Positions 1-64,000 of a stretch of 64,000 nucleotides of DNA are shown here, in pieces. The DNA is from Planococcus sp. MSAK28401 (GTDB lineage Bacteria > Bacillota > Bacilli > Bacillales_A > Planococcaceae). The stretch's first letter is position 1, and each line of letters opens with the position of its first letter. Position numbers and translations under genes: made by a program. The notes below the pieces were generated by a model. The model worked only from the letters and a program-made list of their open reading frames with translations, searched no databases and was not told the DNA's origin. Location: the NCBI RefSeq assembly GCF_018283455.1, contig NZ_JAAMTH010000001.1:1903501-1967500 (forward strand), written 5' to 3'.

Positions 1-553
1 CCAAACGGTCATCGGGGTAAGCCGCTTCGATTTCCTCGACGATGCTTTTGCCAATTTCCGCTTTTTCACCGTAGCGGACGCCGTAATCCGCCCATTTGCG
101 CTGGAAAATGAAGTTTTCATCGGTCGGATCCATCACTTTGTTCATCGCCTGCACAAAACGTTCCGGCATCGCAAAGCGCTCTTCCGATTGCGAATCGAAC
201 ACTTTTACTTGCAACGGAATGCCTTTGAATTCCTGGACATGAACATACACTTCGCCGAAATGCTCATCGATCTCGAGTTCTTCCTCGGAGCCATTGCCTT
301 CGCCGAAGACGCGCCGCACATCCGCAAGAATGCCTTCCCAGTCGGATTTCGCATTGCGTTCGACTGCCAGGAAATCTGCCACATGGTAGACGCCTTTGAC
401 GCCATCGATCTCTAAGATTTGCTGCACTTCTTTCGGTGCGCCTTCTGTTTGGTCTTTCTTGTAATTATGGCTTTTCCCGAACGGCAATTCCTGGTCGATG
501 ATCACTTTCATCGTATTCGGGCTTGGAGTCGGTTCAATCGCTAGTATTTTCAA
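1..553 (-). CDS. Conserved virulence factor C / YpgR-like protein with Nfu N-terminal domain (partial)
   Basis: The first 184 codons of a minus-strand gene whose 3' part lies left of the window. The N-terminus (MKILAIEPTPSPNTMK) is the hallmark of the NifU/Nfu N-terminal fold that opens the CvfC (conserved virulence factor C) proteins of staphylococci and YpgR of Bacillus; in that family it is followed by helical repeats that would lie outside the window. I chose a TTG start at 553 because AGGAGGG sits seven bases before it and the family motif begins there. It lies 20 bp downstream of the ABC-F gene, so it is probably last in a ypgQ-ABC-F-cvfC transcript. Its molecular role is not established; the Nfu domain hints at an iron-sulfur or redox scaffold function. 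Confidence 0.8.
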   Translation of the reverse strand, partial: MKILAIEPTPSPNTMKVIIDQELPFGKSHNYKKDQTEGAPKEVQQILEIDGVKGVYHVADFLAVERNAKSDWEGILADVRRVFGEGNGSEEELEIDEHFGEVYVHVQEFKGIPLQVKVFDSQSEERFAMPERFVQAMNKVMDPTDENFIFQRKWADYGVRYGEKAEIGKSIVEEIEAAYPDDRL

Positions 554-573
554 GATAATCCCTCCTGTGTAAA

Positions 574-2466
574 TTACGCTTCTGCCAGTTCCTGCAAATA
601 GCTCCACCGTTCGATCAATTCATCATATTCGACGGTGTAAGCATCGATTTGGTCAGTCAATTCCTGCAATTTATCAAAGTCAGACCCAGCTTTGGACATT
701 TGTGCTTCGGTCTGTTCGATTTTCTCTTCCACTTCCGCAATTTTGTCGAGTATACCGTCATATTCCTTTTTCTCGAGGAAACTCATCTTTTTCTTTTTTT
801 CAGTTGCTTGCGGTGCAGAGTCTGCAACCGGTGCGTCATTTGCCACAGTAACAGCTTGCGGCTCAACTACCGGCTTTTTTTCTTTCAGCCAGTCCGTATA
901 GAGTCCTTGGTATTCGTCGACCGTGCCGCTGCCGAGCGTCCATAGCTTTTTCGCAATTCGGTCAAGGAAAAAGCGGTCATGAGAAATGGTCAAGACGACG
1001 CCTGGGAAATTTTCCAAAAAGTCCTCTAAGACAGATAAAGTCTGGATATCCAAATCATTCGTCGGCTCATCGAGCAAGAGAATATTCGGTTTTTCCATCA
1101 ATAATTTCAGCAAGTACAAGCGCTTGCGCTCGCCTCCTGACAATTTGCCGATCAAGGTACCGTGTGCATTCGACGGGAAAAGGAATCGTTCAAGCATTTG
1201 GGTCGCGGACAGGCGAACGCCTTTTTCCGCTTCGAAATCACTTGATACTTCCTGGATGTATTCGATCATGCGCTGGGATTCGTCCATTTCCGGCAAACGC
1301 TGCGTGAAATGCGCGATCTTGACGGTGCTGCCGTAGTCCAACGTGCCACTTGTCGCTTCCAAGTCGCCAGCGATCAATTTCATAAGTGTCGATTTCCCTG
1401 CGCCGTTCGGTCCGACGATGCCAATGCGGTCGCCGCCTTGCAAGAGGAAGTCAAACGAATGGAAAATTTCATGGTCGCCGTATGAAACGCCCAGATTTTC
1501 CCCTTCAATAATCTTCTTGCCCAGTCGCTGGCTCTGCATCGATAATTCAAGGCTCGTGTTATCGGACGTTGATTGCAGATCTTCTGATAACTGGTCAAAA
1601 CGCTGGATGCGCGCTTTTTGTTTCGTGCTGCGGGCTTTCGCGCCGCGACGGATCCATTTCAGCTCCGAACGGAAACGGTTGTGCATCTTCTGTTTCGTCG
1701 CTTCGGCCATTTCTTCGCGCACGGCTTTTGCTTCCAAATAATCGCCGTAATTTCCTTTATGCGTATACATCGTCTGATCCGCCAACTCAAAGATATGCGT
1801 CGAGACAGCATCGAGGAAGTAGCGGTCATGCGTCACGAACAGCATGGCGCTGTTCATGCGCAATAGCGTTTCCTGCAGCCATTCCGTGGAGCCTGCGTCC
1901 AAATGGTTGGTCGGCTCATCCAAAAGGATCAAGTCGGCCGGTTCAATCAAGGCTTTCGCGAGTGCTACTCGTTTACGCTGGCCGCCGGACAATTCGCTGA
2001 TCTGCTGGTCGTACATATCGATGCCAAGTTTGGTCAAGGCCGTTTTCGCCAAGGCGTTGATGTCCCAGGCATTTTCGCGTTCCATGCCTTCCTGGATTTT
2101 CATCAATTCTTCCTGCAATTGTTCGGACCCCGAATCGGCGATCATGTTTTGCAGCGCTTTTTCATAAGAGCGGTTGAGTGCGAGCAGCGGCGAGTCGCCG
2201 GAGAAGACAGTCTCAAGGACGGTCAACGATTCATCGAACTCAGGCTCCTGCATCAAGTAGGTAATCCGGTATTTTTTCGGATGGTCCATTTCCATCGTGT
2301 CGGATTCGAGATCTCCTGCCAGGATCGACAAAAGAGTCGACTTGCCGGTGCCGTTGACGCCGATCAAACCGGCGCGTTCTCCCGGGTACAGCGAAAACTC
2401 GACATTGGTAAAGAGGGTCTTGACCCCCACTGATTTGCTTAAGTTTGTTACGTGTAAGTGGCTCAT
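574..2466 (-). CDS. yfmR: ABC-F family ATP-binding cassette protein (YfmR/Uup-like translation factor)
   Basis: A soluble 630-residue protein with two ABC ATPase domains in tandem and no membrane segments, the ABC-F layout. Walker A motifs are GVNGTGKS (residues 36-43) and GPNGAGKS in the second half; both halves carry LSGG signatures (LSGGQ, LSGGE) and LLDEPTN Walker B motifs. A charged interdomain linker follows the first cassette, and the last 70 or so residues are a Lys/Glu-rich coiled coil typical of the Uup/YfmR branch. ABC-F proteins bind the ribosomal E site; YfmR is known to relieve stalls overlapping with EF-P. The start overlaps the stop of the upstream HD-domain gene by 4 bp, implying translational coupling. 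The B. subtilis ypgQ-ypgR pair does not have this gene between its members, so it is an insertion relative to that order. The symbol is by best family match. Confidence 0.85.
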   Translation of the reverse strand: MSHLHVTNLSKSVGVKTLFTNVEFSLYPGERAGLIGVNGTGKSTLLSILAGDLESDTMEMDHPKKYRITYLMQEPEFDESLTVLETVFSGDSPLLALNRSYEKALQNMIADSGSEQLQEELMKIQEGMERENAWDINALAKTALTKLGIDMYDQQISELSGGQRKRVALAKALIEPADLILLDEPTNHLDAGSTEWLQETLLRMNSAMLFVTHDRYFLDAVSTHIFELADQTMYTHKGNYGDYLEAKAVREEMAEATKQKMHNRFRSELKWIRRGAKARSTKQKARIQRFDQLSEDLQSTSDNTSLELSMQSQRLGKKIIEGENLGVSYGDHEIFHSFDFLLQGGDRIGIVGPNGAGKSTLMKLIAGDLEATSGTLDYGSTVKIAHFTQRLPEMDESQRMIEYIQEVSSDFEAEKGVRLSATQMLERFLFPSNAHGTLIGKLSGGERKRLYLLKLLMEKPNILLLDEPTNDLDIQTLSVLEDFLENFPGVVLTISHDRFFLDRIAKKLWTLGSGTVDEYQGLYTDWLKEKKPVVEPQAVTVANDAPVADSAPQATEKKKKMSFLEKKEYDGILDKIAEVEEKIEQTEAQMSKAGSDFDKLQELTDQIDAYTVEYDELIERWSYLQELAEA

Positions 2467-3098
2467 TTTTTCCCATCCGTTTCGTTTTGTAGTTGCTCTA
2501 GAAAGGATAGCATAAATCGGTGGCGTTCTTCAGCCATTTGCTTTCCGCTATCCGTCACCATGCGCTCTTTCAACAGCAAAAGCTTTTCGTAAAAATGCGT
2601 TACGGTGCTCGTATCGCCGTTCCGGTATTCGCTTTCGGTCATCGCTGTGCGTGCTTGTTCATCCCGGTCATATAATTTACGACCTTTTGCGCCGCCGTAG
2701 GCAAAGGCACGCGCGATGCCGATGGCGCCGATGGCATCGAGACGGTCGGCGTCCCGGACGATTCTGCCCTCGATCGATTGCGGTTCCTCGTTCGTGCCGC
2801 CTTTAAAGGACACGGTCCGGATGATCGAACGGATGTCGCTGCGCTCTTTGTCCGACAGCTCGAGCTGCCCGAGGATTTCTTGTTCCGGGTCTTCCCCTGC
2901 TTTTTTGTATTTCGGATCGGAGACGTCATGCAACAGCACGGCAAGCTCGATCAGCGCCAGATCGCCGCCTTCCGCCTGTGCAATATGGCGGGCATTCTCC
3001 AGCACGCGCTCGATGTGTTGCCAGTCGTGGCTCGCGTCAAACTGTTCATAGATGCTTTTTACTTTCATGCGGCAGTTCGCAATTACTTGGGGATTCAT
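2463..3098 (-). CDS. ypgQ: HD-domain phosphohydrolase YpgQ
   Basis: A 211-residue single HD domain. The metal ligands are visible: His24 and His28 in SHDWQH, then the HD pair His57-Asp58 in LLHDVSDPKY, and a downstream RDADRLDAIGAIGIARAF motif that supplies the final Asp. The family (YpgQ/YedJ) hydrolyses nucleotide pyrophosphate bonds with a divalent metal; B. subtilis YpgQ, of nearly the same length, is the characterised example. The gene starts the minus-strand unit ypgQ-yfmR-cvfC. A TATAAT box at 3129-3134 (minus strand) lies about 30 bp upstream of the ATG, although I see no good -35. The natural substrate is not shown by the sequence. Confidence 0.85.
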   Translation of the reverse strand: MNPQVIANCRMKVKSIYEQFDASHDWQHIERVLENARHIAQAEGGDLALIELAVLLHDVSDPKYKKAGEDPEQEILGQLELSDKERSDIRSIIRTVSFKGGTNEEPQSIEGRIVRDADRLDAIGAIGIARAFAYGGAKGRKLYDRDEQARTAMTESEYRNGDTSTVTHFYEKLLLLKERMVTDSGKQMAEERHRFMLSFLEQLQNETDGKK

Positions 3099-3170
3099 GG
3101 ATTCTCTCCTTTAAGGTGTCCTGACTCCATTATAACGTGAAACAGGCTGAAACGGCGCTCCATCGCTGTA

Positions 3171-3199
3171 TTGACCTTGTATGCACCATCATGTATAGT
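3171..3199 (+). promoter_or_regulatory. Sigma-A promoter of the cold-shock gene
   Basis: TTGACC at 3171-3176 and TATAGT at 3194-3199, separated by exactly 17 bp, five of six consensus bases in each box. Transcription would start near 3206, giving a leader of about 55 nt before the csp start at 3261. Confidence 0.75.
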
Positions 3200-3260
3200 T
3201 AAGCCATCCATTGGCTCTAAGGCCGAGGGTCCGACAATCTGAATATTAGGGGGAAGGTCC

Positions 3261-3467
3261 ATGCACCACGGAATTGTGAAATGGTTCAATTCAGAAAAAG
3301 GCTATGGCTTTATCGAATGTGACAACGGTGATGATGTTTTTGTCCATTTTACCGGCATCCAAGGTGATGGTTTCCGATCGCTGCAAGAAGGCGCAGCCGT
3401 TTCGTTCGATATCATCGACGGCAATCGCGGGCCGCAAGCAGCAAACGTCGTGCAGGACCAACCATAA
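3261..3467 (+). CDS. Cold-shock protein, CspA family
   Basis: A 68-residue single cold-shock domain. The RNA-binding motifs are RNP1-like GYGFIE (residues about 14-19) and RNP2-like VFVHF (about 27-31), preceded by the KWFNSEKG segment shared by all CspA-type proteins. These proteins bind single-stranded RNA or DNA and act as RNA chaperones. The ATG is preceded by GGGGGAAGG. The N-terminus (MHHGIVKWF) and acidic ECDNGDD stretch differ from the usual major Csp sequences, so this is probably a minor paralogue. It stands alone on the plus strand, divergent from ypgQ and ended by a bidirectional terminator. Confidence 0.93.
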
Positions 3468-3482
3468 AAATTGAAACAGCAA

Positions 3483-3516
3483 AAGACCCAGGAATTTTTC
3501 CTGGGTCTTCTTTTTA
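3483..3516. terminator. Bidirectional terminator between csp and the cysteine-peptidase-like gene
   Basis: A 12-bp perfect stem (AAGACCCAGGAA / TTCCTGGGTCTT) with a 3-base loop. T-rich tails on both sides allow it to end both the plus-strand csp transcript and the minus-strand two-gene unit that stops at 3522. Confidence 0.9.
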
Positions 3517-3521
3517 TGGAT

Positions 3522-5486
3522 TCACGTCCAAGTATAAGTCTGGCCCCAGCTTTCGCGGGCTAATTTTTCGACTTGCTCCACATCGCTTTCCTCTACCATA
3601 TACGTGTCGCCCTGTTCGTAAGGGTTGTAATGGAACGCATACATCCTGGCGACAAATTGATGGAATGGCAGGGATGACTCGCCTTCGAGTTCGCCATTCC
3701 CGGCGACACTCGTTTCGATTCCCTGGCCCCAGTTCTGGCCGCTGTCATTGTTCGGGTTGTAGAAGTAGATGCGGTATTCCTCATCCGGATCTTCTGCCAC
3801 GCGCTGGATGGATACCGCATGGAGCCCGAGTAATTTGCCGTGGACATTGGTGATGTAGATGCCTACAGGGTTCGGGTAAATCAATTCATGGCCCTCGTTA
3901 TATTCGGGATGATGTGTCGCGTAGAACAAGCGGACGAATGCATCATAATCCGTTACAAAGCCTGTGAGCGAGTCAATGATATTGGCGAATCCACGCGGGA
4001 TCCATTCGCCGTAAAATTCTGGATTGACCCATTTGTGGCCGTCCTCGCCGCGCAGGAAGGTCTTCTTCATCATTTCGTTGTAGATTTTATCGAGATGCGG
4101 AACGAGTACGCTCGACACCGGATCCAATTCATGATGGATTTCGGCGGCCACACCATCTTCGATAACATTTGAATGGACTGCTTCGCCTTCAAAGATCATG
4201 TCGATATCGTTTTCACGCACCGCGCGTGCCACGTAATCGAGCAGCTGTGAGATGCCGTGCTGCGCCCATAAGCTGATGGCGCGAGCCGATTGGCAAGTCG
4301 GGTTCAAGCCTTGCCCGATGCCTAGCGGCTGGCCAAGAACCGAGATGACGCCACCGATGAGCACGCCATTTCCAGACAATCCACCTTTTCGGAATTCCGG
4401 GCGCAAAATCCGTTTTTTCACTTCCGGGCGGATATCGATATCGAATAATCTACGGATGCCTGGGATGATTGGATCCTGTGTCAATACGCCGCGGTCGAGC
4501 ATGCGGGACAAACCGTAAACTACGCGGCTTGTCTGCGGATAGACCGCAAAATGGATCATGTCCTGCACCAATTCCTGGTTGGCGTTAAAACTGGCCACGC
4601 CCATTTCGGATAAGTCCAAGAATTCCGGGATGAGTTCCGGTTTGCTTCTATTAATAAAGCGCAAGTAGATAGCCGCAATAGGTGCCACGAGACCCGTTTT
4701 GTTCATGGACGCCGCATATTCACGTGCTTCCTGCTTGAGCGCTTCGTCATCTGCATCAACCAATTTTTTGCGGTACGCTTTCAAGTCCGGTTCTTGTGCA
4801 CTTAACGCAGTAGGCGCAGTGACCGCCTTCTCGAAATAATGCAAGGTGTCTTTCGTATTGTCATCAATGTCTTCATCGACCATCTGCGTTGCTGCATCGA
4901 TCATCGAGACGATGCGGTCGACCATGATCGGCCGCTGTACCGTCAGCCGCTCGATCTCTTCAACGAGTTTTTGCGCAACCGCCCGGTAAGACAATTTATC
5001 GCCGAGAAAGCGGAAAAGGCGTTCGCCGCGTTCAAGATGCGCTCCTCCGCCTTCAACCCGTGCTTCTTCGGTCTCTGCAGGAAACAATAAATCCAAATTC
5101 AAAGCCAATACTTCATTCAAGAAAGCGCTGGCTTCTTCTGCCGACACTTTTTCATGTGTGTACTGCGCTTCTGAAATCGACAGCATACGCAGCTCGCTCA
5201 TCAATTCAACCACTGAATTGAGCCCTTTGACGTGAAGCGATCCGCCGACAAATGCCGGCTCCAAATTCTCCGCTTCTGCCCATGGCCCACCGTTGAATAC
5301 GCCAGCTTTGTCAAAATCAGCTGCGTAATCGTAGAGCATCGCCAATCCTTCGTCGGTTCCTGCCAGTTCCGTCGCCAGCTGGAACACTTCCGTTTGGTAC
5401 ATGCTTTTCGCAAACGGTTTTGCTTCTTCTAGCGTACGGAGGGCTTGTCCGAATTTTTCTTTTAATGTAGATGCTTCAGTTGCCAT
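3522..5486 (-). CDS. Uncharacterised 654-residue protein with a papain/transglutaminase-like catalytic arrangement, partner of an ATP-grasp enzyme
   Basis: I do not recognise a named family. Residues 1-360 look wholly alpha-helical with no membrane segments or signal peptide, so it should be cytoplasmic. Residues about 380-620 carry the most conserved-looking blocks: GLNPTCQSARAISLWAQH with Cys398 at the start of a predicted helix, GLHAVSIQRV with His556, and YFYNPNNDSGQNWGQG with Asn577, Asn579 and Asp581. The order Cys (helix), His (strand), Asn/Asp (strand) is that of papain-fold cysteine peptidases and transglutaminases. This is inference from motif order, not homology. It lies 18 bp downstream of an ATP-grasp ligase gene with a GGGGG ribosome site, so the two are co-transcribed and probably act on the same peptide or amide bond, one making and the other cutting or transferring. 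It is not SpoVR, despite a similar size class. Confidence 0.55.
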   Translation of the reverse strand: MATEASTLKEKFGQALRTLEEAKPFAKSMYQTEVFQLATELAGTDEGLAMLYDYAADFDKAGVFNGGPWAEAENLEPAFVGGSLHVKGLNSVVELMSELRMLSISEAQYTHEKVSAEEASAFLNEVLALNLDLLFPAETEEARVEGGGAHLERGERLFRFLGDKLSYRAVAQKLVEEIERLTVQRPIMVDRIVSMIDAATQMVDEDIDDNTKDTLHYFEKAVTAPTALSAQEPDLKAYRKKLVDADDEALKQEAREYAASMNKTGLVAPIAAIYLRFINRSKPELIPEFLDLSEMGVASFNANQELVQDMIHFAVYPQTSRVVYGLSRMLDRGVLTQDPIIPGIRRLFDIDIRPEVKKRILRPEFRKGGLSGNGVLIGGVISVLGQPLGIGQGLNPTCQSARAISLWAQHGISQLLDYVARAVRENDIDMIFEGEAVHSNVIEDGVAAEIHHELDPVSSVLVPHLDKIYNEMMKKTFLRGEDGHKWVNPEFYGEWIPRGFANIIDSLTGFVTDYDAFVRLFYATHHPEYNEGHELIYPNPVGIYITNVHGKLLGLHAVSIQRVAEDPDEEYRIYFYNPNNDSGQNWGQGIETSVAGNGELEGESSLPFHQFVARMYAFHYNPYEQGDTYMVEESDVEQVEKLARESWGQTYTWT

Positions 5487-5504
5487 TGATAAACCCCCAG
5501 ATTT

Positions 5505-6731
5505 TTAATGGTAGAAATCGTAATTCTCATAAGTTTTCAGCAAGTCTTCCATTTGCTCGCTATCGTCCCCGAAGAAGAACAGCGTGCCGTAATGGTTGCC
5601 GAATCCGACGCGTTCCGCCACTTTGGACGTGACCGGAATGAATAAATCGTGCTTTTCGAAATAAGAATTGTTCTTCAGTTCCAATGGGACGTCCAACTTC
5701 TCGATCAATCGGACACGCGGATACACCATCAAACTGCCGGCATAACCCGTAGCTGAGCTGACTTCTTCCGGGAAAAATTCTTCCAGCTCTTCAGCTGTCG
5801 TATCCGGGTCGCTGCATAAGATCTGTGCTTGGAAAGCGTTAAATCCATAGGCACGTTCGATCAAGTCGAAGATGTGGCCGCCAGGGACGCGTGCTGCCAC
5901 TTCACCGAAATTCAATGTCCCATCATGGGAAATGAAGTATTCCGGATGGATGACGCCGTATTTGATTTCGAACGAGTCGATCAGCTTTTGGATCTGTTCT
6001 TTAATTTGAGGGCGCCATTCTTCGAGCGCCGGTGAAGCCGGCACGAAATTGGAATGCCCGAGTTTGACGTATTCCGTGATGTTGAGGAATTTGATTTCCC
6101 CATCATGGACGAATACTTCACAAGAAAATTCCTGCCCGTCCAGATGGCTCTCCATCAAATAAGGGAATTCCTGCACTTCGATTTTGTCGATATCGTTGGC
6201 GTCCTGGATCATCATATGGCCGACTGTGCCTGCTTTATTCAATGGTTTAATGTGGATCGGGTCATTGGTATCCCCGTCTATTTTAATCAAAGCATCATTG
6301 ACGCGCTTCAAGAAGCGATGGATATCATCTTTTGAATAAGCTTCTTCAAATACGCCGACTTTAATGCCCGACATTTGCGCTTTGCGTTTCATCAAGCCTT
6401 TATCACGCAGTAACAGCGACCGGTTGAATACGCGCGGGTCGTCGAAAAAGCGTGCGTTTAAGACTCCGGCCCATTCTACGGTCTCTTCGTAAATCGGCAC
6501 CGACAGTTTTACGCCCATTTCGTTGAGTCGCTCGTATAATTCATCGGACCCTTCGTTCAAGCGGTCGAAATCCCATGGAATGAATGGAATATCGTGTTCT
6601 TTGGCAAAACTGATGAAATCCGGTGGCCCGACGACGACAAATGGCCTGTTCAATTTGTCCATCGCTTCAATCGCTGGAATGCTCCAGCCCAAAATAGCAG
6701 TCTTTTTTGATGTCGTGTTCACTTCTGTCAT
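5505..6731 (-). CDS. ATP-grasp carboxylate-amine ligase-like protein
   Basis: A 408-residue soluble protein. After an N-terminal Rossmann-like half (residues about 10-90, with TAILGW and FVVVGPP strands) comes an ATP-grasp domain: HIKPLNKAGTVGH with the probable ATP-contacting Lys162, an EFPYLMESHLDGQEFSCEVFV strand pair (about 188-208), and FGEVAARVPGG (about 275-285) with the metal-binding Glu277 and Arg281. The layout resembles carbamoyl-phosphate-synthase-type ATP-grasp enzymes such as L-amino-acid ligases and biotin carboxylase. It should form an acyl-phosphate and join it to an amine. It has its own promoter at 6762-6789, an AGGGAGGAG ribosome site, and is first in a two-gene unit with the cysteine-peptidase-like gene. 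The substrate is unknown. Confidence 0.7.
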   Translation of the reverse strand: MTEVNTTSKKTAILGWSIPAIEAMDKLNRPFVVVGPPDFISFAKEHDIPFIPWDFDRLNEGSDELYERLNEMGVKLSVPIYEETVEWAGVLNARFFDDPRVFNRSLLLRDKGLMKRKAQMSGIKVGVFEEAYSKDDIHRFLKRVNDALIKIDGDTNDPIHIKPLNKAGTVGHMMIQDANDIDKIEVQEFPYLMESHLDGQEFSCEVFVHDGEIKFLNITEYVKLGHSNFVPASPALEEWRPQIKEQIQKLIDSFEIKYGVIHPEYFISHDGTLNFGEVAARVPGGHIFDLIERAYGFNAFQAQILCSDPDTTAEELEEFFPEEVSSATGYAGSLMVYPRVRLIEKLDVPLELKNNSYFEKHDLFIPVTSKVAERVGFGNHYGTLFFFGDDSEQMEDLLKTYENYDFYH

Positions 6732-6761
6732 AAATCTGCTCCTCCCTTTCGCAATATTTTC

Positions 6762-6789
6762 ATTATACAGTTTATTATTGCCTAATCAA
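6762..6789 (-). promoter_or_regulatory. Promoter of the ATP-grasp / cysteine-peptidase-like operon
   Basis: On the minus strand TTGATT (6784-6789) and a perfect TATAAT (6762-6767) are 16 bp apart, about 30 bp ahead of the ATG. With the terminator at 3483-3516 this defines an independent bicistronic unit. Confidence 0.75.
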
Positions 6790-6833
6790 ATGGCGATAAA
6801 CATTCTTCAGGTCACAGTTGCGTGTGAACAAAT

Positions 6834-6880
6834 CAAAAAACGCCCCCTATGGAGAAACGGATATTTCTCCATAGGGGGCG
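6834..6880 (-). terminator. Terminator of the zinc-finger gene
   Basis: A 17-bp perfect stem (CGCCCCCTATGGAGAAA and its complement, 6841-6857 and 6864-6880) with a 6-base loop. On the minus strand it is followed by TTTTTTG, which insulates the downstream ATP-grasp operon from the zinc-finger gene. Confidence 0.93.
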
Positions 6881-6887
6881 TACGGGT

Positions 6888-7085
6888 TCACTTTCCGCCC
6901 GTGCCAATTTTATTTAATTCCTGCCCCAAAAACTGCAATTGGGTGCCGACTGTGCATTCGCTGATGCAAAAGCGGTGCGCCGCTGTTTTTCCTTCGTCCT
7001 TGCGGAGTTGGGCTTTGACAAAGCAGCCTTCACAATACGTATTGAGCATTTCATCGATTTCGTTGATGATGGATACTTTTTTCAT
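6888..7085 (-). CDS. Small zinc-finger protein, C2HCIx2C type
   Basis: A 65-residue protein with CEGC in its N-terminal half and HRFCISEC later, the exact H-x2-C-I-x2-C spacing that names the zf-C2HCIx2C family of Bacillales. These four Cys/His positions should hold one zinc ion; the cellular role is unknown. I start it at the ATG at 7085 (MKKVSIINEIDEML) rather than an in-frame ATG at 7109, because CGGAGGGA lies five bases before the former. It is a single-gene unit ended by the terminator at 6834-6880. Confidence 0.8.
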   Translation of the reverse strand: MKKVSIINEIDEMLNTYCEGCFVKAQLRKDEGKTAAHRFCISECTVGTQLQFLGQELNKIGTGGK

Positions 7086-7129
7086 TCGGGTCCCTCCGCA
7101 AAATGTCATTCTATTATTCTACTATGAAT

Positions 7130-7158
7130 TTGTTTTTTTCCGCAACAATCGGTATACT
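7130..7158 (+). promoter_or_regulatory. Promoter of the preQ1-regulated ypdP-ypdQ operon
   Basis: TTGTTT (7130-7135) and TATACT (7153-7158) with 17-bp spacing. The predicted transcript start near 7165 would place the whole riboswitch (7182-7220) in the leader. Confidence 0.65.
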
Positions 7159-7181
7159 GGCTTGGGACATTTTCGTCCATC

Positions 7182-7220
7182 AGCGGTTCGAAACTTCCCG
7201 CTCTACCAAAACTAAGGAGG
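7182..7220 (+). promoter_or_regulatory. PreQ1-I riboswitch overlapping the ypdP ribosome binding site
   Basis: A 5-bp P1 stem AGCGG (7182-7186) with CCGCT (7198-7202) closes the loop TTCGAAACTTC and is followed by the A-rich tail CTACCAAAACTAAGGAGG. GGTTC, the C-rich 3' side of the loop and AAAACTAAGGA match the conserved parts of class I preQ1 aptamers such as the B. subtilis queC leader. The Shine-Dalgarno AAGGAGG (7214-7220) is part of the aptamer's 3' pseudoknot strand, so ligand binding should block translation directly. The gene it controls encodes the expected preQ1 or preQ0 transporter. Confidence 0.88.
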
Positions 7221-7227
7221 AGGCAGT

Positions 7228-7923
7228 TTGTTTAATGAATTCTTAGGGCTCGGCTTCGCCCTGTTCAATTTTGTGTTATTGCTCATCATGTATAAAGTGT
7301 TCGGCAAGACCGGGCTGTTCGCCTGGGTCGCGTTCGCCACCATCCTGGCGAATATCCAAGTAACGAAAACGATTGAAATCATCGGTTTGACCGCAACGCT
7401 CGGCAATAGCTTGTATGCCTCGACTTTTCTCGCAACCGATATCCTCAATGAAAAATACGGCAGAAAAGAGGCAAAAAAAGCGGTATGGCTCGGCTTTTCC
7501 TCGCTTTTGATCATGGTCGTAACGATGCAGTTCGGCCTTCAATTCATCCCGGCGGAAAGTGATTTTGCTCACGAAGCACTCGAGACAGTCTTCGGGTTGG
7601 TGCCGCAGATCGCCATTGCCAGCATGATCGCCTATTTGCTCGCACAGCATATCGACGTCATTGTCTTTTCTGCTTTGCGAAAAATCTTTCCGAAAGACAG
7701 CCAATTCTGGATCCGCAATAACGGCTCGACCTTGCTTAGCCAATTGATCGATACCTTAATCTTCACATCGATCGCTTTTTTCGGCGTCTTTCCGTTCGAC
7801 GTCTGGATCCAGATCTTCATCTCGACCTATGTCCTGAAATTTATCGTGTCGGTATTGGATACGCCGTTTGGCTATATCGCGAAGAAAATCCGGCCGCTCG
7901 ATGAACAGGAGGCCGCGCAATGA
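7228..7923 (+). CDS. ypdP: Queuosine precursor transporter (YhhQ/COG1738 family)
   Basis: A 231-residue integral membrane protein with about six hydrophobic helices and the family's conserved core (ASTFLATDILNEKYGRKEAKK, roughly residues 71-91). YhhQ-family proteins import preQ0/preQ1 for queuosine tRNA modification, which fits the preQ1-I riboswitch just upstream. It starts at TTG 7228, seven bases after AAGGAGG. The stop overlaps the next gene's start by 4 bp (ATGA), so the pair is translationally coupled. B. subtilis has the same ypdP-ypdQ pairing. Confidence 0.9.
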   Translation: MFNEFLGLGFALFNFVLLLIMYKVFGKTGLFAWVAFATILANIQVTKTIEIIGLTATLGNSLYASTFLATDILNEKYGRKEAKKAVWLGFSSLLIMVVTMQFGLQFIPAESDFAHEALETVFGLVPQIAIASMIAYLLAQHIDVIVFSALRKIFPKDSQFWIRNNGSTLLSQLIDTLIFTSIAFFGVFPFDVWIQIFISTYVLKFIVSVLDTPFGYIAKKIRPLDEQEAAQ

Positions 7924-8309
7924 TCGAATTGTTCGTGGACGCATCGACTGCGGGCGGTGTCAACGTCAGCGCGGTTGGCGTGTTTTTAAGAGGCGAAGGG
8001 CATTCCATTAAATGGAGCGAATACGTCGGCGAAATGGATAATCACCAGGCCGAATTTACAGCGCTGTTAAAAGGGCTGGAGCTCGCTCGTCCGCTCGCGA
8101 CCGGCATGGTGTCCATCAAATCGGACTCAAAACTCGTCGTCGATGCCTTCGAAAAACGCTTCGTGAAAAATCCGGTTTACCGAAAGCTGCTTGATGAATC
8201 CTTGTCGATTGCGGACGGATTCGATTATTGCTTCATCAAATGGATTCCGGATTCCCAGAACAAGGCGGCACATACGCTGGCCAACGACAAACTCAAAGAG
8301 CATAAATAA
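7920..8309 (+). CDS. ypdQ: RNase HI-like protein (YpdQ)
   Basis: A 129-residue RNase H fold. The acidic residues Asp7 (LFVDAST), Glu45 (NHQAEFTALL) and Asp69 (KSDSKLVV) occupy the type I RNase H active-site positions, and WIPDSQNKAAHTLAND provides the C-terminal His/Asp. It lacks the basic protrusion of E. coli RNase HI and resembles the short plant/archaeal-type and YpdQ proteins. Whether it cuts RNA/DNA hybrids is not certain from sequence, although the catalytic set is intact. It is coupled to the queuosine transporter by a 4-bp overlap and followed by a terminator. Confidence 0.85.
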   Translation: MIELFVDASTAGGVNVSAVGVFLRGEGHSIKWSEYVGEMDNHQAEFTALLKGLELARPLATGMVSIKSDSKLVVDAFEKRFVKNPVYRKLLDESLSIADGFDYCFIKWIPDSQNKAAHTLANDKLKEHK

Positions 8310-8311
8310 GG

Positions 8312-8350
8312 AAAGCAGCCGTTCGACTTTGAGTGGCTGCTTTTTGCTTT
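8312..8350 (+). terminator. Terminator after ypdQ
   Basis: Stem AAAGCAGCC (8312-8320) with GGCTGCTTT (8335-8343), a 14-base loop and a T-rich continuation TTTTTGCTTT. Confidence 0.75.
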
Positions 8351-8374
8351 GGGATGCCAGAAGTTGCGCGATTC

Positions 8375-8383
8375 TGATATGAT
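8375..8383 (+). promoter_or_regulatory. Candidate extended -10 promoter for the two small membrane genes
   Basis: TGATATGAT has the TGn extension plus TATGAT. I see no -35 match. It lies about 30 bp before the 8414 gene, downstream of the ypdQ terminator. Confidence 0.4.
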
Positions 8384-8413
8384 GGTGTCATACTGATTTA
8401 CTGGAGGCTATAT

Positions 8414-8626
8414 ATGAGATCGAAACTAGGAACCGCACTCGATATTTTCATCATCCTGATCGGCCCATTCATCATCTACGCCCGCATCGTGGACATCATG
8501 CAAAACGGCGTATCGCTCTATCCGTTATTGTCGGTGATCATTGTCGGGCTCGCACTCGCTTTCGCCGTCTTCAATTTGGTCCAGCTGTTGAAAGAACGGC
8601 AAAACAGCACTCCGCGCAAAAAATAG
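8414..8626 (+). CDS. Small two-helix membrane protein, function unknown
   Basis: A 70-residue protein with two hydrophobic segments (about residues 9-27 and 36-58) and a basic C-terminal tail (KERQNSTPRKK), which suggests both ends face the cytoplasm. GGAGG precedes the ATG by seven bases. I do not recognise the family. The next gene, 18 bp downstream, is also a small membrane protein, so the two may work together. Confidence 0.65.
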   Translation: MRSKLGTALDIFIILIGPFIIYARIVDIMQNGVSLYPLLSVIIVGLALAFAVFNLVQLLKERQNSTPRKK

Positions 8627-8644
8627 CAGAAATGAGGATCTCCC

Positions 8645-8971
8645 TTGAAAACGCTTTTATTGTATCTCGTTCCATTAATCGTTTACGCACTGATGAATAA
8701 TCTGGTCAACGACAGCTTTACCTGGCCGCAATACTTGATACTATTGTTCGCTTTTCTGGCGTTTCAGCTCGGCCGGCTGCGCTATCCGAAAAACGAAGTG
8801 CCGCCAGCTGCAAAAGTGACGCAGGCCGTCTTTTATGTTTTGACGGTCGCAATCATTTTCCGCGATAAGTACCTGGACGCCGGGCTGGTCAATTTGATGA
8901 TCGCCCTTGTGGCAGTATTTGTCATCGTCGAATGGATCATCGCCAAACCGCAACAGAAAGCAAATACGTAA
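8645..8971 (+). CDS. Small polytopic membrane protein, function unknown
   Basis: A 108-residue protein with about four hydrophobic helices (residues roughly 3-14, 24-41, 57-75 and 80-100) and a short polar tail. It begins at TTG 8645 behind a weak GAGGAT site. It is the second gene of a small operon with the 70-residue membrane protein and is followed by a strong terminator. No motif points to a function. Confidence 0.65.
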   Translation: MKTLLLYLVPLIVYALMNNLVNDSFTWPQYLILLFAFLAFQLGRLRYPKNEVPPAAKVTQAVFYVLTVAIIFRDKYLDAGLVNLMIALVAVFVIVEWIIAKPQQKANT

Positions 8972-8976
8972 ACGCA

Positions 8977-9012
8977 AAAACGCGAAGCCGCTATCCCTGG
9001 GCTTCGCGTTTT
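8977..9012. terminator. Bidirectional terminator
   Basis: A 13-bp perfect stem AAAACGCGAAGCC / GGCTTCGCGTTTT (8977-8989, 9000-9012). It lies between the convergent plus-strand membrane gene and the minus-strand 39-codon gene. Confidence 0.85.
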
Positions 9013-9026
9013 CCTATGCATATTCT

Positions 9027-9146
9027 TTAAATGACATACCATAGGATAAACAGCACGACCGCAATGCTGACCCATGTGATGATGCGGACCAAATTGCGTT
9101 TTTTGCGCAATTCTTCTTGTTCTTTGACGTCTTTTAGCAGCGGCAT
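9027..9146 (-). CDS. 39-residue single-helix membrane protein
   Basis: A short gene read on the minus strand: a basic/acidic N-terminal half (KDVKEQEELRKKRN) followed by one hydrophobic helix (about residues 20-38) that runs to the C-terminus. A near-ideal AAGGAGGG lies seven bases before the ATG, and the TAA is followed directly by the bidirectional terminator. These three signals make it a real gene despite its size. The charge pattern predicts an N-in, C-out tail-anchored topology. No family is recognised. Confidence 0.65.
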   Translation of the reverse strand: MPLLKDVKEQEELRKKRNLVRIITWVSIAVVLFILWYVI

Positions 9147-9223
9147 TTCTTACCCTCCTTGCTGTATTTCATTTCCCAATGCTTCCTGCTTCGATTATGA
9201 TGAATAAAAAGGAGGTTTTCAAG

Positions 9224-10237
9224 TTGAAAAAATGGCTTTTCCCCGTGATTCTTGCAGCAGCACTTGCCGGATGCAGCAATGCGCCGGCGAATCCCGATGA
9301 AGCGACCGCCCCTGCAGATGTAATCGCCACAGACCTTGAAGCCCCTTGGTCAATCAATAAGCAAGGAGACGACTTCTATATCTCAGAACGCCCAGGGACA
9401 GTTGCTTATATTGATGCAGAAGGAAAGTTGGAACGCCAGGACGTCAATTTCTCTTCGCCTTTATCCTCTGCTTCTGAAGCTGGATTTCTCGGGTTCGTAC
9501 TGAAACCGGATTTCGCTGACTCACAGGAAGCTTACGGCTATTATGTTTATGAAGATAATGGCAATTCTTATAATAAAATTGCGGAATTTCGTTTAGACGG
9601 GGGAAGCTGGTCGGAAACGGCCGTTCTCTTGTCAGGTATCCCGACAGGCAATGTCCATCACGGCGGCAGGTTAGAATACAGCGAAGACGGCACCCTATAT
9701 GCCACAATCGGAGACGCATCTGAACCAGATCTTGCGCAGGACCCCGCTTCAGTCAATGGAAAGATTCTCCGCCTCAACGAATTCGATGAATTTGAAATCT
9801 ATTCGCTTGGCCATCGCAATCCACAAGGCTTGGCATGGGACGAGGAGACGATGTATGCCTCGGAGCATGGCCAATCCGCAAACGACGAAATTAATATCAT
9901 CGAACAGGATGCCAATTATGGCTGGCCCAATATCGAAGGGGATGAAACGGCCGATGGTTTAAAAGCGCCGCTTGTCACGAGCGGTTCAGATGATACATGG
10001 GCGCCAAGCGGGATCGATTTCCACGACGGTGCGCTGTATATCGCAGCACTTCGCGGGACAGCGATTAAAGTGATGGATCCAGAATCGGCAGAAATCACCG
10101 ATTCCATTGAAGGATACGGGCGTATCCGCGACGTCTATTCGGACGGGGACGATTTGTATTTCATCACGAATAATACCGATGGCCGGGGAACCCCGACAGA
10201 AGGCGACGACAAATTGTATATTTTAAATGAGCAATGA
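9224..10237 (+). CDS. PQQ-type sugar dehydrogenase (glucose/sorbosone dehydrogenase family) lipoprotein
   Basis: A 337-residue exported lipoprotein: a KKWLFPVILAAA signal ends in the lipobox LAGC with Cys17 as the lipidated residue. The mature part is a beta-propeller of the GSDH family, with HHGGRLEYSEDGTLYATIGD (a family active-site block including the catalytic His), a GHRNPQG motif, and SEHGQSANDEIN followed by NYGWP. Related enzymes oxidise aldose sugars with PQQ and calcium outside the cell. I use the TTG at 9224, eight bases after AAGGAGG, instead of an upstream in-frame ATG at 9179 with no ribosome site. No PQQ synthesis genes are in the window, so the cofactor may be scavenged. Flanked by terminators on both sides. 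Confidence 0.85.
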   Translation: MKKWLFPVILAAALAGCSNAPANPDEATAPADVIATDLEAPWSINKQGDDFYISERPGTVAYIDAEGKLERQDVNFSSPLSSASEAGFLGFVLKPDFADSQEAYGYYVYEDNGNSYNKIAEFRLDGGSWSETAVLLSGIPTGNVHHGGRLEYSEDGTLYATIGDASEPDLAQDPASVNGKILRLNEFDEFEIYSLGHRNPQGLAWDEETMYASEHGQSANDEINIIEQDANYGWPNIEGDETADGLKAPLVTSGSDDTWAPSGIDFHDGALYIAALRGTAIKVMDPESAEITDSIEGYGRIRDVYSDGDDLYFITNNTDGRGTPTEGDDKLYILNEQ

Positions 10238-10267
10238 AAAAAGCGGAGACCAGTGTCTCCGCTTTTT
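10237..10267. terminator. Bidirectional terminator
   Basis: A 14-bp perfect stem AAAAAAGCGGAGAC / GTCTCCGCTTTTTT with a 3-base loop, between the convergent dehydrogenase and acetyltransferase genes. It begins at the last base of the dehydrogenase stop codon. Confidence 0.93.
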
Positions 10268-10277
10268 TATTTCATTT

Positions 10278-10775
10278 CTATAGTTTCAGCACCATCAACA
10301 ATTCATCGATGTAACGGCTGTCCGCCTTTTGGGCATTCGGTGTCGTGCCGATGCGCCGAAAGCCGGATCGTTCGTAAAAACGAATCGCATGCGGGTTTGC
10401 TGAATTGACGGCCAGTTCAAGCTGTTCGAGCCCATCCCATTCATTTGCAAAGGACAGCAACTGATCAAAAAGCGTTGACGCAACCCCTGTCCCTCTTGTT
10501 TCTTCCGCTGCATAGACGGCGAGTACTTCGGCTCTGTGGCTGGTCTTCTTCCCCGACAATCTGAGCAGTGTCATCATGGCGAGCAAACGGTCTTCGTCGT
10601 ACGCACCGAAGGTCACGGCTGAAGGATTGGCGAGATTGTTAGCGGTCGCACTCACCGGTCTTTGGCTTGCTTCATTGAAATCAGTCGAAAACGCATCGGC
10701 ATCTGTCTGCAATGCCGTTAAGCGAAGTTCCCGATACTGTTCAGCATCTTCATGTGTTAATCGTCGATAGTCCAT
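10278..10775 (-). CDS. GNAT family N-acetyltransferase
   Basis: A 165-residue GNAT domain. The acetyl-CoA pyrophosphate loop is ETRGTGVAS (R-x-x-G-x-A type) after the strand AEVLAVYAA, and NPHAIRFYERSGFRRIG is the usual C-terminal motif B. The acceptor substrate cannot be told. I start at ATG 10775 (MDYRRLTHED), preceded by AAGGGTGA. A longer in-frame start at 10847 would overlap the upstream LD-carboxypeptidase by 56 bp. It lies 16 bp downstream of that gene, so the two probably share a transcript. Confidence 0.85.
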   Translation of the reverse strand: MDYRRLTHEDAEQYRELRLTALQTDADAFSTDFNEASQRPVSATANNLANPSAVTFGAYDEDRLLAMMTLLRLSGKKTSHRAEVLAVYAAEETRGTGVASTLFDQLLSFANEWDGLEQLELAVNSANPHAIRFYERSGFRRIGTTPNAQKADSRYIDELLMVLKL

Positions 10776-10791
10776 GACACTCACCCTTTCT

Positions 10792-11802
10792 TTAGCGGAA
10801 TTCCTGGACGACACGCCCTTTTCCATCGTCAACGTGGAAAGTCGCATGCGCCCCGTTGACCAAAATCACTTGCGGCGGTTGATGGCCGATATCGGCATCA
10901 TAAACGATGGGGATTTTTAATTGCTCCGCCAGTTCCTGGTACACCATCTCCGCAGTATAGCTTTGTACGGCATCGTTCGCTTCGCTTCTGCCGAAGACGA
11001 TTCCGGAACAATTATCGAACCAGCCTGCATATTTCATCTGCAGCAAACTGCGCTTCAAATCCGGTGTGTTCATTTCGCAGTTTTCCAAGAACCAGACAAT
11101 CGGTTCACCTGGAATGGATTTTTTCCGGAAAGCAGCGACGTCCCCATATGGCGTACCGATAAGGTGGCGGATCACATCGATGCATCCCCCGAGAAGACGG
11201 CCTTCCAACCGTTCCCCTTGTCCCGATACGGTTTTCCAAACGGTCGGCTCGGTCAAGTGGAAAACGCCAGGAGCCGGCTTGTCATGGCTCCAATTTTTTT
11301 GGTACCGCTCAGAAGAGACTTGTTTAATGACCGTGCCTTTCGTCGAAGACAGCATATCCACCCAGCGCGCAGTAGTCGGATCGGTTTCGCTGCCGCGCAA
11401 GTCGACGATATTGGTGCCATGTGCTGTCGCGATCCCGGTATTTAACGTAATCGCCAAGGCCAGCAAGCTCACGTCCGAATACCCAAGAAGCCATTTCGGG
11501 GTGAACTTCTGGAAATCCACATGCTCCAATACTTCCAATAACAACTCACCACCCCATGGCGGGATGATCGCGTCGACTTTGGAATCACGCCAAATGTTGA
11601 TCAGTTCTTTCGCGCGGATGGCTGCAGGGGACGACTTGGCTTCTTTTTGGGTCCAGGCATTCGCCGTGGTCTTAACAGCAAAGCCTTGCTGCTCCAATTG
11701 GGCAATCGCCCCTTCAAGCAAATGATGGAGTTCTTCAGAAACCCCTGATGAAGGTGCCGTAACGCCGATGGTTTTTAGCGCTCGATCGGGATAGCGGATC
11801 AT
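10792..11802 (-). CDS. S66 family peptidase (LD-carboxypeptidase / MccF-like)
   Basis: A 336-residue cytoplasmic S66 peptidase. The nucleophile Ser109 is in the conserved LLGYSDVS turn, after the PPWGGE strand; the Glu and His of the triad fit ENCEMN and ADIGHQPPQ. Within S66, LdcA-type enzymes trim the L,D bond of recycled tetrapeptides in muropeptide turnover, while MccF-type enzymes cleave aminoacyl-nucleotide toxins. The length and the DLRGSETD insertion look closer to the MccF/YocD branch, but this is not decisive. It lies between a small membrane protein gene (12 bp away) and an acetyltransferase gene. Confidence 0.85.
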   Translation of the reverse strand: MIRYPDRALKTIGVTAPSSGVSEELHHLLEGAIAQLEQQGFAVKTTANAWTQKEAKSSPAAIRAKELINIWRDSKVDAIIPPWGGELLLEVLEHVDFQKFTPKWLLGYSDVSLLALAITLNTGIATAHGTNIVDLRGSETDPTTARWVDMLSSTKGTVIKQVSSERYQKNWSHDKPAPGVFHLTEPTVWKTVSGQGERLEGRLLGGCIDVIRHLIGTPYGDVAAFRKKSIPGEPIVWFLENCEMNTPDLKRSLLQMKYAGWFDNCSGIVFGRSEANDAVQSYTAEMVYQELAEQLKIPIVYDADIGHQPPQVILVNGAHATFHVDDGKGRVVQEFR

Positions 11803-11814
11803 CGTCTCTCCTCC

Positions 11815-12024
11815 TTACCAATTAATATAATTGAACAACACATAAACGATGCCCAGCAGTAAAGCAGCTCCAAAACCGGTTAATACCACATGGACCAATC
11901 CGTCAACTAACAGATTTGGCTGCTTGTCGAGACGCTTGCCTTTAAACTGCGAAAAATCCGGTGGCGTTTCTTTCAGATTACGTTGCTGGATAGACAGGTC
12001 AGTATCCTCGAATTGCTTGCTCAT
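11815..12024 (-). CDS. Small single-pass membrane protein, function unknown
   Basis: A 69-residue protein: a polar, basic N-terminal 40 residues (DLSIQQRNLKETPPDFSQFK) and one long hydrophobic segment (about residues 40-66). The ATG follows GGGGTGTATAT. It is the first gene in a minus-strand unit with the S66 peptidase and acetyltransferase. The region upstream (12025-12136) is very AT-rich and may carry its promoter, but no clean box pair stands out. Family not recognised. Confidence 0.6.
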   Translation of the reverse strand: MSKQFEDTDLSIQQRNLKETPPDFSQFKGKRLDKQPNLLVDGLVHVVLTGFGAALLLGIVYVLFNYINW

Positions 12025-12136
12025 ATATATACACCCCTATAATTTAACATTTTAAAATTATTTAACTTTTTACAAGTATACTAAAAACTCCGCCAAGAAA
12101 ACATGCTAGTTTTTTGCATCATATCCTATATTTTGG

Positions 12137-12161
12137 CTATAGCCCGATTTTTCGGGTATAG
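12137..12161. repeat. Inverted repeat upstream of yhfK, possible operator
   Basis: CTATA-g-CCCGA (12137-12147) and TCGGG-TATAG (12152-12161) form 10 bp of perfect complement with one bulged G and a TTTT loop. It lies 35 bp ahead of the yhfK start, where an operator or leader hairpin would act. No terminator tract follows. Confidence 0.4.
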
Positions 12162-12196
12162 GGTGTAGGTAGCCATATTTTAAGGAGGAAATTGAA

Positions 12197-12841
12197 ATGA
12201 AAACACTCGTAATCGGAGCAAACGGCAAGATCGGACAGCACTTGGTGCGCCAGCTTGCGAAACATCCAGAGCATACTGTGAAAGCGATGATCCGGAAAGC
12301 CGAGCAGCGCCCGTTTTTTGAAGAGCTAAAAGCGGAAACCGTTGTGGCAAGCCTCGAAGGAAGCGTGGAAGAACTGCAAAAAGCGATGGCTGACTGCGAT
12401 GCAGTGGTCTTCACTGCTGGCAGCGGTGCTTCGACCGGTGCAGACAAAACGATGACTGTCGATTTGGACGGTGCGGCAAAAGCAGTTGAAGCCGCAGAAT
12501 TAGCCGGCATCAATCGCTTCATCATGGTCAGCGCCATCCATGCCGATGACCGCTCCCATTGGACCAAGGAAATGACGCCGTACTATATCGCCAAACACCA
12601 CGCCGATCGCATCTTGCAATCGAGCAGCTTGGCGTATACAATCGTCCGGCCCGGCTTATTGACAGACGATCCGGGAACAGGGCAAATTGCCGCAGGCGGG
12701 AAACTCGATGTCGGCAGCATTCCGCGAGAAGACGTCGCAGCTGTCATCGTCGCGTGTCTCGAATCCACAGATCTCACAGACAAAGTATTCCAACTAACTT
12801 CAGGGGACAGCCAAATCGAAGACGCCTTGAAAAATATTTGA
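12197..12841 (+). CDS. yhfK: NAD(P)-binding atypical SDR (YhfK-like)
   Basis: A 214-residue one-domain Rossmann protein of the atypical SDR/NmrA-like group. It has the GANGKIG dinucleotide-binding loop (residues 7-13), a DCDAVVFTAGSG strand, and YYIAKHHAD with the Tyr-x3-Lys pair. The length equals that of B. subtilis YhfK. Members act as NAD(P)-dependent sugar-nucleotide or quinone reductases, or as redox sensors without catalysis; no substrate is implied here. AAGGAGGAAA precedes the ATG. Single-gene unit with an inverted repeat upstream and a strong terminator downstream. Confidence 0.85.
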   Translation: MKTLVIGANGKIGQHLVRQLAKHPEHTVKAMIRKAEQRPFFEELKAETVVASLEGSVEELQKAMADCDAVVFTAGSGASTGADKTMTVDLDGAAKAVEAAELAGINRFIMVSAIHADDRSHWTKEMTPYYIAKHHADRILQSSSLAYTIVRPGLLTDDPGTGQIAAGGKLDVGSIPREDVAAVIVACLESTDLTDKVFQLTSGDSQIEDALKNI

Positions 12842-12848
12842 TAAAACG

Positions 12849-12886
12849 AAAAAGCAGGTGAAGAATTTCTCTTCACCTGCTTTTTT
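12849..12886. terminator. Bidirectional terminator
   Basis: A 16-bp stem AAAAAGCAGGTGAAGA / TCTTCACCTGCTTTTT with a 5-base loop, placed between convergent yhfK and the 85-codon membrane gene. Confidence 0.93.
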
Positions 12887-13143
12887 CATGCTTTTGTATA
12901 ATCATGGCCTTTCCAATTGCGGTAGCCGATCACCATTTGGAAAACGAATGCGATCGAACAGACCAAAATGGCGAGATAGCCGAGCATCGTAATCGGCTGC
13001 ATCAAAATCGACTGCACGACCAGCAGCAGCATCAAAGCAGCGATGCCAAAATTGACGATATAGGGCTTATCGTAGAATTTCTTCGAGGCGATCCCGACAA
13101 AAACCGCCACCCCGATAATTGCGATAAATAACAACATGTCCAT
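12886..13143 (-). CDS. Small three-helix membrane protein, function unknown
   Basis: An 85-residue protein with three hydrophobic segments (about residues 3-18, 29-46 and 52-70) and a short basic C-terminus (YRNWKGHDYTKA). It resembles the YtpI-type small membrane proteins of Bacillales in length and layout, but I cannot confirm membership. AAAGGATGG precedes the ATG. It is a single gene whose stop codon overlaps the T-tract of the shared terminator. Confidence 0.65.
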   Translation of the reverse strand: MDMLLFIAIIGVAVFVGIASKKFYDKPYIVNFGIAALMLLLVVQSILMQPITMLGYLAILVCSIAFVFQMVIGYRNWKGHDYTKA

Positions 13144-13208
13144 TGAATTCCATCCTTTTTTGAAAGATTAACTCATTTCCTAAAATCAACTATAGCATAA
13201 TTCCAATC

Positions 13209-13229
13209 CTGAAAGCGTCTTGCTTTCAG
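13209..13229. repeat. Short perfect inverted repeat
   Basis: CTGAAAGC and GCTTTCAG, 8 bp each, with loop GTCTT. It lies between two minus-strand genes, about 65 bp upstream of the 85-codon membrane gene, with no T-tract. It may be an operator. Confidence 0.3.
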
Positions 13230-13245
13230 CTGAATCGACACATAG

Positions 13246-13282
13246 AAAACCCCCAATCCACAAATAGCTGATCGGGGGGTTT
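13246..13282 (-). terminator. Terminator of the SDR/amidohydrolase operon
   Basis: A G/C-rich stem AAACCCCC / GGGGGTTT followed by TTTTC on the minus strand, just past the stop of the 73-codon gene. The loop is long, about 20 bases. Confidence 0.7.
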
Positions 13283-13285
13283 GGC

Positions 13286-13507
13286 TTAATGTGCTTTCAA
13301 TTCCGCAACAAGCTTGCGGTAAGTATCAAAATCGAATTCGACGCTTCCTTTTTTATAAAACCATAGCACAGCATCTTTGTCGCCGCGTGCGAGCATGTGC
13401 GTAATGACGGCTTTCGGGCTCGACACATCGACACCCGCTTGGTCCGCTTCACGCAATTTCGCCAGCTTTTCCTGTTTCGTAGCCAATTGGGCTTCCCCCT
13501 TCTTCAT
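13286..13507 (-). CDS. Small conserved-looking protein, function unknown
   Basis: A 73-residue mostly helical, charged protein with no membrane segment. The N-terminal 20 residues are a Lys/Glu-rich helix and the C-terminal part (AVLWFYKKGSVEFDFDTYRKLVAELK) looks like a compact amphipathic domain. Its ATG overlaps the stop codon of the upstream SDR by 4 bp (ATGA), which argues for a real, coupled gene. Family not recognised. Confidence 0.65.
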   Translation of the reverse strand: MKKGEAQLATKQEKLAKLREADQAGVDVSSPKAVITHMLARGDKDAVLWFYKKGSVEFDFDTYRKLVAELKAH

Positions 13508-14223
13508 TGCGGCAGCTCCCTTAAATCAAGCAGTACCGGCAGCGAATGAAAGTCCGGGCGTTTCATCAATTGAATCAAGCCAGACGCTGTGTCTTCCGGG
13601 CTGCTGAGTTTGCCGCTGCGCTTATAGTCACGGAAATGCTCAATCTGAGGAAAATCCTCTTCCCCGCTTTCCCGGATTTTTTCTTGCATACCGGTATCGA
13701 TAATCCCGGGTGCGACCGAAACTGCTTTAAGGTTTTCATATTCAGCATCCAGACAGGTCGTGTAATGGTCGAGACCCGCCTTGCCTGCGCAATAGGCGCT
13801 CCAGCCTTTGACCTGTTTTCTGCCGGCACCTGATGAGATATTGACGATGCGGCGCGTCTTTAAGGACTCTGTCCCGCGCAAGAATGCGGAAGACAAAGCC
13901 ATCGGCGCCGTCAAGTTCAAGGTGATGCTCTTCGCGATGTCCTGTCCGTCGTTCGCGCCAGCAAAGCCGATCGGTTCGACCGTTCCGGCGTTATTGACCA
14001 AAGTAACCGCTTCGGCTTCAGCTGAAATTTCTTTTGCCGCTCGTGACATGACTTGGGAAATCCCGGCGATATCGGTCAAATCATGGGTAATGAACAGTGC
14101 ACCCGTCCAGTCTTCAGGCTCCGTGCGCGCGATGCCGATTACTTGATGGCCGGACGCTGCCAATTGTTTGCTGAGTGCAAGGCCGATGCCTTTCGAAGCA
14201 CCGGTAATGATAAATGTTTCCAT
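13504..14223 (-). CDS. yueD: SDR oxidoreductase, benzil reductase ((S)-benzoin forming)-like
   Basis: A 239-residue classical short-chain dehydrogenase: TGASKGIG cofactor loop near residue 8, NNAG, catalytic Ser in NISSGAG, and YCAGK with the Tyr-x3-Lys pair. The pattern VAPGIIDTGMQ and overall length match YueD of B. subtilis, an NADPH-dependent reductase of aromatic diketones; the physiological substrate is unknown. I use ATG 14223, six bases after GGAGGT, rather than the GTG at 14229 that abuts that site. The gene begins 2 bp after the amidohydrolase stop and overlaps the next gene by 4 bp, so the three form one operon. Confidence 0.82.
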   Translation of the reverse strand: METFIITGASKGIGLALSKQLAASGHQVIGIARTEPEDWTGALFITHDLTDIAGISQVMSRAAKEISAEAEAVTLVNNAGTVEPIGFAGANDGQDIAKSITLNLTAPMALSSAFLRGTESLKTRRIVNISSGAGRKQVKGWSAYCAGKAGLDHYTTCLDAEYENLKAVSVAPGIIDTGMQEKIRESGEEDFPQIEHFRDYKRSGKLSSPEDTASGLIQLMKRPDFHSLPVLLDLRELPQ

Positions 14224-14225
14224 CT

Positions 14226-15806
14226 TCACACCTCCACTCCATTTTTCTCATACATGACTTCGCCTGCAATGACTGTCATTTCCACTTCAGCGCTTAGCAA
14301 TTGCTCATCTGGCCCTTCGAACAAATCACGGTCGAACACGGTGAAATCCGCATCGAATCCTTCTTTGATGAGGCCGCGGCGATGCTCCATGCAAATGGCT
14401 TGTGCGCTGCCATACGTGTAAAGTCGGATCGCTTCGAAGCGGCTAAGTTTTTGTTCAGGCAAATACCCTTCGTGTGTCTCTTCTGGTTTTCTGCGTGCGA
14501 CAGCCGCAAACAAGCCTTGGCGCGGGTCGACTTCCTCAATCGGCGCATCGGATCCGCCTGCGCAGATGATGCCCTCATCCAATAGCGTCTTCCAGGCATA
14601 CGATAACGCGAGACGGTCATCGCCGAGACGCTCCACTACCCACGGGAAATCCGAAGGCACAAAACTTGGCTGGAGATCAAGCGCCACATCAAGACGTTTC
14701 AAACGCTCAAGCAAATCTTCTCTCAGCACCATCGCGTGAATGAGCCGATCCCGTTTGCCTTCAGGCGTTGGATGGGCTTCAATCGCATCGAGCGCTTTTT
14801 CCATCGCGAAATCCCCAATGACGTGGATCGCAACCGCTTCCCCGTGTTTTCTTGCTACGGACACGAGGCGTTTCAATTCTTCGTCGGAATGAATCGCCAC
14901 ACCGCTAGTCGATGGGTCGTCTGTATAAGGGCGGCTAAGCAATGCCGTCCTGCCGCCGATCGAACCGTCAGCGAATAATTTCATCGGGCCCGGATCGATA
15001 AACGGTTCCAAATACTTGGCGTCTTCCATCATTTCCTCAAAAGCACTATGGGCGCGCAGCAAATGGGCACGGAATTTCGTTTCCTTGCCGATGACATTAT
15101 GGAAAGCTTGCAGTGGCCGTGAGTAATGGCCGTAATACCCCATATCTTCTGTATGGCCTCCAGTAAGCCCGAGCTTGAGCAAATCGTCGACTGAAGTTTT
15201 CAGCGCTTTCGTCAAATAATCGACGCTCACTTCAGGCACGACATTCGCAACGAGATCCTGGGCTGCATCGAGCAAATACCCTGTTGGTTCGCCGTTTGTA
15301 TCCCGTACAATGACGCCGCCTTCTGGATCTTCGGTTTCTTTCGTGATGCCTGCCAGTTCAAGTGCACGCGAATTGGCGAGCACTGCATGGCGGCAAACGC
15401 GTTTTAACATCATCGGCGATTCACAGATGGCATCGAGTTCGCTGCGGTGGAAAATTTTCCGGTCCGGGAAATTGTTTTCATTCCACCCTTCTCCGATAAA
15501 CCATTCATCCCCGGAATGCCCTTCCGTCGAGCGGATCAATTGCTCTTTCATGCTGTCTGAACTATCAATTTTCGACAAATCGACGCGCATCAATTTTTCT
15601 CCGTGCTGAATCAGATGCAGGTGGCTGTCGACCAGCCCCGGGTACATGGTGCGGCCGGCCAAATCAATTTCCTTATCGGCTAGTTGACGCAATTCTTCGT
15701 AAGACCCTGTTTTTTCTATGCGGTCATCAGAGACCAGCACCGCTTCTACGGTCTCGCCTTCTGTTTCCATTGTATAAATCTGTCCCCCGTAAATAAGCAC
15801 CTTCAT
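14226..15806 (-). CDS. Amidohydrolase family protein (YtcJ-like)
   Basis: A 526-residue metal-dependent amidohydrolase. The TIM-barrel metal site is visible: DSHLHL near residue 60, AVAIHVIGDFA with a His ligand in the middle, and GGSDAPIE with the final Asp. The N-terminal and C-terminal beta-sandwich edges (MKVLIYGGQIYT, DADFTVFD) are as in the YtcJ/N-substituted formamide deformylase group. These hydrolyse amide or related C-N bonds; the substrate is unknown. It leads an operon with an SDR and a small protein and has a promoter at 15834-15862 and an AAGGAG site. Confidence 0.85.
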   Translation of the reverse strand: MKVLIYGGQIYTMETEGETVEAVLVSDDRIEKTGSYEELRQLADKEIDLAGRTMYPGLVDSHLHLIQHGEKLMRVDLSKIDSSDSMKEQLIRSTEGHSGDEWFIGEGWNENNFPDRKIFHRSELDAICESPMMLKRVCRHAVLANSRALELAGITKETEDPEGGVIVRDTNGEPTGYLLDAAQDLVANVVPEVSVDYLTKALKTSVDDLLKLGLTGGHTEDMGYYGHYSRPLQAFHNVIGKETKFRAHLLRAHSAFEEMMEDAKYLEPFIDPGPMKLFADGSIGGRTALLSRPYTDDPSTSGVAIHSDEELKRLVSVARKHGEAVAIHVIGDFAMEKALDAIEAHPTPEGKRDRLIHAMVLREDLLERLKRLDVALDLQPSFVPSDFPWVVERLGDDRLALSYAWKTLLDEGIICAGGSDAPIEEVDPRQGLFAAVARRKPEETHEGYLPEQKLSRFEAIRLYTYGSAQAICMEHRRGLIKEGFDADFTVFDRDLFEGPDEQLLSAEVEMTVIAGEVMYEKNGVEV

Positions 15807-15833
15807 CTAAAACCACTCCTTTTCTCTTTGTTC

Positions 15834-15862
15834 ATCATAAATATATTTTTCAGTGCATTCAA
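15834..15862 (-). promoter_or_regulatory. Promoter of the amidohydrolase operon
   Basis: Minus strand TTGAAT (15857-15862) and TATGAT (15834-15839), 17 bp apart, 27 bp before the ATG at 15806. Confidence 0.65.
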
Positions 15863-15926
15863 TAAGTTTGGCTGGAAATGACTAAATTTTTCTGCGCCTG
15901 CCCGCAGATACAAGCTTCCTCATTTA

Positions 15927-15935
15927 TGATATACT
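15927..15935 (+). promoter_or_regulatory. Extended -10 promoter of the CBS-domain membrane protein gene
   Basis: TGATATACT, a TGn-TATACT extended -10, about 38 bp upstream of the ATG at 15973. No recognisable -35 is present, which is common with extended -10 promoters. Confidence 0.5.
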
Positions 15936-15972
15936 ATGCACAACTTTAGAAAGCTGAGGTGAGCTCCCGGAC

Positions 15973-17286
15973 ATGGGGGACGAATTGGACAGTATATTTT
16001 ATCTTTATATCGCAACCGCAAGTATTCTTTTATTTTTTACCGCTTTTTTTGTAGGAGCGGAATTCTCCATCATCCGGGTGCGCTTGTCGCGCATCGAACA
16101 AGCCTTATCGGAAGGGCGCAAAAATGCCAATTGGCTGGAAAAAATCAGCAATAACCTGGACTATTATTTATCCGTTTCACGCTTTGGCATCGCCGTCACG
16201 GCAATCGGCCTTGGCTGGCTGTCAAAAAACATTGCCGAATTGCCTTCTGTACAGGCGGTGGCCGATAATGCCGGATCAAATGCGGCAGGGCCGATCGCAT
16301 ATATCACAGTGCTCGTGCTGGTCTTTTTCATCCGCGCCATCATCGGGGAACTGGCGCCGAAAGCGTTGGCAGCTCAGTATGCAGAACGCGCGGCCTTCCG
16401 CCTCGCTCCCGCGCTGAGTCTTGCCGGCAGTGTATTCGCACCCATACTTTGGCTGCTCAATGCAGCGGCACGGCTCCTCTTACGGCCGCTGGGCATCCGG
16501 ACTTTACAGCCGGAATACGGCCATTCCGAAGAAGACTTGAAGCATTTGATGCACGAGAGTTACCAGAGCGGTGAGATCAACCAGAATGAATTGGCGTATA
16601 TGCAAAATATCTTTTCGTTTGATGAACGGCTGGCGAAAGACATCATGCTGCCGAGAACGCAAATGATTACCATTTCGCTGGAAATGGATCATGATGAATT
16701 AATGGAAATTATTGAAGAACATCAATATACACGCTACCCCGTAACCGAAGACGGCGATAAAGACGCCATCATCGGCTTTGTTAATATCAAGGAATTGTTG
16801 ACGAGCTACACCACGGCCAGGGATCTCTCCAAAAGCTTGACGATCCATGACTTGCCATTCGTCCATGACCAGGCGCCAATCCAGGATGTGCTGCTGCGTA
16901 TGCAAAGCCAGCACGTTCATATGGCAATCGTTGTCGATGAATACGGCGGGACGGCCGGCGTCATCACAATGGAAGATATCCTGGAAGAAATTGTCGGTGA
17001 AATCCGCGATGAATTCGACCACGACGAAACCGATGATATCAAACGGATAGATCATCATAATTTCCTTGTCAACGGCCGGGTGCTGTTGTCTGAACTCGAA
17101 GCCCGCTTCCCGATCGAATTCGAAGAAAGTGAAGACATCGACACTGTCGGGGGCTGGGTCCAGATGATGGACACTGACATCGCAGAAGGCGGCGTCATCG
17201 ATTTGACCGACTTCCGCTTTATCGTGCGCGAGATGGAGAACCACCAAATCATCACTGTCCAATTGAACAAGAAAAACAAATCATAA
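15973..17286 (+). CDS. Hemolysin C/CorC-type membrane protein with DUF21, CBS pair and transporter-associated domain
   Basis: A 437-residue membrane protein of the CNNM/CorB group. The N-terminal DUF21 membrane domain spans about residues 10-175 with hydrophobic helices near 8-30, 65-85, 100-122 and 143-165. A pair of CBS domains follows (about 205-340, including MLPRTQMITISLEMD and YPVTEDGDKDAIIGFVN), then a CorC_HlyC domain (about 350-435, RIDHHNFLVNGRVLLSELE). Homologues move or sense magnesium and other divalent cations; the hemolysin name is historical. AGGTGAG precedes the ATG by nine bases. Single-gene unit with a strong bidirectional terminator. B. subtilis has several paralogues (YhdP, YrkA, YugS), so I give no symbol. 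Confidence 0.88.
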   Translation: MGDELDSIFYLYIATASILLFFTAFFVGAEFSIIRVRLSRIEQALSEGRKNANWLEKISNNLDYYLSVSRFGIAVTAIGLGWLSKNIAELPSVQAVADNAGSNAAGPIAYITVLVLVFFIRAIIGELAPKALAAQYAERAAFRLAPALSLAGSVFAPILWLLNAAARLLLRPLGIRTLQPEYGHSEEDLKHLMHESYQSGEINQNELAYMQNIFSFDERLAKDIMLPRTQMITISLEMDHDELMEIIEEHQYTRYPVTEDGDKDAIIGFVNIKELLTSYTTARDLSKSLTIHDLPFVHDQAPIQDVLLRMQSQHVHMAIVVDEYGGTAGVITMEDILEEIVGEIRDEFDHDETDDIKRIDHHNFLVNGRVLLSELEARFPIEFEESEDIDTVGGWVQMMDTDIAEGGVIDLTDFRFIVREMENHQIITVQLNKKNKS

Positions 17287-17325
17287 AAAAACGGCATTGC
17301 TAATCATTAGCAATGCCGTTTTTTT
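17285..17325. terminator. Bidirectional terminator
   Basis: A perfect 20-bp stem (17285-17304 and 17306-17325) around a single loop base, with A7 on the left and T7 on the right, between convergent genes. Confidence 0.95.
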
Positions 17326-17327
17326 AT

Positions 17328-18260
17328 TTACTTTTTATCATTCAATAGCGATTTTTCGTATTCGAATTTCTTCATCAGCATCTCGCCGGTGTAGCCTTCT
17401 TCGATCAATTTCGCCAATACCGCTTTGGTCTGGTCATCGGCTGCTTCTGGATGCTCATTGCGGTCAATTTCAACGACACTGTCCTCATCGGAGATCCAGT
17501 CAGAATAGCTGCCCACATAAAGCTTCAAGCCTTCATGCTGTTTTTCAGCAAGCATGGCATACAGCGCAGCTGCCGTGACGCCGCTGCCGCAGTAGACGAC
17601 AGCCGGTTCTTTCGGCTGCAGCAAGCTGCCGAACTCTTCGTCGGTACGAAATGCTCCATTCGACACCAATTGCGACCAATCGTAATTGCGCGCCCCCGGT
17701 ATGCGCCCGGCGACCGCATCGATCGGTTCGTTGATGCCAGCGTAGCGCTCAGGAGAACGGGCATCGATCAAGACACCCAATTCTTTGCCATCAACGATTT
17801 GCTGAACGTCTTTACGCGTTGCAAACAAATGATCTTGAAACTCCGGCGCCACCGCTGAAGCCGGATAGGAAGTGGATTCATTCGAAGTCGCAATGCCTTG
17901 CTGCTTCAGTTCGTCAAAACCGACGCGGCTGATATACGCGTTTTCAAATCCGGCATAAGCCAGCAGCCACCATGCCCGCGCGGCATAGGGAGAGCCGCCC
18001 TGGTCATAGACGACGATCGAATCCGTCAATTCCAAACCTGCTGCTTGAAATAATTGTGTCAGCTGTTCTTTACTTGGCATCGGATGGCGGCCGTTCGCAG
18101 ACGCCATATCGGATAAATCGTTCTCCAAATCCCAGTGGATCGCCCCTTCCACATGTTCCGCCGCAAAGCTTTCGCTTCCCCATGCGGAATCCTTCAAGTC
18201 AAAACGCGCATCGATCCAACGGTAATTTTCTGTATCTATCGTTTCAATAAAAACAGTCAT
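17328..18260 (-). CDS. Sulfurtransferase with two rhodanese domains
   Basis: A 310-residue tandem rhodanese: an inactive N-terminal domain (residues about 1-125) and a catalytic C-terminal one (about 145-270) with Cys224 in the active loop CGSGVTA. The CGSGVTA loop is typical of thiosulfate/3-mercaptopyruvate sulfurtransferases of the SseA/TUM1 group, and GRIPGARN is the usual pre-loop motif. It adds about 40 charged residues at the C-terminus. The ATG lies 2 bp after the dynA stop, so its translation is coupled to dynA. The physiological sulfur acceptor is not indicated. Confidence 0.9.
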   Translation of the reverse strand: MTVFIETIDTENYRWIDARFDLKDSAWGSESFAAEHVEGAIHWDLENDLSDMASANGRHPMPSKEQLTQLFQAAGLELTDSIVVYDQGGSPYAARAWWLLAYAGFENAYISRVGFDELKQQGIATSNESTSYPASAVAPEFQDHLFATRKDVQQIVDGKELGVLIDARSPERYAGINEPIDAVAGRIPGARNYDWSQLVSNGAFRTDEEFGSLLQPKEPAVVYCGSGVTAAALYAMLAEKQHEGLKLYVGSYSDWISDEDSVVEIDRNEHPEAADDQTKAVLAKLIEEGYTGEMLMKKFEYEKSLLNDKK

Positions 18261-18262
18261 AT

Positions 18263-21200
18263 TTATCCCCTGCCTTCCATCAATTTTTCATGCAATTGCT
18301 TCCATTGCGCCAAAATTTCGCTTTGCTGCAACAGGCTGCGCTCGGATTCAATCTGCTCAATGGCCTGGCGCAGCAGATGCTGACGCAGTCCTTCTGCTTC
18401 CTGTTCAATCCAGAACTCGGCCCATTCGATCAAAGCGGCTTTTTCCCGTTCCAAATAACGGCCGGCGTCCGGTTCCATCATTCCCTGCAGTGCGTCGCGC
18501 ATCGTTTCTTTTTCGTTTTTCTCGAAAAAGCTCTTATTGTTCTTATAATACGATTTAGCCGTAGAATAATCGGCATCGCCGAACGGTTGTCCCGCTTCGA
18601 GCAATTGTGCTTCTGTCACTTCATATGGAAGAAACGAAAACTCCGAATTCCAGTCCTTCAGTTTGGCAGCATCGTCTTTAAAGCGTTCCGTCAATTTCTT
18701 CTCGACAAATCGAGCAAGCCGCAGATTGGTCACTCTCATCTCCTGTTGGAAATCAAATGCCGTCATTTCCCGCAAATCACGCAATGCCGTATCGAGCGCT
18801 TGCTTCGAGGATTCCTTTGCGAACAGCGAAGGATTGAAAGCTTCCTTGAAGAAATCATTGAAGCGGTAGAAGACGCGCTGCTTCACATAATACAGCAATT
18901 CGCCAAGTTCTTGGCTCGCTTCTTGTTCCAATACCGGTGCCATCGTTTCACTATAGCGTTTACGGACTTTCTGTTCCAATTGCTTTAATTCTTCCAGGCG
19001 CTCGTCTTTACGTTCCAAGTTCTTTTCGGTCGACTGAATCAAATTGCGGAAACGGTCCACTGTTTTCTGTTCTTCTTCTGACAGCGACTGGACCGCAATC
19101 CCTTTTAGTTCTTCTTTCAGGAAATGCTGGAAGTTTTCTTCGAACTCCGGCATGCCGGAAATGTCGCGATCTTTCAAGGCTTGCAGGCTCGAAACGCCGA
19201 ACAGGCGCGGGAAGCGGATGCCGAAGCGCTGCAATTCATTGCCGACATAATCGATGACTGCTTGTTTTTCCTCTTCATTATTCGCCAAATCGATAGCATT
19301 GACGACAAAGAACATCTTATCCATTTCGAACGCGTCTTTCACGCGGCCGAGCTGGATCAAAAATTCACGGTCCGCGCGGGCAAACGCGTGGTTGTAATAC
19401 GTGATGAACAAGACAGCATCTGCATTGCGGATATATTCGAAGGCAACATTCGTGTGACGCGCATTGATGGAATCCGCACCTGGCGTGTCCACTAGGGTAA
19501 CACCGTTTCTGGTCAGCTCGCAATCAAAATAAAAGTCGATTTCCTCAACAAAACAACTGCGTTCTTCTTTAGCGACATACAAGCTGAATTCTTCGCGATT
19601 TACGCGCAAAGTTTCGCCCAGGTTTTCGGAAAAGGCTTCATAGCCACCTTTAAAGGCCAGCAGGAACGATTTGTGGATTTGCTGCTCAGTTGTTGCCTCA
19701 TCCGGCAGCGCATCGGTTTTCGCATAGGCCTGTTCCAGCGTCTCGACTTTCACACCGAAAATGGCAAATGAGTTTTTAACATCTTCCGTCATCGCCGAAA
19801 CGGTTTTCAAACGCACATCGGCGGTTTCATGCGGATGGGCGTCGGTCACCGGGCGGATGCGATTGATGGTCGCGGTCGTCGGATTCGGGGATACTGGCAG
19901 CACCGTCTCGCCCATTAATGCATTCGAGAACGAGGATTTCCCGGCACTGAAAGCGCCAAACAAGGCGATGGTAAATTCCTGGCCTTCCAAACGCTTCGCT
20001 TTCCGTTTCAAATAGGCTACCGTTTCCGAAAACCCGCGCACCGGCTCTAAAATATCGGCCGTTTGTTTCACACGCGACAGCACTTGCTGTTCATCAAAAG
20101 AGGCCAGTTCGTGTGTCGGGGCGCTGTCGCCATCGTCCCATTGCTGTTGTTCTTCCTGTTCGAGCATCGATGGTGTAAATTCCACCATGTCTTCAGCCGA
20201 CAAATGAAAGGCATCTTGCCAGTCAGCCACTTGTTTTTCTGCCGCATCCATCTGCTTCGGCAAAATGGCAGTGAAGGATTTTTTCACTTTATCAATCGCT
20301 TCGTCCATTTCCTCGAGCGTGCGGATCGCTAGCACCTTTTGTTCAAGCGACTCGGATTTCATGTCGATCTCCGTTCCCGCATCGTCCGGAAGCCCTTCGA
20401 AGCCCTCCTGTTGGCGGGCTTTCCATGGATCGGTTTCCTGGATGAGCCAGCGCTGTACTTGGGCAGTCAGGCTCTTGCTGACATTAAGTACGGTATCCGC
20501 CGTCATCGTTGCCGTTTCGGGAACATTCTCCTCAACGACTGAAAACGGCAAGTCAAATTTCATTTTGTCGATTTCAAGCGACTCGGTATCTGTCAATAAG
20601 CCCGCTTCTCGCAGCGATGTTTTCATCAACTTTTTCAAATGGCCTGACATTTGTGAGTCGATCGTTTTCGACAGCTTGTCTTGAAGGTCTTTTTTGCGGT
20701 TTTCCCGCTCTTCTTCGGTTTTCTTGCCGCTGAACAATAAGCCCACTTTAAATCCGGGTTGGCGCGCTTCTATATAAGGACTCAGCGAATCCCTCACTTC
20801 ATAAGGCATGATATTGGCGTTTTCGAGCAGCTCTTTGCGCTTTTTCTCGAAATTCGATTGCCAATTGTCGTAATCTTGGACAGAACTGCGGCGCTTGATC
20901 AGTTCATGTTCTTTTTTTAGGTCTTCGCGCGCAGCCCATTCTTCCTCAGACAACACATTCGCGAAGGCTTCCAGCCGCTCCGCTTTTTCATCTTCCAAAA
21001 ACCCGATGTGCTCATCTTTTAATTGACGAAGTGCAGATGCCGAAGCTTCCCCGAGGTGCCCTTGCCAATTGTCCATGACGGAGGAGACGAGCTGTTTCAC
21101 TTCGGAGAATTCATTGCCCGGGAAGTCGTGGACTTTTAATGAAGTAAAAAAGATGCCTTTCGGTTCGACGCCCCAAGCGGCAAAACTATCCGCAACCGAT

Positions 21201-21844
21201 TGCTGGAATTCCGCAAATGACATCTCGCTTTCTTGATGCTTATCGATCTGGTTGACGATCAAATAAAGATCCGTGTATTTCTGCAATTCCTTTGTGAAAT
21301 TAAAATTGAGCTCGGATTGCACATGGTTGTAATCCATGACATAAAACACCATATCGGCCACATGCAAAGCCGATTCAGTCGACATTCTGTGGGCATCATC
21401 CGTTGAGTCGACACCCGGCGTATCCATGACAGTGATGCCTTCTGGCAACACGGAAGTCGAATGTCCGATGTCGATTTGCGTGACGTCGCCGCTCTTGCAG
21501 AAATCCTTGACCGCCTGGAAATCATAGTTTTCAGGGAAATACACAGGACGGTCTCCCCTGCGGTTGACGGTGGCATAGTCTTTTTCAGCCTTATGGACAT
21601 TGACGATGTTTGCGCTTGTCGGAATCGGGCTCGATGGCAATAGCGTCTCGCCCGTCAAAGCGTTGATCATCGACGATTTTCCGGAGGAGAAGTGGCCGGC
21701 AAATCCGATAATGAATTGGTCTTTCAAAATTTTACGCGCAAATAATTCCGCTTTTTCTTCACGTTCCGTGTCGTCATTATCCTTGAAAATTCGGTAAAGA
21801 TGCGCTGTTTCGATTAATTCCTGTTTATGGTCTGTCGCTGTCAT
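18263..21844 (-). CDS. dynA: Dynamin-like GTPase DynA, two GTPase modules
   Basis: A 1193-residue fused double dynamin with the same length as B. subtilis DynA (YpbR). Each half has a GTPase head and helical stalk: P-loop GHFSSGKS at residues 50-57 with DTPGVDSTD, and GAFSAGKS at 630-637 with DTPGADSINARHT. The halves are divergent copies. DynA tethers and fuses membranes and protects against membrane stress and phage. I start at ATG 21844 (MTATDHKQEL), eight bases after GGAG. An upstream in-frame extension of 60 residues is not dynamin-like, has no ribosome site and would overlap the SDR gene. Expressed from a TGn-type promoter at 21876-21884 and coupled to the rhodanese gene downstream. Confidence 0.93.
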   Translation of the reverse strand: MTATDHKQELIETAHLYRIFKDNDDTEREEKAELFARKILKDQFIIGFAGHFSSGKSSMINALTGETLLPSSPIPTSANIVNVHKAEKDYATVNRRGDRPVYFPENYDFQAVKDFCKSGDVTQIDIGHSTSVLPEGITVMDTPGVDSTDDAHRMSTESALHVADMVFYVMDYNHVQSELNFNFTKELQKYTDLYLIVNQIDKHQESEMSFAEFQQSVADSFAAWGVEPKGIFFTSLKVHDFPGNEFSEVKQLVSSVMDNWQGHLGEASASALRQLKDEHIGFLEDEKAERLEAFANVLSEEEWAAREDLKKEHELIKRRSSVQDYDNWQSNFEKKRKELLENANIMPYEVRDSLSPYIEARQPGFKVGLLFSGKKTEEERENRKKDLQDKLSKTIDSQMSGHLKKLMKTSLREAGLLTDTESLEIDKMKFDLPFSVVEENVPETATMTADTVLNVSKSLTAQVQRWLIQETDPWKARQQEGFEGLPDDAGTEIDMKSESLEQKVLAIRTLEEMDEAIDKVKKSFTAILPKQMDAAEKQVADWQDAFHLSAEDMVEFTPSMLEQEEQQQWDDGDSAPTHELASFDEQQVLSRVKQTADILEPVRGFSETVAYLKRKAKRLEGQEFTIALFGAFSAGKSSFSNALMGETVLPVSPNPTTATINRIRPVTDAHPHETADVRLKTVSAMTEDVKNSFAIFGVKVETLEQAYAKTDALPDEATTEQQIHKSFLLAFKGGYEAFSENLGETLRVNREEFSLYVAKEERSCFVEEIDFYFDCELTRNGVTLVDTPGADSINARHTNVAFEYIRNADAVLFITYYNHAFARADREFLIQLGRVKDAFEMDKMFFVVNAIDLANNEEEKQAVIDYVGNELQRFGIRFPRLFGVSSLQALKDRDISGMPEFEENFQHFLKEELKGIAVQSLSEEEQKTVDRFRNLIQSTEKNLERKDERLEELKQLEQKVRKRYSETMAPVLEQEASQELGELLYYVKQRVFYRFNDFFKEAFNPSLFAKESSKQALDTALRDLREMTAFDFQQEMRVTNLRLARFVEKKLTERFKDDAAKLKDWNSEFSFLPYEVTEAQLLEAGQPFGDADYSTAKSYYKNNKSFFEKNEKETMRDALQGMMEPDAGRYLEREKAALIEWAEFWIEQEAEGLRQHLLRQAIEQIESERSLLQQSEILAQWKQLHEKLMEGRG

Positions 21845-21875
21845 ATGTATATCTCCTTCACCGTTACTTCTATTC

Positions 21876-21884
21876 ATCATATCA
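21876..21884 (-). promoter_or_regulatory. Extended -10 promoter of dynA
   Basis: Minus strand TGATATGAT, about 35 bp before the dynA ATG, downstream of the SDR terminator. Confidence 0.5.
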
Positions 21885-21905
21885 TTTTTTTCAACAGAAC
21901 GAAAA

Positions 21906-21931
21906 ACATCCTTCCATCTCTGGAAGGATGT
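21906..21931 (-). terminator. Terminator after the SDR gene
   Basis: An 11-bp perfect stem ACATCCTTCCA / TGGAAGGATGT with a 4-base loop, followed by TTTTTC on the minus strand. Confidence 0.9.
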
Positions 21932-21935
21932 ATCC

Positions 21936-22694
21936 TCAGGAAAATCCGTGGATCGACATGCCGCCGTCGATGAACAAGGTCTGACCGGTGATATAGCCCG
22001 CTGCATCCGATGCAAGGAACACAACAGGAGAAGCTACTTCCGGCAATTCGCCGACGCGTTTGAGCGGTGTCACTGCAAGGATTGAATCCAAGTATTCCTG
22101 GTCTGAAAGCAAATTTTCCGTAAGCGGCGTACGGAAATACCAAGGGCCGATCGCATTGACGCGGATGCCCCGATCGCCCCATTCCATCGCCATCACTTTA
22201 GTCATTTGAATAATCGCTGCTTTAGAAGCCGCATAGACGACGCCTGTTTTCAGGGCGCGGTCTCCGCCGACGGAACTGACGTTGATGATTGACGCTCCCT
22301 TATTCATATACTTGGCCGTTTCTTGGGAAAACATGAATACACTTTGCGCATTGGTATCCATGATTTTATGCCATTCGCTGTCTGTCGCATCATCCAGTTT
22401 GGAACGAATATTCATCCCTGCATTATTGACCAGAATATCGACGCTGCCAAACTGCTTGACCGCCTTTTCGACTGCCGTTTGGATTTCATTGCGGTCAGTC
22501 ACATCCGCAACTGCATAAGCTGTGCGATCGTTAGCCATTTCCTGCATGACTTGCTTCAGGTCGCTTTCGGTCCTTGCGACCAGCAGGACATTGGCCCCTG
22601 CTTCACCGAGTGCTAACGCAATCGCGCGCCCGATGCCCTTTCCGGCTCCGGTAACGATTGCGGTCTTGCCTTCTAAACGAAAAGATGCCAACAC
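21936..22694 (-). CDS. Classical SDR oxidoreductase
   Basis: A 252-residue classical SDR with TGAGKGIG at residues 15-22, NNAGMN, catalytic Ser in NVSSVGG, YAASK with Tyr-x3-Lys, and the SDGAGYITGQTLFIDGG-type C-terminus of FabG and gluconate/glucose dehydrogenase relatives. The substrate cannot be deduced. It starts at GTG 22694, eight bases after AAAGGGGG (a TTG one codon later is an alternative). It is a short unit of its own, ended by the terminator at 21906-21931, about 40 bp from the M32 peptidase gene upstream. Confidence 0.85.
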   Translation of the reverse strand: MLASFRLEGKTAIVTGAGKGIGRAIALALGEAGANVLLVARTESDLKQVMQEMANDRTAYAVADVTDRNEIQTAVEKAVKQFGSVDILVNNAGMNIRSKLDDATDSEWHKIMDTNAQSVFMFSQETAKYMNKGASIINVSSVGGDRALKTGVVYAASKAAIIQMTKVMAMEWGDRGIRVNAIGPWYFRTPLTENLLSDQEYLDSILAVTPLKRVGELPEVASPVVFLASDAAGYITGQTLFIDGGMSIHGFS

Positions 22695-22736
22695 AAGTAA
22701 ATCCCCCTTTTAGTCATTTCCTATTCACTTTTCACT

Positions 22737-24230
22737 TTAATCCAATTGATATATTTTGGCGTATTTCGCTTCCAAGTATTCTGCTAGATGATTTCCATTC
22801 AAGCTCTCACCCGTCGCTTCTTCTAAAAGCTCAAGCGGCTTCTTGACAGCTCCGTGCCGGTGAACTTTATCAGTCAGCCAATCAGTGATCGGGCCGATCT
22901 CTCCGTTTGCCAGCAATTCATCATAATTCGGGATGTCTTTTTGCATGGCATTTTTGAACTGTGCTGCATACAGAAGCCCCAGTGCATAGGAAGGGAAATA
23001 GCCAAAGCTGCCACCTGCCCAGTGGACATCTTGAAGCACGCCTTCACCGTCATGTTCTGGTCGGATGCCTAGATATTCCTCGTATTTATCGTTCCATAAA
23101 GCTGGGAGATCCTTGACTTCATAGTCGCCATCGAACAAGCCTTTTTCTAATTCATAACGAATCATGATATGAAGTGCATAAGTTAATTCATCGGCTTCGA
23201 TGCGGATCAATGAAGCTTTGGATTCATTGATGGCTTTGAGGAATTCATCAAGCGTTACCTGCTGGAACGAATCCGGTGCATAAGATAGGAATTTCTCGTA
23301 ATTATGACGCCAGAATGACTCGTTGCGCCCAACAAAGTTCTCAAAGAACAAGGACTGTGATTCATGGATGCCCATCGAGGAGCCCCCGTCCACCGGCAAT
23401 CCGCTCAAATCACTGCTGATGTTTTGTTCATACAGAGCATGGCCTGCCTCGTGAATCGTACCAAAAACAGCCGTACGGAAATCCCGTTCATCGTATTTTG
23501 TCGTCACTCGGACATCGCCGCGGTTCACTGCGATCATAAACGGATGGACCGTTTCGTCAAGTCTTCCCGCTTCGAAATCATAGCCCAATTGGTTCAGCAC
23601 ATCCAAGCTGAAATCCTGCTGGGCTTGTTTAGGGAAATGCCCATACAAAAATTCGGTGTTCGGCTGATTCTCAGACTCTTGGATTTGTTTGACGAGCGGC
23701 ACGATGCGGTCTCTCAATTGCCCGAATACCTTATCCAGTTGCTCAGTCGTGATGCCTGGCTCATACTGGTCCAGCAAAGTGTTATAGACGCTGCCGTTTT
23801 TCATTCCCCAATAGCCGACAAAGCGGCGCGTCGTTTCCACGAGCTGTTCAAGATAGGGTTGGAACATGGTAAAATCCGCCTGCTCCTTCGCCTCTTCCCA
23901 AACGGATTCCGCTTTGCTTGTCAAGACAACGAACTTACGGTATTCCTCCGGTGGAATTTTGGCGTTCAATTGGTACTCACGGTCCGCTTCTTCCACAGAG
24001 CGCTGCATCGCGGTTGACAAGCCGTCCTGCTTTTTCAGTTCAGCGATCAGCTTGCCATATTCTTCGGAAGTCGACATCGCAAAAAGTTCTGAAGACAAGG
24101 TCCCGATCGTCTCTGAACGCAAGTCTTGGCCTTTCTTCGGTGCGCCTGTTCGCATATCCCAATACAGCAAGGAGATGGCTTCGTTATAACTTGTCATTTT
24201 CTGGTGTAGTTCCCTGAATTGTTGTTCCAT
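22737..24230 (-). CDS. ypwA: M32 family metallocarboxypeptidase
   Basis: A 497-residue M32 carboxypeptidase (Taq/Pfu type, YpwA in B. subtilis at about 501). The zinc motif HEAGH is at residues 260-264 and the third ligand Glu290 is in the conserved GIHESQS block; DERDFRTAVFGTIHEAGH and RIEADELTYALHI are family signatures. These enzymes remove C-terminal residues other than proline and cut long-chain peptides in the cytoplasm. AGGAGGAATATTGTGTAA precedes the ATG. In B. subtilis ypwA and ypvA are close neighbours; here an insertion sequence separates them. Confidence 0.92.
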   Translation of the reverse strand: MEQQFRELHQKMTSYNEAISLLYWDMRTGAPKKGQDLRSETIGTLSSELFAMSTSEEYGKLIAELKKQDGLSTAMQRSVEEADREYQLNAKIPPEEYRKFVVLTSKAESVWEEAKEQADFTMFQPYLEQLVETTRRFVGYWGMKNGSVYNTLLDQYEPGITTEQLDKVFGQLRDRIVPLVKQIQESENQPNTEFLYGHFPKQAQQDFSLDVLNQLGYDFEAGRLDETVHPFMIAVNRGDVRVTTKYDERDFRTAVFGTIHEAGHALYEQNISSDLSGLPVDGGSSMGIHESQSLFFENFVGRNESFWRHNYEKFLSYAPDSFQQVTLDEFLKAINESKASLIRIEADELTYALHIMIRYELEKGLFDGDYEVKDLPALWNDKYEEYLGIRPEHDGEGVLQDVHWAGGSFGYFPSYALGLLYAAQFKNAMQKDIPNYDELLANGEIGPITDWLTDKVHRHGAVKKPLELLEEATGESLNGNHLAEYLEAKYAKIYQLD

Positions 24231-24261
24231 TTACACAATATTCCTCCTTCTTTTCCGGTCT

Positions 24262-24270
24262 ATTGTATCA
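24262..24270 (-). promoter_or_regulatory. Extended -10 promoter of ypwA
   Basis: Minus strand TGATACAAT, about 32 bp before the ypwA ATG. The IS left end is about 80 bp further upstream, so the promoter itself is intact. Confidence 0.5.
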
Positions 24271-24417
24271 TATGGAAGCTTTTGTCCGCCCCCACAGCTT
24301 TCAAGAATTTCATTTCTATAGGCGGAACAGCGGAACAGATATAAAAAAATGGGGCTGTCCCAAAAGGTCATGAAAAGTGACTTTTAGGGGCAGTCCATTT
24401 TCGTCTTCTAAAGAAAA

Positions 24418-24544
24418 GGCTGATGTCCATTTCGACGGACGCTTTCCGCGGGCACGGCCTTAGCCTCTTCCCTCGCTTCGCTCAGTCCAGGGTCTTCGGC
24501 TCGCGCTGTTCCCGCTGGAGTCGCCGTCTCCATTCCCATCAGCC
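24418..24544. repeat. Long imperfect palindrome in the IS leader
   Basis: The left arm (from GGCTGATG at 24418) and the reverse complement of the right arm (ending GCC at 24544) share GGCTGATG, AT, GACGG, GCGGG or CGCGGG and GCC in register over about 55 bases each, enough for a long interrupted stem-loop. Similar GC-rich palindromes occur near IS elements in other Bacillales as I recall them. The stretch 24231-24632 has no gene: it holds the ypwA promoter, the IS end, this palindrome and the transposase leader. Confidence 0.65.
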
Positions 24545-24569
24545 GGTTTAAAAAGAAAAAAGGATACAA

Positions 24570-24632
24570 AAAAATCGTCCATTTCTGTAAAATGGGAGTT
24601 ACCACACCACCATTAGAGAAAGGACGATTTTT
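24570..24632 (+). promoter_or_regulatory. Inverted repeat that can mask the transposase ribosome binding site
   Basis: AAAAATCGTCC (24570-24580) pairs perfectly with GGACGATTTTT (24622-24632), which contains the 3' part of the Shine-Dalgarno AAAGGACG and abuts the ATG at 24633. An inner repeat CCATTT/AAATGG (24579-24596) may extend it. A transcript entering from outside would carry both arms and hide the ribosome site. Confidence 0.55.
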
Positions 24633-26582
24633 ATGTGCAATCCGAAGATTACTTCCTCAAATTATAACACTGAACAAGCCGCATTTCCACTCGCTCTGGG
24701 AGAAGGAACTGGCGTTCCGCTATCCAAAAAAGCGAGTCCTACGTTCATTCCCTATAACAACCAACAAGGCTTTGCCATCTTTGATATACAAGATCTTGTG
24801 CCAGCCAACCATGTCGCCCGGGTCATCGACGAAATGGTGGAATTGATTGATGATGAGCTGTTTTTCGCGCACTATAAAGGCGGCGGAAGAAGCTCTTTCC
24901 ATCCAAAGATGATGACCAAAGTTATCCTTTACGCTTATTCGAAGAAAATCTATTCTTCTCGAGGTATTGAAGAAACACTTACTGAACACATTCCGTCCAT
25001 GTGGCTCGCAGCTGGCCAACAACCAGATCACCGAACGATTAACCGGTTCCGTTCGGACCACTTAAAAGCGATGATGGACTCCCTTTTTGAACAGATGATT
25101 CACCAGCTGATCGAACAGAACTACATCACTATGGAGCATTATTTTTTGGATGGCACCAAAATTGAAGCTGATGCCAATAAGTATTCATTCGTCTGGAAAA
25201 AAGCGACACAGAATTTCGAAGGCAAGTTGAAGGTAAAGATTGCCGAAACGATTCAGCATATCCATGAACTGGCCGCAGCTGAAGCGATTCCACTCAACGA
25301 ACAGGTAGAAGAAGCAACGCCTGAACAGCTGGAAGAAATGGCGGAAGCCATGGAAGAACAGATTGACGCATTCACGGAAGCCCTTGATCTGGAAGACGAT
25401 ACCGAAAAACGAAAGCAACTCCGGTCCAAGCGCAGTGAGTGGAAAAAGCCGGTCAAAGCGATTCGCGAAGATTTCCTTCCGCGTCTGGAGAAATATAGTC
25501 AGTACCACGAGATCTTCGGTGATCGAAACAGCTTTTCGAAAACAGACCCGGATGCGACCTTTATGCGAATGAAAGATGATCACATGAAAAATGGTCAATT
25601 GAAAGCAGCTTATAATGTACAAATGGCCACAGAAAATCAGTTCATTCTTTATTATTCGATACATCAGCGACCAACGGACACGCGCTGTTTTCTTCCGCAT
25701 CTGGAGAAACTAGCGGCTTCCAGCCTGCCCATGCCGAAGACGGTCATTGCCGATGCAGGCTATGGCAGTGAAGAGAATTACCTGTATGCGTTGGGCGATG
25801 AAAAAGAGCCGCATTTCGACTTTCTCATTCCATATGGAATGTATCTGAAGGAAAAATCAGCGAGTTACAAGAAGAATATCAAACACGCGAAAAATTGGAC
25901 ATACCTAGAGGAGGAAGATTGTTTCATCTGTCCGAATGGTCGGCGTGTCGCATTTAAAAAATACCTGAATAAAAAGAATGCCTCCGGTTACGAACAAAAC
26001 TTAAAAATCTATGAATGCGAAGACTGTTCGGATTGTCCGTTAAAAGCCCTCTGCACGAAAGCAAAAGGCAACCGACAAGTCCAATGGAATCCCATTTATG
26101 AAGAAATGAAAGCGAAGGCCAAAGCAGCTCTTGAAGATGAAACGAAGACACAAATCTACGCCCAACGCAAAATTGACGTAGAAAGTGTGTTCGGTCATAT
26201 CAAGGGCAATCGGTCGTTCCGCCGATTTCTCCTCCGGGGCTTAGAGAAAGTGCATACAGAGTTCGGGATTGTGGCATTGGCCCACAACCTCCTGAAAGTA
26301 GCCGGCATGCGCCGGCTACTTTCAGTGACCTCACCAATAAATGAAAAACAGACGGAGAAAAAGAAATTCTTTTTCTCCGTCTGCTTTATTTTAGGGGCTT
26401 ATGGGACAGCCCCATTTATCAATTCTATTTTATTCATCGATTTTTCGCCGCTACTGGCAAAACATTCTGCCAGAGATGTTCAATGCGCAATTCCTCTTCG
26501 GTCAATAGCAAATGGATTTGGCCATGGTCAGATGAAGAGCGGATCAACCGCCCGACGCCTTGCTGCAAGCGCAGCTGCATAA
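24633..26582 (+). CDS. IS1182-type DDE transposase whose frame runs past the element end
   Basis: A DDE transposase. The N-terminal part holds the DUF772-like DNA-binding region (residues about 60-145, YKGGGRSSFHPKMM). Catalytic residues fit Asp173 (FLDGTKIEAD), Asp374 (VIADAGYGSEENY) and Glu517 (DVESVFGHIKGNRSF), with a helical insertion between the first two Asp and a C-x2-C-type cluster (ECEDCSDCPLKALC). The oddity is its end: no stop occurs inside the IS, so the frame crosses the right inverted repeat near residue 595 and stops at 26582 in the antisense of ypvA, adding about 55 host-encoded residues. The conserved body ends near HNLLKVAGMRR (about 562). The start follows AAAGGACG. Probably active or recently active, as the catalytic frame is intact. 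Confidence 0.85.
   Translation: MCNPKITSSNYNTEQAAFPLALGEGTGVPLSKKASPTFIPYNNQQGFAIFDIQDLVPANHVARVIDEMVELIDDELFFAHYKGGGRSSFHPKMMTKVILYAYSKKIYSSRGIEETLTEHIPSMWLAAGQQPDHRTINRFRSDHLKAMMDSLFEQMIHQLIEQNYITMEHYFLDGTKIEADANKYSFVWKKATQNFEGKLKVKIAETIQHIHELAAAEAIPLNEQVEEATPEQLEEMAEAMEEQIDAFTEALDLEDDTEKRKQLRSKRSEWKKPVKAIREDFLPRLEKYSQYHEIFGDRNSFSKTDPDATFMRMKDDHMKNGQLKAAYNVQMATENQFILYYSIHQRPTDTRCFLPHLEKLAASSLPMPKTVIADAGYGSEENYLYALGDEKEPHFDFLIPYGMYLKEKSASYKKNIKHAKNWTYLEEEDCFICPNGRRVAFKKYLNKKNASGYEQNLKIYECEDCSDCPLKALCTKAKGNRQVQWNPIYEEMKAKAKAALEDETKTQIYAQRKIDVESVFGHIKGNRSFRRFLLRGLEKVHTEFGIVALAHNLLKVAGMRRLLSVTSPINEKQTEKKKFFFSVCFILGAYGTAPFINSILFIDFSPLLAKHSARDVQCAIPLRSIANGFGHGQMKSGSTARRLAASAAA
26292..26325. repeat. 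Perfect 15-bp hairpin within the 3' part of the transposase gene
   Basis: CTGAAAGTAGCCGGC (26292-26306) and its exact complement (26311-26325) around loop ATGC. It lies at the point where similarity to a normal transposase C-terminus seems to end. It is not followed by a T-tract. Confidence 0.7.
26349..26388 (+). terminator. Terminator-like hairpin near the IS right end
   Basis: CAGACGGAGAAAAAG (26349-26363) with its exact complement (26369-26383), loop AAATT, followed by CTTTATTTT. It should end the transposase transcript before the right inverted repeat, although the reading frame stays open through it. Confidence 0.75.
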
Positions 26583-28341
26583 ACGGCAAGTCGATCTCTT
26601 CCAGCGGATGCTCGCTGAATTTGCGTTTGGCATCGAATACCGGGTCGCTCGGCGGCATCGGCAAATCGACAATGATAACCTTAGTCAAGGCGTCTCCCGG
26701 CAAGTCCATTCCTTCCCATAGATGATGGGAGCAAAGCACTTGGAATTTGCCATCCTGGAAATCGCGCACGACAGACGATAGCTCACGGTCGCCTTCAAAC
26801 TCGAGTGCAAGCGGAGAATCTTTCGGCACTGCTCGTTTGAAAGATTGCATGGCGGCTTTTGATTTGAACAATACCAAAGTCTGTCCGCCTTCCGCTGCCA
26901 GTTCCAGTACTTTTTGCGCTTTTGCCTCCTGTGCGACAGGATGCTTGAAGATCTCCATCACTTCTTCGTATTCAAACGGAGACGGCACCGAGAACGATTC
27001 GAAATTGTCGATCCCTAAGGTATCCGCTAAATAAGTGAAATCCTTCGCGACAGACAATGTGGCGGAAGAAAAGACAATCGGCAGTTTGCCATCGAATAAT
27101 TTCTCATCGAGAATATCCGTCACAAGGCGTGGCATGATGACCAAAGTTTCAATTTCATCTTTTTCTTCAAGCCAGCTAATCGCGTCGCCGTTTTCGACAA
27201 ATAAGCCCATCGAGAAGTTATACTGCTCGAAATACTCCTCAGCCAGATTCAGTTCGTATTCCGGAATGCTGAACAATTCCCCTTCGAAGACGAATTCTTC
27301 CAACAGGCTGTCGACGGTGCGGATCAATTCCGTCCCGATGCGTTTCAATAGCGGGTCTTCTTGTATCGCTTTGCGGTCTTCTTCGCTAGGGATCAAGTTA
27401 CTGCGCAGCACACGGAAAAACTCAGTATGCAAATCGATGGTCCGTTCAATGAGCCCGAGCGTCTTTTCGCGAACCCCGTCGACCATGACTTTTTCCGTCA
27501 CGTCATAAAGCGAGCTTTCCTGTACTTCATAAGTAAGCGCGCGCTGTGCCGCGAATTCCAGTAAGTGGCCTTCATCGAGTACAATTTGTGAAACTTCCGG
27601 AAGCAATGGCGCCTGGCCTTCGTGCTTGCGGTTTTCTTTTGTCCAAATATGCTCCATCAGGAAATCATGTGAACAGATGACCAGGTCGGTCGCTTCCCGG
27701 TAATGGTTGCGATGCAAGGTCAATCCGCATTTATTGCGCATATCGCAAGCGTTGCAGTTTTGGATCGGATGGTAATTGACTTGTTGCCACTGATCATCCG
27801 TGAGTTCCGGATAACTTGAGCGTTCGCCATATGGATACATTTGCTGCATCGAATAAGTTTTGTTGACGAATTCGGGAAGCGTATCTTCGATATGGTCGAG
27901 GAAATCCGCTTCGCTGCGTTTTTTTGCCCCTTCGAAGCGTTGCAGGCATAAATACTGGTCGCGTGATTTCGCGAGGCGGACGTCCAGGTTCAAATTGAAC
28001 AATTCGTCCAAACGGTCGATATCCCCGCCTTTTTTCACCAATTGTTCGATCAATGCCTCATCTGCACAAGAAATGAGGGCAGGTTTGCCTGTGTAGCGGG
28101 CATATGCAATCGCTGGCAATAAATAGGCCATCGTCTTGCCTGTGCCGACGCCAGCTTCTGCAAATAGCACTTGTCGTTCTTTCAGTGCTTTTTCCAATTG
28201 AAACGACATAAAAATCTGTTCATCGCGAAGTTCATACCCTTTTTCAGGCAGAATATCGTAGAAGATATCCCCGATCCAGTCGTTCAATGAGTCAAAGAAC
28301 GTTTTATCTTTGGATAACGGAAATGGCAATGCTTGTCTCAT
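26434..28341 (-). CDS. ypvA: DinG-family ATP-dependent helicase with Fe-S cluster (YpvA)
   Basis: A 635-residue XPD/DinG-type superfamily 2 helicase without an exonuclease domain. Walker A is AGVGTGKT (about residues 63-70) and motif II is DEGH (256-259). Four cysteines placed as in XPD (Cys132, then Cys196, Cys199 and Cys205 in NCNACDMRNKC) should hold a 4Fe-4S cluster. Motifs V/VI appear as HHLWEGMDLPG and QGVGRLIRSS. It unwinds DNA 5' to 3' by family precedent. I start at ATG 28341 (MRQALPFPLS), six bases after GAGGGG; the in-frame extension upstream to 28569 lies antisense-free but inside the methyltransferase gene and lacks family features. Its stop lies 16 bp from the IS end. Confidence 0.9.
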   Translation of the reverse strand: MRQALPFPLSKDKTFFDSLNDWIGDIFYDILPEKGYELRDEQIFMSFQLEKALKERQVLFAEAGVGTGKTMAYLLPAIAYARYTGKPALISCADEALIEQLVKKGGDIDRLDELFNLNLDVRLAKSRDQYLCLQRFEGAKKRSEADFLDHIEDTLPEFVNKTYSMQQMYPYGERSSYPELTDDQWQQVNYHPIQNCNACDMRNKCGLTLHRNHYREATDLVICSHDFLMEHIWTKENRKHEGQAPLLPEVSQIVLDEGHLLEFAAQRALTYEVQESSLYDVTEKVMVDGVREKTLGLIERTIDLHTEFFRVLRSNLIPSEEDRKAIQEDPLLKRIGTELIRTVDSLLEEFVFEGELFSIPEYELNLAEEYFEQYNFSMGLFVENGDAISWLEEKDEIETLVIMPRLVTDILDEKLFDGKLPIVFSSATLSVAKDFTYLADTLGIDNFESFSVPSPFEYEEVMEIFKHPVAQEAKAQKVLELAAEGGQTLVLFKSKAAMQSFKRAVPKDSPLALEFEGDRELSSVVRDFQDGKFQVLCSHHLWEGMDLPGDALTKVIIVDLPMPPSDPVFDAKRKFSEHPLEEIDLPFMQLRLQQGVGRLIRSSSDHGQIHLLLTEEELRIEHLWQNVLPVAAKNR

Positions 28342-28359
28342 ATAAAACCCCTCACAGAG

Positions 28360-28387
28360 AAACGGAAGGGCACACGCCCTTCCGTTT
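28360..28387 (-). terminator. Terminator-like hairpin between ypsC and ypvA
   Basis: A 12-bp stem AAACGGAAGGGC / GCCCTTCCGTTT with a 4-base loop and a short T-run on either strand. It may only partly end ypsC transcripts before ypvA. Confidence 0.65.
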
Positions 28388-28390
28388 TCC

Positions 28391-29527
28391 TCATTTATTT
28401 TTTGGACGTTCTCCCCAGAATTGGAACAGGTCCGTGCGGATAAAACCATTATATAATTTGCGTTTTTTCGTCGCTTTTTGGCCGTAGAGTTTTTCAAAGC
28501 CTTCCATCGAAGACAGCATATAAACAGACCATGTCGGGTATTTCGAGAACATTTGTCCCATATCCCCAATCATTTCTTCGATGACTTCCACTTCACCGAT
28601 CCGCTCGCCGTACGGCGGGTTCCCGATGACAACACCGTTCTCTTCAGTTGTCGTGAAATCTGTCACTTGGCGCTGCTGCAAACGGACAATTCCTGCAAAT
28701 CCAGCTTCAATTACGTTTTCTTCGGCGATTTGGATCATCCGGTGGTCGATATCCGTGCCGAGAATATTAAGCGGCTGGTCGTAATTCGCTTGCTCTTCCG
28801 CTTCTGCACGAACTTCATCCCAGATCTTGGAACCAATCCATGGCCATTGTTCGCTATCGAATTCCCGGTTGTAGCCCGGGGCGATGTTCTGGCCGATCAT
28901 TGCTGCTTCGATGACGATTGTCCCTGAACCGCAGAACGGATCGACAAATGGGCGATCTGGGCTCCAGCGCGACAATTTGATAAGCGCTGCCGCCAAAGTT
29001 TCTTTTAGTGGTGCTTCGCCTTGCCCGACGCGGTAGCCGCGTTTATGGAGTCCGGCTCCGCTTGTATCGATCGATAACTGCACTTTGTCTTTTAGAATCG
29101 ACACTTCTATTTTGAATCGAGGTCCCGATTCGTCTAAAAAGGCATTGCGGTGATATGCTTTTTTCATGCGCTCGACAATTGCTTTTTTGACGATCGACTG
29201 GCAGGTCGGCACACTGTGAAGCTTTGATTTAACCGATTTTCCTTGAACAGGGAATTCGGCATCGACTGGCAAGTATTTTTCCCATTCAATCGCTTTTGTC
29301 TGTTCAAACAGCTCATCAAAAGTGGTCGCTTCGAATTCGCCGGCGATCAATTTCACGCGGTCAGCGGTGCGCAGCCAGAGATTCGTTTTCGCGATATCGC
29401 GGGCAGTTCCTTCAAAAAATACTTTGCCGTTGTCTGTCGTCGTTTCGTACCCAAGTTCTTTTACTTCATTTGCCACGATGGATTCCAGACCCATCGCCGC
29501 AGTGGCCAGTAATTTATAACTAGTCAT
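28391..29527 (-). CDS. ypsC: THUMP-domain rRNA N2-guanine methyltransferase (YpsC/RlmL-like)
   Basis: A 378-residue protein with an N-terminal ferredoxin-like/THUMP RNA-binding region (residues about 1-160) and a UPF0020 Rossmann methyltransferase domain. Motif IV NPPYGER is the N-methylating signature, and FVDPFCGSGTIVIEAAMIG is the SAM-binding loop; these place it with RlmL N-terminal halves, which methylate a guanine of 23S rRNA. The B. subtilis counterpart YpsC has the same neighbours (rnpB and gpsB upstream, ypvA downstream). AAGGAAGTTGTT precedes the ATG. Confidence 0.92.
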   Translation of the reverse strand: MTSYKLLATAAMGLESIVANEVKELGYETTTDNGKVFFEGTARDIAKTNLWLRTADRVKLIAGEFEATTFDELFEQTKAIEWEKYLPVDAEFPVQGKSVKSKLHSVPTCQSIVKKAIVERMKKAYHRNAFLDESGPRFKIEVSILKDKVQLSIDTSGAGLHKRGYRVGQGEAPLKETLAAALIKLSRWSPDRPFVDPFCGSGTIVIEAAMIGQNIAPGYNREFDSEQWPWIGSKIWDEVRAEAEEQANYDQPLNILGTDIDHRMIQIAEENVIEAGFAGIVRLQQRQVTDFTTTEENGVVIGNPPYGERIGEVEVIEEMIGDMGQMFSKYPTWSVYMLSSMEGFEKLYGQKATKKRKLYNGFIRTDLFQFWGERPKNK

Positions 29528-29661
29528 AACAACTTCCTTTCCGTCTTCCTAATACCTGTTTTAGTCATATAGCAACGACTGCTGACAATACCGGATGTTG
29601 ATAGACAGCAGCTTGGACCATATATAATTTTTCACTTCAAATTTTTCTTCATTCATATGAA

Positions 29662-29689
29662 GAAAGGCTCCCCAGCAGGAGAGCCTTTC
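29662..29689 (-). terminator. Terminator of rnpB
   Basis: A 9-bp stem GAAAGGCTC / GAGCCTTTC with a 10-base loop, 15 bp past the RNA's 3' end; the following minus-strand sequence TTCTTCAT is only moderately T-rich. The stretch 29528-29661 otherwise holds only the ypsC leader. Confidence 0.65.
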
Positions 29690-29704
29690 AAAGATAATAA
29701 GTTA

Positions 29705-30106
29705 AGACCATTCAAAATTCTATAAGCCATGTTTTGTCTCCACGTACTCAAACAGCCAAAGCCTCGTACTAGCGGATGGCAATCATCTATCTGCGGATTC
29801 GCTCCGCCTCTTCCGTCGGTTCATTTCCCTTGGAAAAGTGCCCCTACCATAATTTGGGTTTCTCACTCGCGGGGTTTACCTCGTTCCACCTGCATAGTTT
29901 CCTAGACAGCTCCGTCACTGTGGCACCTTCAGGGTATTTCGGCCATATCCGAAGACTTAGGCGTTCTACCCGCCGTCAGCATAAATGCTGCCCCAGCTTA
30001 TTGTTTCGCTGAGCGCGATCACTACGGTCATCGCAGATCCGTGTGAGCATGGACTTTCCTCTCCCGCATCAAGTGCGGGAGCGATTGCCAGAATTTCAAA
30101 TGGCTA
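29705..30106 (-). ncRNA. rnpB: RNase P RNA, Bacillus type B
   Basis: About 402 nt, the usual length for type B. Recognisable blocks on the minus strand in order: GAGGAAAGTCCATGCTC (P3/P4 5' region), GACGGC, GTCTTCGGATATGG, GTGCCACAGTGAC, GAAACCCAAAT, then AGATAGATGATTGCC and ACAAAACATGGCTTATAG near the 3' end. The outermost ends (AGCCATTTGAAATTCT and AGAATTTTGAATGGTCT) pair to form P1. It is the ribozyme that removes 5' leaders from tRNA precursors. Position between gpsB and ypsC is conserved with B. subtilis. It has its own strong promoter. Confidence 0.97.
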
Positions 30107-30110
30107 ACTA

Positions 30111-30139
30111 AGTATACGCTATTCGGCGACTATTGACAA
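30111..30139 (-). promoter_or_regulatory. Promoter of rnpB
   Basis: Minus strand TTGTCA (30134-30139) and TATACT (30111-30116) separated by 17 bp, five of six consensus in each. The first base of P1 would lie about seven bases downstream, as expected for a stable RNA. Confidence 0.85.
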
Positions 30140-30144
30140 GCTTA

Positions 30145-30438
30145 TCATCTATTGTCGAGCTTATTGCCGAATACATGATTTTCTAAATGGGACAACCTGC
30201 GCAGAATGTCAAAATTGGTCGTTCCAGGCGCGGGAGTTGCTTGCTTTTTTGGCGATTCCTCCAGCTCCGCGCGCAATCGGCGGTTTTCATTTTGCAATTG
30301 TTCGATTTTTTTGTTGTACAATTCATAGTCTTGAATGATTTCATCCAGGAAATGGTCTACTTCATCCTGGTTGTAGCCGCGCATGGCTGTTTTAAAGTCT
30401 TTTTCTAAAATGTCTTTTGCTGCATATTTAATATCCAT
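30145..30438 (-). CDS. gpsB: Cell division/elongation regulator GpsB
   Basis: A 97-residue DivIVA-like protein. The N-terminal membrane-binding and PBP-binding head is clear ([21 protein letters not shown]), followed by a coiled coil (about residues 30-65), a Pro-rich linker (about 66-73) and a short C-terminal hexamerising helix ([16 protein letters not shown]). GpsB shuttles PBP1 between septum and side wall; here the PBP1 gene ponA is about 5 kb away. GGAAGGA precedes the ATG. Gene order mrfB-gpsB-rnpB-ypsC is the same as in B. subtilis. Confidence 0.97.
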
Positions 30439-30494
30439 TCGAATCGTCCTTCCATTAAAAGAAACTTCGTGAAATATGTCTATTCCTTACGGTT

Positions 30495-30503
30495 AGTATA
30501 GCA
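30495..30503 (-). promoter_or_regulatory. Extended -10 promoter of gpsB
   Basis: Minus strand TGCTATACT, a TGn extension plus TATACT, about 57 bp before the gpsB ATG and next to the mrfB stop. No -35 match. Confidence 0.5.
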
Positions 30504-30513
30504 TAAGCGATAT

Positions 30514-31770
30514 TTATCGTGTTCTGTGAACCGTAGATTCGGCGGCTTTTTTTCGTTTTTTCTCCTCGAGCCGCAATTCACGCTTGACCAAGTCGTCCAC
30601 TATCGACTTCCTGACTTTCGTATGGCTGGCTGCTTCTTTTGCAAAGCCGGTCATGACGAGTGCCTGCGTTGGATCTTTGAATTGATGTTCGTGAAGTTTC
30701 GCCAAATGTACCCACGCCTCCACCTCCACCGGGCCGCGCAGATGGGGCGCTGCTTCTTTAAACAATTGAAGCGCTTCCGCAAATTCGCCTTTGCGCTTTT
30801 TTTGGACTGCCAGCAAAAAGCGGGCAAGCGCCCCGGCATCTCCGCGCTCAAGCGTGACATGTTCGAGGTAAGCGGCGCTTTGGTCGAATTGCTTCAAGTC
30901 CGCATACCATTTGCCAATATTCGTGTAGGCGCCGCTCGATTCGCTCGAGAGATCCTCCATCAACAAATCGGATGAACGGATATAAAGCGATACGAGCGAC
31001 AGGATATCCAATTCATTATGGTACAGCACTTTCGCCAAGCCTTCCGGAAATCCGCTTTTGACCGCATCGAGATAAATTGCGGGGATCAAATACCCCGGCA
31101 CGTCCCCGCTGCGGGCAAAGCCGAGCTTTTCTTCTTCGATGACGCTGAGCTTGAGCCGCTGCAATTCGTTTTTCCAGATCCGTTTCGTGCCGTGGAATAA
31201 ATCAATCTGCTTCGGGTCCGGCAGTTTCGGCAAGGCCCCGCGGTGCATCGTCCAGCGCGAATGGAGCTGCGGCCAGTCGAAGCTTTTGCCATTATAGGAG
31301 AAAATGACCGAGTCCTGTGCCTGCCATAAATTCGACTCATAGAGAAAAGCCGCTTCTTGCGAAGGATCCGGCATGATCCATTGAGTCATTTCAAAACGGT
31401 CTGGTTTTCGTTCCAATACGCCGAGCAGAAAAATATATGCCCCCGTCCCACCGAGCCCTGTCGTTTCCGTATCGAAAAACACCAGAGGGGCTTCTTCTGA
31501 GAGTTTGAATGGATGCTCGTAATCAGTATTCTGCCATGCCTTAAGCACACGGTCGAGTTCGCCCAGCACGACATTGCCGTGGAGGTAATCAAGTGGATAC
31601 GCGATTTTTTTCTCAAACACAAAACCGAATTTATTTTCCTTTAACGTCAAGCCAATTTCTTTCCATTGCATTTCATGAGACGGCCGTGCAGGAGTCGTTT
31701 GCGCTTTTCGGGCTGCCGGTTTTTTATTCAGCATGCCTTTCATTTGCATCAGCTTGTTTTCAAAAGACAT
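30514..31770 (-). CDS. mrfB: Mitomycin repair exonuclease MrfB (YprB), RNase H-like
   Basis: A 418-residue protein with an RNase H-like DEDD exonuclease domain in the middle (Asp100 and Glu102 in VFFDTETTGLGG, then YNGKSFDWPQL and NELDILSL supplying the remaining acids) and a C-terminal helical repeat region resembling TPRs (about residues 275-390). B. subtilis MrfB is a metal-dependent exonuclease that works with the MrfA helicase to excise mitomycin C adducts independently of UvrABC. It follows mrfA by 4 bp with a GAGGGGTGAG site. Confidence 0.93.
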   Translation of the reverse strand: MSFENKLMQMKGMLNKKPAARKAQTTPARPSHEMQWKEIGLTLKENKFGFVFEKKIAYPLDYLHGNVVLGELDRVLKAWQNTDYEHPFKLSEEAPLVFFDTETTGLGGTGAYIFLLGVLERKPDRFEMTQWIMPDPSQEAAFLYESNLWQAQDSVIFSYNGKSFDWPQLHSRWTMHRGALPKLPDPKQIDLFHGTKRIWKNELQRLKLSVIEEEKLGFARSGDVPGYLIPAIYLDAVKSGFPEGLAKVLYHNELDILSLVSLYIRSSDLLMEDLSSESSGAYTNIGKWYADLKQFDQSAAYLEHVTLERGDAGALARFLLAVQKKRKGEFAEALQLFKEAAPHLRGPVEVEAWVHLAKLHEHQFKDPTQALVMTGFAKEAASHTKVRKSIVDDLVKRELRLEEKKRKKAAESTVHRTR

Positions 31771-31774
31771 ACGC

Positions 31775-34045
31775 TCACCCCTCTTTCTCCAATTCCACGA
31801 GCAATTCGATGACGCGCCCTTTCATATCCATCGCTGCATCCTGTGCGCCGATACACGACGGGCACCCGTCGAAACATGGGCATTCCGTGACGTGCTGGCG
31901 CGCTTTTTCAAGCAGCGGCTGCCATAACTCATAGATGCGTTCGCTGATGCCGATGCCCCCTGGGTAAGAATCGTGAATGAAAAATGAGGGCTGGTCGTTG
32001 TGCGGTGATTTCACTTGCGGCACGACGTGGACATCGCGCCGGTCGCATTGTACGAATATCGGGATAAAGCTTTCGATTGCATAAGCTGCGCCGGTCATCA
32101 TATCCGACAAATCTGAATCGCTGAAATCGGCTGGCTTGTCGAAACTGAGCCAAGTCGATGAGGTATGCAATTCTTCTGCAGGAAGTGAAATCGGCCCTGA
32201 GCCGATATTGTCATGCGTATCGAAACGGATTTTCTTGAAGATCGTCGGCATGGCCAGAACCGCCACATCGCCGTAAAACACATTGGACTGGTGGAGCTTG
32301 CGATGTTTGTCTTCGCTGATCACTTTCAGTTCGATCGCCAAGTTCGCGTCGGTGAAATAATCGACGTCCACCTCGCGCACATACGCTTTTTTCTCTTCCC
32401 AATCCAAGATCTCGACTTGGAACTGGGTGCCTTGGTGAAGGTAGATCGCTTCTTCATGCAAAAGCGTCATGGCGCTGAAGCGGTCCATCTCGCCGATGAC
32501 TTTCGTGTCGGCCGGAACCGATTGATCGACGATGACGACGTTTTCCTGTGTCGCCGAGCGCAAGGAAATATCGTGCGCCGGGAAACGGTCGCTCATCCAA
32601 TGCCAACGGTCTGATGTCCGGACGAGAACCCCTTCTTCCTGAAGATATTCAAGCAAAGACTGGACATCGAATTCTCCGTACATATCATCTGTCGAAAACG
32701 GCAGTTCGAATGACGCGCATTTCAAGTGATCCATCAGGATGATGATGTTCTCCGGATGGATGCGCGCTTCTTCCGGGGATTGGTCGAGAAGATATTCCGG
32801 ATGGTTGATGATGTATTGGTCGAGTGCTGTCGACTGGGCGACATAGACGACGAGCGATTCGTCCTGGCGCCTGCCCGCACGGCCCGCCTGCTGCCAGGCG
32901 CTCGCGATATTGCCGGGATAGCCGGTCATGATGCACGCTTGCAATTGGCCGATGTCGACGCCGAGTTCTAACGCATTGGTCGATACGACGCATTGGATCG
33001 AGCCGTCGCGCAAGCCTTTTTCGATGGCACGCCGCTCCGAAGGCAAATAGCCGCCGCGGTAGCCTTTAATCGATTCGTCCTGCAACTTATATTTCGTAAT
33101 TTCGTTTAAATAAGTTACCAGCATTTCCACACGCACGCGTGATTTAGCAAAGACGATTGTCTGGACGCCTTGCTTGACGAGATATGTCGCCAGATCACGC
33201 ACTTCGAGCACCGCACTGCGCCGGACGCCGAATGTCGGGTGGACGATCGGCGGATTATAGAACAGGATATGCTTCTTGCCTGCTGGCGCGCCGTTCTGGT
33301 CAATCAACTCGTGGTCGGTATTGGTCAAACTTTCAGCCAGCTGCTTCGGATTGGCAATGGTCGCCGACGTACAGATAAAGACCGGATCGCTGCCGTAAAA
33401 GTTGCAGATGCGTTTCAAGCGGCGGATGACATGCGCCACATGGGTGCCAAATACCCCTTTATAAGTGTGCAGTTCATCGATCACTATATAATGAAGGTTC
33501 TCAAAAAGAGACACCCATTTCGTATGATGCGGCAAAATGCCGGAATGGAGCATGTCGGGATTGGTCATGACGATTTGCCCGGCTTTCCGCACTTTCGTCC
33601 GGATCGACGGGGACGTGTCGCCGTCATAGGTATAGGACAAGATCGACTGCTCGGTCTTTTCGATTAAATCGTGCAAATCGCTTTTTTGGTCTTGCGCCAA
33701 AGCTTTTGTCGGAAACAGATACAAGGCGCGCGCATTCGGGTCATTCAATATTTTATGCAGCACCGGCAAATGATAGCAATACGATTTACCGGATGCGGTC
33801 GGCGTTACTGCCGTAAACGAATTGCCCGCTTGCGCCAAGTCGAACGCCTGCCTTTGATGGGTATACAATTGTTCGATGCCTTTTTTGCGTAAAGCTTGTT
33901 TCAGGCTATCGTGCATCGCTTCCGGGAAATCGGCATAGCTTGCCGGCTTCTCAGGCTTCGTATGCCAATGGTAAATGCGCTCCATCATCTCCGGCTCCAC
34001 TTTCCACTCTTTAAGGATTTCCGGTATTGTCTTTTTGATTCTCAT
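31775..34045 (-). CDS. mrfA: Mitomycin repair helicase MrfA (YprA), DEXH helicase with DUF1998
   Basis: A 756-residue superfamily 2 helicase. Walker A is TPTASGKS (residues 81-88), motif II is DELH, and motif VI is QQAGRAGRR. The C-terminus carries the DUF1998 zinc module with four close cysteines (CPCFDGCPSC, about residues 720-731). In B. subtilis MrfA is a 3' to 5' DNA helicase that pairs with MrfB. The ATG overlaps the yppE stop by 4 bp, and mrfB follows within 4 bp, giving a yppE-mrfA-mrfB operon divergent from recU-ponA. Confidence 0.94.
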   Translation of the reverse strand: MRIKKTIPEILKEWKVEPEMMERIYHWHTKPEKPASYADFPEAMHDSLKQALRKKGIEQLYTHQRQAFDLAQAGNSFTAVTPTASGKSYCYHLPVLHKILNDPNARALYLFPTKALAQDQKSDLHDLIEKTEQSILSYTYDGDTSPSIRTKVRKAGQIVMTNPDMLHSGILPHHTKWVSLFENLHYIVIDELHTYKGVFGTHVAHVIRRLKRICNFYGSDPVFICTSATIANPKQLAESLTNTDHELIDQNGAPAGKKHILFYNPPIVHPTFGVRRSAVLEVRDLATYLVKQGVQTIVFAKSRVRVEMLVTYLNEITKYKLQDESIKGYRGGYLPSERRAIEKGLRDGSIQCVVSTNALELGVDIGQLQACIMTGYPGNIASAWQQAGRAGRRQDESLVVYVAQSTALDQYIINHPEYLLDQSPEEARIHPENIIILMDHLKCASFELPFSTDDMYGEFDVQSLLEYLQEEGVLVRTSDRWHWMSDRFPAHDISLRSATQENVVIVDQSVPADTKVIGEMDRFSAMTLLHEEAIYLHQGTQFQVEILDWEEKKAYVREVDVDYFTDANLAIELKVISEDKHRKLHQSNVFYGDVAVLAMPTIFKKIRFDTHDNIGSGPISLPAEELHTSSTWLSFDKPADFSDSDLSDMMTGAAYAIESFIPIFVQCDRRDVHVVPQVKSPHNDQPSFFIHDSYPGGIGISERIYELWQPLLEKARQHVTECPCFDGCPSCIGAQDAAMDMKGRVIELLVELEKEG

Positions 34046-34410
34046 TGTTTCTCATCGCCCTTTTCATCTATCGCTGTAAGCAAAGTCTGTATCGTGTACT
34101 GAGCCGCTTGGATCGTCTGGACAAAACGTTTTTTGCTCGTATCTTTATAAAAACTTTGGACGAATACTTGCCCCATACCTTCTGCCGCATTATCGATTTG
34201 CAGCTTGTGGACGTATTTCGGCCGTTCGTTCCGGATAAACATAAGCGAAGCATCTTTCCATTCATCTATGGCAGCATGCCATTCATCGGCATACGGTTTT
34301 ACATCTTGAAAAAAATCAGGATCTGCGTCCAGTTCACGCATTTTCTTAAAGCGTGAAAGACACATATCGCATTCTTCGTATAGCTTGGTTGATAATTGCT
34401 TGAGGTCCAT
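34042..34410 (-). CDS. yppE: YppE family protein (DUF1798)
   Basis: A 122-residue all-helical protein of the YppE family (B. subtilis YppE is 123). It starts with a coiled-coil-like helix (LSTKLYEECDMCLSRFKKM) and has the family's DVKPYADEWHAAIDEWKD and QSFYKDTSKKRF blocks. The B. subtilis structure is a four-helix bundle; function is unknown. It leads the mrf operon through a 4-bp overlap, which hints at a role near DNA repair, but this is only context. GGAGGGGG precedes the ATG. Confidence 0.88.
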   Translation of the reverse strand: MDLKQLSTKLYEECDMCLSRFKKMRELDADPDFFQDVKPYADEWHAAIDEWKDASLMFIRNERPKYVHKLQIDNAAEGMGQVFVQSFYKDTSKKRFVQTIQAAQYTIQTLLTAIDEKGDEKQ

Positions 34411-34568
34411 TTTATTCCCCCTCCATAGCCATTAGTTTATCACAATCCGGCAAGCCATATATAGTTTGCCGAACAGGCATTCTTTTCAGTTGGAGATGGC
34501 TCCAAAATCCGCTATTATTAGGAATAAAGTTCGGAAACCTTTCATCATATTCGTCGTCTATGTGCGTG

Positions 34569-34577
34569 TGATATGAT
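34569..34577 (+). promoter_or_regulatory. Extended -10 promoter of recU-ponA
   Basis: TGATATGAT (TGn plus TATGAT) 24 bp before the recU ATG, with a weak TTCGTC at 34550-34555 at 16-bp spacing. Confidence 0.6.
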
Positions 34578-34600
34578 AAAGTAAGCGAGGTGTATCACAA

Positions 34601-35203
34601 ATGGCAATAAATTATCCAAACGGAAAGAAGTTTTCTCCACCGAAGGATCAGCCGGTGCAGAAAAAGAAGAAAGATGTTTCCTTTAGCAATCGCGGAAAAA
34701 CGCTGGAGGATGAACTGAACGAAACAAATAGTTTTTATTTACAGCGCGGGCTTGCCGTCATCCATAAAAAGCCCGTGCCGGTGCAAATCGTGCGTGTCGA
34801 ATATCCGTCACGAAGCGCTGCGGTCATCCGGGAAGCTTATTTCCAAGCACCGTCGACGACTGATTACAACGGCATCTGGCAAGGCCGCTACGTCGATTTC
34901 GAAGCGAAAGAAACCGAAATCCGGACGTCTTTTCCGCTGAAGAACATCCACGAACACCAAGTGCATCATATGGCAGACATCATCCGCCACGGAGGCCTGG
35001 CCTTTTTGATCATCCGATTCTCTTCACTCGACCGCTATTTCGTTTTGCCATTCGAAATATTGGAAACCTATTGGAAGCGAATGTCAGCAGGCGGCAGAAA
35101 ATCGATGACTTTAGCGGAAGTGGAAGAAGCCTCGGTTGAAGTAAAGCCAGGCGCTTTCCCGAGAATTGACTATTTATCCGTGCTCCATCAGCTAATGAAA
35201 TAG
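34601..35203 (+). CDS. recU: Holliday junction resolvase RecU
   Basis: A 200-residue PD-(D/E)XK nuclease, the Gram-positive functional equivalent of RuvC. The catalytic set is Asp88 (TTDYNGIWQGRYVDF), Glu101 and Lys103 (FEAKET). The basic, disordered N-terminus (about residues 1-30) and the NRGKTLEDELN motif are typical. It cleaves four-way junctions during recombination and chromosome segregation. ponA follows 27 bp downstream, the conserved recU-ponA pairing of Firmicutes. GCGAGGTG precedes the ATG. Confidence 0.97.
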   Translation: MAINYPNGKKFSPPKDQPVQKKKKDVSFSNRGKTLEDELNETNSFYLQRGLAVIHKKPVPVQIVRVEYPSRSAAVIREAYFQAPSTTDYNGIWQGRYVDFEAKETEIRTSFPLKNIHEHQVHHMADIIRHGGLAFLIIRFSSLDRYFVLPFEILETYWKRMSAGGRKSMTLAEVEEASVEVKPGAFPRIDYLSVLHQLMK

Positions 35204-35230
35204 CATATACATGAAAGTGAGGAAGCGCTT

Positions 35231-37951
35231 GTGAGTGATAAGAAAATATCGCGTGAAGAACGCAGAAAATCAATTGAACGGCAACGGAAAAATTCCAACA
35301 AACAAAAGAAATCCGGTGCAAAAACCTGGATCAAAAGAGGATTCTTGGCTATTGCGGCACTTGCTGTAGCCGGCTTTTTGTTCGGGGTCGTCCTGTTCGC
35401 CGTTTATGCGTCCAGCGCACCTGAACTTGATGAAGAGTTGTTGAGAGACCCAATCAGCCCGGTATTCCTGGCAAATGACGGTGAAACGGAAATCCCATTT
35501 TTCACAGCTCAAAACCGGGAATACGTAGAATATGAAGACATTCCACAAGTCATGGAAGACGCGATCCTCGCAACCGAAGATAATCGCTTCTATGACCACT
35601 CCGGAATTGACTTGATCCGCCTCGGCGGTGCAGTCGTCGCCAATGTCACAGGCGGTTTCGGTTCTCAAGGAGCCAGCACCATCACCCAGCAGGTCATCAA
35701 GAACTCTTTCCTGTCCAATGAAAAAACATTGAAACGTAAAGCACAGGAAGCTTACTTGGCCTTCAAGCTCGAACAGGAATACTCTAAAGAAGAAATTTTT
35801 GAGATGTATTTCAACAAGATCCTAATGTCAGGAAATACGTACGGCTTCGGTACTGCTGCTGAGCAGTTCTTCGGAAAACCAGCGGCTGAACTGGAACTTC
35901 ACGAAGCTGCCCTGCTTGCCGGCATGCCGCAAAGCCCGAACCGCTACAATCCGTTCAAGAACCCGCAAGCCGCTGAAGAGCGCCGCGATGTCGTCTTGAA
36001 TTTGATGGAACAGCATGGGAAAATCGATGCAGCTCAAAAAGAAGAAGCATGGAACACTCCAGTCGAATCGACTCTTCTTCCGGAAGATCAGCGCACCACA
36101 ACGGAAGAAAGCACCGAATACACGGCATTCATGGAAATGGTTGTCGATGAGCTCGAAGCCCTCGAAGGCGGTTATTCGCTGGATGAAGGCTTGACCATTT
36201 ACACGACGCTTGAGCCGTATGTACAAGAACGCGTCAACGAGACGATGGCTTCAGACCTCTTCTTCGACGACGAAGTCGAGTCTGCCATGACAGTCGTCGA
36301 TACGCAAACTGGCGGCATCAGCGCAGTCGGGGCGGCCCGTGAGTACGAAGGCGATGTGCGCAGAAACTTTGCGACGGCTAGAGACCGCGTCATCGGTTCA
36401 ACGATCAAACCCCTAGTCAGCTATGGACCGGCCATCGAACATTTAGGTTGGTCGACTGGACAGACATTGGTCGATGAAGAATATTCTTATAGCAGCGGTC
36501 AGGAAATCCGTAATATTGACGGTGAATTCCTTGGGCCAATGACGGCACGTGAAGCCCTGTACCGCTCACGCAATATCCCTGCAGTTAAAGCTTTAGCTGA
36601 AGTAGGATCTGATAACGCAAAAGACTTTGTTCAAAAAGTTGGATTGGATTTAGAAAATGTCTATGAATCCACAGCACTCGGTGCAGATAATATTTCCACT
36701 GTTGAACTGGCCGGTGCTTTTGCTGCTTTCGGCAACAATGGGGTATTCACTGAACCTCATACTATCAAAAAAATCGTCTTCCGCGACGGTTCGACAGAAG
36801 AAGTCGTCGCCCCTGAACCAGTTACGGCGATGAAAGACAGCACCGCCTATATGGTGACAGACATGCTTCGCGACGTCGTCGATACGAGCATTTCGGGAGC
36901 GACAGGCAAAGAAGCCGCCATCAGCGGATTGGACATGGCCGGTAAAACCGGTACATCTAACTATTCTGCAGAAAAACTCCAAGAATATAATCTTGATGCG
37001 ACTTCTGCCCGTGATGTTTGGTTCGCCGGATACACAACTGACTATTCCATCTCAGTTTGGAGCGGCTATCCTAATGTTGAAACACCGATTGACACCGCTT
37101 CAAACGAACGCTTGCTTGCACAGCGTTTGTACAAGCAAGTGATGAGCCAGATCTCTTCACCGGAAACGGCAAGCTTCCAACAGCCGGATTCGGTAACCGA
37201 GGAAGTCATTGAAGTCGGCACTGAGCCGCTTCGCCTGGCGAGCCCGTTCACCCCATGGAGCATGCGCAGTGAAGAATTATTTGCAAGGGGGACGGAGCCC
37301 AGTACAATATCAGAGCGATTTGTGGCAGACCCTGACCGACCTTCTGGATTAAGAGCAGACGTCAGCGGCTCAACAGCTAACTTGAGCTGGAACCATGGTT
37401 CAGATGATGTATCATTCGAAGTCTCCGTCAACGGCGAAGTGCTGACGACGACAGACAACACCAGCTATTCCTATAATGGGCTAGAAGAAGGCGTCACTTA
37501 TACATTCCGCATCGTTGCCACTCAAAATGGCAGACGCAGTGACCCTGCTTCCACCACCATCGAAATCACGCCTCCTCCTGAAGAGGAGCCTGAGGAAGAG
37601 CCAGAAGAAGAACCGGCTGAAGAAGAGCCGGTGGAAGAAGAACCAGCCGAAGAACAACCGGCTGAAGAGGAACCGGCTGAAGAACAACCAGCTGAAGAAG
37701 AGCCTGCCGAAGAACAGCCTGCTGAAGAGGAACCGGCTGAGGAAGAAGAAGCCGTAGAAACTCCAGATGAACCCGTAGACATTCCTGAACAGCCGGAAGA
37801 ACCGGAAGAAGGAGACCAAGAAGGATCAGGCAGCAATGCCTCGTCCAATGAAAATGGGAACGGCAATGGTAATAGTAACGGCAATGGCAACGATAATGGC
37901 GATAATAACGGAAATAACTCAAACAGCGAGGATGATGAAGACGCATCTTGA
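35231..37951 (+). CDS. ponA: Class A penicillin-binding protein PBP1 (glycosyltransferase/transpeptidase)
   Basis: A 906-residue bifunctional peptidoglycan synthase. One transmembrane helix (about residues 36-60) follows a basic cytoplasmic tail. The GT51 domain contains Glu116 in ATEDNRFYDH and the QGASTITQQ motif. The transpeptidase domain has Ser390-x2-Lys393 (GSTIKP), SRN (446-448) and KTG (572-574). A fibronectin type III-like domain covers about 702-780. Then comes a Glu/Pro/Ala repeat region (783-850) and an Asn/Gly-rich tail (866-898). It starts at GTG 35231 behind GAGGAAG. GpsB, its known partner in B. subtilis, is encoded nearby. The C-terminal repeats are lineage-specific and vary readily in copy number. 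Confidence 0.96.
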   Translation: MSDKKISREERRKSIERQRKNSNKQKKSGAKTWIKRGFLAIAALAVAGFLFGVVLFAVYASSAPELDEELLRDPISPVFLANDGETEIPFFTAQNREYVEYEDIPQVMEDAILATEDNRFYDHSGIDLIRLGGAVVANVTGGFGSQGASTITQQVIKNSFLSNEKTLKRKAQEAYLAFKLEQEYSKEEIFEMYFNKILMSGNTYGFGTAAEQFFGKPAAELELHEAALLAGMPQSPNRYNPFKNPQAAEERRDVVLNLMEQHGKIDAAQKEEAWNTPVESTLLPEDQRTTTEESTEYTAFMEMVVDELEALEGGYSLDEGLTIYTTLEPYVQERVNETMASDLFFDDEVESAMTVVDTQTGGISAVGAAREYEGDVRRNFATARDRVIGSTIKPLVSYGPAIEHLGWSTGQTLVDEEYSYSSGQEIRNIDGEFLGPMTAREALYRSRNIPAVKALAEVGSDNAKDFVQKVGLDLENVYESTALGADNISTVELAGAFAAFGNNGVFTEPHTIKKIVFRDGSTEEVVAPEPVTAMKDSTAYMVTDMLRDVVDTSISGATGKEAAISGLDMAGKTGTSNYSAEKLQEYNLDATSARDVWFAGYTTDYSISVWSGYPNVETPIDTASNERLLAQRLYKQVMSQISSPETASFQQPDSVTEEVIEVGTEPLRLASPFTPWSMRSEELFARGTEPSTISERFVADPDRPSGLRADVSGSTANLSWNHGSDDVSFEVSVNGEVLTTTDNTSYSYNGLEEGVTYTFRIVATQNGRRSDPASTTIEITPPPEEEPEEEPEEEPAEEEPVEEEPAEEQPAEEEPAEEQPAEEEPAEEQPAEEEPAEEEEAVETPDEPVDIPEQPEEPEEGDQEGSGSNASSNENGNGNGNSNGNGNDNGDNNGNNSNSEDDEDAS
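37577..37780 (+). repeat. In-frame Glu/Pro/Ala tandem repeats in ponA
   Basis: Imperfect 15-30-bp units encoding EEEPAEEQPA-type residues, about 68 codons in all, between the FN3 domain and the Asn-rich tail. Repeat units differ at third positions and in Q/E choice, so they are old or diverging. They produce long antisense open frames, which I treat as shadows. Confidence 0.85.
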
Positions 37952-37973
37952 TCTTCCATCCCAATTTTAAAAG

Positions 37974-38005
37974 GCCTGCCCTAGACTCTGGGGCAGGCTT
38001 TTTTT
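37974..38005 (+). terminator. Terminator of recU-ponA
   Basis: GCCTGCCC (37974-37981) and GGGCAGGC (37991-37998) with a 9-base loop followed by seven T. Confidence 0.92.
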
Positions 38006-38010
38006 GCGCA

Positions 38011-38047
38011 AAAAAACCCAGGGCAGAAGATACTTCTGCCCTGGGTT
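38011..38047 (-). terminator. Terminator of the dinG-to-ypoC gene run
   Basis: A 15-bp perfect stem AACCCAGGGCAGAAG (38015-38029) with its complement (38033-38047), loop of 3; on the minus strand followed by TTTTTTTGC. It ends the minus-strand run just past ypoC. Confidence 0.93.
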
Positions 38048-38054
38048 CCATTAT

Positions 38055-38387
38055 TCACTCAGCTGGGTAGCCGATCTTTATGCGCGCGACTTTCTTTTTG
38101 AGCTCCCCAAATAATTGCTCGAGCTGCCGAGAAGCTGCGTGTGCGCTTTTGGAGTTTCTCACAAACTCAAGCCGCTCGTTTTCATTCAATGGAGACGGCG
38201 CAGCGCTTCCAAACAAGCCAACGAGCGTTTTTTGCAATGCTTTGTAAACCCCATAACCTTGTGCAATAAGCTCACGGCAGTCACCCGCCTGCTGCTGAAA
38301 GCAGGATTGCATCTGCTGCCTTAAATCAGCCCATTCCTCATAGAACGGCGAAACGGCCTGATCAATTGATTTCCGTGACAGCGTCAT
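38055..38387 (-). CDS. ypoC: YpoC-like protein
   Basis: A 110-residue helical protein found at the position of ypoC, between nth and ponA, as in B. subtilis. It is shorter than B. subtilis YpoC (about 165). Its LNENERLEFVRNSKSAHAASRQLEQLF block resembles that family's C-terminal part. The start overlaps the end of nth by 26 bp, so the two are coupled. Function unknown; assignment rests on position and weak resemblance. Confidence 0.7.
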   Translation of the reverse strand: MTLSRKSIDQAVSPFYEEWADLRQQMQSCFQQQAGDCRELIAQGYGVYKALQKTLVGLFGSAAPSPLNENERLEFVRNSKSAHAASRQLEQLFGELKKKVARIKIGYPAE

Positions 38388-39042
38388 GTTTCACAAGCCC
38401 TTTTTTATCGCGTTTTTTCCCTTCGCGGCAACGGTCGAACAACGGACACACATGACAGCCAGGATTCTGCGCTTTGCAATGGTAGCGGCCGAAGAAAATG
38501 ATTTGATGATGGGTTTTTGACCAATCCTCTGCAGGGGTTTTTTTCATGATGGTCTCTTCGACTTGCAAGGGAGAATCTTTCCAGCGGCATAAGCCGAGCC
38601 GTTTTGAGACGCGTTCGACATGGGTATCGACGGCCAGCGCCGGCTTATTGAATGCGACCGAAACAACCACATTGGCGGTCTTTCTCCCGACACCTGGCAA
38701 GCTCATCAATAAATCACGGTCTTCCGGCACACGCCCGCCGTACTGATCGATCAGTATGCGGCTAAGCGCTTGGATGTTCTTCGCTTTATTGCGGAACAAG
38801 CCAATCGACCGGATGTCCTGTTGCAATTCTTCTAAAGGAACCGAAAGATAATCTTCCGGTGTATGGTATTTTTCAAAAAGATCCGCCGTCACTTTATTGA
38901 CGAGCTTGTCGGTGCATTGTGCAGACAATAATACCGCAATGACCAAGTCGAACGGGTTGCGGTGGATCAATTCACAATGGGCATCCGGAAACATATGGTC
39001 CATTTCCTCCAGGCAAGCAAGCCATTCCTTTTTCGTCATCAT
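38362..39042 (-). CDS. nth: Endonuclease III
   Basis: A 226-residue DNA glycosylase/AP lyase of base excision repair. The helix-hairpin-helix is LPGVGRKTANVV with catalytic Lys121; the catalytic Asp139 is in AVDTHVERV. The C-terminal 4Fe-4S ligands are Cys189, Cys196, Cys199 and Cys205 (C-x6-C-x2-C-x5-C). It removes oxidised pyrimidines. Two consecutive ATG codons (39042, 39039) follow AGGTGA; either could be the start. It begins 11 bp after dnaD. Confidence 0.96.
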   Translation of the reverse strand: MMTKKEWLACLEEMDHMFPDAHCELIHRNPFDLVIAVLLSAQCTDKLVNKVTADLFEKYHTPEDYLSVPLEELQQDIRSIGLFRNKAKNIQALSRILIDQYGGRVPEDRDLLMSLPGVGRKTANVVVSVAFNKPALAVDTHVERVSKRLGLCRWKDSPLQVEETIMKKTPAEDWSKTHHQIIFFGRYHCKAQNPGCHVCPLFDRCREGKKRDKKGLVKHDAVTEIN

Positions 39043-39053
39043 CCTATCACCTG

Positions 39054-39755
39054 CTAATTCCGTTCTTCCAACCAATTATAGAATTGCACTTTTTTTGCGG
39101 TGCTTTCCTGCGGCTGGATGCGGATGTTTTTTTCCCGGAACGAATTCGCATGCCGTGACACTTGGCTCGACGTCCGGATATTCTTTTTCTTCCATTCGAA
39201 TAAAATACGATCGACATAGCGCAAGCTGATTTTCTGCGCGATGACAGCTTCCTTCAAAGCCATGCGGATGACTTCCGGCGTATGGCCGTCCTGGTCCATC
39301 CACATGGAAATTGTTTCAATTTCCATCGGCGATAGAAAACGTCCGAACTCTTGTTCAAATAGTTGGAAGATCTCGCCTTCCTGTTCTTTTTGCGTATGCT
39401 CTTTTTCGGTTTGCGCTTGAACTTCCAGGCAATCTACGAGCTTGTCCCATAAAGGCTGGAGCGAAATCGTCTCTGTCAGCATGCCGTCTGCCGTTTCCTG
39501 GCGTATCGACAAATAGCCTTGCTGCATCAATTTCTGCAGCATCGTCGTCACGCTATTCTGGCTGGCGGACATCCTTGAGGCGATTTCATCCGGTGTCGGA
39601 AACACGTTCCCTGCCTGTTGGAAGGAATGAATCTGCAATAGCATGATTGCTTCTTCGTCACTAATCTTCAAGCGCCGGTAAAACTGAAAAAAAAGCTGGG
39701 AAATGGTCACATTTCCCTGCTCAATCCATTGCTGCAATCGGTCAGACTGTTTCAT
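39054..39755 (-). CDS. dnaD: DNA replication initiation protein DnaD
   Basis: A 233-residue primosome protein, the same length as B. subtilis DnaD. The N-terminal winged-helix DDBH1 domain covers about residues 1-100 (scaffold formation), and the DDBH2 DNA-binding domain about 120-200 (FEQEFGRFLSPMEIE, WMDQDGHTPEVIRMALKEAV, and the YVDRILFEW motif). The tail is basic. It loads the helicase with DnaB and DnaI at oriC and restart sites. I start at ATG 39755 after AAAGGTGG; the in-frame extension to 39815 has no ribosome site. Confidence 0.95.
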   Translation of the reverse strand: MKQSDRLQQWIEQGNVTISQLFFQFYRRLKISDEEAIMLLQIHSFQQAGNVFPTPDEIASRMSASQNSVTTMLQKLMQQGYLSIRQETADGMLTETISLQPLWDKLVDCLEVQAQTEKEHTQKEQEGEIFQLFEQEFGRFLSPMEIETISMWMDQDGHTPEVIRMALKEAVIAQKISLRYVDRILFEWKKKNIRTSSQVSRHANSFREKNIRIQPQESTAKKVQFYNWLEERN

Positions 39756-39883
39756 ATCCCAACCACCTTTCTGTATGCAAATTTCTAGCTGTCTAAATCT
39801 ATTAGGATATTTCATTTACCGCGGCAGAAAACCTGTTGAAAGGATTTCTGCCGGACAGCTTGTTATTGTCTTGTTTAACTTTT

Positions 39884-41179
39884 TTAAGGGTATAGACGGT
39901 TCAATAAACGCGGGAATGGAATCGATTCGCGGACATGTTCTGCTCCGCTGATCCAAGCGACAGTGCGCTCAAGGCCTAAACCAAATCCTGAATGCGGCAC
40001 CGCTCCGTATTTGCTGAGGTCCAAATACCATTCATACGCAGCTTCGTCCAAATTATGCTCTTGGATGCGCTGTTTCATCAACTCGTAATCATGGATGCGT
40101 TCAGATCCACCGATGATTTCCCCGTAGCCTTCAGGTGCGATCATGTCAGCGCATAGCACGACGTCGTCGCGGTCTGGATGCGGCTGCATATAGAACGGTT
40201 TGATGCCGATCGGGTAATGCGTGATGAAAATCGGCATATCGTAACTTTCTGCCAATGCAGTCTCGTGAGGCGCACCGAAATCTTCGCCCCATTTGATATC
40301 GTCAAAGCCGTTGTCGTTCAGCCATTTGATCGCTTCATCATATGTGACGCGCGGGAACGGGGCTTGGATTTTTTCCAACTTCGTTGTGTCGCGGCCAAGG
40401 CGCTCGAGTTCTAGCTGGCAATTCTTTAAGACGGATTGCACGATATGGGCCACGTATTGCTCTTGGACTTCCAAGCTCTCTGCATGTTCCACAAAGGCCA
40501 TTTCCGGTTCGATCATCCAAAATTCGATCAAGTGGCGGCGGGTTTTCGATTTTTCGGCACGGAAAGTCGGGCCGAACGAGAACACTTTTCCTAATGCCAT
40601 CGCAGCCGCTTCCATATAAAGCTGGCCGGATTGTGACAGATATGCATCTTCATCGAAGTATTTTGTTGCAAACAATTCCGATGTGCCTTCAGGAGACGAT
40701 CCCGTCAAAATCGGCGGGTCCACTTTGACGAAGCCATTGTCGTTGAAGAATTCGTAAGTGGCACGGATGATTTCATTACGGATTTTCATGATGGCGTGCT
40801 GTTTTCTTGAACGCAGCCACAGGTGGCGGTTGTCCATCAAGAATTCAGTACCGTGTTCTTTTGGCGTGATCGGGAAATCTTTCGCTTCCTGGATCACTTC
40901 AATATCTGAAATCGAAAGCTCGTAGCCAAAGGCAGAGCGCTCGTCTTCTTTCACTTCACCTGTCACGTACAGGGAAGTTTCTTGCGTCAATGCTTTCGCT
41001 TTGGCAAAGATCTCTTCGCCCGCTTCTGCTTTGACAACGACGCCTTGCACGAAGCCGGAACCGTCGCGCAATTGAAGAAAGGCGATTTTTCCGCTAGAGC
41101 GTTTATTGGCGACCCATGCGCCGAGCTTGATGGTTTGTCCGTTATATTTTGCCATTTCGGCGATAGTGATTTTTTTCAT
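39884..41179 (-). CDS. asnS: Asparaginyl-tRNA synthetase
   Basis: A 431-residue class IIb aminoacyl-tRNA synthetase. The N-terminal OB fold binds the anticodon (residues about 15-100, [25 protein letters not shown]). The class II core shows motif 2 ([21 protein letters not shown]) and motif 3 ([15 protein letters not shown]). It charges tRNA-Asn. The distinction from AspRS rests on the AsnRS-type OB fold and length. GGAGG precedes the ATG by 11 bases. The order aspB-asnS-dnaD-nth is as in B. subtilis. Confidence 0.96.
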
Positions 41180-41208
41180 CTATTCAATAGCCTCCAAATG
41201 TATAGTGC

Positions 41209-42396
41209 TTATTCTTTCCAATTCTTGTGGACGAATTGACTGATGCGTTCGACTGCTTGTTCCAACAATTCAAGAGATGTTGCATAGGACAAACGAATAG
41301 TCGAATGCGCACCAAATCCAGATCCTGGAATCACCGCTACGTTCGCTTCTTCGAGCAATGCTTTCGCAAAATCATCTACTGAAGAAAAGCCGGTTTTCGC
41401 TGCAGCTTCTGAAACGTCCGGTAGCAAATAGAATGCCCCTTGAGGACGCAAAACGGTGAATCCTGGAATTTCTTCCACTTTAGGGAAAATAGCTTCCAGG
41501 CGGCTTTCAAATGCCTGGCGCATTTCTTCCACTGCATCTTGAGGCCCGTTATAGGCTTCGATTGCAGCGTATTGTGACGTGGTCGTCGGGTTCGAAGTCG
41601 AATGGCTCGCAAGGTCAGTCATTGCTTTGATCAATTCCTTATCGCCGGCTGCATAGCCGATGCGCCAACCGGTCATCGAATGCGATTTCGACACGCCATT
41701 AATGATTACCGTACGGTTTTTCGCATCTTCTGACAGTTCAGCCACGGAAATATGGGTGGCATCCCCGTAAATCAATTTTTCATAAATTTCATCGGAAACG
41801 ATGAGGATATCCGCTTCGCGGCACACTTCAGCGAGTGCTTCGAGCTCTTCTTTCGTATACAGCATGCCTGTTGGATTGCTTGGCGAGTTGATGATGACAG
41901 CTTTTGTGCGGTCTGTAATCGCTTCGCGCAATTGTTGGGGAGTGATTTTATACGATTGCCCGGCTGTTGATTCTATGTAAACCGGCACGCCTCCAGCCAA
42001 TTTCACCTGTTCCGGATAGCTGACCCAATAAGGGATCGGGATAATGACTTCATCGCCTTCATTCAACAATACTTGGAATAACGTATAAAGTACATGTTTT
42101 GCCCCGACGCCGACCAGGATTTCATTTTTATCGTAGCTTAGTCCCTGGTCGCGCTGCAATTTGTCCTGGATCGCTTGCTTTAGCGCCGGCAACCCGCCAG
42201 CAGGCGTATATTTCGTCTTGCCTTCTTCCATGGAGCGCTCGGCTGCATCGAGAATGTTTTGAGGCGTGTTATAATCCGGCTCTCCTGCACCGAGCCCGAT
42301 GACGTCGACGCCTTGTGCTTTCAGTTCATTCGCTTTTGCCGTAATCGCCAATGTCGTAGATGGCGTCAAGGTCTGTACACGGTTTGCTAATTTCAA
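41209..42396 (-). CDS. aspB: Aspartate aminotransferase AspB, class I PLP enzyme
   Basis: A 395-residue fold-type I aminotransferase of the Bacillus/Thermus subgroup Ib. Features include NSPSNPTGMLY, SDEIYEKL with the PLP-binding Asp/Tyr, and NGVSKSHSMTGWRIGYAAG with the Schiff-base Lys. It interconverts aspartate and oxaloacetate, supplying Asp to Asn and lysine routes. I start at TTG 42396 (MKLANRVQTL), matching the family N-terminus. The longer open frame upstream lies inside ypmB and is not homologous. The site AAAGGG is 12 bases before the TTG, which is rather far. Confidence 0.94.
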   Translation of the reverse strand: MKLANRVQTLTPSTTLAITAKANELKAQGVDVIGLGAGEPDYNTPQNILDAAERSMEEGKTKYTPAGGLPALKQAIQDKLQRDQGLSYDKNEILVGVGAKHVLYTLFQVLLNEGDEVIIPIPYWVSYPEQVKLAGGVPVYIESTAGQSYKITPQQLREAITDRTKAVIINSPSNPTGMLYTKEELEALAEVCREADILIVSDEIYEKLIYGDATHISVAELSEDAKNRTVIINGVSKSHSMTGWRIGYAAGDKELIKAMTDLASHSTSNPTTTSQYAAIEAYNGPQDAVEEMRQAFESRLEAIFPKVEEIPGFTVLRPQGAFYLLPDVSEAAAKTGFSSVDDFAKALLEEANVAVIPGSGFGAHSTIRLSYATSLELLEQAVERISQFVHKNWKE

Positions 42397-42413
42397 CAAA
42401 TTGATCAACCCTT

Positions 42414-42887
42414 TCACAAATTCAATATGCGTTTCCACCAAGTGCCGTCTTCCGCCAAGAGATAGACGTAGTTCAAGCGCCCTGCTTCGTTCAAAAAGGC
42501 GATTTCCCATACAGCCCCGGCCTCTTCCATGCCAAGCTTCGTATGAAGGATTTCCTCGACTTCCATATCCTCTTGAACGATTTCGCGCGCTTGTTGAGCG
42601 GTCAGTTGGTCTTCAAGCATTAATGCTTCCATGTCCCCTTCTTCAGGAACGAAGGCGGCTTTTATCTGTCCTTCCCCATCCGTTCCAAGAACCGTCACCG
42701 ATTGGGTCGAACTGGAATAGACGTATGCCCGCTCCACTTCATCGAGCAGCCCTTCCGCTTCCACTTTTTCAACGGCCGCTTGTTCTGCTTCCGAAAACGG
42801 TTTATTGCCGAGGAATAAAATGACCAGCACAATGGCTACAGCCAAAAAAGACAGAAAAACGATGATGAATTTCGTCCATTCTTTCAT
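42414..42887 (-). CDS. ypmB: YpmB family membrane-anchored protein
   Basis: A 157-residue protein with one N-terminal membrane anchor (about residues 7-27) and an exported domain of two PepSY-like halves (DUF5590). PepSY-type domains often inhibit or regulate peptidases outside the membrane, but no function is shown. It is the B. subtilis YpmB counterpart (about 161 residues) in the conserved dinG-ypmA-ypmB-aspB order. The gene starts 8 bp after ypmA; its ribosome site is AGGTGATCAT. Confidence 0.88.
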   Translation of the reverse strand: MKEWTKFIIVFLSFLAVAIVLVILFLGNKPFSEAEQAAVEKVEAEGLLDEVERAYVYSSSTQSVTVLGTDGEGQIKAAFVPEEGDMEALMLEDQLTAQQAREIVQEDMEVEEILHTKLGMEEAGAVWEIAFLNEAGRLNYVYLLAEDGTWWKRILNL

Positions 42888-42895
42888 ATGATCAC

Positions 42896-43066
42896 CTAGG
42901 TTTTATAAATTGTGAAAACCGCTTTTGACTGGTCGTCTTTATCGAGCGCCAGGCCAAACATCAAATCGCGGTCTTTCAATGTCCGGTTCAATGCATCGAC
43001 CACTTTGTACAGGTCGGATTGATAATCGACTTGCACAGTATTTAATACTTCGATCTTGGATTCCAT
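42896..43066 (-). CDS. ypmA: YpmA family protein (DUF4264)
   Basis: A 56-residue protein, the same length as B. subtilis YpmA, with the family's beginning MESKIEVLNTVQVD and end ALDKDDQSKAVFTIY. Function unknown. I use ATG 43066 (AAAGGAAG upstream); the in-frame extension to 43138 overlaps dinG and is not conserved. It lies 43 bp after dinG. Confidence 0.9.
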   Translation of the reverse strand: MESKIEVLNTVQVDYQSDLYKVVDALNRTLKDRDLMFGLALDKDDQSKAVFTIYKT

Positions 43067-43109
43067 TGTTCGGCACTTCCTTTCGATTGAGGGAACCGTT
43101 CTTCCCCCT

Positions 43110-45872
43110 TTATCCTTGCTTATTATACCAATGTTCAATATCGGTTACCATCTTTTCCAAAGACACTTTGGCGACCGGCACGTCCGGCAAGGCATGCAGG
43201 AATTCCTCGCCGTATGATTTGGTTTCAATGCGGCGGTCCAGCACGATAAACAAGCCCTTGTCCTTTTTCGAACGGATCAGCCGGCCGAACCCTTGGCGCA
43301 AGCGCAGCACCGCTTCCGGCAGCGCATAATGCATGAACGGATTGATGCCTTCTTTGGATATAATCCGTGATTTCGCTTTAAAAACAGGCTCTTCAGGCGA
43401 TGTAAAGGGCAACCTTACGACGACAACAGCTCGCAGCGCATCACCCGGAACATCGACGCCTTCCCAGAAACTATTGGTCCCGAACAACACCGATTTCTGG
43501 AACCGCTGGAACGACTTCAATAATTTCATGCGGCTGCCCGAAGACATGCCTTGCGCAAACAGCATATAATCATCGAGCAGCTGGGAATCTTGGATCAAAT
43601 CGACCGTTTTCCTGAGCATGTCCTGGGAAGTGAACAAGACAAAGCAGCGCCCTTCGGTAACGAGCACCGTTTGGGTGACCGCATCCGCCACGGATTCGAT
43701 GTATTCCTGCTGGGACACTTGCTGGATATCCGGCATGTCCTCGACGATATAGACTTTCGCGCCGCTGTAGAATTGATCGGCAGGTTCGAATTTATCGATC
43801 GGCACATGATTCGGTATACCGAGCTGATTGACAATAAAACGCTCATTCGATGGGACGCTCATTGTGCCCGACAGCCAAATAACCGCTTTTTCACCTCTCG
43901 CCTGGCCGATGACCTTATCGACAAGCGACGCGACTTCATATGGCCGTTTGTAGAGCGATAAGCTCGTCGGCATGCTGCGCAAGTCGCCTTCGATCCAGGA
44001 AACTTCATCTTCTTTCGGGAACAGGAAAATTTCACTGAACTCCACCGATTTCAGCATCAACTCTTCAGTCCAATAACGGAAATCCGCAAGCACCAGCCGT
44101 TCATTCATCGTCAGTTCCGTAAAGCGTTCTGCTTTTTGCAGAATGGCCTGGGCGATGTCGATCCAACTGTTCAAGAATCTCAGGAAATCCATGAAACTTT
44201 CCCGTTCAAAATCCAATTCATCCAATAAAGATGCACATTTTCGTGTGCGGCTATTATGGAATTTGTTCTGGAAAGCCTGTGCAAGATAAAGCGTCACTTC
44301 ATCGAATAAACTGGTGTACTTTAAATACAAAGATTCCATTTGCAATAGATCGGGCACTCTGGCAAAACCATGCGATTCGGCAACGCGGTAGAATTTTGAA
44401 AACAGCTGATTTTCATCAAAGCTTCCTAATTGGCCGAATACATAGCGCCATTGCGTGTAGACAAAGGTTTTCTCTTTATAGGCCACTGCCGCCTGCACCA
44501 CTTGGTGCGCTTCATCCCATATATAGGCCTCAACATTTTTTAAGATTGCCCGCTTTTGGTTATGCGGATTCAATAGGAATGCATGGTTGGTCACAATGAT
44601 ATCGGCATGTTCAGCTTCAGTCAGTGCATATTCATAGAAATCGACGGTTTTTTCAAGCTTTGTCAGTTTCCTTAAATGCGAACGGCGCACTTTGTCGACG
44701 AGCAACTGGCCACCGCTCGATACATTCAATTCGTTTAAATCGCCGGTCTTGGTCGAAGTCAACCAGACCATGATCTGCATGATCGTGAACGTTTCGTCAT
44801 AGGACTCATCTTCCCCGTGAAGCAACTCGAAGAAACGGCCTAAATCGATATAATGCGACAGCCCTTTGATAAGCGCCACGTGGATGTTTGAGCCAAGAAA
44901 TTCTTCAGCGAGCTTGACTTCCTTAGTGACGAGCTGATCCTGCAGGTGAGTTGTATACGTACTGATGACCACTTGCTTGCTCGATTCTTTGGCATAAGCG
45001 GCTGCCGGCAAAAGGTAGCCGAGTGTCTTGCCCATGCCGGTCGATGCTTCAATTACCAATTCACTTCGCTCACGGATGGAACGCTCCACCGCTTGCATCA
45101 TCGCGACTTGGCTCGGCCGCTGCTCGTATTCCGGCTTGACCATCTCCAAGCCTTTTCGCCAAGCAGACTGCTGCGGCGAATCATCGGAAACTTGCGCGCG
45201 CTCCGCTTTCGGGACAATCGGAATGCCGCGGAAACGTCCGTATCTATCGGCTTGGCCATTGCGTTTTTGCTGTGTAATTTCAAACAGCAGCCGCGACAAG
45301 TCCGATTTCAATTGGAAAGAGCGCTTATGCAAAAGGACGAGCGTATCATAAGGAAGTTCAACCAGTTCCTGTTTCGCACGTAAAAACAATTCAGCCGTCG
45401 CCAAGGCATCGTCATCGGCGCGATGCGCATTGGTCAAGCTGATGCCTTGTTCCGCCGCTATGTCCTGCAATTTATAACTGAAGGCAGTCGGATAAACGAG
45501 ACGTGAAAGCTCTACTGTATCCATGGCCAGCCCCTGCCATTTCGGCATTCCGGCACGGCTCAGTTCTGCCTGAAGAAACGGCAAATCAAAATGGATATTA
45601 TGGGCAATGAAGATGGCGCCTTCCAATTGCCTATAAATTTCCTCGGCGTACGCTTCAAAAGGCTCTGCACCTTCAACGTCCCGCTCCGTTATATTGGTCA
45701 AATCCTGGATAAACGCCGGAATTTTCCGTTGCGGATTGATGAATTTCGTATATGTATCAACGATTTCTCCTTGTTCGATCGCCACCATCGCCAGTTGGAT
45801 AATCCGGTCACCTTTTGCAGGGGAATGGCCCGTTGTTTCGATATCGACAACGACATATTTTTGGGAATTCAT
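43110..45872 (-). CDS. dinG: DinG: 3'-5' exonuclease domain fused to a helicase-like domain
   Basis: A 920-residue Gram-positive DinG. The N-terminal DEDDh exonuclease has Asp10 and Glu12 (VVVDIETTGHS), Asp96 (HNIHFDLPF) and His150/Asp154 (AHRADDDA). The XPD-like motor has Walker A ASTGMGKT (about 276-283), DEAH (in IWDEAHQVV) and a LRQGFGRLIRSKKD motif VI. Unlike E. coli DinG and the ypvA product in this window, there are no cysteines between Walker A and DEAH, so no Fe-S cluster. In S. aureus-type DinG the exonuclease is active and helicase activity weak. GAGGGG precedes the ATG. Confidence 0.95.
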   Translation of the reverse strand: MNSQKYVVVDIETTGHSPAKGDRIIQLAMVAIEQGEIVDTYTKFINPQRKIPAFIQDLTNITERDVEGAEPFEAYAEEIYRQLEGAIFIAHNIHFDLPFLQAELSRAGMPKWQGLAMDTVELSRLVYPTAFSYKLQDIAAEQGISLTNAHRADDDALATAELFLRAKQELVELPYDTLVLLHKRSFQLKSDLSRLLFEITQQKRNGQADRYGRFRGIPIVPKAERAQVSDDSPQQSAWRKGLEMVKPEYEQRPSQVAMMQAVERSIRERSELVIEASTGMGKTLGYLLPAAAYAKESSKQVVISTYTTHLQDQLVTKEVKLAEEFLGSNIHVALIKGLSHYIDLGRFFELLHGEDESYDETFTIMQIMVWLTSTKTGDLNELNVSSGGQLLVDKVRRSHLRKLTKLEKTVDFYEYALTEAEHADIIVTNHAFLLNPHNQKRAILKNVEAYIWDEAHQVVQAAVAYKEKTFVYTQWRYVFGQLGSFDENQLFSKFYRVAESHGFARVPDLLQMESLYLKYTSLFDEVTLYLAQAFQNKFHNSRTRKCASLLDELDFERESFMDFLRFLNSWIDIAQAILQKAERFTELTMNERLVLADFRYWTEELMLKSVEFSEIFLFPKEDEVSWIEGDLRSMPTSLSLYKRPYEVASLVDKVIGQARGEKAVIWLSGTMSVPSNERFIVNQLGIPNHVPIDKFEPADQFYSGAKVYIVEDMPDIQQVSQQEYIESVADAVTQTVLVTEGRCFVLFTSQDMLRKTVDLIQDSQLLDDYMLFAQGMSSGSRMKLLKSFQRFQKSVLFGTNSFWEGVDVPGDALRAVVVVRLPFTSPEEPVFKAKSRIISKEGINPFMHYALPEAVLRLRQGFGRLIRSKKDKGLFIVLDRRIETKSYGEEFLHALPDVPVAKVSLEKMVTDIEHWYNKQG

Positions 45873-45959
45873 GATAACCCCTCTTTCTCAGGTGATTCTC
45901 TCAGGAAAAATTGTAACATATTCGCCCGCTGTTCGCCGGCGGGAACACGGCAAAATAAC

Positions 45960-46000
45960 AAACACTCCACCAGGGAAAGATTTTCCCTGGTGGAGTGTTT
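45960..46000 (-). terminator. Strong hairpin between panD and dinG
   Basis: A perfect 19-bp stem (45960-45978, 45982-46000) with a 3-base loop, followed on the minus strand by GTTATTTTG. It should end most panC-panD transcripts, so dinG probably has its own promoter. Confidence 0.88.
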
Positions 46001-46012
46001 CCGTCTCCATCC

Positions 46013-46396
46013 TTACATGACCGTCGCTTCCGGTTCGTAATGGATGATTTCTTTAATGGAATTGTCCGCATCCATGATGGCCACTGTCGGTTTATGGCTG
46101 CGCGCGTCTTTGTCCATGACATAACCGTAAGACAAGATGATGACGATGTCCCCGCGCTGTACGAGTCGCGCTGCTGCCCCGTTGACACAGATAACGCCGC
46201 TTCCCCGTTCCCCCGCGATGATATAAGTCTCGAAGCGGGCGCCATTATTATTATTGACGATATGGACTTTCTCATTCGGCAGCATGCCGACTGCATCCAA
46301 TAGATCCTGGTCAATCGTGATGCTGCCGACATAATTCAAATCGGCTTCAGTTACCGTCGCACGGTGGATTTTGGAATTGAGCATCATTCTAAGCAT
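46013..46396 (-). CDS. panD: Aspartate 1-decarboxylase
   Basis: A 127-residue pyruvoyl enzyme that makes beta-alanine for pantothenate. The self-cleavage site Gly24-Ser25 is in [10 protein letters not shown], so Ser25 becomes the pyruvoyl group. Lys9 ([12 protein letters not shown]) and [20 protein letters not shown] are the usual active-site and loop segments. AAGGAG precedes the ATG by nine bases. It starts 3 bp after the panC stop, forming a panC-panD unit; panB is absent from this locus. Confidence 0.97.
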
Positions 46397-46399
46397 AGG

Positions 46400-47236
46400 T
46401 CAGTTCTCCTTTAAATTAAAAATGATATTGTCGATGAGCCGGGCTTTTTGGAATTGGACAGCGAGCGCGAGGATCGCCTGTCCGTTCGGCGCTTCGGTCA
46501 AGTCCGGGTAAGACAGCAGCTCGATGTAATCGATTGTACCGGAAGTTTCCGACTGGATGAACCGGGTCATCTCCGGAATTGGGTCTTTGCCGTTGCGAGC
46601 AATCGTCACTCCCCGTTGCAAGGCTTGATAAAGTTTTGGCGCTTCTGCGCGTTCTGTTTCGCTCAGATAGACATTGCGTGAACTTTTGGCAAGCCCGTCC
46701 GGTTCACGGACTGTTGCGATGCGGCGGATGTCCAACGGGAAATCGAAATCCCTCACAAGCGACTCAATGATCGCCAGTTGCTGTGCATCTTTCTGGCCAA
46801 AATAGGCCATATCGGGTTGAACGAGATGGAATAATTTCGTCACTACTTTCAGCACGCCATCAAAGTGTCCCGGTCGGCTTTTTCCGCACAAGACATCTGC
46901 AAGTGTTCCCGCTCCCATCGTGATTTGCGATTCACGCGGATACATTTCTTCTACTGACGGGGCAAAAATCACGTCGACACCCGCTTTTTCAGCGAGCGTG
47001 CTGTCGCGGTCGAAATCGCGTGGATAGCGGTCAAAATCTTCATTCGGGCCGAATTGTGCCGGGTTGACGAAAATGCTCATAACCACCAAGTCGTTCTCCG
47101 ATTTTGCGGATTCAACAAGCGCTAAATGCCCTTCGTGCAAGAAGCCCATCGTCGGCACCAACCCGATTGACTGCCCGCTTTCTTTTGTGCTCAGAACCCA
47201 ATTCCTTAAAGCTTTCACTGTGTTTACGACTTGCAT
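46400..47236 (-). CDS. panC: Pantothenate synthetase
   Basis: A 278-residue HIGH-type ligase that joins pantoate and beta-alanine with ATP. Motifs include VPTMGFLHEGHLALV (the HIGH-like element), SIFVNPAQFGPNEDFDRYPR, YFGQKDAQQ and LAKSSRNVYLS (the KMSKS-like element). I start at ATG 47236, after AAAGGAGAGGG; the extension to 47266 lacks a site. Its leader (47267-47418) can fold into mutually exclusive terminator and antiterminator structures, so expression is probably controlled by attenuation. Confidence 0.96.
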   Translation of the reverse strand: MQVVNTVKALRNWVLSTKESGQSIGLVPTMGFLHEGHLALVESAKSENDLVVMSIFVNPAQFGPNEDFDRYPRDFDRDSTLAEKAGVDVIFAPSVEEMYPRESQITMGAGTLADVLCGKSRPGHFDGVLKVVTKLFHLVQPDMAYFGQKDAQQLAIIESLVRDFDFPLDIRRIATVREPDGLAKSSRNVYLSETERAEAPKLYQALQRGVTIARNGKDPIPEMTRFIQSETSGTIDYIELLSYPDLTEAPNGQAILALAVQFQKARLIDNIIFNLKEN

Positions 47237-47266
47237 GTTTCCCTCTCCTTTTGAGGAGAAAACCAT

Positions 47267-47418
47267 ATAAAAAGCCTTCTGTCAGAAGACAGAAGGACAG
47301 AAAATTCCAATTCGGTTTCCTCCGTCCCTGTCACGTAATGATCAAGGCAGAATCATATTCATTTATTGCTTACTGTTACGTGCCACGGTGCAGTTCGCTA
47401 TCGGATACTGCCCGTCAT
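47267..47418 (-). promoter_or_regulatory. Structured leader with terminator/antiterminator upstream of panC (candidate riboswitch)
   Basis: On the minus strand, in transcript order: hairpin GCAGT/ACTGC (plus coordinates 47407-47411 with 47390-47394), stem CACGTAA/TTACGTG (47376-47382 with 47332-47338) around a 37-base loop, an antiterminator arm GACAGGGAC (47324-47332), then an intrinsic terminator CCTTCTGTC/GACAGAAGG (47288-47296 with 47275-47283) followed by CTTTTTAT. The terminator's 5' arm, in GTCCTTCTGTC (47288-47298), can instead pair with GACAGGGAC leaving two bulged bases. That switch layout in front of a pantothenate gene fits a metabolite-sensing leader. It may be the Pan motif or a separate class; I cannot assign it. 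Confidence 0.6.
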
Positions 47419-47422
47419 TTTC

Positions 47423-47451
47423 ACTATAGCAGAATTCCTGGAAAATGCCTA
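47423..47451 (-). promoter_or_regulatory. Candidate promoter of panC-panD
   Basis: Minus strand TAGGCA (47446-47451) and TATAGT (47423-47428) with 17-bp spacing, overlapping the region just after the birA stop. The transcript would begin right at the structured leader. Confidence 0.55.
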
Positions 47452-47457
47452 TATCCT

Positions 47458-48438
47458 TTACTTCAGCTCGATATCCGCTGAATAAATGCCGTGAAGCTTA
47501 CCGTCAGCAGTACGCAGCTGCAAGACCCCATCTTCTGTAATGCCTTCAGCTACGCCTTCCAAGGTTTCACGCGACATGCGGGCGCGAATGGCTTTGCCGA
47601 TTGTCGCGGAATGCCCTTCCCACAATATTTTTAACGGGGCAAATCCTTTTTCAATATACAGCTCTGTATAGATTTCAAGAAAGTGCAGGATTTCCTGCAC
47701 TAATTCCCTGCGGTTTACTGGCTGGCCGGACTCGAGGCGTAAGGAAGTCGCGATGTCCTGGACGTCAGCATCGAAATCTTCCCGCTCTTGATTGACGTTG
47801 ACGCCGATGCCGATGATCAGCGCTTGGATCCCGTCAGCGTCCGATTGCAGCTCTGTCAGGATGCCTGTCGCTTTTTTCGCGCCGAACAGGATATCGTTCG
47901 GCCATTTGATCGATGCTTCTAGACCCGTCACTGTTTGAATCGCCCGGACGATCGCCACCGCAGCGACCAATGTGAACTGAGGCGCTTTATGGGGCGGGAC
48001 ATCCGGACGCAAGATAACGCTCATCCAGATGCCTTGGCCCTTCGCCGAATCCCATTTTCTCATCAAACGGCCTCTGCCTTCAGTCTGAAGCTCCGCAATG
48101 ACGACCGTTCCATCCGGCGCACCTTCTTGTGCCAATTGGTGCGCAACGATTTGAGTCGAGGCACATTGTTCCATATACTCAATCCGCTTGCCGATTTTTT
48201 CTGTCTTGAGCCCGGCTTGGACAAGAAAAGTTTCTAGGCTGTCTGGGCTGTTTTGGATGCGGTAGCCTTTTTTGCGCACCGATTCGATTTCATAGCCCAT
48301 TTCTTCGAGTTCTTTCATATGTTTCCAAATCGCCGTTCTCGAAACCCCGAACTCGTCTGCCAATTGCTGGCCGGACACCGGTTCCGTCCCTGCTTCTAAT
48401 AGCCGTGTCGCTAATTTATGTGTGACGGTGATATTCAT
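47458..48438 (-). CDS. birA: Biotin-protein ligase / biotin operon repressor BirA
   Basis: A 326-residue bifunctional BirA. An N-terminal winged helix (residues about 10-65, SGQQLADEFGVSRTAIWKHM) binds DNA; the central catalytic domain has the biotin/AMP loop GRGRLMRKWDS, the KWPNDI motif and a C-terminal SH3-like domain. It biotinylates acetyl-CoA and pyruvate carboxylases and represses biotin synthesis genes. Its start lies 23 bp inside the end of cca. The ribosome site falls in cca coding sequence and is weak, so coupling is likely. Confidence 0.96.
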   Translation of the reverse strand: MNITVTHKLATRLLEAGTEPVSGQQLADEFGVSRTAIWKHMKELEEMGYEIESVRKKGYRIQNSPDSLETFLVQAGLKTEKIGKRIEYMEQCASTQIVAHQLAQEGAPDGTVVIAELQTEGRGRLMRKWDSAKGQGIWMSVILRPDVPPHKAPQFTLVAAVAIVRAIQTVTGLEASIKWPNDILFGAKKATGILTELQSDADGIQALIIGIGVNVNQEREDFDADVQDIATSLRLESGQPVNRRELVQEILHFLEIYTELYIEKGFAPLKILWEGHSATIGKAIRARMSRETLEGVAEGITEDGVLQLRTADGKLHGIYSADIELK

Positions 48439-49549
48439 CTATGAACCAGTCCTTTATACGTTCTTTATCATTGGCCAAGCGACGTTCAACCACTGCTTTT
48501 TCGATATGCAAGGTCCACTCTTTCAGCCAAGGCCCCGCCTTTTTTCCCGTCCATTCCATCAAATCGCGCCCATTGGCCGCAAGCTCCGATTTCGAGTGGA
48601 TCGGCAACGCCTGTTGACGCTCTTTCACCGCTTCTGTTTTATGCGACGCCGCCTGCGCAATCATCAATTGGCGTTCTGTGAAGCTGTAATAAGCCCAATC
48701 GTCCCAAAATGGCAGACGGCTCGCTTCAAGTGCATATTGAAGGTCTTTTTTATCCTGGTTGGAAAAACGGTATTCGCGTATCGCACCAAAAGTCTCGTTA
48801 TTTTGATGCAATAGGTAAAACCAGCCCGACAATGGATCTTTGCCGGCTGTGTAGCGAGACCAATCCAACTCAAATAATCTGCCTGAGGGCAAAAATTCGT
48901 TCAGGCGGGTTTCGATCAAATAACGCATGCTGATGCGTGGGGCTGCAGAAACCATGACTTTGTCCAATTCCGTCTTGATGCGCTCCATCGCGACAGACTG
49001 TATCCTTTCAGCATGCTCAATGATGGCTTTTTTAGTCGCTGGATCGATGTGGAAATTCAGCTGGCCCGAAAATCGGATCGCCCGCAACATGCGCAGCGCA
49101 TCTTCTGCGAAACGCTCTTCTGGAATACCGACCGCACGGATAATGCCTGCACTTAAATCATCTCTGCCGCCGAAAGGGTCGATAATGTCCATCTGTTCCG
49201 TCATCGCCATTGAATTGATGGTGAAATCACGGCGTTTTAAATCTTCATACAATGAATTGACGAATTCCACTTTATCCGGCCTTCGATTATCCGAATAGCC
49301 GCTTTCTGTGCGAAATGTGGTGACTTCGGTTCCCTGTCCCTCGATGAGGATCATGACGGTCCCATGTTCGATCCCAGTGTCAATCGACCGTTCGAATAAG
49401 GCTTTCACTTGCTCAGGGGCTGCGGAAGTCGCTACGTCGATATCATGAGGCACGGTTCCGCGCAAATAATCCCGCACAGCTCCTCCGACCATATAAGCTT
49501 CAAACCCCGCTTCTTTTAAGCGCTCGATGATGTGCTTGGCCTGTTTCAT
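48416..49549 (-). CDS. cca: CCA-adding tRNA nucleotidyltransferase
   Basis: A 377-residue class II CCA enzyme. The head domain has [10 protein letters not shown] and DIDVAT with the two catalytic Asp; the neck has [11 protein letters not shown] and the template-like [21 protein letters not shown] segment. It rebuilds or repairs the 3' CCA of tRNAs. It overlaps bshA by 4 bp (ATGA) and birA by 23 bp within a mgsA-bshA-cca-birA run. Confidence 0.96.
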
Positions 49550-50688
49550 TGCTTATCGGCCTGTTTCAGCAACCGCGCATAAAGCGTTTCGTATTCGGCA
49601 AGAATTTTCTCTGAACTGAAGCGTTTGTTCACGGTTTCTAAAGCCGCCCCCGACATTTTTTCATGGAGCATATCGTCGGTCAATATGCGGATTGCCGCAT
49701 TTGCCGCAGCGTCGATATCGCCGAGTTCCACCAAAAAGCCGTTTTCACCCGGTTCGATGATTTCGGGGATGCCGCCGATTTGCGTACCGATTGCCGGAAC
49801 GCCGCAAGCCATCGCCTCAAGCAAGACCAGGCCGAACGCTTCTTTTTTAGACATCAGCAATTTTACATCGCTCATGCTGTAAAGCTCCGATAAATTGTCA
49901 CGCTTGCCGAGGAACAAGACTTCCTGTTCGATATGGAGGTCTTTCACTTGCTGGTGGATGCGGCTCATTTCTGGACCGTCACCGACTAGCAATAATTTAG
50001 CGCCGATATTTTTTTGTACTTTTGCAAAAGTGGCGACGACATCTTCCACGCGCTTCACCTTGCGGAAATTCGACACATGGATCAATACTTTTTCGTGCGC
50101 TTCAATGCCCAGCTCTTCCTTCAACTTGGCTGAATCGTGCTGATGATATTCCCGTTCGTCGACGAAGTTATGGACGGTTTCGATCTCTTTATCCGGCGCG
50201 ATCATATCGTAGGTTTGCTGTTTCAATGAATCCGACACCGCTGTCACGATATCGGATTTTTCGATACCGTAGCGAATCGCATCTTTCAGTGAACTGTCCG
50301 TGCCGAGTACGGTAATATCAGTGCCGTGCAAAGTCGTGACGATGCCGATGTCGGATCCGGCCATATCACGTCCCAATATCGCACAGACGGCATGAGGGAT
50401 AGCGTAATGCACATGCAAAAGGTCCAATTCCTCGTTTTTGATCACTTCCGCAATCTTGGTTGCCAGCGCGATGTCATACGGTGCATATTGAAACACTGAA
50501 TAGCTGTTGACATCCACTTGGTGGCTGAATATATTCGCATACAGGCGGTTCAGCCGGAACGGCGTACTTGAGGTGATGAAATGGATTTCATGGCCTTTTT
50601 CAGCCAGCATTTTCCCCAGTTCTGTCGCCACTACGCCAGATCCGCCGACTGTCGGGTAACATGTAATTCCGATCTTCATTTTTCGCAA
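49546..50688 (-). CDS. bshA: N-acetyl-alpha-D-glucosaminyl L-malate synthase BshA
   Basis: A 380-residue GT-B glycosyltransferase of family GT4 that makes the first intermediate of bacillithiol from UDP-GlcNAc and malate. Family segments are [25 protein letters not shown]-like [20 protein letters not shown] and [15 protein letters not shown]. It starts at TTG 50688, five bases after GGAGGAG, which itself overlaps the mgsA stop. BshA of B. subtilis begins with the same MRK-KIG. The deacetylase gene bshB1 that normally lies between mgsA and bshA is missing here. Confidence 0.95.
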
Positions 50689-50699
50689 AATTTCTCCTC

Positions 50700-51104
50700 C
50701 TATTTCCGGCGGTCGCTAAGGAGCCGCCAATCGACCAATCCGTTTTCCAAGCCTTTCAGGAGGACTTCAGCTGTTCCCATATTGGTCGCAAGCGGGATTT
50801 GGTATACATCACAGAGACGTATCAAAGCCGTGACATCCGGCTCGTGCGGCTGGGCTGTCAACGGATCGCGGAAAAAGATAATCATATCCATTTCATTCTG
50901 GGCAATCATCGCCCCGATCTGCTGGTCACCGCCAAGCGGCCCGGATTGAAAACGATGGACCGCCAATCCTGTCCCTTCAACTAACCGGGAACCGGTCGTT
51001 CCTGTTGCGTACAACTGATGCTTCGCCAAGATAGGCTTATAAGCTAGTGCAAATTGTATCAAGTCATCTTTTTTCCGATCGTGCGCAACCAATGCGATAT
51101 TCAT
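50700..51104 (-). CDS. mgsA: Methylglyoxal synthase
   Basis: A 134-residue lyase that turns dihydroxyacetone phosphate into methylglyoxal and phosphate. Signature segments are [10 protein letters not shown] (His/Asp near residues 8-9), ATGTTGSRL (phosphate binding), [14 protein letters not shown] with the catalytic Asp, and [15 protein letters not shown]. Cytoplasmic homohexamer by family precedent. It lies 18 bp after dapB; its TAG is part of the next gene's ribosome site. Confidence 0.97.
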
Positions 51105-51122
51105 CCAATCGCCTCCATTATT

Positions 51123-51926
51123 TTAGCCAATGATGTGTTCCAGGCCATAAATTAATTCCTTGCGCTCTATCACTTCGCGAATCGACAAACTAACGCCTGA
51201 CATGAAGGAACCACGGTTGAACGAATCGTGGCGCAATGTTAAAAGCTGGCCTTCTCCGCCAAGGAGCACTTGCTGATGGGCAACTAAGCCCGGCAGCCGG
51301 ACGCTGTGAATGCGCATACCTTCGTAGTCTGCGCCGCGAGCGCCTTGCAAAGTTTCCTTCTCATCTACATGGCCTTGCTGGTGTACCGGCCGCGTTTCGC
51401 TCATCATATGCGCCGTCTTCATGGCAGTGCCTGACGGGGCATCCAGTTTTTGGTCATGATGCATTTCGATAATTTCCACATCCGGCAAATATTTTGCCGC
51501 CTGTTCTGCAAACTTCATCATCAACACTGCCCCCACTGCAAAATTCGGCGCGATAATGCAGCCAAGCTCTGAGGTTTTGGCGAGTTCTGTTAATTCTTCC
51601 AACTCCTCAGTGGAAAATCCCGTTGTCCCGACGACCGGGCGAATGCCGAGCTGCAGTGCTTGTTTGGTATGCGCATAGACGTGCTCAGGCGTCGTCAAGT
51701 CGACGAGGACATCCGGTTCATGCTGGCCGTGAAGCGCTTCGAGATCGGTAAAGACCGGTACTTGAAAACTTTCAGGAAACATGCCCGTCTCGGCTAATGT
51801 CGCGCCAATGTCTTTATAGTCCAATGCTGCCACCAATTCCATATCGGCATTTTCCATTACAGTATGTACAGCTTCTTTGCCCATTTTCCCGCGGGCTCCA
51901 GCAATCGCTACTTTTATCGTCATCAT
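51123..51926 (-). CDS. dapB: 4-hydroxy-tetrahydrodipicolinate reductase
   Basis: A 267-residue reductase of lysine and diaminopimelate synthesis. It has the dinucleotide loop GARGKMG near residue 11, VVGTTGFS, APNFAVGAVLM, and EMHHDQKLDAPSGTAM with the catalytic His and Lys. Its product feeds meso-DAP or lysine for peptidoglycan. Two ATG codons stand in tandem after AAAGGAAG. The gene overlaps ypjD by 4 bp. Confidence 0.97.
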   Translation of the reverse strand: MMTIKVAIAGARGKMGKEAVHTVMENADMELVAALDYKDIGATLAETGMFPESFQVPVFTDLEALHGQHEPDVLVDLTTPEHVYAHTKQALQLGIRPVVGTTGFSTEELEELTELAKTSELGCIIAPNFAVGAVLMMKFAEQAAKYLPDVEIIEMHHDQKLDAPSGTAMKTAHMMSETRPVHQQGHVDEKETLQGARGADYEGMRIHSVRLPGLVAHQQVLLGGEGQLLTLRHDSFNRGSFMSGVSLSIREVIERKELIYGLEHIIG

Positions 51927-52264
51927 TGTTCTTCCTTTCTCGTCCAGCGGTCTTTATCACGGGTCCGGAATTTTTCCATGACCCCATCATGGGCTTCCTG
52001 CAAATCGATATTCATGGAGTTGGCCATGCAGATCAAGACGAAGAGCACGTCGCCCATTTCCTCTTCGATCAGCTTTTCGGCTTCTGACTCTTTTTTCTTT
52101 TTCGGCCCGTACACATGATTGACTTCGCGTGCCAGTTCCCCGAGTTCTTCAGTCATCCGCGCAAGCATCTCCATCGGCGCAAAATACCCTTCTTTAAACT
52201 GCCCGATGTGGCGGTCCACTTCTTGCTGTAATTGCCTCATGCTTTTATCTGCGTTCACTATCAT
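51923..52264 (-). CDS. ypjD: MazG-like nucleotide pyrophosphohydrolase YpjD
   Basis: A 113-residue MazG-type domain. The metal-binding pattern is E-x-x-E in RMTEELGELAREVNH and E-x-x-D in IEEEMGDVLFVLICMAN. It should hydrolyse (d)NTPs to monophosphates; RDKDRWTRKEE is the family C-terminus. I chose ATG 52264 with GGGAG upstream and a length near B. subtilis YpjD (111). It is first in the ypjD-dapB-mgsA-bshA-cca-birA run, which ends at a divergent plus-strand gene. Confidence 0.92.
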   Translation of the reverse strand: MIVNADKSMRQLQQEVDRHIGQFKEGYFAPMEMLARMTEELGELAREVNHVYGPKKKKESEAEKLIEEEMGDVLFVLICMANSMNIDLQEAHDGVMEKFRTRDKDRWTRKEEQ

Positions 52265-52366
52265 CACACTCCCATTCAATCGTAAAGAAAACAGGGGGTG
52301 TTGTCAAAAACGGCAGCATGGCAGATAATACAGAAGTTGATGACAAAAAAGGGAGGCTGCTTTTTT

Positions 52367-53230
52367 ATGAAAGATCTTCAGTTGAAAAACATCTTTTTCA
52401 TCCTGCTCGGCTCAGCTATCTATAGTTTCGGCTTTGTTCATTTTAATATCCAAAATGAGCTAGGGGAAGGCGGCTTCGCCGGGATTACGCTGATTTTGTA
52501 TTTCCTATGGAACTGGGATCCGGCTTTAATGAACCTGCTATTGAACATCCCCTTATTCTTTATCGGCTGGAAACTGCTTGGGCGCAAGGTATTTCTTTAT
52601 ACGATCATCGGCACGGTCGCTGTTTCTGTCTTCTTGAAAATCTTCCTTGTCTACGAAGTCCAAATTCCGTTGCGAGATGATTTATTTCTTGCCGCTTTGT
52701 TTGCCGGTGTCTTTGTCGGGATGGGGCTCGGCATTATTTTCCGCTACGGTGGGACGACCGGCGGGGTTGACATTATCGCCAGGCTCGTCCAGAAATATTT
52801 CGGCTGGAGCATGGGCAAGACAATGTTTCTATTCGATGCATTGGTCATCATGCTGTCGTGGTTGACGTTCCTCGATTACCGCTCCATGATGTATACGCTC
52901 GTCGCAGTATTCGTCGGTGCCCGTGTCATCGACTTCGTCCAAGAAGGGGCTTACTCTGGACGCGGCGCATTGATCATCTCTAATTCACAAGAAGAAATTG
53001 CGAGCCGCATCGCCATTGAAATGGATCGCGGCATCACCATTCTCCGTGGCTATGGCCATTTCACCAAAGAAGAGCGCGAAGTGTTGTATTGCGTCGTTGC
53101 CCGCAATGAGCTTGTGCGGCTGAAAAACATCGTCAATTCCGTCGATCCCCACGCTTTCGTCTCGTTGATCGAAGTGCATGACGTGATGGGTGAAGGGTTT
53201 ACGCTCGACGAACAGAAACAGCCTCTTTGA
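52367..53230 (+). CDS. ypjC: YitT family membrane protein with DUF2179 domain
   Basis: A 287-residue membrane protein: five or six hydrophobic helices in the first 190 residues (YitT_membrane, including GGFAGITLIL and YGGTTGGVDIIARL) followed by a soluble DUF2179 domain (about 200-285, GALIISNSQEEIASRI, GITILRGYGHFTKEEREVL). Function is not established; the C-terminal domain may bind a ligand. I use ATG 52367, ten bases after AGGGAGG. In B. subtilis ypjC lies near ypjD; here it is on the opposite strand from its neighbours. Confidence 0.85.
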   Translation: MKDLQLKNIFFILLGSAIYSFGFVHFNIQNELGEGGFAGITLILYFLWNWDPALMNLLLNIPLFFIGWKLLGRKVFLYTIIGTVAVSVFLKIFLVYEVQIPLRDDLFLAALFAGVFVGMGLGIIFRYGGTTGGVDIIARLVQKYFGWSMGKTMFLFDALVIMLSWLTFLDYRSMMYTLVAVFVGARVIDFVQEGAYSGRGALIISNSQEEIASRIAIEMDRGITILRGYGHFTKEEREVLYCVVARNELVRLKNIVNSVDPHAFVSLIEVHDVMGEGFTLDEQKQPL

Positions 53231-53253
53231 TGCGATTATGCCAAATAAAAAAA

Positions 53254-53287
53254 GGGCGGGAAAAGCAAATGCTTTTCCCGCCCGTTT
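53254..53287. terminator. Bidirectional terminator
   Basis: A 13-bp perfect stem GGGCGGGAAAAGC / GCTTTTCCCGCCC with a 4-base loop. The minus-strand reading is followed by TTTTTTTATTT, and the plus reading by GTTTCGTTTT. Confidence 0.92.
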
Positions 53288-53294
53288 CGTTTTA

Positions 53295-53978
53295 TTATGA
53301 ACGATCCATGCTTGTGTAGATCAAGATCAGACGAGCAAGTTCGATCACTGCAACTGCAGTAGCTGCTACATAAGTCATCGCTGCTGCGTTCAATACTTTT
53401 TTCGCATGCCGCTCTTCATCGTTACGGATGACGTTATGAGACAACAGCTGGTCCATCGCGCGGTTCGAAGCGTTAAACTCGACCGGTAAAGTGACCAATT
53501 GGAACAACACACCGACTGCTAGAAGCGCGATACCGATCAACAATGCGCCGCTCATCTGTGCAAATATGCCGATCATGATGAATACCCAGGACATATTGGA
53601 AGAAATATTGACCATCGGCACAAGGCGGTGGCGGAAGCGCAGGAATGAATAATCCGTTGCATCCTGAATCGCGTGCCCTACTTCGTGCGCTGCGACAGCA
53701 GTACCAGCAACCGATGGCTCATGGTAGTTATGGCTGCTAAGCGCGACTGTTTTGGTCATCGGGTTGTAGTGGTCGCTAAGCATGCCGCGGCTTTCAACGA
53801 CTTTGACATTACTCAAGCCATTTTGGTCAAGAATAATGCGAGCCACTTCGGCCCCTGTATGACCGGAAGTCGACCGGACTTTAGAATATTTCTTATACGT
53901 GCTTTTCAATTTCATTTGAGCCCAAATCGGCACAATTAACAAGACGATAAAATAAATTATATAGCCGCTCAATCCCAT
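53295..53978 (-). CDS. YugP-like membrane zinc metallopeptidase
   Basis: A 227-residue membrane protein of the neutral zinc metallopeptidase group (PF04298, YugP in B. subtilis). HEVGH is at residues 98-102 after a GTAVAAHEVGHAIQDA segment; NPMTKTVALS and the third-ligand region NRAMDQLL follow the family. Hydrophobic helices are at about 5-22, 118-155 and 200-220. I use ATG 53978 twelve bases after AGAGAGG, since an in-frame TTG at 53990 would touch that site. Substrate unknown. It is inserted between ypjA and ypjC, where B. subtilis has ypjB. Confidence 0.87.
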   Translation of the reverse strand: MGLSGYIIYFIVLLIVPIWAQMKLKSTYKKYSKVRSTSGHTGAEVARIILDQNGLSNVKVVESRGMLSDHYNPMTKTVALSSHNYHEPSVAGTAVAAHEVGHAIQDATDYSFLRFRHRLVPMVNISSNMSWVFIMIGIFAQMSGALLIGIALLAVGVLFQLVTLPVEFNASNRAMDQLLSHNVIRNDEERHAKKVLNAAAMTYVAATAVAVIELARLILIYTSMDRS

Positions 53979-54041
53979 TTTATTGATCAACCTCTCTTTG
54001 TGTTTCTATATGTCTATTTTACTTGTTTTTCTGACTTTCGG

Positions 54042-54650
54042 TCAACTGATACGCCGCGGTTCCAGGTGGCGGTTCTGTGACGCTGTGAACCAGGCGAACG
54101 CGATGCAGGCAATTGACAGCCAGAACGTGAAATAACCGATTTGTGCGCTAAATTCGCTCAAGCTCGAGTAAATCGGCATCTGCCCAAACACATAATCGAT
54201 GACATCGTTATGTAAAGTCCAAATAGCAGTAAGTGCAACAGATATATAGCCAAATCGGTAATGTTCAAAATAAAGCACAGCTTGCAGCGCCATGGCGAAA
54301 TGGGAAGCGACGAGCATCCAGCCAAGCCAGCCGATCGACCCGGTTTGCAACAGTGTCAATAAATTCATGACAACCGCCCATAAGCCATACTTGATCAACG
54401 TGACAAAAGCGAGCGCTTCAATCAGCGGGCTGTGCTTGCCGATGATCCATAGGCCCAGCACTATCGTGAAAAACAGGCTGGCCGTTGGGCTGTCCGGCAC
54501 AAAGATAAGGAAAATCGGTTCGGTGATGCGCAATTGCCAGCCGTACCAAATGTAACCGTAAATCGTGCCTCCTAAATTAACAAAGAACAGCAATATTAAA
54601 AAGGGCCGGAACATCAGCCAAGCAGAAATTTTTGCTGTGAATTCTACCAT
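54042..54650 (-). CDS. ypjA: YpjA family membrane protein (DUF1405)
   Basis: A 202-residue protein with about six hydrophobic helices and few charged residues. It has the DUF1405 conserved segments GTIYGYIWYGWQL, FVPDSPTASLFF and HNDVIDY. The position just downstream of qcrC matches B. subtilis. Function unknown; close linkage to the bc complex suggests a respiratory or membrane-complex role, but this is context only. A terminator separates it from qcrC. Confidence 0.88.
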   Translation of the reverse strand: MVEFTAKISAWLMFRPFLILLFFVNLGGTIYGYIWYGWQLRITEPIFLIFVPDSPTASLFFTIVLGLWIIGKHSPLIEALAFVTLIKYGLWAVVMNLLTLLQTGSIGWLGWMLVASHFAMALQAVLYFEHYRFGYISVALTAIWTLHNDVIDYVFGQMPIYSSLSEFSAQIGYFTFWLSIACIAFAWFTASQNRHLEPRRIS

Positions 54651-54674
54651 CCAACCTTCCTTTCTTGTGCAGAA

Positions 54675-54702
54675 AAAAAGAGCCGGTTTCCCGGCTCTTT
54701 TT
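54675..54702 (-). terminator. Terminator of qcrABC
   Basis: A 12-bp perfect stem AAAAAGAGCCGG / CCGGCTCTTTTT with a 4-base loop and TTTTTTTCTG on the minus strand, 8 bp past the qcrC stop. Confidence 0.93.
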
Positions 54703-54710
54703 CTGTAAGT

Positions 54711-55493
54711 TTATTCAGCTTCAAGTCCAGCAATGAACTCTGTCATGACTTGAAGGTCTTCGTCGGTTCCGTCCCAAGAAGGCGGCATGGATTGCACTCC
54801 ACCTTCTTCGATACCATTCACGGCAATTTCAGCGATTTCTTCTGCTGACAAGCCAGTTCCGATTAAGCTCGGTCCGACTGCCCCTTCCAAGTTATCGCCG
54901 TGGCAACTGATACAAGCCGCTGCTGAATAGATTTCGTATCCAGGATCCGCTGTATCGATTTCCACTTCTTCCGTGATCTCCCCTTGGCGAGCCGCTGCTT
55001 CCCAGTCATGGTTAGCTACTGATTCCCAAGTCAGGAAAACGATGGACGCGATTGCCAAAAGCATGAAGCCAGTCGGCAATGGGCGTTTCGATGGACGGCG
55101 TTCCGGTCCCCGGTCAAGGAACGGTGCAAGCATCAAAGCACCGAACGCCAAGCCCGGGATGATGATTGCGCCGATAACGTTGAACGGTCCGGACGCGAAT
55201 TCATATTTCAATAATTGATATAAGAACAAGAAATACCAGTCTGGCAATGGAATATATGCTGTGTCTGTCGGATCAGCCTGGCCTTCAAGAGGCGAAGGGT
55301 GGGCGACAGTCAAGAGCAAATACCCAATTAGGAAGACAGAACCGATCATCCATTCTTTTAGAAGGAAGTTCGGCCAAAAGGCTTCTGTTTTGCCAGGATA
55401 TTCGGAGTAATCTTTCGGGATATTCGGTTTCCGAAACTCTTTGCTCGGAACACGTGAATCCCCTACAAATTTCATCCCTTTTCCGCGATGCAT
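54711..55493 (-). CDS. qcrC: Menaquinol:cytochrome c reductase, cytochrome b/c subunit
   Basis: A 260-residue fusion of subunit IV and a cytochrome c domain. The N-terminal part has three helices of the b6f subunit IV type (PDWYFLFLYQLLKYE); the C-terminal part has one heme c motif CISCH (in AACISCHGDNLEGAVGPSLIG) and a Met ligand candidate in QSMPPSW. It is part of the bc complex of the aerobic chain, in the membrane with the heme c outside. AAGGAGGGG precedes the ATG. Third gene of qcrABC. Confidence 0.96.
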   Translation of the reverse strand: MHRGKGMKFVGDSRVPSKEFRKPNIPKDYSEYPGKTEAFWPNFLLKEWMIGSVFLIGYLLLTVAHPSPLEGQADPTDTAYIPLPDWYFLFLYQLLKYEFASGPFNVIGAIIIPGLAFGALMLAPFLDRGPERRPSKRPLPTGFMLLAIASIVFLTWESVANHDWEAAARQGEITEEVEIDTADPGYEIYSAAACISCHGDNLEGAVGPSLIGTGLSAEEIAEIAVNGIEEGGVQSMPPSWDGTDEDLQVMTEFIAGLEAE

Positions 55494-55529
55494 AGTGTCC
55501 CCTCCTTAAAATCCTTGGTCAAGGATGAA

Positions 55530-56204
55530 TTACAATGGTCCTGAAATACCTTGTCTTCTGATCATGATAAAGTGTGCTGCGAGCAACCCAAGCAAAGCAG
55601 CAGGCAAGAAGAAGACGTGAATCGCGAAGAAGCGAGTCAAAGTTTGTGCGCCGAGAATCGTTGAATCCCCTGCAAGCAAAATTTTGATCGTATCGCCGAT
55701 CACCGGTACAGAAGCTGCAATTTCAATCCCAACTTTTGTTGCGAACAATGCTTTCATATCCCATGGAAGCAAATAACCTGTGAAAGATAGACCGAGGATT
55801 ACGCCGAACAGCAATACGCCGACGACCCAGTTCAATTCACGAGGTTTTTTATATGACCCTGTGAAGAATACACGCAGCGTATGAAGGAAAATCATAACTA
55901 CTACTAAAGAAGCTCCCCAGTGGTGCATCCCACGCACGATTTCCCCAAAAGCGACTTCATTCTGGAGATAATAAACCGACTGCCAAGCATTTTCAATATC
56001 CGGCACGTAATACATGGTAAGGAACATGCCAGATAGGATCTGGATGACTGTAATAAAGAATGTCAGTCCTCCGAAACAATAAACAAATGCTGAAAAGTGG
56101 TGTGCGGGGTTAACGTGTTCCGGTACTTCATGGTCTGCAATATCGCGCCAGATCGGCGTGATGTCCAATCGCTCATCTACCCAATCATATAACTTGTTTA
56201 GCAC
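55530..56204 (-). CDS. qcrB: Menaquinol:cytochrome c reductase, cytochrome b subunit
   Basis: A 224-residue cytochrome b6-type subunit with four transmembrane helices. Heme ligands are in GMHHWGASLVVVMIFLHTLRV and in the HVFFLPAALLGLLAAHF helix; FTGYLLPWDMKA is the quinol-site segment. A Cys for the b6-type covalent heme is present in FVYCFGGL, not at the usual helix A site, so I do not claim it. It starts at GTG 56204 with AGGGGGT upstream. Confidence 0.96.
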   Translation of the reverse strand: MLNKLYDWVDERLDITPIWRDIADHEVPEHVNPAHHFSAFVYCFGGLTFFITVIQILSGMFLTMYYVPDIENAWQSVYYLQNEVAFGEIVRGMHHWGASLVVVMIFLHTLRVFFTGSYKKPRELNWVVGVLLFGVILGLSFTGYLLPWDMKALFATKVGIEIAASVPVIGDTIKILLAGDSTILGAQTLTRFFAIHVFFLPAALLGLLAAHFIMIRRQGISGPL

Positions 56205-56225
56205 TGGTGTCGTACCCCCTAACTA

Positions 56226-56729
56226 TTAAACTAAAGTGTTTTCTCTTACTGCTCCGATGGCAACAAAACCATCTTGTTCTTCAACTTGATACTCATCAAG
56301 AGGTCCGAGCGGCGGTGTACCTGCGATGTTCTGGCCATTCTTCTCATAGCGGCCAGCGTGGCAAGGGCAGAAGAACTGTGTCGGGTTTTCTGGATCCCCG
56401 CCCCAGTTGACTGTGCATCCCAAGTGTTTGCAGACAGGTGAAAGTGCGATTAGTTTATCGCCTTCCTTGTACACCCATGCAGAATTCGTGACTTCAGATG
56501 TATACCATGCATCTACTTGTTCGTAGGTAAAGTCGACGCGTACTGGTTCTTCTGTAATGTCGGCTACTGCTTTGTCAGTCAAAACATAATCTCCAGCGTC
56601 GTGTTGCTGTAGAATTGGGTCGACTGCAAAACGCACCATCGGCATTAACATACCTGCTGCCATGAAACCACCCACACCTGTAAGTGTGTAACCTAAAAAT
56701 TGGCGTCGTGATACACGATTATTACTCAT
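56226..56729 (-). CDS. qcrA: Menaquinol:cytochrome c reductase, Rieske iron-sulfur subunit
   Basis: A 167-residue Rieske protein, the same length as B. subtilis QcrA. The 2Fe-2S ligands are in CKHLGCTVNW and FFCPCHAGRY. The N-terminus (RVSRRQFLGYTLTGVGGFMAAG) is a twin-arginine signal anchor, so the cluster domain is exported folded by Tat. I use ATG 56729, six bases after GAGGGGGG; the open frame to 56777 has no site. First gene of qcrABC, with a promoter at 56804-56832. Confidence 0.96.
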   Translation of the reverse strand: MSNNRVSRRQFLGYTLTGVGGFMAAGMLMPMVRFAVDPILQQHDAGDYVLTDKAVADITEEPVRVDFTYEQVDAWYTSEVTNSAWVYKEGDKLIALSPVCKHLGCTVNWGGDPENPTQFFCPCHAGRYEKNGQNIAGTPPLGPLDEYQVEEQDGFVAIGAVRENTLV

Positions 56730-56803
56730 TCTTTTCCCCCCTCTAACATTCAAGGTCAGTCCATTGGACATAGTCATTCAAATATAATTACTAGGACAAC
56801 CTA

Positions 56804-56832
56804 ATGATATATCAATCAAAACTTAAGGTCAA
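56804..56832 (-). promoter_or_regulatory. Promoter of qcrABC
   Basis: Minus strand TTGACC (56827-56832) and TATCAT (56804-56809) with 17-bp spacing, five of six consensus in each box, giving a leader of about 70 nt. A short palindrome GTCCATTGGAC (56759-56769) lies in this leader. Confidence 0.75.
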
Positions 56833-56869
56833 TATTGCATTCAGTCTATTGGAACAGTTTGTGAACATT

Positions 56870-57322
56870 TCATGAATGATGTGTCCATTCTTTGGTGAAC
56901 AGCGGCAGCACTTGCCGCAGCTGGTCTTCCATGACGGATTTCTTGAAAGATTGGTCCATATCCCCAGTCGGAATCGCCGGCAGCCATAGTACATTGTCCA
57001 GTTCTTCGACAGCTCGCCATTTCGAGTCAGTCGTCAGGTAGAAAATATGCTTGAACCCTGTTTCCGACAGCTCTTTCTTCAATTGTTCGCCGAGCTCTGT
57101 CCGGTCTGCCGCGCGGACATAAGAAATAGGCGGAAGCAAAAGTATCCGCCCTTTGAATTGCTTTTCCAATATAACAGTCAAGGACTGCAAATATTCAGAA
57201 GCCCCTGCGCTTGCTTTCATGCCTGAAGCGCTCAAGTCCAATTCGATCAGCGGCACGACCGCGGTATCGACGTAATCTTTTTGATTTACATATAAATCGA
57301 TGTCTTTGCTGTTGAAATGCAT
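56870..57322 (-). CDS. ypiF: YpiF family protein (DUF2487)
   Basis: A 150-residue cytoplasmic protein of the DUF2487 family, similar in length to B. subtilis YpiF (148), immediately before qcrABC as there. Conserved-looking blocks are SKDIDLYVNQKDYVDTAVVPL and ILLLPPISY. Function unknown. ATG 57322 is chosen; a GTG at 57334 would sit directly on GGAG in the end of ypiB. Confidence 0.87.
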   Translation of the reverse strand: MHFNSKDIDLYVNQKDYVDTAVVPLIELDLSASGMKASAGASEYLQSLTVILEKQFKGRILLLPPISYVRAADRTELGEQLKKELSETGFKHIFYLTTDSKWRAVEELDNVLWLPAIPTGDMDQSFKKSVMEDQLRQVLPLFTKEWTHHS

Positions 57323-57326
57323 GTAT

Positions 57327-57890
57327 TTAGTCACTCTCCATTTTTTTCGCCGATTTCACAACAGACAACAGGGCAGACAGTTCAAAGAACCGTTCCTTAT
57401 CTCCTGCGTCCAGTGCTTCGTCGATTTTTTTGAGGATCGTTTCTTCCTGATATGACGACAAACTTTCATTCAATACCTTTTCGGCAATCAGGCGGTCCTG
57501 TTCGCTGACCGACGCCCCTTTAGGCATATGCGGATTTTCTTCCAGTACCGCAAGATATAGCGCCGCGGGCGGAATGCTTGGAAAATTCAATTGTACATAT
57601 AAAGGCTCATCAGGATGGAGCCTGAGATCGTGGAAAGACTTTTCAGCATCGGCGGTCATCAGCTTGCCTTTATAGAACTGGAACGGGATTTCCTTCGATT
57701 CAGTTGTCGACATGACCATGGCGCGGGGACAATAATGCGCTTCTTCGACAAAATGCGTTTTCTCCAGCAATTCATCATTACTCAACAGGTAATTGAGGAT
57801 CCAAATGCATTCACGCCTTTTCATCTTATAAGACCCGAGGAACCAGCGGACAAATTGTTTTTTCTCGCCTACAGAAACGGATGCAGTCAT
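57327..57890 (-). CDS. ypiB: YpiB family protein (UPF0302)
   Basis: A 187-residue soluble protein of UPF0302 (B. subtilis YpiB about 179). Family segments include KKQFVRWFLGSYKMKRRECIWILNYLLSND and CPRAMVMST; the C-terminal 40 residues form the separate IDEAL-type helical module (IDEALDAGDKERFFELS), which in Bacillus proteins often binds partners such as ClpC adaptors. I start at ATG 57890 after AAGGGGGAG. It lies 14 bp after ypiA and 4 bp before ypiF. Confidence 0.88.
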   Translation of the reverse strand: MTASVSVGEKKQFVRWFLGSYKMKRRECIWILNYLLSNDELLEKTHFVEEAHYCPRAMVMSTTESKEIPFQFYKGKLMTADAEKSFHDLRLHPDEPLYVQLNFPSIPPAALYLAVLEENPHMPKGASVSEQDRLIAEKVLNESLSSYQEETILKKIDEALDAGDKERFFELSALLSVVKSAKKMESD

Positions 57891-57904
57891 ATCGTCTCCC
57901 CCTT

Positions 57905-59164
57905 TCATTCAAACGATTGCAGCCAATCGAACCATTGCGGGTTTTCAGGCTCCAGCGCTTGAAGCTGTTTGATTATTTCGAGAGCGCGGTCGCGTTTCCC
58001 TTCCTCCACTAAAAATAAGGCATAGGATTCGAGGAATTCGGGATCGTCGGAAAAGGCCGGATAGGCTTTTTCATAATACTCCAGAGCTTTGCCGAATTGT
58101 TCTGTCCGATCGTACGCTCTCGCGATCATCGGATACAGCGCATGCCAGTCGTTTCCGCTTTCGACAGCCATCGAGGCAAGCTCAAGCAATTCTTCGTCGC
58201 GCTCTTCTGTATGCAAATAAGATATCAACGCATAAAGGGCTTCCATGTATTCGGGATCGAGTGCGATCGCCTGGCGGAGCATTTCGACGCCTTCTTCGCC
58301 TTTGCCGAGCTTCAACGCGAGTTTCCCTGCAAACAAATACAATTCCTTGTCGAACTCATCCCGTGCGAGGCCTTCTTTGATGGCATCGTAAGCACGTTTA
58401 TAGTCTTCCATCATATTGAAGCATTGCGCTTTCAATAAATAAGCAGAGAAGTAATCAGGATCGGCATCCAAAAGTTCATCCAGACGCTTCACGGACAATT
58501 CATATTGTTTCGCCTGGAAAGCGGCAAATGCTGCGCCGAATAATACGTCGGGCTGCGCTTCGTCTTCCAGTGCACGCTCATAATAAGGCAAGGCTTCCTC
58601 GTAAGCTGCCCCGGCGCTATACACTTCCGCAAGCCGTTCACTGAGGTTGACGCCTTCGATTTTGACATTGCGGCTTTCCAGTTCCTGATAGATCCGTGCA
58701 GACTCCAGGTAGCGCCCGGAGTCGAGTAACAATTCCGCTTTTGCCTGTTGCAGGAGCGGTTCATCAGGCATCAGGCCGATCGCTTCGTCCAGCCGCAATT
58801 CCGCTGCCTCAAGAAGCCCCTGCAGCTGAAACAGATCTGCTAGTGTGACAAGTGCCTGAGGGTATAATTCATCGTCTTTCGGTATGGCCATCAGCTCATT
58901 GAGCGCCTCATCTTCACGATCGGCATCGATCAGCAATTTCGAACGGTCGACGCGTAATTGCGCCTCTTCCGGAAACATGTACTGCAGATGCTCCACCACA
59001 CGGAGCGCTTCTTCGATAAAGCCGATCTCCTGCAGCCATTCCATGACCGCATATTGCTCATCGGGATCGCCTTTTAACAAATATTGTTCGAGCAATGTAT
59101 CAAGTGCAGCCGTATCTCCAGCCTGCACAGCTTCTTGGATCTTTTGTAAAGTTGCCATTTGCAT
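57905..59164 (-). CDS. ypiA: Tetratricopeptide repeat protein YpiA
   Basis: A 419-residue soluble protein made almost wholly of TPR helices; successive 34-residue units are seen from about residue 50 to the end (for example EEALPYYERALEDEAQPDVLFGA, KALEYYEKAYPAFSDDPEFLE). TPR scaffolds bind protein partners; none is known here. It has the length and position of B. subtilis YpiA (423), between aroA and ypiB. Start chosen at ATG 59164, seven bases after AAGGA; ATG 59158 is an alternative. Confidence 0.9.
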   Translation of the reverse strand: MQMATLQKIQEAVQAGDTAALDTLLEQYLLKGDPDEQYAVMEWLQEIGFIEEALRVVEHLQYMFPEEAQLRVDRSKLLIDADREDEALNELMAIPKDDELYPQALVTLADLFQLQGLLEAAELRLDEAIGLMPDEPLLQQAKAELLLDSGRYLESARIYQELESRNVKIEGVNLSERLAEVYSAGAAYEEALPYYERALEDEAQPDVLFGAAFAAFQAKQYELSVKRLDELLDADPDYFSAYLLKAQCFNMMEDYKRAYDAIKEGLARDEFDKELYLFAGKLALKLGKGEEGVEMLRQAIALDPEYMEALYALISYLHTEERDEELLELASMAVESGNDWHALYPMIARAYDRTEQFGKALEYYEKAYPAFSDDPEFLESYALFLVEEGKRDRALEIIKQLQALEPENPQWFDWLQSFE

Positions 59165-59224
59165 CACCTATTCCTTGCCGTTATATAGTTATCGTACACG
59201 AAACCATCATCCTAGCATAATAAA

Positions 59225-59244
59225 AACTCCCCCGAAGGAGAGTT
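59225..59244 (-). terminator. Terminator of the aro operon
   Basis: An imperfect stem AACTC-CC / GG-GAGTT with a small loop, followed on the minus strand by TTTTATT. The stem overlaps the aroA stop codon. Confidence 0.7.
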
Positions 59245-60526
59245 ATTGTGTCAGCTTATCCAGATGTTCAAAAAAGTTAGGGTATGAGATCGAAATACAG
59301 CCTGGGTCGTCAATCGTCACAGGGCCGTCTGCGATTAATGCAGCGACTGCGGCCATCATACCGAGGCGGTGATCGCCGTAGCTATTCATCGCTGCGCCAG
59401 TCAGTGGTGTCGGGCCTTGTATGACCATACCGTCTTCTGTCGCTTCGATATCCGCACCGAGTTTTTTCAACTCGGTAACGACTGCCTGTATGCGGTCGGT
59501 TTCTTTGACGCGCAATTCTTCTGCATCGCGAACGACCGTTTTGCCGTGAGCTTGCGTTGCCACGAGCGCAATCAATGGAATTTCGTCGATTAATCTCGGT
59601 ATGACATCCCCGCCGATTTCCGTACCCGTCAACTGAGTGCTGCGGACCGTCAAATCAGCGGCTTGCTCGCCTTCGGATGCATGGCCAGTTGCTTGGATGT
59701 CCGCGCCCATGGCTTTGAAAACATCGAGTAAGCCTGTACGCGTCGGGTTGACGCCAACGTTTTTCAATTGGATCTCGCTGCCTTCGGCAATGAGCGCCGC
59801 ACCGATCATAAACGCAGCGGAGGAGATATCACCTGGCACTTGGACATGCGCAGCATGAAGCTCCTGTCCACCAGTCAATGAAATGACATCGCCCTCGCGA
59901 GAAATGTCCGCCCCAAAATGCTTGAGCATGATTTCCGTATGGTCGCGAGACGGCACCGGTTCATGAACGGTTGTGGTCCCTTGCGCCGATAATCCGGCGA
60001 GCAACACGGCCGACTTCACTTGTGCACTTGCGACAGGCATCGTATAGTCGATGGCTTGAAGAGTTGTCCCTTGGACCGCGAGCGGCGTGAAATGGCCATT
60101 GGCGCGGCCGCGGATGTCCGCCCCCATCAAGCGCAGTGGTTCAACGATGCGCTTCATCGGGCGGCGTGCGATGGATTCATCCCCTGCCATGACCGAATGG
60201 AAATCAGTGCCTGCAAGCAAACCGAGCATCAAGCGCGTCGTTGTGCCAGAATTTCCGGTATCCAATACGGCATCCGGCTCTTTCCAGGCTTTTCTGCCGC
60301 CGCTTTTCACCGTCACGTGTTCGCCGTCTATTTGGATATCGATTCCGAGCGAACGAAAACAGCTGATGGTGCTCAGGCAATCATCTCCCATCAAGAAGCC
60401 TTCGATGGTCGTCGTTCCCTGTGCCAGCGCACCGAACATGACGGCTCGGTGTGAGATGGACTTATCCCCAGGCACTTGAACGCTGCCCGTTAACGCAGGT
60501 TGTGCGTAGCTGATCGTTTTGGACAT
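59243..60526 (-). CDS. aroA: 3-phosphoshikimate 1-carboxyvinyltransferase (EPSP synthase)
   Basis: A 427-residue EPSP synthase (called aroE in older B. subtilis maps). Two similar lobes are seen with DKSISHRAVMFGAL (shikimate-3-phosphate and PEP site), GNSGTTTRLMLGLLAG, and the catalytic DEIPLIALVATQA and RVKETDR segments near the C-terminus. It joins PEP to shikimate-3-phosphate on the way to chorismate. ATG 60526 is used, nine bases after AAAGGA. It follows tyrA by 14 bp at the 3' end of the aro run. Confidence 0.97.
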   Translation of the reverse strand: MSKTISYAQPALTGSVQVPGDKSISHRAVMFGALAQGTTTIEGFLMGDDCLSTISCFRSLGIDIQIDGEHVTVKSGGRKAWKEPDAVLDTGNSGTTTRLMLGLLAGTDFHSVMAGDESIARRPMKRIVEPLRLMGADIRGRANGHFTPLAVQGTTLQAIDYTMPVASAQVKSAVLLAGLSAQGTTTVHEPVPSRDHTEIMLKHFGADISREGDVISLTGGQELHAAHVQVPGDISSAAFMIGAALIAEGSEIQLKNVGVNPTRTGLLDVFKAMGADIQATGHASEGEQAADLTVRSTQLTGTEIGGDVIPRLIDEIPLIALVATQAHGKTVVRDAEELRVKETDRIQAVVTELKKLGADIEATEDGMVIQGPTPLTGAAMNSYGDHRLGMMAAVAALIADGPVTIDDPGCISISYPNFFEHLDKLTQ

Positions 60527-60540
60527 GTATTTCATTCCTT

Positions 60541-61629
60541 TCAGGAGATATACGTATCATAAGAGGTGCGTTCGGAAAAAACGCGCTGCGCATTTTTCCG
60601 GTCTTGTGCTGTCTGAAAACTAATGACGAGAATCCCGAATACATCTTCACGCGTCTCCAAGATCCTCAAATTGACGATGCTGATGCCGGCTTCCGCCAGA
60701 TAGCCCGTCATTTCCGAGATGATCCCCGGCACATCGGGAATATCGATATACAAATCGAATACGGAATACATGGCGCCGTGCCCTGCAACCGGCAGTTCAT
60801 CACGCGTTTCCTTCGCTTTCGCGAAAAAGCGGTGAATCGGCTCGGGCTCGTTGTTCTGCAGGATCTCGCGCAAATGCGTCATCTGGTCCATCCAATGGTC
60901 CAGCTGCTCAACAATCATTTCATTGTTTTGCGTGGTAATATCGCGCCACATGTCCGGGTTCGCAGAAGCGATACGCGTCGTATCGCGGAAACCGCCCGCT
61001 GCAAGCTGCCGCGCAAAGGGAAATTGCTCTTCCCGGTCCAGTTGATGGACCAAAGCAGCTGCAATCAAATGCGGAAAATGGCTGACAATCGCCGTCATAT
61101 GATCGTGTTCTTTTGCTTCGAGCACTTTAATTTTCGCTTTGGTGACAGATAACAAACCAATCAATTTCTCCACGTCTTCCTCAACCGCCTGCTTCCCGGG
61201 AGTTAAAATATAGAAGGCATTTTCAAAGAGCACCTCTTTGGCAGCTTCGACACCACTTTTATGGGAACCGGCCATCGGATGCCCCCCGATAAAGGTATGG
61301 GCCAATTTCGCTGAAGCTTCCATAATTTGGACTTTTGTGCTGCCGGTATCTGTCAAAATGACATTTTCTTTTAAATTCCAGTATTTGCTCTGTTCCATTA
61401 ATTTGATGGTTGTCCCGACGGGTGTGGCAAAAACGATGACATCAGCCGCGGCGGCTGCCTGTTCAAGAGCAGGCGGCGAGCTTTGGATGATGCCCATTTT
61501 GAAAGCTTTTCTGGCAGTCAATGCATCCACATCATAGCCCGACACGTGAACATCTTCGTTGCGCTGCAATGCTTTTGCTAAAGATCCACCAATCAATCCA
61601 AGGCCGATTATAAGGACTTCTGTTTTCAC
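60541..61629 (-). CDS. tyrA: Prephenate dehydrogenase with ACT domain
   Basis: A 362-residue NAD-dependent enzyme of tyrosine synthesis. The N-terminal Rossmann fold has GLGLIGGSLAKAL (about residues 9-21), the GGHPMAGSHKSG prephenate motif follows near 137, and an ACT regulatory domain is at the C-terminus (about 290-360, DIPDVPGIISEMTGYLAEAGISIVN), so tyrosine feedback is likely. It starts at GTG 61629, overlapping the aroH stop by 4 bp. The trp genes and hisC that separate aroH from tyrA in B. subtilis are absent. Confidence 0.96.
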   Translation of the reverse strand: MKTEVLIIGLGLIGGSLAKALQRNEDVHVSGYDVDALTARKAFKMGIIQSSPPALEQAAAAADVIVFATPVGTTIKLMEQSKYWNLKENVILTDTGSTKVQIMEASAKLAHTFIGGHPMAGSHKSGVEAAKEVLFENAFYILTPGKQAVEEDVEKLIGLLSVTKAKIKVLEAKEHDHMTAIVSHFPHLIAAALVHQLDREEQFPFARQLAAGGFRDTTRIASANPDMWRDITTQNNEMIVEQLDHWMDQMTHLREILQNNEPEPIHRFFAKAKETRDELPVAGHGAMYSVFDLYIDIPDVPGIISEMTGYLAEAGISIVNLRILETREDVFGILVISFQTAQDRKNAQRVFSERTSYDTYIS

Positions 61630-62009
61630 GCTTGGCTCACCTGGCTTTTCTGGGATAGGTCGGGACGCAGTTTCACAGCATCATTCATATAAATATGATG
61701 AATTTTATCCTGTGCCAGTTTTGTATTGACGTGCATCATGACACGAATGCATAGGGGCATGCTGCCGGGCACATCCATTTCATGTGTGCACATAACCGGC
61801 ACGTATGTCCAGCCTTCGATGGTGCGTACGGCTTTTGCAGGAAAAGCTGCAGAAATATCTGTTGTCGTCGATACGATGACCGAAGCCACTTCATCCGGTT
61901 CGATGCCATTTTCTTTGGCCATTTCCAAAACCAAGCGGCGCGTTTGCTCCAAAATTTCAGGCGCTTCATCTTTTGTAATGGTGATGGCACCTCTGACTCC
62001 TCGAATCAT
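61626..62009 (-). CDS. aroH: Chorismate mutase, AroH class
   Basis: A 127-residue trimeric AroH-type mutase, the same size as the B. subtilis enzyme. MIRGVRGAITI (Arg7), the conserved Glu in VPVMCTHEMDVPGSMP and RVMMHV give the active-site residues. It converts chorismate to prephenate for tyrosine and phenylalanine. Its ATG overlaps the aroB stop by 1 base (TGATG). Confidence 0.97.
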   Translation of the reverse strand: MIRGVRGAITITKDEAPEILEQTRRLVLEMAKENGIEPDEVASVIVSTTTDISAAFPAKAVRTIEGWTYVPVMCTHEMDVPGSMPLCIRVMMHVNTKLAQDKIHHIYMNDAVKLRPDLSQKSQVSQA

Positions 62010-63082
62010 CAGATCATCTCCTTGATCGTTTTTCTTAGCTTATCGTAAGCCGCTTGTGCTCGTTGTTCTGTAATCGTTTCAATATACGGCCGGCCCACTG
62101 ACCCAAGCAAAACGAAGTTCAGTGCAGCAGCGGTCGCTTTTTTATCTTTTTTCATATATGGCAATAGTTCATCGAATGGCATGTGCGTCAATAGCGATAG
62201 CGGATAACGATTTACTTTCGCCCAGTTTAAAAAACGCGGCAATTGCGGGCTTTCGGACAATTCAAGTGCATAGGCCATGCCGAGCACGACAGCTTCTCCG
62301 TGCGTCAGTTTGCCATAACCCAAATGCGCTTCGATGGCATGGGCCAGTGTATGGCCGAAATTGAGGAATTTGCGGACACCGCCTTCAAACTCATCTTCTT
62401 CGACAATCGCTGATTTGACGGCAATTCCTTTTTCCAGATGCCCTTCGAGTTCCTGTCCAGACATTGAACTGAAATCTTGATACGCCATCAGTTCATCCAG
62501 CCAGCCTTCGTTTGAAATGAACGCATGCTTGATCACTTCAGCCATTCCCGAGCGGATTTCATTTTCAGGAAGCGTCTGGAGAAAGTCGCCATCGTAAACG
62601 ACCGCTCGCGGCTGATAAAAAGTGCCGATCATGTTCTTGCCGAGCGGATGGTTGATGGCGGTTTTGCCGCCCACAGCACTGTCATGGGCCAAGATGGTTG
62701 TCGGCACTTGGATAAAAGGCACTCCGCGCATGAAAGTTGATGCGACAAAGCCAGCCAGATCCCCGACTGCGCCTCCACCGAAAGCAAGAATGACCGTATT
62801 GCGCGAGCAATTTTCTGACAGTAAAAAGCTATGGCAATCCATAAAACTTTCAGCGGATTTCGCTCCTTCACCTGCTGGCACGCGGAAAACTTTCGGCTGA
62901 AAGTCCGTAAGCGCCCCGATCAGCTGCGGCAAATGCAGATCGGCCACTTGGCTGTCTGCAATGACGACGACTTGGTCAGCTGCAGTGAGCAACTCACGAT
63001 AATGCTTTGACAGCAGCTTGACCGCCCCTTGACCGATATGCACCTTATATGGATGTTCAGTCTCGACCCGCAACTCCCTCAT
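62009..63082 (-). CDS. aroB: 3-dehydroquinate synthase
   Basis: A 357-residue NAD- and zinc-dependent cyclase of the shikimate pathway. It has the GGGAVGDLAGFVASTFMRG cofactor loop, PTTILAHDSAVGGKTAINHPLGKNM, and zinc ligands in MAEVIKHAFI, LNFGHTLAHAIE and HGEAVVLGM. It lies 3 bp after aroC and 1 base into aroH, in a tight aroC-aroB-aroH-tyrA-aroA operon. Confidence 0.97.
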   Translation of the reverse strand: MRELRVETEHPYKVHIGQGAVKLLSKHYRELLTAADQVVVIADSQVADLHLPQLIGALTDFQPKVFRVPAGEGAKSAESFMDCHSFLLSENCSRNTVILAFGGGAVGDLAGFVASTFMRGVPFIQVPTTILAHDSAVGGKTAINHPLGKNMIGTFYQPRAVVYDGDFLQTLPENEIRSGMAEVIKHAFISNEGWLDELMAYQDFSSMSGQELEGHLEKGIAVKSAIVEEDEFEGGVRKFLNFGHTLAHAIEAHLGYGKLTHGEAVVLGMAYALELSESPQLPRFLNWAKVNRYPLSLLTHMPFDELLPYMKKDKKATAAALNFVLLGSVGRPYIETITEQRAQAAYDKLRKTIKEMI

Positions 63083-63085
63083 GGA

Positions 63086-64000
63086 TTAAAACTCCTTTGT
63101 ATAGGCTTTATAGCTCTCGATATTTTCTTTCAGACGCGGCAATTGATCTGCGTCGAATTGTTCTAGCAATGCGTTGGCCGCTTCAAAGGCGACGACATGT
63201 TCTGCAACGATTGAGGCTGCCGGAACTGCACAGCTGTCTGAACGTTCGATGCTTGCCTGGAACGGCTCTTTCGTTTCGATATCCACGCTTTTAAGCGGCT
63301 TATAAAGCGTTGGGATTGGCTTCATCACACCGCGTACGATGATCGGCATGCCTGTTGTCATCCCGCCCTCAAAGCCGCCGAGGTTGTTCGTGCTGCGGGT
63401 ATAGCCCGCTTCTTCATTCCAAATGATTTCATCATGGACTTCACTGCCTGGGCGGCGCGCCATTTCGAATCCAAGGCCGAACTCCACTCCCTTGAATGCG
63501 TTGATGCTCATGACGGAAGCTGCGATTTTAGCATCCAGTTTGCGGTCGTAATGCACATAACTGCCGATTCCGGCTGGCATGCCTTCGACGATGACTTCTA
63601 CCGTCCCACCGATCGAGTCTCCGTTTTTCTTCGTCGCATCAATCAAATCGGTCATTTCTTTTGTTTTTGATGAGTCTGCGCAATAAACAGCATCCTGTTC
63701 GACGATGTCACGGATTTCATCTGCGGACTTTCCGAGATAAGTTGTTGGGTCGACTTTAATACCGCCGATTTCTGTCACATGTGACACAATCTTTACGCCA
63801 AGTTCAGCGAGAAGCTGCTTTGCCACTGCGCCGACAGCCACGCGTACGGTCGTTTCACGTGCAGAAGAACGCTCCAATACGTTCCGCAGGTCACGATGGC
63901 CATATTTCATGCCGCCGTTCAAATCAGCGTGTCCTGGACGTGGGCGTGTCAATTGACGTTTCACTTCATCGGTTTCTTCGATCGGCTCGATGCCCATAAC
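63086..64000 (-). CDS. aroC: Chorismate synthase (partial, N-terminus outside the window)
   Basis: The C-terminal 304 or so codons of an FMN-dependent chorismate synthase that runs off the right edge. Visible signatures are [32 protein letters not shown] (spread over two conserved blocks), [16 protein letters not shown] and [12 protein letters not shown]-type ends. About 85 N-terminal residues are missing relative to the usual 388-390. It is the first visible gene of the aro run (aroF in older B. subtilis maps). Confidence 0.97.

Follow-up and report, generated by a model that had tools for sequence, protein, structure and literature searches.

In a stretch of 64,000 nucleotides from Planococcus sp. 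MSAK28401, referred to here as the window, a gene for an ATP-grasp ligase (A) and a gene for a protein of an unnamed family (C) form an obligate pair. The question of whether the two genes always co-occur had been raised in an earlier note on this DNA and was addressed by a survey of gene neighbourhoods. In each of the 81 loci surveyed, A is the gene immediately upstream of C, and among 200 genomes of the family intact A (715-788 bits) and intact C were identified in the same 26 genomes; in one genome (G026), both genes are decayed. It is possible, and is put forward here with reserve, that a biosynthetic module induced by stress has the pair as its core; the module would acetylate a diamino acid, for example ornithine, and convert it to an amide, with C acting as a thiol acyltransferase or amidase.

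Organization and distribution of the gene pair

The open reading frames were recovered as the earlier note had given them, with a C protein of 654 amino acids and an ATP-grasp protein A, separated by 18 bp according to the ORF positions in the window (Table 1). The description of the pair as a closed two-gene unit holds for the window's own locus, where the pair has neither a GNAT-like or AblB neighbour nor a second C copy. For the family as a whole it is too narrow: of the 81 loci, 46 have a GNAT-like gene or ablB next to the pair, and 19 contain a second C copy (C2). The insulating hairpin upstream of the pair, described before as 17 bp long, was found with perfect arms of 18 nt. For the terminator placed at 3483-3516, a perfect 12-nt hairpin was identified, but it was called on the plus strand, where the T-run is better, which makes it at least as good a terminator for the convergent gene as for C. 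Both hairpins are among the 10 sites of a terminator scan (shuffle mean 5.7). No Rfam match at the gathering threshold was obtained for window positions 1-12000.

Table 1. Positions in the window of genes, regulatory sites and codons of conserved residues.
Feature	Position	Strand	Description
C	3522..5486	-	654 aa; unnamed family; papain-like cysteine acyltransferase or amidase (predicted)
A	5505..6731	-	408 aa; ATP-grasp ligase; nearest solved relative L-amino-acid ligase 4wd3
12-bp terminator hairpin	3483..3509		between C and convergent gene; perfect arms 3483-3494/3498-3509
18-bp hairpin and T-run	6840..6881	-	terminator of upstream same-strand gene; perfect arms 6840-6857/6864-6881; insulates the pair
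SigB-like promoter GTTTAT-N13-GGCAAT	6777..6801	-	predicted; 70 bp before the A start codon; score 9/10
SigA-like promoter TTGATT-16-TATAAT	6762..6789	-	predicted; complete in 4/14 aligned upstream regions
Gln392 codon of C	4311..4313	-	predicted oxyanion-hole Gln; invariant 81/81
Cys398 codon of C	4293..4295	-	predicted nucleophile; invariant 81/81
His556 codon of C	3819..3821	-	predicted catalytic His; invariant 81/81
Asn577-Asp581 codons (NPNND motif) of C	3744..3758	-	Asn577 predicted third catalytic residue; N577, N579, D581 invariant 81/81

The distance matrices of A and C are correlated with r 0.82 (0/1000 permutations), a value in which species relatedness is not controlled. Unpaired extra copies were identified for A in two genomes (G176, G149) and for C in one (G137). 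In a sample of the genus, the pair is present in 14 of 28 genomes (one decayed), and it is also carried by a strain named Halobacillus halophilus AcN7-4 (locus L100). In species-representative genomes, 582 places with a relative of C were confirmed. A phage origin of C was considered and rejected, with no match in phages and none of 35 pattern matches in viral contigs confirmed. In a plasmid search, the single match was a 1.8-Mb Halomonas replicon. In the literature searched, no published description of the pair was seen.

Sequence characteristics of A and C

A matches the Pfam family ATP-grasp_4 (PF13535) with 39.8 bits at a cut-off of 27. When the PDB was searched with A as a single sequence, the L-amino-acid ligase structures 4wd3 (E 2e-10) and 3vot (E 4.4e-4) were identified, and the A profile gave the same structures with E-values of 6.9e-13 and 4.4e-6. 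The alignment with 4wd3 covers about 240 residues and includes the G-E-x-A-x-R segment. By its sequence, A is an ATP-grasp enzyme nearest to the L-amino-acid ligases, and the formation of a peptide or amide bond is predicted for it. With these ligases of the RizA/BacD type (4wd3, and 3vot, which is BL00235), A shares the ATP-grasp_4 domain and a similar length. However, the relationship is distant, and A, unlike them, is obligately paired with C; we know of no described L-amino-acid ligase system with a C-like partner.

C had been described as a protein of no known family, and this was borne out, since it has no match in Pfam, NCBIfam or PADLOC at E<=1 and, as a single sequence, none in the PDB at E<=10; a single match in PHROGs has an E-value of 0.039. 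No family in the libraries searched takes in C, although its relatives were confirmed at 582 places. When 67 single members of the C family were compared to Pfam, 43 families were matched at E<=1, all weakly and scattered, with a best E-value of 0.003 for a herpes tegument family and with AP5B1 matched by 10 of the 67. Among the 25 of these 43 families that were listed, no papain-like family was present, and the matches were dropped because the families disagree. Five PDB matches of the C profile (E 0.46 to 8.2) were likewise rejected; they lie in the N-terminal region and resemble chance matches.

The residues Gln392, Cys398, His556, Asn577, Asn579 and Asp581 are invariant in all 81 first-copy homologues of C, the Halomonas copy included. 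From Cys398 onwards, none of the 67 rows of alignment A1 departs from them, and the residues are also kept in 15 of 15 C2 paralogues of this alignment. Homologues lacking these residues, which the earlier note had named as an argument against its papain-like reading of C, were therefore not encountered among first or second copies. Cys398 is the only conserved cysteine. Gln392 precedes it by six residues, the spacing present in 13 of 13 C1 peptidases compared, and the conserved His lies within an HAV/HAI motif. In a comparison of C to Peptidase_C1 with hhalign, a score of 25.2 (P 0.0081) was obtained for the His-motif region alone; it was reached by 0 of 150 column shuffles but by 34 of 100 block shuffles, and for the latter reason it is not counted as evidence. 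Residue order and conservation stand in favour of the papain-type reading, and it gains further from the invariant Gln at a C1-like distance from the Cys and from the HAV/HAI motif at the His. From these features, a papain-type fold is inferred for C. Like the members of clan CA (Peptidase_C1, calpains, transglutaminases), C has Gln-x5-Cys, His with HAV/HAI, and Asn in this order. It differs from them by an N-terminal part of 360 residues without known relatives, and C1 peptidases have NSW where C has NPNND. Kyte-Doolittle means over 19 residues do not exceed 1.36 anywhere in C of P. citreus (L032).

Promoters and neighbouring genes

A consensus promoter had been placed at 6762-6789. The sequence exists, but the promoter scan gave 2 promoter-like sites compared to a shuffle mean of 4.5, and in an alignment of 14 upstream regions the complete TTGATT-16-TATAAT was read only in the window and in L032, L033 and L037. 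The bases invariant in all 14 regions are GTTT, GG-x-AAT, and the TAT inside the -10 element proposed before. The SigB consensus is of the type GTTT-N14-16-GGGWAW. The SigB-like and the SigA-like promoter may both be real.

Within the 250 bp preceding A, a SigB-like site scoring at least 9 of 10 was identified in 32 of 80 loci, with L031 omitted for its short upstream stretch, compared to 79 of 491 other genes; these controls were drawn from the same set of related loci and lack independence. In the interval from -60 to -95, which was picked after the positions had been seen in the 250-bp scan, such a site is present in 26 of 40 Planococcus or GNAT loci, compared to 10 of 491 genes and 28 of 1600 shuffles. 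For the remaining loci, the interval contains a site of at least 9 in 0 of 40, and the 250 bp in 6 of 40, which is the control rate. Since the motif first came to light in the Planococcus alignment, which accounts for 13 of the 40 loci (13/13 scoring at least 9), the set not used for discovery consists of the 27 GNAT loci outside Planococcus. Here, 13 loci score at least 9, both over 250 bp (control 79/491) and at -60 to -95. A SigB-like site was also identified before the GNAT gene in 22 of 35 cases, compared to 47 of 482 controls, and before ablB in 0 of 11. A predicted SigB-like promoter thus precedes both the pair and the GNAT gene in the Planococcus and GNAT clades.

The divergent GNAT-like gene adjoins the pair in 35 of 81 loci and a gene of the AblB cluster in 11, and the two were never present together (0/81). 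Three AblB proteins from these 11 loci were scanned (L081, L086, L094), and all three exceeded the TIGR03827 cut-off, as did those of L231 and L234 outside this set. The one GNAT-like protein scanned remained below its Pfam cut-off (24.9 bits, cut-off 27). In the family sample, a high-scoring GNAT is absent from 7 of the 26 intact pair carriers. In the window's genome, the best GNAT match (226.8 bits) is a paralogue of wide occurrence that neighbours pur-like genes, and in L100 neither GNAT nor AblB is present within the stretch examined.

Ornithine and osmolyte genes were called from clusters and by eye in the 81 loci and in L227, L229, L231 and L234, and they adjoin the pair in few of these. 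Directly after C, arg genes were identified in L055, L057, L059 and L060; in three of these loci, those with C2 in the stretch examined, they are located between C and C2, and each of the four genomes contains two copies of argJ. In L234, rocD is located 85 bp before ablB, beside the pair. The arg genes beside the pair are a dedicated set, and arg genes or rocD adjoin the pair in two lineages. Polyamine genes are located upstream of L055, in this one locus alone, and were set aside. Among osmolyte genes, ectC follows C in L090 and L091, BADH-betA-proB follows C in L094, and gbsA-gbsB is located upstream of the pair in L229; the betaine genes counted do not include the BADH-like cluster members of L110 and L053. 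ArgJ is absent from the window's genome and from that of P. citreus, so that ornithine would need another source there.

Proposed role and comparison to known systems

The proposed module would begin with the acetylation of a diamino acid, ornithine being the most likely one, at its side-chain amine; the enzyme would be the divergent GNAT-like protein or, in other lineages, AblB. A would then use ATP to convert a carboxylate to an acyl phosphate and join it to an amine, as its homology suggests, giving a small peptide-like amide. The residues of C point to a cytosolic papain-type thiol enzyme, in which Cys398 would take up the acyl group as a thioester, assisted by Gln392, His556 and Asn577 in oxyanion and catalytic roles. 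From there, the group would go to a second acceptor or, if the compound has to be disposed of, to water. A compatible solute or a general stress protectant might be the product. The dedicated argJ, the SigB-like promoters and the few osmolyte genes argue for stress-induced synthesis, in which C could transfer instead of cleave.

In the earlier note, a make-and-break cycle on a peptide or amino-acid amide was proposed. A would form the amide and C would hydrolyse it, by which the level of a signal or storage amide could be set. This cycle is compatible with the common operon, the obligate pairing and the papain-type residues of C, but it appears somewhat unlikely, since A and C seem to share one promoter, so that ATP would be wasted unless C is regulated, and since the second C copies would be better explained by two transfer steps than by two hydrolases. 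It is improbable that a target protein is modified, with A attaching an amino acid or a peptide to it and C removing the group or cross-linking it: such a role in protein modification was reportedly proposed for pairs of ATP-grasp enzymes and peptidases in comparative work by Iyer et al. in 2009, but the ORFs of at least 80 aa showed no family of small proteins that recurs across genera, the nearest relatives of A carry names that refer to free amino acids, and arg genes, rocD and ablB are genes for small molecules. Little probability is also given to the synthesis of an antibiotic or siderophore-like peptide. Antibiotic dipeptides are products of L-amino-acid ligases and the presence of the pair within the genus is patchy, but no recurrent exporter or tailoring enzyme was seen across genera, save ABC-type ATPases, which form a very large family, and SigB-like control is predicted in part of the family.

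The proposed module resembles the NAGGN osmolyte system, which consists of a TIGR03104 amidotransferase, a GNAT-ATP-grasp fusion protein and an M42 peptidase, in that an acetyltransferase, an ATP-grasp ligase and a peptidase-like protein are combined. An asparagine-synthase-like gene is also located nearby in L090, its product scoring 361 bits against TIGR03104, below the cut-off of 570; beside the pair in the window, no TIGR03104-type amidotransferase is present. In contrast to the NAGGN system, A is not a fused GNAT-ATP-grasp protein (none of its ten NCBIfam matches at E<=1 is such a fusion or the TIGR03104 model), and the peptidase type is different. With the AblAB system for N-epsilon-acetyl-beta-lysine, the shared feature is the AblB homologue adjoining the pair in 11 of 81 loci and absent from the window's locus. 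No lysine 2,3-aminomutase (AblA) was recognised by eye beside this AblB, and the rest of the module differs.

N-delta-acetylornithine and N-epsilon-acetyllysine are osmolytes of H. halophilus (PMC4187189, PMC2412884), and in the first of these papers, a review from 2013, the step that makes acetylated diamino-acid solutes is called unidentified. The possible link to these solutes is the pair carried by L100. It is a speculative and rather unlikely extension that GNAT, A and C are the missing pathway for a Gram-positive ornithine-derived osmolyte, N-delta-acetylornithine or its amide, under a general stress sigma factor, and that C founds a papain-type family which builds a small protectant via a thioester rather than cutting proteins. 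If C makes a solute by papain-type chemistry, a superfamily whose known reactions are mostly cleavage and cross-linking would gain a biosynthetic branch. The pair is a testable candidate for how Halobacillus and Planococcus might produce acetylated diamino-acid solutes, and the SigB-like sites flanking the divergent unit indicate when the product should be sought.

Pairing and distribution of the two genes

A pattern search of species-representative genomes confirmed 582 places, and the best 80 of the 582 were analysed together with a Halomonas record, giving 81 loci. In all 81, the gene for the ATP-grasp ligase (A) lies directly upstream of the gene for the candidate cysteine enzyme (C) and on the same strand, with a gap of -26 to 129 bp when longest-ORF starts are used. 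C was identified in 28 of 200 genomes of the window's family and is intact in 26; exactly the same 26 genomes reach 715-788 bits with the A profile, while scores in genomes lacking intact C do not exceed 70 bits and come from other ATP-grasp proteins. The pair is obligate. In G026, which belongs to the window's genus, only 42 residues of A remain before a truncated C with a stop inside the matched stretch (L226:7718-9413), showing that both genes have decayed.

Features of the pair in the window
Feature	Position	Strand	Description
SigA-like promoter before A	6789-6762	-	promoter scan
A	5505-6731	-	408 aa; ORF
C	3522-5486	-	654 aa; ORF, 18 bp 3' of A

The exceptions to pairing are extra copies, present only in genomes that already contain the pair. 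Solitary A copies without an adjacent C were identified in G176 and G149 (L222:8110-9342, L223:8858-10087; 656-663 bits), with about 64% identity to the A of another locus. A solitary C without an adjacent A is found in G137 (L224:8440-10410); it is about 70% identical to the C of another locus, and this genome also holds the pair and a downstream C paralogue (C2). Such a second C copy follows the pair in 19 of the 81 loci, and G905 contains two convergent copies of C.

The distribution of the pair is patchy. Within the genus, C is present in 14 of 28 genomes (one copy decayed); it is also present in 9 of 299 of the class sample, in 9/159, 3/10, 4/42 and 2/197 of other, overlapping sets, and in a single genome of the phylum sample (1/299), the window's own. 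The pair is also encoded on a 1.8-Mb Halomonas replicon (L111:4711-8049; a PLSDB record with one annotated feature in all), so that the module extends beyond Bacillota. The record titled Chryseobacterium sp. ISL-80 (L050) carries a typical Bacillaceae-like copy, and its label looks wrong.

Relationship to known enzymes

A matches PF13535 in Pfam with 39.8 bits (cut-off 27). In a PDB search with the single sequence, 4wd3 (E 2e-10) and 3vot (E 4.4e-4) were found, and a profile of 53 A members gave E values of 6.9e-13 and 4.4e-6, respectively. By these matches, L-amino-acid ligases are the nearest solved relatives, and A can be filed as an ATP-grasp enzyme of the L-amino-acid-ligase type.

For C, no match was obtained in Pfam, NCBIfam or PADLOC at E<=1, or in the PDB with the single sequence at E<=10; PHROGs gave one weak match (E 0.039). 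The closest named relatives are Planococcus records of 99% and 98% identity. Scanning 67 homologues against Pfam yielded weak, scattered matches in mutual disagreement, and no family was adopted from them. In one copy scanned, no strong hydrophobic stretch was present.

An alignment of 52 C proteins and 15 C2 paralogues, with identities down to 32%, revealed invariant Gln392, Gly393, Cys398, His556, Asn577, Asn579, Asn580 and Asp581, which are also kept in the Halomonas copy (38% identity). Seven positions tested in the first copies are conserved in 81 of 81, and Cys398 is the sole column with cysteine in more than half of them. The Cys-His-Asn order proposed in the earlier note is kept in all 81 first copies and, with Gln392, gives the papain order Gln-Cys-His-Asn, which falls short of proving the fold. 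Compared to 13 Peptidase_C1 domains from Bacillota, read from their sequences, the six-residue Gln392-Cys398 spacing is the same in 13 of 13, a Gly directly follows Gln in C and in 10 of 13, and the His lies within an HAV/HAI motif resembling that of most of them. When residues 360-654 were compared to the C1 alignment by hhalign, the match covered the His region only (P 0.0081); its score was reached by 34 of 100 ten-column block shuffles and by 0 of 150 column shuffles. By its residues, C looks like a papain-type thiol enzyme, not yet fileable as a member.

Acetyltransferase partners and promoters

Clustering of the genes within 6 kb of the pair in the 81 loci identified two acetyltransferase types. 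One, a GNAT-like gene (about 189 aa), is divergent from A in 35 loci; the other, AblB, lies beside the pair in 11, with none of the 81 containing both. The GNAT identity is based on one scanned member below the Pfam cut-off (24.9 bits against 27, E 2.7e-5) and on a profile match to the solved GNAT 3ey5 (E 2.5e-6). AblB exceeded the TIGR03827 cut-off in three of three scanned from the 11 loci and in two further loci. A high-scoring GNAT class (264-310 bits) is present in 20 family-sample genomes, 19 of them with the pair (the exception being G017), and is absent from 7 of the 26 intact-pair carriers, including the window's genome. Of the two classes, the latter genome was found to have only a lower-scoring paralogue that is widespread; there it adjoins pur-like genes (L221:8647-9360) and has no NCBIfam match at a threshold of E 1e-30.

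The SigA-like promoter described in the earlier note is present before A, and is complete in 4 of 14 aligned upstream regions (Planococcus, Planomicrobium). All 14 share GTTT, GG-x-AAT and a TAT that overlaps the -10 read in that note, these bases being invariant; GTTT and GG-x-AAT have the pattern of the SigB promoter consensus. Sites were scored as matches out of ten and counted at >=9. Within 250 bp before A, a SigB-like site occurs in 32 of 80 loci; the counts for controls are 79 of 491 for other genes in these loci and 46 of 400 for shuffles. For the span -60 to -95, picked only after the site positions were seen, the counts are 26 of 40 Planococcus or GNAT loci, 0 of 40 remaining loci, 10 of 491 genes and 28 of 1600 shuffles. 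Among 27 GNAT loci outside Planococcus, which did not enter motif discovery, 13 have a site by either measure. Sites precede GNAT in 22 of 35 cases (47 of 482 controls over the same span), C2 in 1 of 19 and AblB in 0 of 11. Planococcus and the GNAT-type clades thus tend to a SigB-like site on both sides of the divergent unit, a tendency absent from the AblB-type and other clades.

Neighbouring genes and a proposed reaction

Ornithine and osmolyte genes were found, by clusters and by eye, in a few cases among the 81 loci and four further pair loci (L227, L229, L231 and L234); they do not form a rule. Four loci have arg genes after C, namely L055, L057, L059 and L060. Of these, all contain argJ, three contain argC and argB, and L060 contains argD (gene names were taken from scanning L055, L057 and L060, the remainder by cluster); in L057, L059 and L060 the genes sit between C and C2. 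Two argJ copies exceed the cut-off in each of these genomes, marking the module-adjacent one as dedicated; no ArgJ was detected in the window's genome. In L234, rocD (ornithine aminotransferase) scores 735 bits against a cut-off of 656 and stands next to the pair, 85 bp before ablB. Ectoine synthase is encoded 3' of C in L090 (scanned) and L091 (by cluster), betaine-aldehyde dehydrogenase, choline dehydrogenase and glutamate 5-kinase 3' of C in L094, and gbsA and gbsB upstream in L229.

From its homology, A would likely spend ATP to form an amide, and the residues of C suggest a thioester on Cys398 followed by transfer or hydrolysis. The acetyltransferase may act on a side-chain amine, as the name of AblB suggests. 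With argJ present as a dedicated copy and rocD adjacent, ornithine is the best guess for the substrate. The SigB-like sites point to a stress solute as product, as do, less strongly, the osmolyte genes. A passage in PMC2412884 describes accumulation of N-delta-acetylornithine and N-epsilon-acetyllysine by Halobacillus halophilus, and one in a 2013 review (PMC4187189) calls the N-delta-acetyltransferase unidentified. The pair is present in Planococcus citreus (L032) and in a strain named H. halophilus (L100). P. citreus reportedly makes N-delta-acetylornithine; a literature search for the compound in this species returned no paper.

By the features tested, the module is not the NAGGN osmolyte system. 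Pairs of an ATP-grasp ligase and a papain-like enzyme are reportedly a known kind, attributed to Iyer et al. 2009. Literature searches found no published description of the present module, which has an acetyltransferase, genes for ornithine and SigB-like control; within the reach of these searches, it appears to be a variant not yet described.

Two further gene arrangements were observed. In L055 (1054-3436), from a metagenome-assembled Bacillus, carboxynorspermidine synthase-like (below cut-off) and decarboxylase genes lie upstream of the module, making a polyamine link possible. In L090 (1086-2987), from Oceanobacillus, an asparagine-synthase-like amidotransferase is divergent from ablB, in the gene order amidotransferase, AblB, A, C, EctC.
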